Source of the DNA: Gemmatimonadaceae bacterium
GTDB lineage: Bacteria; Latescibacterota; UBA2968; UBA8231
Assembly: GCA_002726335.1 (NCBI GenBank)
Contig: PBSR01000109.1
Location: forward strand, 1-14,620
Reading direction: 5' to 3'
Length of the DNA stretch: 14,620 nucleotides
This document shows, in pieces, positions 1 through 14,620 of this stretch. Below the pieces are notes generated by a model, which was given only the letters and a program-made list of their open reading frames with translations, had not been told where the DNA came from and did no database searches. Position numbers and translations under genes: made by a program. Position 1 is the first letter of the stretch; the number at the start of each line of letters is the position of its first letter.

Positions 1-624
1 GACCCGGGGGTTGTCGCCGCATCTCCCTATGGTCTGGCCTTCGGGAGGTCGTCCGGACACGGGGCCAAACGCTGGCGGAGCCGCAGCGACGGTCTGCGCC
101 TGAACGAACGCTTCAGCAGCGCCGTACTCGCTCACCCGTGGGCACCGGAAAGCTGGCTGGTGGCCACCGAGGACGGCGTGCTCGTGTACGCGGCGGCAGA
201 AGACCGCTGGGAGCGAACCGAACTGGCGGGTCTGCCGTGCCGCGCCCTGCTGTATGCCCATGGCAGCCTCTGGGCAGGTACCGATGGAGGCGGCATCCGG
301 CGCTCCGCCGATGGCCACAGCTGGCTTCGCGCCGGCACCGGCCTCGACCATGACAGTGTCTTTGCTCTCAGCGCCACGGCAGAGGGAATCCTCGCCGGTA
401 CATTGCAGGGCATCTGTGCGGGAGACGGTGATTCCACCTGGCAGCGTAGCGGCCCGAGTCTGCTCGTGTCCGCCGTGGCGACACATCCTGACGAAGAGGG
501 CCAATGGCTCGCCAGTGCCAATCCCGGTGGCTTGTGGCGCACCGAGGACGGCGGCACGCGCTGGTCCCAGGTGGGCGGCTTCGACAGTGTGCGCACGATC
601 CTGGCGCCGGAGAAGGCGACATGA
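1..624 (+). CDS. BNR/YCF48-like beta-propeller protein, 3' part only
   Basis: The reading frame is open from the first base, so the start lies outside the window; 207 residues are visible. The sequence consists of short beta-strand repeats of the sortilin/BNR/YCF48 kind. Examples are SLWAGTDGGGIRRSADG, with W and G at the turn, then GILAGTLQGICAGDGDSTW, then GGLWRTEDGGTRWSQVGGF. The recurring pattern is hydrophobic-x-(A/G)-(G/T), followed by (S/T)xDGGxxW near the end of a blade. Such propellers usually bind ligands or act as extracellular assembly or glycosidase-like scaffolds; no catalytic residues can be assigned here. The stop overlaps the next start (ATGA at 621-624), which implies translational coupling with the helical/beta protein downstream. 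The fold assignment is fairly firm. The substrate is unknown, and any signal peptide would be outside the window. Confidence 0.75.
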   Translation, partial: DPGVVAASPYGLAFGRSSGHGAKRWRSRSDGLRLNERFSSAVLAHPWAPESWLVATEDGVLVYAAAEDRWERTELAGLPCRALLYAHGSLWAGTDGGGIRRSADGHSWLRAGTGLDHDSVFALSATAEGILAGTLQGICAGDGDSTWQRSGPSLLVSAVATHPDEEGQWLASANPGGLWRTEDGGTRWSQVGGFDSVRTILAPEKAT

Positions 625-2366
625 CGGACACCGAATACCACCGGCAGGTCGACGCTCGGGCCCGACAACTGCTGCAGGCCTGTTACGATCGCGGCGGCCA
701 CCGGTCCCTGTGGAGCTTCCATGCAGCTCTCGCCTGCGATGGGGACCCGGAAGAGCTGATGGAGATCGTGGCGCGGGAACACGAACCGGGCCCGTTCAAC
801 ATCATCCCCGGGATTCACCTGCTGTGCCGGTGGGAGGATCGGCTGCCCACGGCGGCCAGTGAACACATCAAGAGCATGTTCTTCGACTGCCTGCAGCAAC
901 GGGGCAATACCGAAAACCACTGGCTCATGGTCTACGCCGGCAATCTGCTGGCCGCCGAACGCTGGGCGGATGAGCCCCTTTTCTGGAACGGCCTGCCGCC
1001 AGCGGCCATGCACGCCGAAGCCAGCCGCTGGATTCTGGGCACGATCGCGCGTATGGCGACGGTCGGCCACTACGAATACGACTCGACGGGTTATCACAAC
1101 GAACACTTCATACCCTACCTGGCGCTTGCCGAGCATGGGCGCGATCCGCTCGTGCGGCAGCAGGCGGGCAAGGCCGTGCTGCTGCTGCTAACCGACATGG
1201 CTCTCGAGTACTTTCACGGGGCCTACGCCGGCGGCCATGGGCGTGAGGGCAATGTCAATACCTGGACGCAGGTGGGTCCCGGTCAGGGGCTCAACTATCT
1301 CTATTTCGGCGATGAAGAGTTCGAGCCGGAACGGCACTGCCAGACCTACGCCACGCCCGCCGCGGCTGCCGCCTTTCGCCCGCCAGCACTATTGGCACGG
1401 CTGGCCCTCGGTCGCGACACGCCGCACGCGGTGCGCAAGACGAAACCGCCACGCGCCGCGTACCGGCACGTCGATCAGGGGCCGGAGGCGGTGCGGAAGT
1501 ACACCTGGATCAGTCGCTCTTTCGCCCTCGGCTCGACGCAGACGGGTCTGGTGGAGGCGCCGGTGGCGCCCATCGATCTGACCTCCTGGGATCTGACCTG
1601 GCGCGGGGCCAGACATCAGGCCAAGATCTGCAGCAACCACCCGTACCGTTCGTCTCTCCGCTTCAGTTCGTTCCTTCCGGAACTGCCGCAGCGCGTCGGC
1701 CGTTCGGTCGGTACGAGAAAACCCTACCTGCAGGTGCCGGATCGGCTCTTCGGCGCCTCTCCGTACGAACGCATGATGCAACATGAGGGAACGATCGTCG
1801 TGTTGTACCGGATTCCAGCCGACGACGACGCGCCTTACGTCAACTGTTTCCTGCCCCGGGGGGCCACCTGGTGCGAGCAGAGGGGCTGGATCATGAGTGA
1901 CCAGGGGGATTTCTACGTCGGCGTACGTCCCATCGGCCCGTACCGGTGGGAAGACATCCACGAACCCGGCAAGGATGGCAACTGGATCGATGGCTGGCTG
2001 CTGCGCATCGATGATCTCAACGCGGGGTTGGTGCTGGAGGCGGTGGAGAAGGATCAGGCAGGCAGCTTCGATGACTTCTGCCGTGTGCGCAGTGGCGCCC
2101 ATCTCGACCTGACCGGTTGGCCGGAGGCTGGGCATGTGTCCGTCGATTCCTGCGCCGGCACTCGCCTCGACATGGTGTATGGTGGCTGGCATCGTGTAGA
2201 CGGCAAGGATCTCAACTACGAGGCCTATCCCCTGTTTGGCGCCCCGGGTGTGGATGCCCCATTGGGGACGGGCAAGGTGACGCTGTGCAATGGTGAGGAA
2301 ACGCTGGCACTCGACTTTGATATCGATCCGACGGTCGAGCCGGTACCCATGCGAGTTATCGGCTGA
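621..2366 (+). CDS. Unrecognised two-domain protein, possible polysaccharide lyase-like (alpha-toroid + beta-sandwich)
   Basis: 581 residues from the ATG that overlaps the preceding stop; an in-frame upstream start at 504 would lie deep inside the previous gene and is not preferred. Residues about 1-290 look mostly helical and rich in aromatic and His residues: ENHW at 98-101, a segment around EYDSTGYHNEHF at 152-163, and GAYAGGHGREGN at 200-211. Residues about 295-581 look beta-rich, with many W/Y/G/D turns such as GNWIDGWLLRIDDLNAG at 453-469. This helical-then-beta layout is that of (alpha/alpha)-toroid polysaccharide lyases and heparinase-like proteins, and the conserved-looking Tyr, His and Asn residues would suit such chemistry. 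I do not see a family signature strong enough to name one. No signal peptide is visible, which is unusual for a polymer-cutting enzyme and would favour a cytoplasmic oligosaccharide substrate. Being coupled to a propeller gene fits a role in carbohydrate handling. It ends 45 bp before the convergent ATPase gene. Confidence 0.8.
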   Translation: MTDTEYHRQVDARARQLLQACYDRGGHRSLWSFHAALACDGDPEELMEIVAREHEPGPFNIIPGIHLLCRWEDRLPTAASEHIKSMFFDCLQQRGNTENHWLMVYAGNLLAAERWADEPLFWNGLPPAAMHAEASRWILGTIARMATVGHYEYDSTGYHNEHFIPYLALAEHGRDPLVRQQAGKAVLLLLTDMALEYFHGAYAGGHGREGNVNTWTQVGPGQGLNYLYFGDEEFEPERHCQTYATPAAAAAFRPPALLARLALGRDTPHAVRKTKPPRAAYRHVDQGPEAVRKYTWISRSFALGSTQTGLVEAPVAPIDLTSWDLTWRGARHQAKICSNHPYRSSLRFSSFLPELPQRVGRSVGTRKPYLQVPDRLFGASPYERMMQHEGTIVVLYRIPADDDAPYVNCFLPRGATWCEQRGWIMSDQGDFYVGVRPIGPYRWEDIHEPGKDGNWIDGWLLRIDDLNAGLVLEAVEKDQAGSFDDFCRVRSGAHLDLTGWPEAGHVSVDSCAGTRLDMVYGGWHRVDGKDLNYEAYPLFGAPGVDAPLGTGKVTLCNGEETLALDFDIDPTVEPVPMRVIG

Positions 2367-2411
2367 TGGCTTCCTGAGTTGTGTTCTCATCGTTGGCTTA
2401 CTGCGAGCTGT
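2367..2411. other. Convergent gap between the lyase-like gene and the ATPase gene
   Basis: 45 bases between two gene ends. I see no stem-loop followed by a T-run on either strand. Termination here may be Rho-dependent or may read through. Confidence 0.5.
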
Positions 2412-3602
2412 TCACTGGCGCCAATCATCAGCAGGCATGATGCGGCGCATGAACTCATCAAACAACGGTACGGTGAAGGCGGTATCGCCATGGCTCGGGC
2501 TCCAGGCCATTCCCTTGGCAATCAGTTGACTTCTCGTGGGTCCCAGGGCAGTCACTTCACGGCTCAGCATGTTGGCGATGTCCCCGGATCGATGCGGACC
2601 CGGGCCCAACTCGGCCATGGCGCGGATGTATCTCTTCTCGAGGGGCGTCATGCGATCGAATCGCACGCGGAAGAAACTCTCATCGAGAGCGGCGATGACC
2701 GTCACGGAAGCCTGCTCGACGTCACCCAGAGAAATGGGCGACGCGGAAGCAGCTTCCCACGCGTGTTTGCCCCATTCCTGTAGAAAGTAGGGATAGCCGC
2801 CGGTCTCCTGGACGATGCGCTGCAGGGCGTCGGGCGCGACCGTCACACCTTCAGCCTCCGCAGGTTTGGCGATGGCCGTTCGCGCCGCCTCCGGAGGGAG
2901 GGGGCCGACCTCAGGGAAATCGAACAACCGCTCGGCGTACGACTTTGCCCGTCCCATCCTCCCACGAAGCTGCGGCAGACCCGCGCCGACCAGCACCACC
3001 GGCAATTGGCGCTGCGCAGTTCGATGCAGCGCCGTGATGAGCGCCGCCAATTCATCCTCTTCGACGTACTGCAACTCGTCGACGAACAGAACCAAGGCTG
3101 TCTCTGCCTCCTTGGCCGCCGCCCCGGCGACCTCCAACAGCGCCACCAGGTCCTGCTCAAGATCGCCGTTGTCAGCCAACCCAGGCTCCGGCTCGAGGTC
3201 GAGTCCCACCTCGATGTCCTGGTATTTCACCTTGAGGGCCGTGGCGAAGCCGGCTAACCCCCTGAGGGCCCGTTGTGCCAGGTCCCTGGCTTTCTCTTCC
3301 CTCGACAGTCTTAGCAGGGCCTGCCGTAACTGGGGCGCAAGTATGGCTGGCAATGATCGATCTTCGGGAGCCTCGATAGCCAAGGTCTGAATGCCGGTCG
3401 CTTCCGCTTCTTCCCGCATGCGGTCGAGCAACACGGTCTTGCCGACACCCCGAAGGCCGACCATCAGGACGCTCTTGGCGGGGCGGTTAATGCGTACCCT
3501 TGCCAAGCCGACTCTTACGGTTTCCCGCAATTCATCCCGTCCTGCCAGTTCAGGAGGCGGGGTACCGGCACCGGGAGCGAAGGGATTTCTGATGGGATCC
3601 AT
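2412..3602 (-). CDS. AAA/STAND-type ATPase with winged-helix-like C-terminus
   Basis: 396 residues. The Walker A motif is GLRGVGKT (49-56), Walker B is LVLFVDEL (170-177, with D175 and E176), and a sensor-1-like strand VVLVGAG lies at 202-208. An N-terminal segment, FAPGAGTPPPELAGRDEL, matches the entry motif of Orc1/Cdc6- and STAND-like ATPases. The family-typical segment SYAERLFDFPEVGPL (221-235) follows sensor 1. Residues about 317-396 contain MTPLEKRYIRAMAELG and a DIANML/SQLIAKGM pair that look like a winged helix, suggesting DNA or protein partner binding. ATP hydrolysis is well supported; the biological role is not known to me. It stands alone: no toxin, nuclease or protease partner lies beside it. 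It has its own promoter-like sequence and a good ribosome site (AGGTGG), so it is probably monocistronic. Convergent with the gene ending at 2366. Confidence 0.9.
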   Translation of the reverse strand: MDPIRNPFAPGAGTPPPELAGRDELRETVRVGLARVRINRPAKSVLMVGLRGVGKTVLLDRMREEAEATGIQTLAIEAPEDRSLPAILAPQLRQALLRLSREEKARDLAQRALRGLAGFATALKVKYQDIEVGLDLEPEPGLADNGDLEQDLVALLEVAGAAAKEAETALVLFVDELQYVEEDELAALITALHRTAQRQLPVVLVGAGLPQLRGRMGRAKSYAERLFDFPEVGPLPPEAARTAIAKPAEAEGVTVAPDALQRIVQETGGYPYFLQEWGKHAWEAASASPISLGDVEQASVTVIAALDESFFRVRFDRMTPLEKRYIRAMAELGPGPHRSGDIANMLSREVTALGPTRSQLIAKGMAWSPSHGDTAFTVPLFDEFMRRIMPADDWRQ

Positions 3603-3608
3603 CTGCGA

Positions 3609-3614
3609 CCACCT
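3609..3614 (-). promoter_or_regulatory. Shine-Dalgarno AGGTGG of the ATPase gene
   Basis: On the minus strand AGGTGG ends six bases before the ATG at 3602-3600. It fixes the start of the ATPase; the next region upstream is AT-rich and non-coding. Confidence 0.75.
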
Positions 3615-3620
3615 ATGCGG

Positions 3621-3636
3621 AACTTATGAAACTTAT
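3621..3636 (-). repeat. Short direct repeat AACTTAT x2 at the ATPase transcription start
   Basis: AACTTAT occurs at 3621-3627 and again at 3630-3636 (ATAAGTT on the coding strand of the ATPase), nine bases apart. It lies just downstream of the -10 box and around the predicted transcription start. A repeat with near-helical-turn spacing there could be an operator for a repressor. It is short and in AT-rich sequence, so chance is a real alternative. Confidence 0.3.
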
Positions 3637-3640
3637 TTAG

Positions 3641-3667
3641 ATTATAAAATCGTCACATAGTTGACAA
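3641..3667 (-). promoter_or_regulatory. Sigma70-like promoter of the ATPase gene
   Basis: On the minus strand a perfect TATAAT (-10) occupies 3646-3641, and TTGTCA (-35, five of six consensus bases) occupies 3667-3662. The spacer is only 15 bases, shorter than the usual 16-18, so activity may be weak or activator-dependent; TTTTGT at 17 bases is an alternative but poor -35. Expected transcription start is near 3634, about 30 bases before the ATG. This is the clearest sigma70-like element in the window and stands out against the GC-rich background. Confidence 0.6.
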
Positions 3668-3713
3668 AAGTCCATCAATAACTCCGGACGAGGGTGTGAA
3701 AGGTGATCTGTAT

Positions 3714-4979
3714 CTAGCGCTCTTCCGAGCCGATAGCCTTCTGAATCTGTGCTCTCAGCGCCGGTTCATCGGCGTTGGCCAGCGCTTCATCGAGGGCCGC
3801 CCGGGCCTCTTCTCCCCGTCCCGCATCGAGCAGGGCCAACCCGTAATAGAGGTGGGCCAAGGCGCTGGTCGAGTCCAGCTTCAGGGCTCGTTCGAAGAGC
3901 GGGATCGATTCTGCCGAACGCCCCGCCATGGTCAGCAGGTTGCCGGCGCCCACCAGCGACTCCACCTGCGTTGAGTCGGCCTCTATGGCGCGGCGGTAGA
4001 ACTCGAGAGCGGCGTCGAGCTGGCGCCTGCGGGCCATCATCCTGCCCATGTGGTTGAGCAGGCGTGTGTCATCCGGCCGCAGGTCGGCGGTCCGGCGGAA
4101 CCGGTTCGCCGCCTCGGCATGGTAACCGTGTTCGGCGAAGAAGGCGCCGATGTCGTAGTGATGCAGCGCATTCTCGGGCGCGTTGAGGACTGCGGCACGG
4201 AGCTTGTCCAGCTGCTTGGGTACATCGGGGTCGCCACCGCCGATCTGCTGCAGGCGCTGGAAGGAGGACAGGGCGGACTCGGCGAGGGCCACGTCACCAC
4301 GTCGGCGGGCGAGCACTCCAAGTCGGTAGAAGGCTTCGGTGAAACCGATATCCAGCTCGACGGCCCGACGGTACTCGTCCACCGCCAGTTCCTGCTCCCC
4401 GGCATCCTCGAGCGACCGGGCCAGGTAGAACGTGAGGGTTGCGTCGTCGGGGAACAGCTCCAGGGCCCGGCGCATACGCAGGATGGCTTCGTCGGGCCGG
4501 TCGGATGCCAGGTAGAGCTCGGCCAGGCGCCGGTGGACGGAGGAATGCCCCGGCTGCAGTCTGGCCGCCTCCAGCAGGTGCTTCTCGGACAGATCAAAGC
4601 TCCCGAGTTTGTAGTGGATGCCGCCCAGGTTGAGATGACCCAGAGCGTATTCGGGATGGTGGCGCAGGGCTCGTCCGATGGCACTGATAGCGGGAGCGTA
4701 GCGGCCCTGCCCTGCCTCGACCGTGGCCAGCAGGTTGTTGAGCTCGGCATGGGTCGAGTCCACGACCAGTCCGCGTTCGCAGGCAGCCACCGCCTCGCGC
4801 GAACGGCCGGCCTGCATGTGTTGAAGGGCGTCCCGCAAAGCGGCCCTGACGACACCCGCCTTCTGCTGCGGCGTCTCCGTCGGCGGTTCTTCCACAGACC
4901 CGCAGCCCCAGGGCAGCGCCAGCAGACCGCTCGAGGCAAACACGACAAGCCATCTGACTCCTCCTGGCGCGGCGACCAT
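3714..4979 (-). CDS. TPR-repeat lipoprotein (probable)
   Basis: 421 residues, nearly all tetratricopeptide repeats. The N-terminus has a short hydrophobic stretch (about 10-24) ending in a Cys at 26, followed by an acidic, Pro/Thr-rich linker. That looks like a lipoprotein signal, but the lipobox (PWGC) is not canonical, so lipidation is less certain than in its neighbour. TPR units run from about residue 45 to 415. Clear examples are DEAILRMRRALELFPDD (163-179), QELAVDEYRRAVELD (196-210), LDAALEFYRRAIEADS (321-336) and SAESIPLFERALKLDS (355-370), giving roughly ten repeats. Its ATG shares a base with the TAA of the upstream gene (TAATG), so the two are translationally coupled and probably work together in the envelope. 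TPR arrays act as protein-binding scaffolds; no enzymatic residues are expected. It has no recognisable terminator downstream. Confidence 0.88.
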   Translation of the reverse strand: MVAAPGGVRWLVVFASSGLLALPWGCGSVEEPPTETPQQKAGVVRAALRDALQHMQAGRSREAVAACERGLVVDSTHAELNNLLATVEAGQGRYAPAISAIGRALRHHPEYALGHLNLGGIHYKLGSFDLSEKHLLEAARLQPGHSSVHRRLAELYLASDRPDEAILRMRRALELFPDDATLTFYLARSLEDAGEQELAVDEYRRAVELDIGFTEAFYRLGVLARRRGDVALAESALSSFQRLQQIGGGDPDVPKQLDKLRAAVLNAPENALHHYDIGAFFAEHGYHAEAANRFRRTADLRPDDTRLLNHMGRMMARRRQLDAALEFYRRAIEADSTQVESLVGAGNLLTMAGRSAESIPLFERALKLDSTSALAHLYYGLALLDAGRGEEARAALDEALANADEPALRAQIQKAIGSEER

Positions 4980-7351
4980 TAGCGTCCGTCAGGAGACTCG
5001 GTGACCGCGTGAAAGCGGTCCACGCCAGGGACCCCGAGGCGATCGATCTGCCCCGAAGGCCAGTGGACCTCCACGGCGTCGACTCGGTCCCGCTGACCGA
5101 GGCCGAGCTCGACGTCAAGACTGTTGCCGGAGCCGAAGCCGTCACCGCTGGTGACCTGTGTGGCGGTTGTATGGTCACCGGCGCGTAGTACGACACGGGC
5201 GCCGATGGCGCCGCGGTTGGGAGCGGCCCCGGACAACCGGAGCCCGATCCAGTGGTTGCCGTGGCCATCGTTGCGGTAGAGGCTGTTGGCCCACACGTCC
5301 CCGGGATGGTGACCGCCGATGCCGGCGTAGAGGTCGAGGTCGCCGTCGTCGTCGAAATCTGCAAAGGTGGCGCCGTGTCCCTTGCCCAGGTTGCCGACGC
5401 CGGCGCTCTCGGTGATGTCGGCGAAGCCTTCCTCGCGGTTCTGGTAGAGGGTGTTCGGTTCGAGGCGCGACATCTCGGGACCGCCGTTGGACAGGTAGAG
5501 ATCGACGCGACCGTCGTAATCAATGTCGCCGTAACCCGCCCCCATGGAGCCGAAGGAGCGGCGCAAGCCCACATGGTTGCCCACTTCCGTGAATCGCGTA
5601 TGGCCCTCGTTGCGATACAGGTGCGCCCTGGGACCACCGGCCTGACCGGTAACCTGGGACTCGACGAAGTGCTCGTAGTGACACATGGTGCTGACAAACA
5701 GGTCCAGGTCGCCGTCGACGTCGTAGTCGGTGAAGAAGGAGACGTAGCTGGCCTGGATGGGGCGCTCGACGCCGGCTTCGGTGGTGACGTCGGTGAAGCC
5801 GGCGCCGCCGTCATTTCGCAGCAGCGTATTCGGTCCGGCCACATCGACGACGTAGAGATCGAGGTCACCGTCGGCGTCGTAGTCACCGAAGGCGACGCCA
5901 AGGGTCCTGCCCGCCACCGCCGCCCCCATGGCCCGGCCGCACTCATCGAACCTGCCGTCACCACGGTTGATGAACAGCTTGTTGGCCGCCCCCGTACCGG
6001 TAATGCCGTCGGCGACATACAGATCGACCCAGCCATCGCCGTCGACATCGGCCCAGGTGGCATGGAAGCTGTCATCGGGGTCGCTGACGCCGGCAGCGTC
6101 TCCGGCGTCGGTGAAGCGGAGTGGCCCCGCCGCGTTGTGCTCATTGCGGTACAGCGAGTTGGCTGCACGGCCTTCCCAGGCATCACGGGTCACGTACAGG
6201 TCGGCATCGCCGTCGTTGTCATAGTCGGCGGCGGTGGCGCTCCAGCCGCCGCTGAGATCGGCGAGGTCCGCCGCCTCGGTGAGATCGGCGAAGCCGCCTC
6301 TGCCATCGCTGCGGAACAGAGAGTGACGGGCGTGAATCGCCACCGTGAACATGTCGAGACTTCCGTCGCCATCGAGATCCGACCAGACGTTGCCGCGCCC
6401 CCGGTCGACCCGGTCGACGCCGACCACCGGGGCGACGTCAGTGAAGTGAACCGGTGATTCCCGGGCGTCGTCGTTCAGCTCCAGGTGGTATTCGGCGGGC
6501 AGCTGCCCCGGGTAGGTCCCGTGGGCGGCCAGGTAGGCGGCGCGCAGGTTCCAGCGGCGCACGAGTCGGCGGGGTGAGTCCGGCGGCAGGGCGTCGACGG
6601 CGTCGCGGTAGGCATCCACGGCAGCTTCGAACTGACCCTGTCGATAGAGAGCCGTGCCGAGGAAGAACGTGAGGGGCACGTCCCCGGGTGTTTCTGTTAC
6701 CAGCGTCTGCAGTTCCGTGGTGGCGCGTTCGAGCTGTCCCACCCGCAGTCGTGATGCCGCCGCCCCGGCCCGGGCAGGTCGGTACTCCGGGTGATGTTGC
6801 AGCGCCTGCTCATACTGGACCAGCGCCCCTTCGGGATCGGGCGGCTTTCTCGTCATCAGCAGATCCGCGAGCAGCATGCGGATGCCGACGTGGGCGGGCA
6901 GGTCGGCGGCCAGCTCCCGCAGCAGCTCGATCGCCTCCCGTCGGCGTTCGAGCCGTACCAGCGTTCGCGCCAGCTGCATGCGCGCCTCCGGCCGGCGCGG
7001 GTCGACGGATCGAGCCTGCTGCAGAGGGGCCAGGGCCTCGGCGTGGCGGTCCCGGCGCATGTGCACCTCCGCCAGGCCCAGATTGGCCTCGTAGTGGGTG
7101 TCGTCGAGATCCAGAACCTGGCCAAAAAGAACGGCGGCCGAGTCGAACCGCCCCTGGCGGACCTGGGTGATGGCCCGGGCGTAGAGCGTATCGATCTGTT
7201 GACGCTCCCCAGCGACCGGCACACCTTTTGGACCGTTCTCCGCCGGCTCCTGCTCCGAGCACGCGGACAGCATCAGGCCCACCAGTATCCAGGTAGAGGC
7301 GTGGCCCAGAAGACGAGCCGGATCACAGCGGGTGAGTCGAGACAAGGGCAT
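4979..7351 (-). CDS. TPR + seven-blade FG-GAP propeller + ASPIC/UnbV lipoprotein
   Basis: 790 residues from the ATG at 7351. That start gives a classic lipoprotein signal: Arg residues near the N-terminus, hydrophobic core WILVGLML (21-28), lipobox LSAC (28-31) and Cys31. A GTG at 7468 would add 39 residues before the signal and is not preferred. TPR repeats occupy about 52-275. Then come seven FG-GAP/VCBS calcium motifs: DLDGDGSLD 325, DYDNDGDAD 376, DVDGDGWVD 435, DYDADGDLD 490, DYDVDGDLD 542, DIDYDGRVD 609 and DFDDDGDLD 665, spaced 51-67 residues, as in one seven-blade propeller. The C-terminus (about 699-775) is an ASPIC/UnbV domain with NHWIGLRLSG, NRGAIGARV and EVHWPSG. Such proteins sit on the cell surface and are thought to bind calcium and ligands or mediate adhesion; exact function is unknown. 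It is coupled to the TPR protein downstream and divergent from the permease operon. Confidence 0.93.
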   Translation of the reverse strand: MPLSRLTRCDPARLLGHASTWILVGLMLSACSEQEPAENGPKGVPVAGERQQIDTLYARAITQVRQGRFDSAAVLFGQVLDLDDTHYEANLGLAEVHMRRDRHAEALAPLQQARSVDPRRPEARMQLARTLVRLERRREAIELLRELAADLPAHVGIRMLLADLLMTRKPPDPEGALVQYEQALQHHPEYRPARAGAAASRLRVGQLERATTELQTLVTETPGDVPLTFFLGTALYRQGQFEAAVDAYRDAVDALPPDSPRRLVRRWNLRAAYLAAHGTYPGQLPAEYHLELNDDARESPVHFTDVAPVVGVDRVDRGRGNVWSDLDGDGSLDMFTVAIHARHSLFRSDGRGGFADLTEAADLADLSGGWSATAADYDNDGDADLYVTRDAWEGRAANSLYRNEHNAAGPLRFTDAGDAAGVSDPDDSFHATWADVDGDGWVDLYVADGITGTGAANKLFINRGDGRFDECGRAMGAAVAGRTLGVAFGDYDADGDLDLYVVDVAGPNTLLRNDGGAGFTDVTTEAGVERPIQASYVSFFTDYDVDGDLDLFVSTMCHYEHFVESQVTGQAGGPRAHLYRNEGHTRFTEVGNHVGLRRSFGSMGAGYGDIDYDGRVDLYLSNGGPEMSRLEPNTLYQNREEGFADITESAGVGNLGKGHGATFADFDDDGDLDLYAGIGGHHPGDVWANSLYRNDGHGNHWIGLRLSGAAPNRGAIGARVVLRAGDHTTATQVTSGDGFGSGNSLDVELGLGQRDRVDAVEVHWPSGQIDRLGVPGVDRFHAVTESPDGR

Positions 7352-7431
7352 AGCAGAAGGTGAGGGAGAAACTCGCCGACCGCCGTGGCAGGCGCAACCA
7401 ACCAGGTGCCGAAGAGAGAGGCCCCACGAAA
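7352..7431. promoter_or_regulatory. Divergent intergenic control region
   Basis: About 80 bases between the likely starts of the lipoprotein gene (7351, leftward) and the permease gene (7432, rightward). Both operons should be transcribed from here. It is GC-rich and I find no convincing sigma70 -10/-35 pair, inverted repeat or riboswitch-like structure. If the permease instead starts at the GTG at 7360, only eight bases separate the genes and promoters must lie inside the coding sequences. Confidence 0.4.
7413..7421 (+). promoter_or_regulatory. Purine-rich ribosome site favouring the GTG at 7432
   Basis: AGAGAGAGG ends ten bases before the GTG at 7432. It is a weak-to-moderate Shine-Dalgarno, but better placed than anything before the alternative GTG at 7360, where AAGGG is 11 bases away. 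Confidence 0.4.
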
Positions 7432-9447
7432 GTGACAACAGGGACAGGGCGAACAGGTACGTCGGCACGGGATGAGTACCAGATCGTGTCGCCGGATGCC
7501 CCCTTCGAGCCCGGGTTCAACATCAAGACGCTGCTGGCGGCCCTCTTCGTCGGCTTCCTCATGCTCCCGGGGGCTATCTACCTTGGCCTGGTGACCGGTC
7601 AGAGCATGGCGGGGGGCGCCGAGTGGGTCACCCTGATCCTCTTCATCGAGATCGCCAAGCGCTCTTTCGTGCATCTGCGTACCCAGGAGATCATTATCCT
7701 GTACTGGGTGGCCGGCGGTCTGGTGGTGATGGGCGGCAAACTGGGCACGGGCGCCGACCTGTTCGGCGGACCTTTCGGCGTCCTCATCTGGGACCAGTAT
7801 CTCATCCAGTCGCCTCAGGCGGACGGCCTGGCTCAGTACATCCCCAGCTGGGTCGTGCCCGAGCGCGGTTCCGAGGCGTTGCTGGACCGGACCTTCCTGC
7901 ACGCCGACTGGCTGGCACCGGTGTTGATTCTCGTGGTGGCCGTCACCCTGCAGCGGATCAACGCGCTGTCTCTCGGGTATGTCCTGTTTCGTATTACCAG
8001 CGACATCGAGCGTCTGCCCTTCCCCATGGCCTACGTGCAGGCCGGCGGCGCCACGGCCCTGGCCGAGACGTCGTCAAAAAAGGAGGGGTGGCGCTGGCAG
8101 GTGTTCAGTACCGGCACCTTCATCGGCGCCACGTGGGGGCTCGTCTACGTGGGAGTGCCCACCCTCTCCGGCGTCTTCCTGACGGAGACGGTGTCCATCC
8201 TGCCGATCCCCTTCATCGATTTCACCGTACCGGTCAAATCCGTTCTGCCCGCTGCGGTCCTCGGTGTCGGCACCGACCTCGTCCACCTCTTCATCGGCCT
8301 CGTGTTGCCCCTCTGGATCGTCGTCGGCGCTTTCGCCTCCTCCATGCTCGTCAACCTGGTGGCCAATCCGCTGCTCTACGCCGAGGGCATTCTGCACACC
8401 TGGTCTCCCGGCATGTCGGCGATCCCGACGATGGTGGCCAACTCCTTCGACTTCTGGCTCAGCTTTTCCATCGGCGGCGCCATCGCCGTGGCGGTGGTGG
8501 GATTCTGGACGGCGGGACGGGCGATGATGGCGGCCTCGCGGGCGGCGCGAGATCAACCCGCCGTCGAGGCCCGTTCGCGCAACGAAGGACGGGGGGACAT
8601 GCCCATATGGCTCGCGCTGGGCATCTGGGGGCTGAGCACAACCGGCTTCGTCGCCATGGTGGCGTATCTCGTACCCCAGTTCCCGATCTGGATCACCCTC
8701 TTCTTCGGTTTCGTCTGGACGCCTATCTATTCGTACATCGGGGCCCGCATGATCGGTCTCACGGGAAGCCCCCAGGGCGTCACCTTCCCGTACCTGCGCG
8801 AGGCCAGCTTCTACATGTCCGGATACCAGGGCGCCTCCATCTGGTTCGCCCCGGTGCCCATCTTCCAGTGGGGCTACGAGGTGCAGGCCTTCCGCCAGCT
8901 GGAGATCACCAAGACCAGTTTCGGCAGCCTGGTGAAGATGACGGCCATCACTCTGGTGGTAATGTTCGTCTGCAGCTTCCTGTTCTGGTCGTGGATCTGG
9001 AACCTCGGCGACATCCCCTCCTCGGCCTATCCCTACGTGCAGAAGTTCTGGCCCTTCCACGCCACCATGCAGTCCTTCTGGGCCAAGTCGACCCTGCCCG
9101 GCGCCGCCGCCACGGGGGTGGTGGAGCAGATCATCCGCTGGGACTACATCGGCATCGGCCTGGCCAGCAGCGGGTTGCTCTACGCCGCGCTCGTTGTGGC
9201 CCATGCCCCCGTGGCCATCTTCTACGGATTCGTCGCCGGCCTGGGACAGTGGCCCCACTTTGTTATTCTCAACTTCATCGGTGCTCTCCTCGGTCATTTC
9301 CACATGCGGCCGCGCTTCGGTGCGGAACGCTGGCGTGCCTACGCTCCCATCCTTCTGGCCGGCTATTCCTGCGGCGTCGGCCTGGTGGGTATGACCGCCA
9401 TCGCCATCGCCCTCATCTCGAAATCCGTGTCGCAGGTCATCTACTAA
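7432..9447 (+). CDS. OPT-like multi-pass permease (resembles DUF6785/DUF6784 proteins)
   Basis: 671 residues from the GTG at 7432; a GTG at 7360 would add 24 charged residues and is possible. Many long hydrophobic segments, roughly 14 to 16, suggest a polytopic inner-membrane protein. The first segment, starting near TLLAALFVGFLMLPGAIYLG, and the motif RLPFPMAYVQAGGATALAE (from the codon at about 8014) recall the LPFP-x-(A/G) signature of the oligopeptide transporter (OPT) superfamily. A cytoplasmic-type charged loop (about 8520-8600) divides two halves. The C-terminal part, with PYVQKFWPFHATMQSFW, fits the DUF6784-type end of these proteins. OPT relatives carry peptides or metal chelates; the substrate of this branch is unknown. 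It is first in a six-gene run that ends in sugar-acid enzymes, so a sugar acid or other small organic substrate is a reasonable guess. The downstream lipoprotein starts 16 bp after the stop. Confidence 0.82.
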   Translation: MTTGTGRTGTSARDEYQIVSPDAPFEPGFNIKTLLAALFVGFLMLPGAIYLGLVTGQSMAGGAEWVTLILFIEIAKRSFVHLRTQEIIILYWVAGGLVVMGGKLGTGADLFGGPFGVLIWDQYLIQSPQADGLAQYIPSWVVPERGSEALLDRTFLHADWLAPVLILVVAVTLQRINALSLGYVLFRITSDIERLPFPMAYVQAGGATALAETSSKKEGWRWQVFSTGTFIGATWGLVYVGVPTLSGVFLTETVSILPIPFIDFTVPVKSVLPAAVLGVGTDLVHLFIGLVLPLWIVVGAFASSMLVNLVANPLLYAEGILHTWSPGMSAIPTMVANSFDFWLSFSIGGAIAVAVVGFWTAGRAMMAASRAARDQPAVEARSRNEGRGDMPIWLALGIWGLSTTGFVAMVAYLVPQFPIWITLFFGFVWTPIYSYIGARMIGLTGSPQGVTFPYLREASFYMSGYQGASIWFAPVPIFQWGYEVQAFRQLEITKTSFGSLVKMTAITLVVMFVCSFLFWSWIWNLGDIPSSAYPYVQKFWPFHATMQSFWAKSTLPGAAATGVVEQIIRWDYIGIGLASSGLLYAALVVAHAPVAIFYGFVAGLGQWPHFVILNFIGALLGHFHMRPRFGAERWRAYAPILLAGYSCGVGLVGMTAIAIALISKSVSQVIY

Positions 9448-9463
9448 CCAACTGGAGCCCCCC

Positions 9464-10357
9464 ATGAAGCGGTCCTGTCATCGCCTTCTCGGTCTGTCAC
9501 TGGCAGTCGGGTTCATGTCCGGTTGTATCCCCGCCCCCATCCCCAGCCCCACGCCCACGTCAGAAGAGCAGGAGGAACGTCTCAACCGCGAACGTTACCA
9601 GGCCCGGATTCGGGTGATCCCGGGGGCGCCGCAGGCGATCTCGGGATTCCTTCGCATCGGCCGGGTCTACGCCTCCAGGATGGGATCGGCGGCGGTGGTG
9701 AGTCGTGTCGGCAACCCACGAGATCTGGACATGATCCTCGACACGATCAACGAGTACACGGAGATCGAGGCCGACTTTGCGCCCGACCTGCCGTACAGCG
9801 ATCCGCGCCTGCTGGATCTGCCCATCATCATACCCCAGAGCGAGCCGAACGAAGTCGAGCTCGAACAGCTGACGCGGTACCTGTTGGAAGGGGGTTTCGT
9901 ACTCGACCCCGGTCTTGGTACAGATGTCTTCCGCGAGGGGTTGGAAAAGTACGGCGGCCTCGTCTGGGGTCAGGACGCCTGGATGGAGACCCTGCCCAGC
10001 GACCATCCCGTCTTCAACTCCTTCTTCGTACTGGGGGAGGTCCGGCCGTCCGCCGGTCAGCCATCGCCAAGAGGACTGTTCGTCAACGGTCGTCTTGCCG
10101 TTCTCAACTTCGAAACCCTCGGAATGCGTGAGGAGCAGACGCGAGCCGAGGTGAGCCGGCCCGGGCAGGTTCCCGGACGGGCGCCCGTTTCGCCGGGGAC
10201 GGAAACGGTGGATCCACAACTGCTGCGGGAACTCGACGCGGCTCACGTCGATCGTTTCCGCGACATCCGCTTCGAGAAAATGACCGTCAACGTCGTTGTC
10301 CACGCCCTGACGCAGGAAGGTTCGATCACGAGCCGCAACTCGACCGGTGGGAGATGA
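9464..10357 (+). CDS. DUF4159-like lipoprotein
   Basis: 297 residues. A ribosome site GGAG (9454-9457) precedes the ATG. The N-terminus is a lipoprotein signal: KR near the start, a hydrophobic stretch 8-18, and MSGC with Cys21, although Met at -3 is not ideal. A Pro-rich spacer (22-31) and a charged segment follow. The body matches the DUF4159 pattern. It has a region about INEYTEIEADF (95-105), then LTRYLLEGGFVLDPG (136-150), SDHPVFNSFFVLGEV (179-193) and GLFVNGRLAVLNFE (204-217), and it closes with VNVVVHALTQ (275-284). DUF4159 has a flavodoxin/GATase-like alpha/beta look in my recollection, and its function is unknown. Its stop overlaps the next start (ATGA at 10354-10357). A more diverged relative lies at the right edge of the window on the other strand. 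Confidence 0.85.
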   Translation: MKRSCHRLLGLSLAVGFMSGCIPAPIPSPTPTSEEQEERLNRERYQARIRVIPGAPQAISGFLRIGRVYASRMGSAAVVSRVGNPRDLDMILDTINEYTEIEADFAPDLPYSDPRLLDLPIIIPQSEPNEVELEQLTRYLLEGGFVLDPGLGTDVFREGLEKYGGLVWGQDAWMETLPSDHPVFNSFFVLGEVRPSAGQPSPRGLFVNGRLAVLNFETLGMREEQTRAEVSRPGQVPGRAPVSPGTETVDPQLLRELDAAHVDRFRDIRFEKMTVNVVVHALTQEGSITSRNSTGGR

Positions 10358-11070
10358 GAGCCTTCCAGCCGAGCGGGTTGTCTCTCGAGTCGTTCGTCGG
10401 CCGGCGCTTGCTGGCCCTGCTGGTGGCGCTGTCGCTGGCCGATGTCGTCATCCTGCTGAGCATCGGATTGAGCACGGCCGCCTTCGTCGGCATCGCCAAC
10501 GAGGGAGGCATTCGGAAGACTCTGCGCGCCCGCAGCTTCGAGGTCGTCAATCGGGCCGGCCAACCCGTCCTCGTGGCGACAGCAAATGAGGCGCACAACG
10601 GCGCCTTCTGGGTCAGTTCCGCGGGGGGCAAGGGAGGGGTCAGCATCGGTGTGGACGAGGCGGGGAATGGCAACATGACGGTGAACACCCGCTCGGGAGA
10701 TCCCTTGCTGACTGCCTCTGCCAGTGATGTCAGTGGCGGCGCCCTGCGGATCGTCGACGACGAGGGCGCTGACCTGGTCTTTGTCGGCACCGGCGACAGG
10801 GGCCACGGCCTGCTGATGACGAACAGCGGCCAGGGCGTCAACATCTTTCTCGCCGGTGCCGACTCGGCCGCCAACGGCGGTGTGCTCATCAATAGCAGAG
10901 ACGGAACGAACCTCATCTACGCCGGCGCCGGTGCCGGCGGCAGCGGCGGCCTGCACGTCAACAGCCGTGCAGGCAAGAGCCTCCTGTTCCTGGGGGCCTC
11001 GGAAGCCGGCGGCGGTGTTCTCGGCCTCTGGAACCGTGCCGGGCAGGGCCGCATCCTCGACGCTGACTAG
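10354..11070 (+). CDS. Membrane-anchored 23-residue-repeat protein (predicted beta-solenoid or trimeric beta-fibre)
   Basis: 238 residues. One long hydrophobic segment (about 18-48) near the N-terminus is preceded by RR, predicting a single membrane anchor with the rest outside the cytoplasm. From residue 62 to the end the protein is seven complete 23-residue repeats plus a partial eighth, with no insertion or deletion. The consensus is hydrophobic-x-(V/I)-N-x-x-x-G-x-x-(L/V)-(L/V/I)-x-x-G-A-x-x-x-G-x-G-x. The regular G and N turns with paired hydrophobic strands are typical of beta-solenoids or trimeric beta-helical fibres. No enzyme motif is present, so a structural or binding role is likely. 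It is translationally coupled to the DUF4159-like lipoprotein before it and precedes the isomerase gene by nine bases. I know similar 23-residue patterns from other bacterial hypothetical proteins but no assigned function. Confidence 0.88.
   Translation: MRAFQPSGLSLESFVGRRLLALLVALSLADVVILLSIGLSTAAFVGIANEGGIRKTLRARSFEVVNRAGQPVLVATANEAHNGAFWVSSAGGKGGVSIGVDEAGNGNMTVNTRSGDPLLTASASDVSGGALRIVDDEGADLVFVGTGDRGHGLLMTNSGQGVNIFLAGADSAANGGVLINSRDGTNLIYAGAGAGGSGGLHVNSRAGKSLLFLGASEAGGGVLGLWNRAGQGRILDAD
10537..11067 (+). repeat. Tandem 69-bp (23-residue) coding repeat, 7.7 units
   Basis: Units by residue: 62-84, 85-107, 108-130, 131-153, 154-176, 177-199, 200-222 and the partial 223-238. The residue at unit position 8 is Gly in all eight. 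The N at position 4 or 5 (VNRAG, VNTRSG, INSRDG, VNSRAG, WNRAG) recurs in most. Repeats 6, 7 and 8 are the most alike. The DNA of the units has diverged, so this is an old protein repeat rather than a recent DNA duplication. Confidence 0.85.
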
Positions 11071-11073
11071 GAG
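11069..11073 (+). promoter_or_regulatory. Shine-Dalgarno AGGAG embedded in the upstream stop
   Basis: AGGAG begins inside the TAG stop (11068-11070) of the repeat protein and sits six bases before the ATG at 11080. It fixes the isomerase start and argues for reinitiation by terminating ribosomes. Confidence 0.75.
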
Positions 11074-11079
11074 CGAGTC

Positions 11080-11877
11080 ATGCAGATCGGCTGCCTGATC
11101 TCAGATCTTGACCAACTGGACCACGTGTCCCAATGGGGGTACGACTACGCCGAGTCCGTGCCCTGGGTCATCGACCCCCACGTGCTCGATCCGGCCCGGG
11201 CCGCCGGCCGGGAGGAACGCGATTCGCTCCGTCGGCTGGAGACCTCATCGGTATCCATGCCGGTGTTCTGCGGTTTTATCCCCGAGCCGGAGAAGCACGG
11301 ACTGATGGTCGTCGGCCCCCATGTCGACGCGGCGCGTCTGCGTGGCTATGTGACCCGACTGTTCGACCTGATGCAGCGGGCCGGAATCGGCGTGATCGGC
11401 TATGGCAGCGGTGGCTCGCGATGGGTACCGGACGGGTTTCCCCAAGACCGGGCGCTGGGCCAGGTGCGCGATTTCCTGAGCCTGTGTGCCGAGCTCGGTG
11501 AGCCCCGCGGTGTGAAGGTGGCGCTTGAGCCGTACAACCGGGACGACGCCAATCTGCTCAATACGGTGCCGGAGGCCTTGCGGCTGGTGCAAGACATGGA
11601 CTGTCCACACATCCAGCTGATGGCCGACTTCTTCCACATGCGGCTCAACGGCGAGTCTGACGACGAGCTGACGACGGCAGGGCCTTTCCTCATCCACGGT
11701 CACATCGCCGAGCCCGGCCGAGGGCGAGCCCAGACCACGCCCGAACAGCACGCCGACTATCTGATGGCACTGCGACGGGCAGGGTACGACGGGAGGGTGA
11801 CGCAAACCGGGGACCTGCCCGCCTACGCCTCACCCGAAGCGGCGGCAGCCGCGCTGGTTGGGGCAGCCAGATCGTGA
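11080..11877 (+). CDS. Sugar phosphate isomerase/epimerase-like TIM barrel (AP endonuclease 2 superfamily)
   Basis: 265 residues, usual size for the family (PF01261). Expected metal ligands can be placed: E150 in VALEPYN, D183 in MADFFHM, and H208 in HGHIAEPGRGR, with H186 as an extra candidate. The barrel-like alternation of strands and helices is visible throughout. The final Glu ligand, expected on the last strand of epimerases of this group, is not apparent; that position reads GRVTQTGDLP, with Q242 or T243 instead. The protein may therefore bind metal with three protein ligands, or may not be a canonical epimerase. Its gene overlaps the next (GTGA at 11874-11877). With the cyclase-family and dehydratase genes it forms the catabolic part of the operon. 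Likely cytoplasmic, acting on a ketose, aldose or inositol-type substrate that cannot be specified. Confidence 0.85.
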   Translation: MQIGCLISDLDQLDHVSQWGYDYAESVPWVIDPHVLDPARAAGREERDSLRRLETSSVSMPVFCGFIPEPEKHGLMVVGPHVDAARLRGYVTRLFDLMQRAGIGVIGYGSGGSRWVPDGFPQDRALGQVRDFLSLCAELGEPRGVKVALEPYNRDDANLLNTVPEALRLVQDMDCPHIQLMADFFHMRLNGESDDELTTAGPFLIHGHIAEPGRGRAQTTPEQHADYLMALRRAGYDGRVTQTGDLPAYASPEAAAAALVGAARS

Positions 11878-12581
11878 CGGCTCCCGCATTTCAGTACCGA
11901 CGGTTCGTCGATCTGTCCCGAACCCTCAATCCGGAGGGTGATCAGCATCCCTGGACGCGCTACGAGACCCGCACTGACAGCATCGTCGATGATCCTGAAT
12001 CCGTACCCGCTGAGGGCAGGTGGTACGTGGTGACGCAGATCGCCATGAGCGGCCACGCCGGCACACACGTGGAGTCGCCGTTGCACGCGGTGGCGACGGG
12101 GGACGACGTAGCGCAGATGCAGGTGGATCGGTTCTTCGGGGAGGCGGTGGTCCTCGATCTGAGTGATACGCCGTGGTCGGAGCCTTTCGGGTTGAAGGAC
12201 CTGCGGGCAGCAGCCCAGGCGGCTGGCGGCATTCGCCAGGGCGACATCGTGTTCTGTCGTTTCGACTGGGACCGGCGTGCCTCCGCCGGCGCCTATCCAC
12301 CCTACCCGACGCCAGAGGCCCTCGAGTGGCTCGTTGGCCAGGGCATCAAGCTGCTGGGCATCGACAGCCCCGGTCTCGAGGTCCAGGGCAACCGGGCGAA
12401 TATCAACCACCACATCCTCTTCGATCGGGGCATCCCCCTGATCGAGAGCCTCATCCACCTCGAACAGCTGGAGAGTTCGCGGGTCTACGTTTTCGCCCTG
12501 CCGTTGCCGGCGCAGAAGACCGACGCCGTCCCCCTGCGAGTTCTGGCCTTCGAAGGACACGAAACAGGAGAACAGACATGA
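11874..12581 (+). CDS. Cyclase-family (PF04199) metal-dependent hydrolase, kynurenine formamidase-like fold
   Basis: 235 residues from a GTG that overlaps the preceding stop. The family metal motif is present as HAGTHVESPLH (61-71). H61 and H65 match ligands of the KynB-type site, while E67 replaces the usual Asp. The second metal cluster appears in NINHHILFDRGIPLIESLIHLEQL, with H180 and E191 in the expected places. The early strand FVDLSRTLNP (11-20) is the standard N-terminal signature. Family members hydrolyse formamides, carbamates, isatin or lactone-like bonds. A kynurenine role is unlikely here because no tryptophan-pathway genes are near. Lying between an isomerase-like and a mannonate-dehydratase-like gene, a lactone- or cyclic-ester-opening step on a sugar acid is a plausible inference. 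Stop overlaps the next start (ATGA at 12578-12581). Confidence 0.9.
   Translation: MTAPAFQYRRFVDLSRTLNPEGDQHPWTRYETRTDSIVDDPESVPAEGRWYVVTQIAMSGHAGTHVESPLHAVATGDDVAQMQVDRFFGEAVVLDLSDTPWSEPFGLKDLRAAAQAAGGIRQGDIVFCRFDWDRRASAGAYPPYPTPEALEWLVGQGIKLLGIDSPGLEVQGNRANINHHILFDRGIPLIESLIHLEQLESSRVYVFALPLPAQKTDAVPLRVLAFEGHETGEQT
12566..12570 (+). promoter_or_regulatory. Shine-Dalgarno AGGAG of the dehydratase gene
   Basis: AGGAG lies seven bases before the ATG at 12578, inside the end of the cyclase-family gene. It selects this ATG over the much longer upstream-open frame, which starts at 12173 and lies in the cyclase gene. Confidence 0.75.
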
Positions 12582-13555
12582 AGATCGCCCTTGCCTTCGG
12601 CCCGGAGCCAAGTGCTGTCGCCGCCTTCGGAACCCAGTGTGGCGTGGAGCACGCCGTTGGCACTTTCAGTCTGGATCCGGTGGCCGGCGCCGGCCCCGAG
12701 GCACAGCCCTGGAGTCAGCCGTCCCTGGCGCGTGCGAAGGCGGCCTATGAGAGGCTGGGGTACCAGCTGGCCGTCATCGAGAGCCGGCCGCCGATGGAGC
12801 AGATCAAGCTGGCCCAGTCCGGCCGAGACGCCGAGATCGAAGTGGTCTGTGATATGATTCGCAACATGGGCGCCGTCGGGATCCCGGTGTGGTGTCCCAT
12901 GTGGATGCCAGTGCACCACGTGATCCGCACCTCCTTCGACATCCCGACACGCGGCGACGCCATGGTCAGCGGCTTCGATATCGAGACGTTCAACAGTACG
13001 GCGGGTCCCATCGAGCATGGTGAGGTGACCGAACAGGATCAGTGGGACAATCTGAGGTATTTCTTAGAGCGGGTCGTCCCCGTCGCCGAGGAGGCCGGTG
13101 TCAAACTGGCCATGCACCCCGATGATCCACCGCTGTCGCCGATCCAGGGGGTGGCCCGCATCATCAGCAGTATCGACAACTACCAGAAGATGGTCGATCT
13201 CGTGCCCAGCCCGGCGCACGGTATCGGCCTGTGTCAGGGCAACTTCGGCCTGATGACGGACGATCTGCCCGGGGCGATCAGACACTTCGGCGAACAGGGC
13301 AAGATTCACTTCGTCCACTTCCGAGACATCCGCGGCACCCCCGAGAACTTCGTCGAGGCCTTCCACGACGACGGCAAACACGACATGGCCGCCTGCGTGC
13401 GTGCCTACCGGGACGTGGGCTACGAAGGCGTGGCACGACCGGATCACTTTCCGCGGCTGACCCACGGCGATTTTGCCGACGAACACTACATGGAACGGTT
13501 GTTTGCCATCGGCTATATGAGGGGGCTCATCGAGGCTGTGCACAGCGAGGGGTGA
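12578..13555 (+). CDS. Mannonate dehydratase-like protein (UxuA family)
   Basis: 325 residues, clearly shorter than E. coli UxuA (about 394). The family reaction is dehydration of D-mannonate to 2-keto-3-deoxygluconate in glucuronate breakdown, using Mn/Fe in a TIM barrel in the cytoplasm. The four metal ligands of UxuA can be matched: H180 in HPDDPP, C219 in GLCQGN, H247 in FVHFRDIRG, and D289 in RPDHFP. WMPVHHVIRTSFDIP (109-123) parallels the UxuA segment with MPV followed by an RT(D/S) step. The N-terminus is shortened and lacks the longer family insert, so the substrate could be another aldonate. It is the last gene of the six-gene run and ends seven bases before a convergent gene. Confidence 0.88.
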   Translation: MKIALAFGPEPSAVAAFGTQCGVEHAVGTFSLDPVAGAGPEAQPWSQPSLARAKAAYERLGYQLAVIESRPPMEQIKLAQSGRDAEIEVVCDMIRNMGAVGIPVWCPMWMPVHHVIRTSFDIPTRGDAMVSGFDIETFNSTAGPIEHGEVTEQDQWDNLRYFLERVVPVAEEAGVKLAMHPDDPPLSPIQGVARIISSIDNYQKMVDLVPSPAHGIGLCQGNFGLMTDDLPGAIRHFGEQGKIHFVHFRDIRGTPENFVEAFHDDGKHDMAACVRAYRDVGYEGVARPDHFPRLTHGDFADEHYMERLFAIGYMRGLIEAVHSEG

Positions 13556-13562
13556 ACGAGGG

Positions 13563-14620
13563 CTACCGGCGCGTCTCTTCGGCAGCCGGGTATCGGCCAC
13601 TCAGCCCGCCTGGCTGGATCAACCCGAAGACGACGGCATTGACGAAGACCTCGCGCCGGCGCGAGCGCAGGGTCACCGCCACCAGGCGGCCGTCTACCTG
13701 CAGGCCGTCCACGGGGGCATCGTTGGCCTGGCGAGGCGCTTCGTAGTAGTCGTCGATTGTGTAGTGTGACCCCATGAGGGCATGGTTGGACCAGATGCCA
13801 ACCCGCTCGACCCGCCTTCGGCCCAGATGCCGGGCAAGGGCGGTTTCGAGACTTTCCAGTTGTCGCCGACGAGCCATGACGAACCCGCCAGCGGCGAGAT
13901 ATCGGACCAGGACCTCGGTCGACTCCGGGTCGATCCACTGCAGCAGGAGCACCGGGAAGCGGCCGATATCGGTGCTGTCCAGGACATCGCGGTAAGGTTG
14001 CCATCCGTAGGTGTGGATCGGGTCGTGATCTATCTGCTCTTCCTGCTCCGATTCCTGCGCGTTGAAGTCGTAGCCGTCTTCCAGAACGGCGCGGATCGGC
14101 AGGGGCTGCAGCCTCTGTTCGCGCACGATCGGGAAGAGATCGGCGGTGACATTCGGCAGTCCCACACCGCCAAGGATTTCCTCGAAGCGGTCTTCGAAGT
14201 CCCGGTACAGACTGTCATACCGGGTACAGCCGGGACACGCCTCATGGCCGTACACCGGCAGCCGCCACGAGGCCCGTATCAGGCGCCCCGTCTCCGGATC
14301 GACGACCACGACCGTCTCGCCAAGAAAACCGGCCTTGATGGCCAGTTCGAAGGGGGAGAGGGGGAGTTCGGCTCGCCGTTCTTCCGGCGTCAGGGTCAGC
14401 TGCAGGTCGAGGGAGTCGCGCCAGCTCTGCAGCGCCTGCCGCTCCCGCAGGAGGCGGTCAGGCTGTGACCGGCCCCCATCAACATCGACACGGGCCACGG
14501 TGGGAGACAGGGCGGAGTCCGCCTCCACCATGCCGCGTTCCAGCAGCCACTCGCCGTCCACGAGAAGCGCAGCGTGCCGCCGTAGAGGCGCCCCCGGCGC
14601 CGACCATCGCAGGGAGAACA
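13563..14620 (-). CDS. Second, diverged DUF4159-like protein, N-terminus outside the window
   Basis: The frame stays open to the right edge, so the gene is partial; 351 residues are visible. A GTG at 14561 could be read as a start, but the frame continues upstream with FSLRWSAPGAPLRRH, so a longer protein is more likely. Residues about 220-340 align with the DUF4159-like lipoprotein of this window: LVRYLAAGGFVMA (237-249) with LTRYLLEGGFVLD, NHALMGSHYTIDDY (278-291) with DHPVFNSFFVLGEV, GLQVDGRLVAV with GLFVNGRLAVL, and FVNAVVFGLIQ with TVNVVVHALTQ. The middle carries a CPGC pair (C128, C131), possibly a metal or redox site. An acidic stretch at 182-199 separates it from the domain. Function unknown. 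It is convergent with the dehydratase gene, seven bases apart. Confidence 0.8.
   Translation of the reverse strand, partial: FSLRWSAPGAPLRRHAALLVDGEWLLERGMVEADSALSPTVARVDVDGGRSQPDRLLRERQALQSWRDSLDLQLTLTPEERRAELPLSPFELAIKAGFLGETVVVVDPETGRLIRASWRLPVYGHEACPGCTRYDSLYRDFEDRFEEILGGVGLPNVTADLFPIVREQRLQPLPIRAVLEDGYDFNAQESEQEEQIDHDPIHTYGWQPYRDVLDSTDIGRFPVLLLQWIDPESTEVLVRYLAAGGFVMARRRQLESLETALARHLGRRRVERVGIWSNHALMGSHYTIDDYYEAPRQANDAPVDGLQVDGRLVAVTLRSRRREVFVNAVVFGLIQPGGLSGRYPAAEETRR

Follow-up and report, generated by a model that had tools for sequence, protein, structure and literature searches.

Organization of the operon

The window, the whole 14,620-nucleotide stretch of DNA analysed here, comes from an uncultured Latescibacterota-like bacterium and contains six packed genes that combine an importer, two surface proteins and three small-molecule enzymes. 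Gene 1 (PERM, 7432-9447) encodes a 671-aa polytopic permease, probably a divergent member of the OPT type. Gene 2 (9464-10357) encodes a 297-aa DUF4159 lipoprotein (PF13709), and gene 3 (REP, 10354-11070) a 238-aa, apparently membrane-anchored protein built of 23-residue repeats. The three enzymes follow. Gene 4 (TIM, 11080-11877) encodes a xylose-isomerase-like TIM barrel (PF01261), a ketose-3-epimerase relative that lacks the C-terminal Glu; gene 5 (CYC, 11874-12581) a cyclase-family metal hydrolase (PF04199) with the motif HAGTHVESPLH; and gene 6 (UXU, 12578-13555) a 325-aa UxuA-like TIM barrel (PF03786). The start of gene 1, a GTG at 7432, is that chosen in the preliminary description, and the longest ORF begins at 7360. 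A TPR/FG-GAP/UnbV_ASPIC lipoprotein-like gene (mASPIC, 4982-7351) diverges from the operon on the - strand, its start at 7351 being placed from the signal segment.

All six ORFs are on the + strand. The five junctions are, in order, 16 bp, an ATGA overlap, 9 bp, a GTGA overlap and an ATGA overlap (16, -4, 9, -4 and -4 bp); three of them are overlapping start and stop codons. The layout is as first described, and the proposal of an operon-like gene set is supported. No promoter was found by a sigma-70-type scan and terminator-like sites were at chance level (2 observed, 2.6 expected), so that the scan neither supports nor breaks the operon. No Rfam match was found in the window at gathering scores.

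The permease and its usual neighbours

The permease has multiple hydrophobic segments along its length (Kyte-Doolittle), and its AlphaFold model is helical and poor (pLDDT 52.1). OPT proteins carry out ion-coupled transport, importing peptides or metal chelates together with protons. The preliminary description called the permease OPT-like. Two of three homologues tested agree with this: P0097 (28.7 bits) and P0104 (39.6 bits), both 63% identical to the permease, pass the PF03169 cut-off of 25.8 bits. The window permease also has the polytopic form and the size (~670 aa) of the OPT family. The third, P0114 (58% identical), gave no match, nor did any of the 17 members of the permease alignment A1 at E<=1. 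In contrast to OPT family members, the window protein matches nothing in Pfam, and its profile found nothing in a PDB sequence search at E<=1. Gene 1 thus appears OPT-related through its homologues, not through a profile match of its own. At least 1772 permease homologues were found among 7998 candidates scored, those sharing the most words with the query (as in the REP search). Identities and names were taken from the best 120 matches, as for TIM; among the matches listed, some carry the automatic NCBI name 'peptide transporter'. No relative was found in viral contigs scanned with the permease alignment or with TIM, and PHROGs had nothing for genes 1, 2 and 3.

We compared 80 reference permease loci, 44-79% identical to the window permease, 53 of which span at least 4 kb downstream. 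The permease is usually accompanied by an M28-peptidase/FtsX protein of ~1,500-1,700 aa, by DUF6785 permeases or by PpiC, neighbours that set it apart from the OPT family; the M28/FtsX protein is the commonest. Of the 67 loci with 2.2 kb or more of upstream sequence, 51 have M28/FtsX no more than 2.3 kb, or DUF6785 no more than 0.3 kb, upstream of the permease; the count comes from tblastn (E<=1e-15) with a small set of representatives, some of them checked against Pfam. The codon-bias caller used for genes in the relatives placed some starts wrongly and overlooked the permease in 9 loci. The association with M28/FtsX extends beyond Latescibacterota to loci labelled Omnitrophota, Planctomycetota, Armatimonadetes and others. 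DUF6785 has 17-50 matches per genome in 15 relatives and none in 14 control genomes; the window permease has 4-7 matches per genome in 15 relatives, some of them fragments. None of the three usual partners was identified in the window, whose operon contains DUF4159, REP and UXU instead. Five loci have the order amidohydrolase-PERM-2-hydroxyacid dehydrogenase-Ldh_2, a sixth (L070) ends at the permease, and in L019 a BKACE gene follows the permease. Acid-metabolism enzymes therefore also adjoin other members of the permease family.

The preliminary description asked whether the permease, the DUF4159 lipoprotein, the repeat protein and the UxuA-like gene recur together, and took a permease in other contexts as evidence against the grouping. 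This combination occurs in none of the 80 loci, suggesting that the six-gene set is lineage-specific as far as sampled. In these loci the permease does stand apart from DUF4159, REP and UxuA. The DUF4159 lipoprotein and REP each occur a single time, at distances of 4 and 8 kb respectively (REP in locus L007), on the other strand. TIM, CYC and UXU gave no tblastn match in the available flanks of the 80 loci; for TIM and CYC, two genomes described below (G009 and G008) stand against this separation.

The envelope proteins

The gene 2 product scores 29.5 bits against PF13709 (cut-off 25.9), placing it in the DUF4159 family. Its signal segment ends in FMSGC, which we take to be a plausible lipobox. 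The closest relative in 64 genomes of the phylum (48% over residues 12-292) is on a 3.4-kb contig, G011:C71, on which no permease was found. In the PDB the gene 2 product has one weak match, the uncharacterised protein 4i66 (E 0.00068). REP has no Pfam match, a single hydrophobic segment (residues 14-50) and a poor AlphaFold model (pLDDT 51.4). Its 23-residue period is clear: lags 23 and 46 give mean BLOSUM62 scores of 0.98 and 1.03, whereas 300 shuffles never exceeded 0.11 over lags 8-49. At least 8 homologues were found among 7995 candidates scored. REP matches at E<=0.001 occur in 32 of the 64 phylum genomes, 11 of these below 1e-25, and matches in the PDB are weak (best E 0.059). Elsewhere, other neighbours stand beside DUF4159 and REP.

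Related genes do occur in the wider region. In 7 of the 12 relatives compared, the permease and the best mASPIC match are 12-30 kb apart; in 7 relatives a DUF4159 paralogue occurs at 20-24 kb from the permease. The comparison covers relatives with usable coordinates (excluding G009, G053 and G054 for ASPIC, and G001, G053 and G054 for M28) and the DUF4159 copies that share a contig with the permease or with ASPIC; of the copies sharing the permease contig, only that of G013 is the genome's best match.

The enzymes

Matches to PF01261, PF04199 and PF03786 agree with the three enzyme families first proposed; the label 'sugar-acid enzymes' derives from the family names. TIM scores 68.8 bits against PF01261. 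Ketose 3-epimerases have two catalytic or metal-binding Glu residues, an Asp and a His. TIM retains the first Glu (ALEPYNRD), the Asp (LMADFFHM) and the His (IHGHIAE), and the C-terminal Glu of 6wn6 aligns with a Thr; this site is Thr or Ser in all 11 aligned sequences, the window included. TIM thus departs from the ketose 3-epimerase pattern. CYC scores 106.5 bits against PF04199; kynurenine formamidase and isatin hydrolase are among its relatives of known structure. The metal motif of cyclases and kynurenine formamidases is HxGTHxDxPxH; CYC reads HAGTHVE, with Glu for Asp, in 12 of 12 aligned sequences. It scores 76.9 bits against the arylformamidase equivalog model (cut-off 223.05).

TIM orthologues (below 1e-90) were found in 10 of the 64 phylum genomes, and CYC adjoins TIM in all ten, the same pair in the same order as in the window. 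In 8 of the 10 the pair is preceded by a gene of 334-363 aa, Gfo/Idh in the one tested, and not by a permease; the window pair instead follows the permease, lipoprotein and REP genes and precedes UXU, and no Gfo/Idh match was found among the window ORFs scanned. The remaining two genomes connect the pair to the permease system. In G009, contig C7 starts with a permease C-terminus (77% over 43 aa), followed after 42 bp by TIM, CYC and M28/FtsX. The end of contig C84 carries a permease that agrees with the start of C7 at 127 of 128 bases; the one-base difference leaves the join of the two contigs unproven. A DMFA2_C (dimethylformamidase-like) gene follows M28/FtsX. G008 has the order DUF6785-TIM-CYC-M28/FtsX, with a DUF6785 permease in place of the window-type permease and M28/FtsX cut by the contig end. 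The link between the permease and the enzymes is thus real for two of them, TIM and CYC, in agreement with the earlier proposal. Protein clusters gave indirect indications, as longest contigs of equal size, matched by eye, may be the same contig. Permease and TIM clusters share the sizes 32,930 (89% and 77% identity) and 59,558 (78% and 74%), and permease and REP clusters the size 100,944; P0003, P0004 and other close permease clusters share no size with a TIM cluster among the matches listed.

UXU scores 258.6 bits against PF03786 and just reaches the NF003027 subfamily (194.3 bits, cut-off 191). Its C219, H247, D289 and H290 are all conserved in the alignment with 3ban; we take them to be the metal-site Cys/His/Asp/His, with roles as in S. 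suis ManD. UXU falls below the cut-off of the TIGR00695 UxuA equivalog (141.3 bits against 199.55). Near its 55-80% relatives, no match to the permease, TIM or CYC was found in the fetched flanks of 11 genomes, and no UXU match is labelled in the fetched TIM-CYC regions. In G003, a UXU orthologue (80%) lies beside a 58% relative of the permease-adjacent amidohydrolase.

Discussion

Only the importer and two of the enzymes are found together in a relative, which suggests that the set is a local variant of a transport system that is widespread yet undescribed. We give about an even chance to an operon that is specific to this lineage and has transport and catabolism at its core, with the substrate left unnamed. 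By analogy with other OPT proteins, the permease would take a small hydrophilic solute through the inner membrane in an ion-coupled manner. In the cytoplasm, TIM, a metal-dependent TIM barrel whose active site is altered, would act on the imported compound, CYC would carry out an amide- or lactone-hydrolase-like step and UXU a UxuA-like dehydratase step, the three together leading to central metabolites. On the periplasmic side, the DUF4159 lipoprotein and REP may serve in substrate capture or envelope support; in the window lineage they may have been recruited into the operon from sites close by.

The preliminary description suggested an operon for uptake and degradation of uronate (mannonate). 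UXU does match UxuA with the metal-site residues kept, an isomerase-like gene is nearby as in hexuronate loci, and use of uronic acids is reported for Latescibacteria single-cell genomes (PMC4454575). In the same paper the uptake of uronate is ascribed to an ExuT-like transporter of the MFS class, and the window transporter is of a different class from that of hexuronate loci. Eleven window ORFs were scanned against Pfam, leaving out the partial ORF at 1-624; UxaC, UxuB and KDG kinase (KdgK) were not found among them. With none of these pathway genes among the ORFs scanned, UXU below the equivalog cut-off, between 7 and 18 UxuA-like matches in each of 13 relatives and M28/FtsX as the commonest permease partner, the uronate link is weak, and we rejected this reading as highly improbable. 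Salvage of peptides or amides, in which a true oligopeptide transporter would supply enzymes acting on amide- or formyl-linked products rather than sugar acids, is unlikely but deserves more weight. It would fit the 'peptide transporter' names, the frequent occurrence of M28/FtsX or DUF6785 upstream (51 of 67 loci), the relationship of CYC to kynurenine formamidase and isatin hydrolase, and the DMFA2_C gene in G009. However, the names were assigned automatically, the families of TIM and UXU are those of sugar enzymes, and neighbouring Gfo/Idh and NAD-epimerase genes point to carbohydrate chemistry.

The envelope and enzyme trios could also be functionally unrelated, joined by local genome compaction and co-transcribed incidentally. 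The distances of ASPIC/TPR, DUF4159 and REP from the permease (8-30 kb, including REP in L007) indicate that these pieces are regional neighbours, and neither DUF4159 nor UXU was found adjacent to the permease in any of the 80 loci. Start and stop codons overlapping at three junctions argue against this explanation, as do the two other genomes in which TIM-CYC pairs stand beside M28/FtsX and either the permease or DUF6785, and we consider it quite improbable. More tentatively than the lineage-specific operon, we suggest that the window holds a variant of an undescribed, widespread uptake system in which OPT-type and DUF6785-type permeases are coupled to a giant M28-peptidase/FtsX membrane protein and exchangeable catabolic cassettes suit it to various acid or amide-linked substrates. 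No mention of DUF6785, DUF6784 or DUF4159 was found in the literature searched. If such permeases feed the attached cassettes, as the permease-TIM-CYC link suggests, their substrates could be tested from the adjoining enzymes, which would affect a large uncharacterised transport repertoire of uncultured bacteria. The cassettes in such a system would be TIM-CYC, amidohydrolase/2-hydroxyacid dehydrogenase/Ldh_2 and BKACE.

Results

Six genes on the + strand (7432–13555) form an operon-like set. The preliminary description had listed them with junctions of 16 bp, ATGA, 9 bp, GTGA and ATGA; the positions were borne out and the junctions are exact. The first gene encodes a permease (PERM, 7432–9447) and the third a repeat protein (REP, 10354–11070), neither of which matches a family. 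The second is a DUF4159 lipoprotein (9464–10357), and the last three are a xylose-isomerase-like TIM barrel (TIM, 11080–11877), a cyclase-family protein (CYC, 11874–12581) and a UxuA-family protein (UXU, 12578–13555). Scoring of 7998 candidates yielded 1772 PERM homologues, part of which carry the name ‘peptide transporter’ in records of Latescibacterota and Gemmatimonadetes. No Pfam model matched PERM itself. Two homologue clusters at 63% identity, P0097 and P0104, pass the cut-off of OPT PF03169, which by transitivity suggests that PERM is a divergent OPT-type permease; P0114 (58%) does not pass it.

The best 80 of 168 permease loci in reference genomes (44–79% identity) were searched with the window proteins (tblastn, E≤1e-3). 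At least 4 kb of downstream sequence was available in 53 of the 80, and in 7 of the 13 loci at ≥74% identity. Recurrence of the permease with the DUF4159, REP and UxuA-like genes, a question raised by the preliminary description, was not seen: TIM, CYC and UXU were found in none of these 80 loci, DUF4159 in one (L053, 4 kb off) and REP in one (L007, 8 kb off), both on the opposite strand. The neighbours that do recur are others, their Pfam identity resting on some representatives. In 51 of the 67 loci with 2.2 kb or more of upstream sequence, the permease is preceded by a protein with M28 peptidase and FtsX domains (M28/FtsX, <2.3 kb) or by the permease family DUF6785 (<0.3 kb), and in 13 PpiC adjoins the permease. 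PpiC is upstream in all 13 loci at ≥74% identity, and DUF6785 is downstream in 6 of the 7 such loci with at least 8 kb downstream.

The permease-TIM-CYC core is seen again in a relative. Of 64 genomes of the phylum, 10 carry a close TIM orthologue (E<1e-90) and five more only distant matches (7e-30 to 9e-16). CYC adjoins TIM in all ten, and it is also present in G053, where a close TIM is lacking. A 334–363-aa gene lies upstream of TIM in eight of the ten (Gfo/Idh in the one tested, L186). In G009, contig C7 opens on the C-terminal end of a permease (77% over 43 aa), followed after 42 bp by TIM, CYC and a 1530-aa M28/FtsX protein. Contig C84 of this genome ends in a permease behind PpiC, and 127 of 128 bases match the start of C7, which suggests, but does not prove, the order PpiC-PERM-TIM-CYC-M28/FtsX. 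G008 has DUF6785, TIM, CYC and an M28/FtsX gene cut by the contig end in a row, and its permease contig stops 17 bp past the last matched codon. Both genomes keep the TIM/CYC GTGA overlap. G010 has the permease C-terminus, an inverted DUF6785 and M28/FtsX, without TIM. As far as sampled, membership of the remaining genes is lineage-specific.

Metagenome clusters give an indirect hint that permease and TIM, and permease and REP, lie on the same contig. By eye, permease and TIM clusters agree in the length of their longest contig at 32,930 (P0002, P0131) and 59,558 (P0008, P0135), and permease cluster P0022 and REP cluster P0122 at 100,944, as the window's own clusters do at 507,372; other close permease clusters, such as P0003 and P0004, share no length with a listed TIM cluster, in a listing that gives only the longest contig per cluster.

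In all 11 aligned sequences TIM has no counterpart of the C-terminal Glu found in ketose 3-epimerases, and the CYC metal motif has E in place of D in 12 of 12.

Discussion

The uronate reading of the operon is weak. When aligned with solved mannonate dehydratases, UXU retains their metal-site Cys, His and Asp-His residues, but it falls below the cut-off of the UxuA equivalog model. UxuA-like proteins are expanded, with 7–18 matches per genome in 13 relatives (E≤1e-20). Neither the examined flanks of the 80% UXU orthologues (G003–G006) nor those of 55–65% relatives in seven more genomes contain a permease, TIM or CYC match. The G003 orthologue adjoins an NAD-epimerase-family gene and an amidohydrolase 58% identical to that of L050, whose family directly precedes the permease in six loci (L044, L047, L048, L050, L051 and L070). 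A 2-hydroxyacid dehydrogenase and Ldh_2 follow in five of the six, while L070 ends at the permease; here members of the permease family are surrounded by a different, independent enzyme cassette. Passages of one study describe uronic acid uptake in Latescibacteria through an ExuT-like MFS transporter (PMC4454575).

Judging from where related genes lie in relatives, the window appears to be a compacted and rearranged form of a neighbourhood that already held several of the pieces, though not UXU. In 7 of 12 relatives, the gene that best matches the divergent ASPIC/TPR gene (4982–7351, − strand) is separated from the permease by 12–30 kb; in the other five it is on a different contig. In 7 of 9 relatives a DUF4159 paralogue lies 20–24 kb away from the permease, the copies having been chosen for lying on the permease-bearing contig and being the genome's best match to the lipoprotein gene only in G013; the nearest relative of that gene lies among other genes on a short contig that lacks the permease. 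An M28/FtsX relative is 2–17 kb away in 6 of 12. REP, with a single hydrophobic segment and a strong periodicity of 23 residues, is convergent to M28/FtsX-DUF6785 in G013 and G053. Its homologues have or lack a 22-residue block, about one repeat, and in eight genomes (L115–L120, L195, L007) its orthologue is followed by a 756–766-aa protein, which in L117, the only case tested, carries F5/8-type C and CHU_C domains.

Searches without most subscription journals found no literature on DUF4159 or DUF6785/DUF6784, none joining Latescibacterota and mannonate dehydratase, and none joining peptidase M28 with FtsX and an oligopeptide transporter; one passage of PMC12993501 has nothing on the PERM operon system.

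The M28/FtsX protein (~1,500–1,700 aa; domains Pfam-checked in L187, L032 and L071) recurs upstream, beside the OPT permease, across several phyla (L029–L065 and others). DUF6785 (PF20581) is amplified, with 17–50 matches per genome in 15 relatives (G001–G013, G053, G054) and none in 14 control genomes. In the window, an ORF of ~581 aa (618–2366, + strand) matches nothing in Pfam or NCBIfam at E≤0.01, and the convergent gene at 13563–14618 (− strand), whose DUF4159 match is weak and below threshold (E 0.023), is possibly a second DUF4159-like protein.
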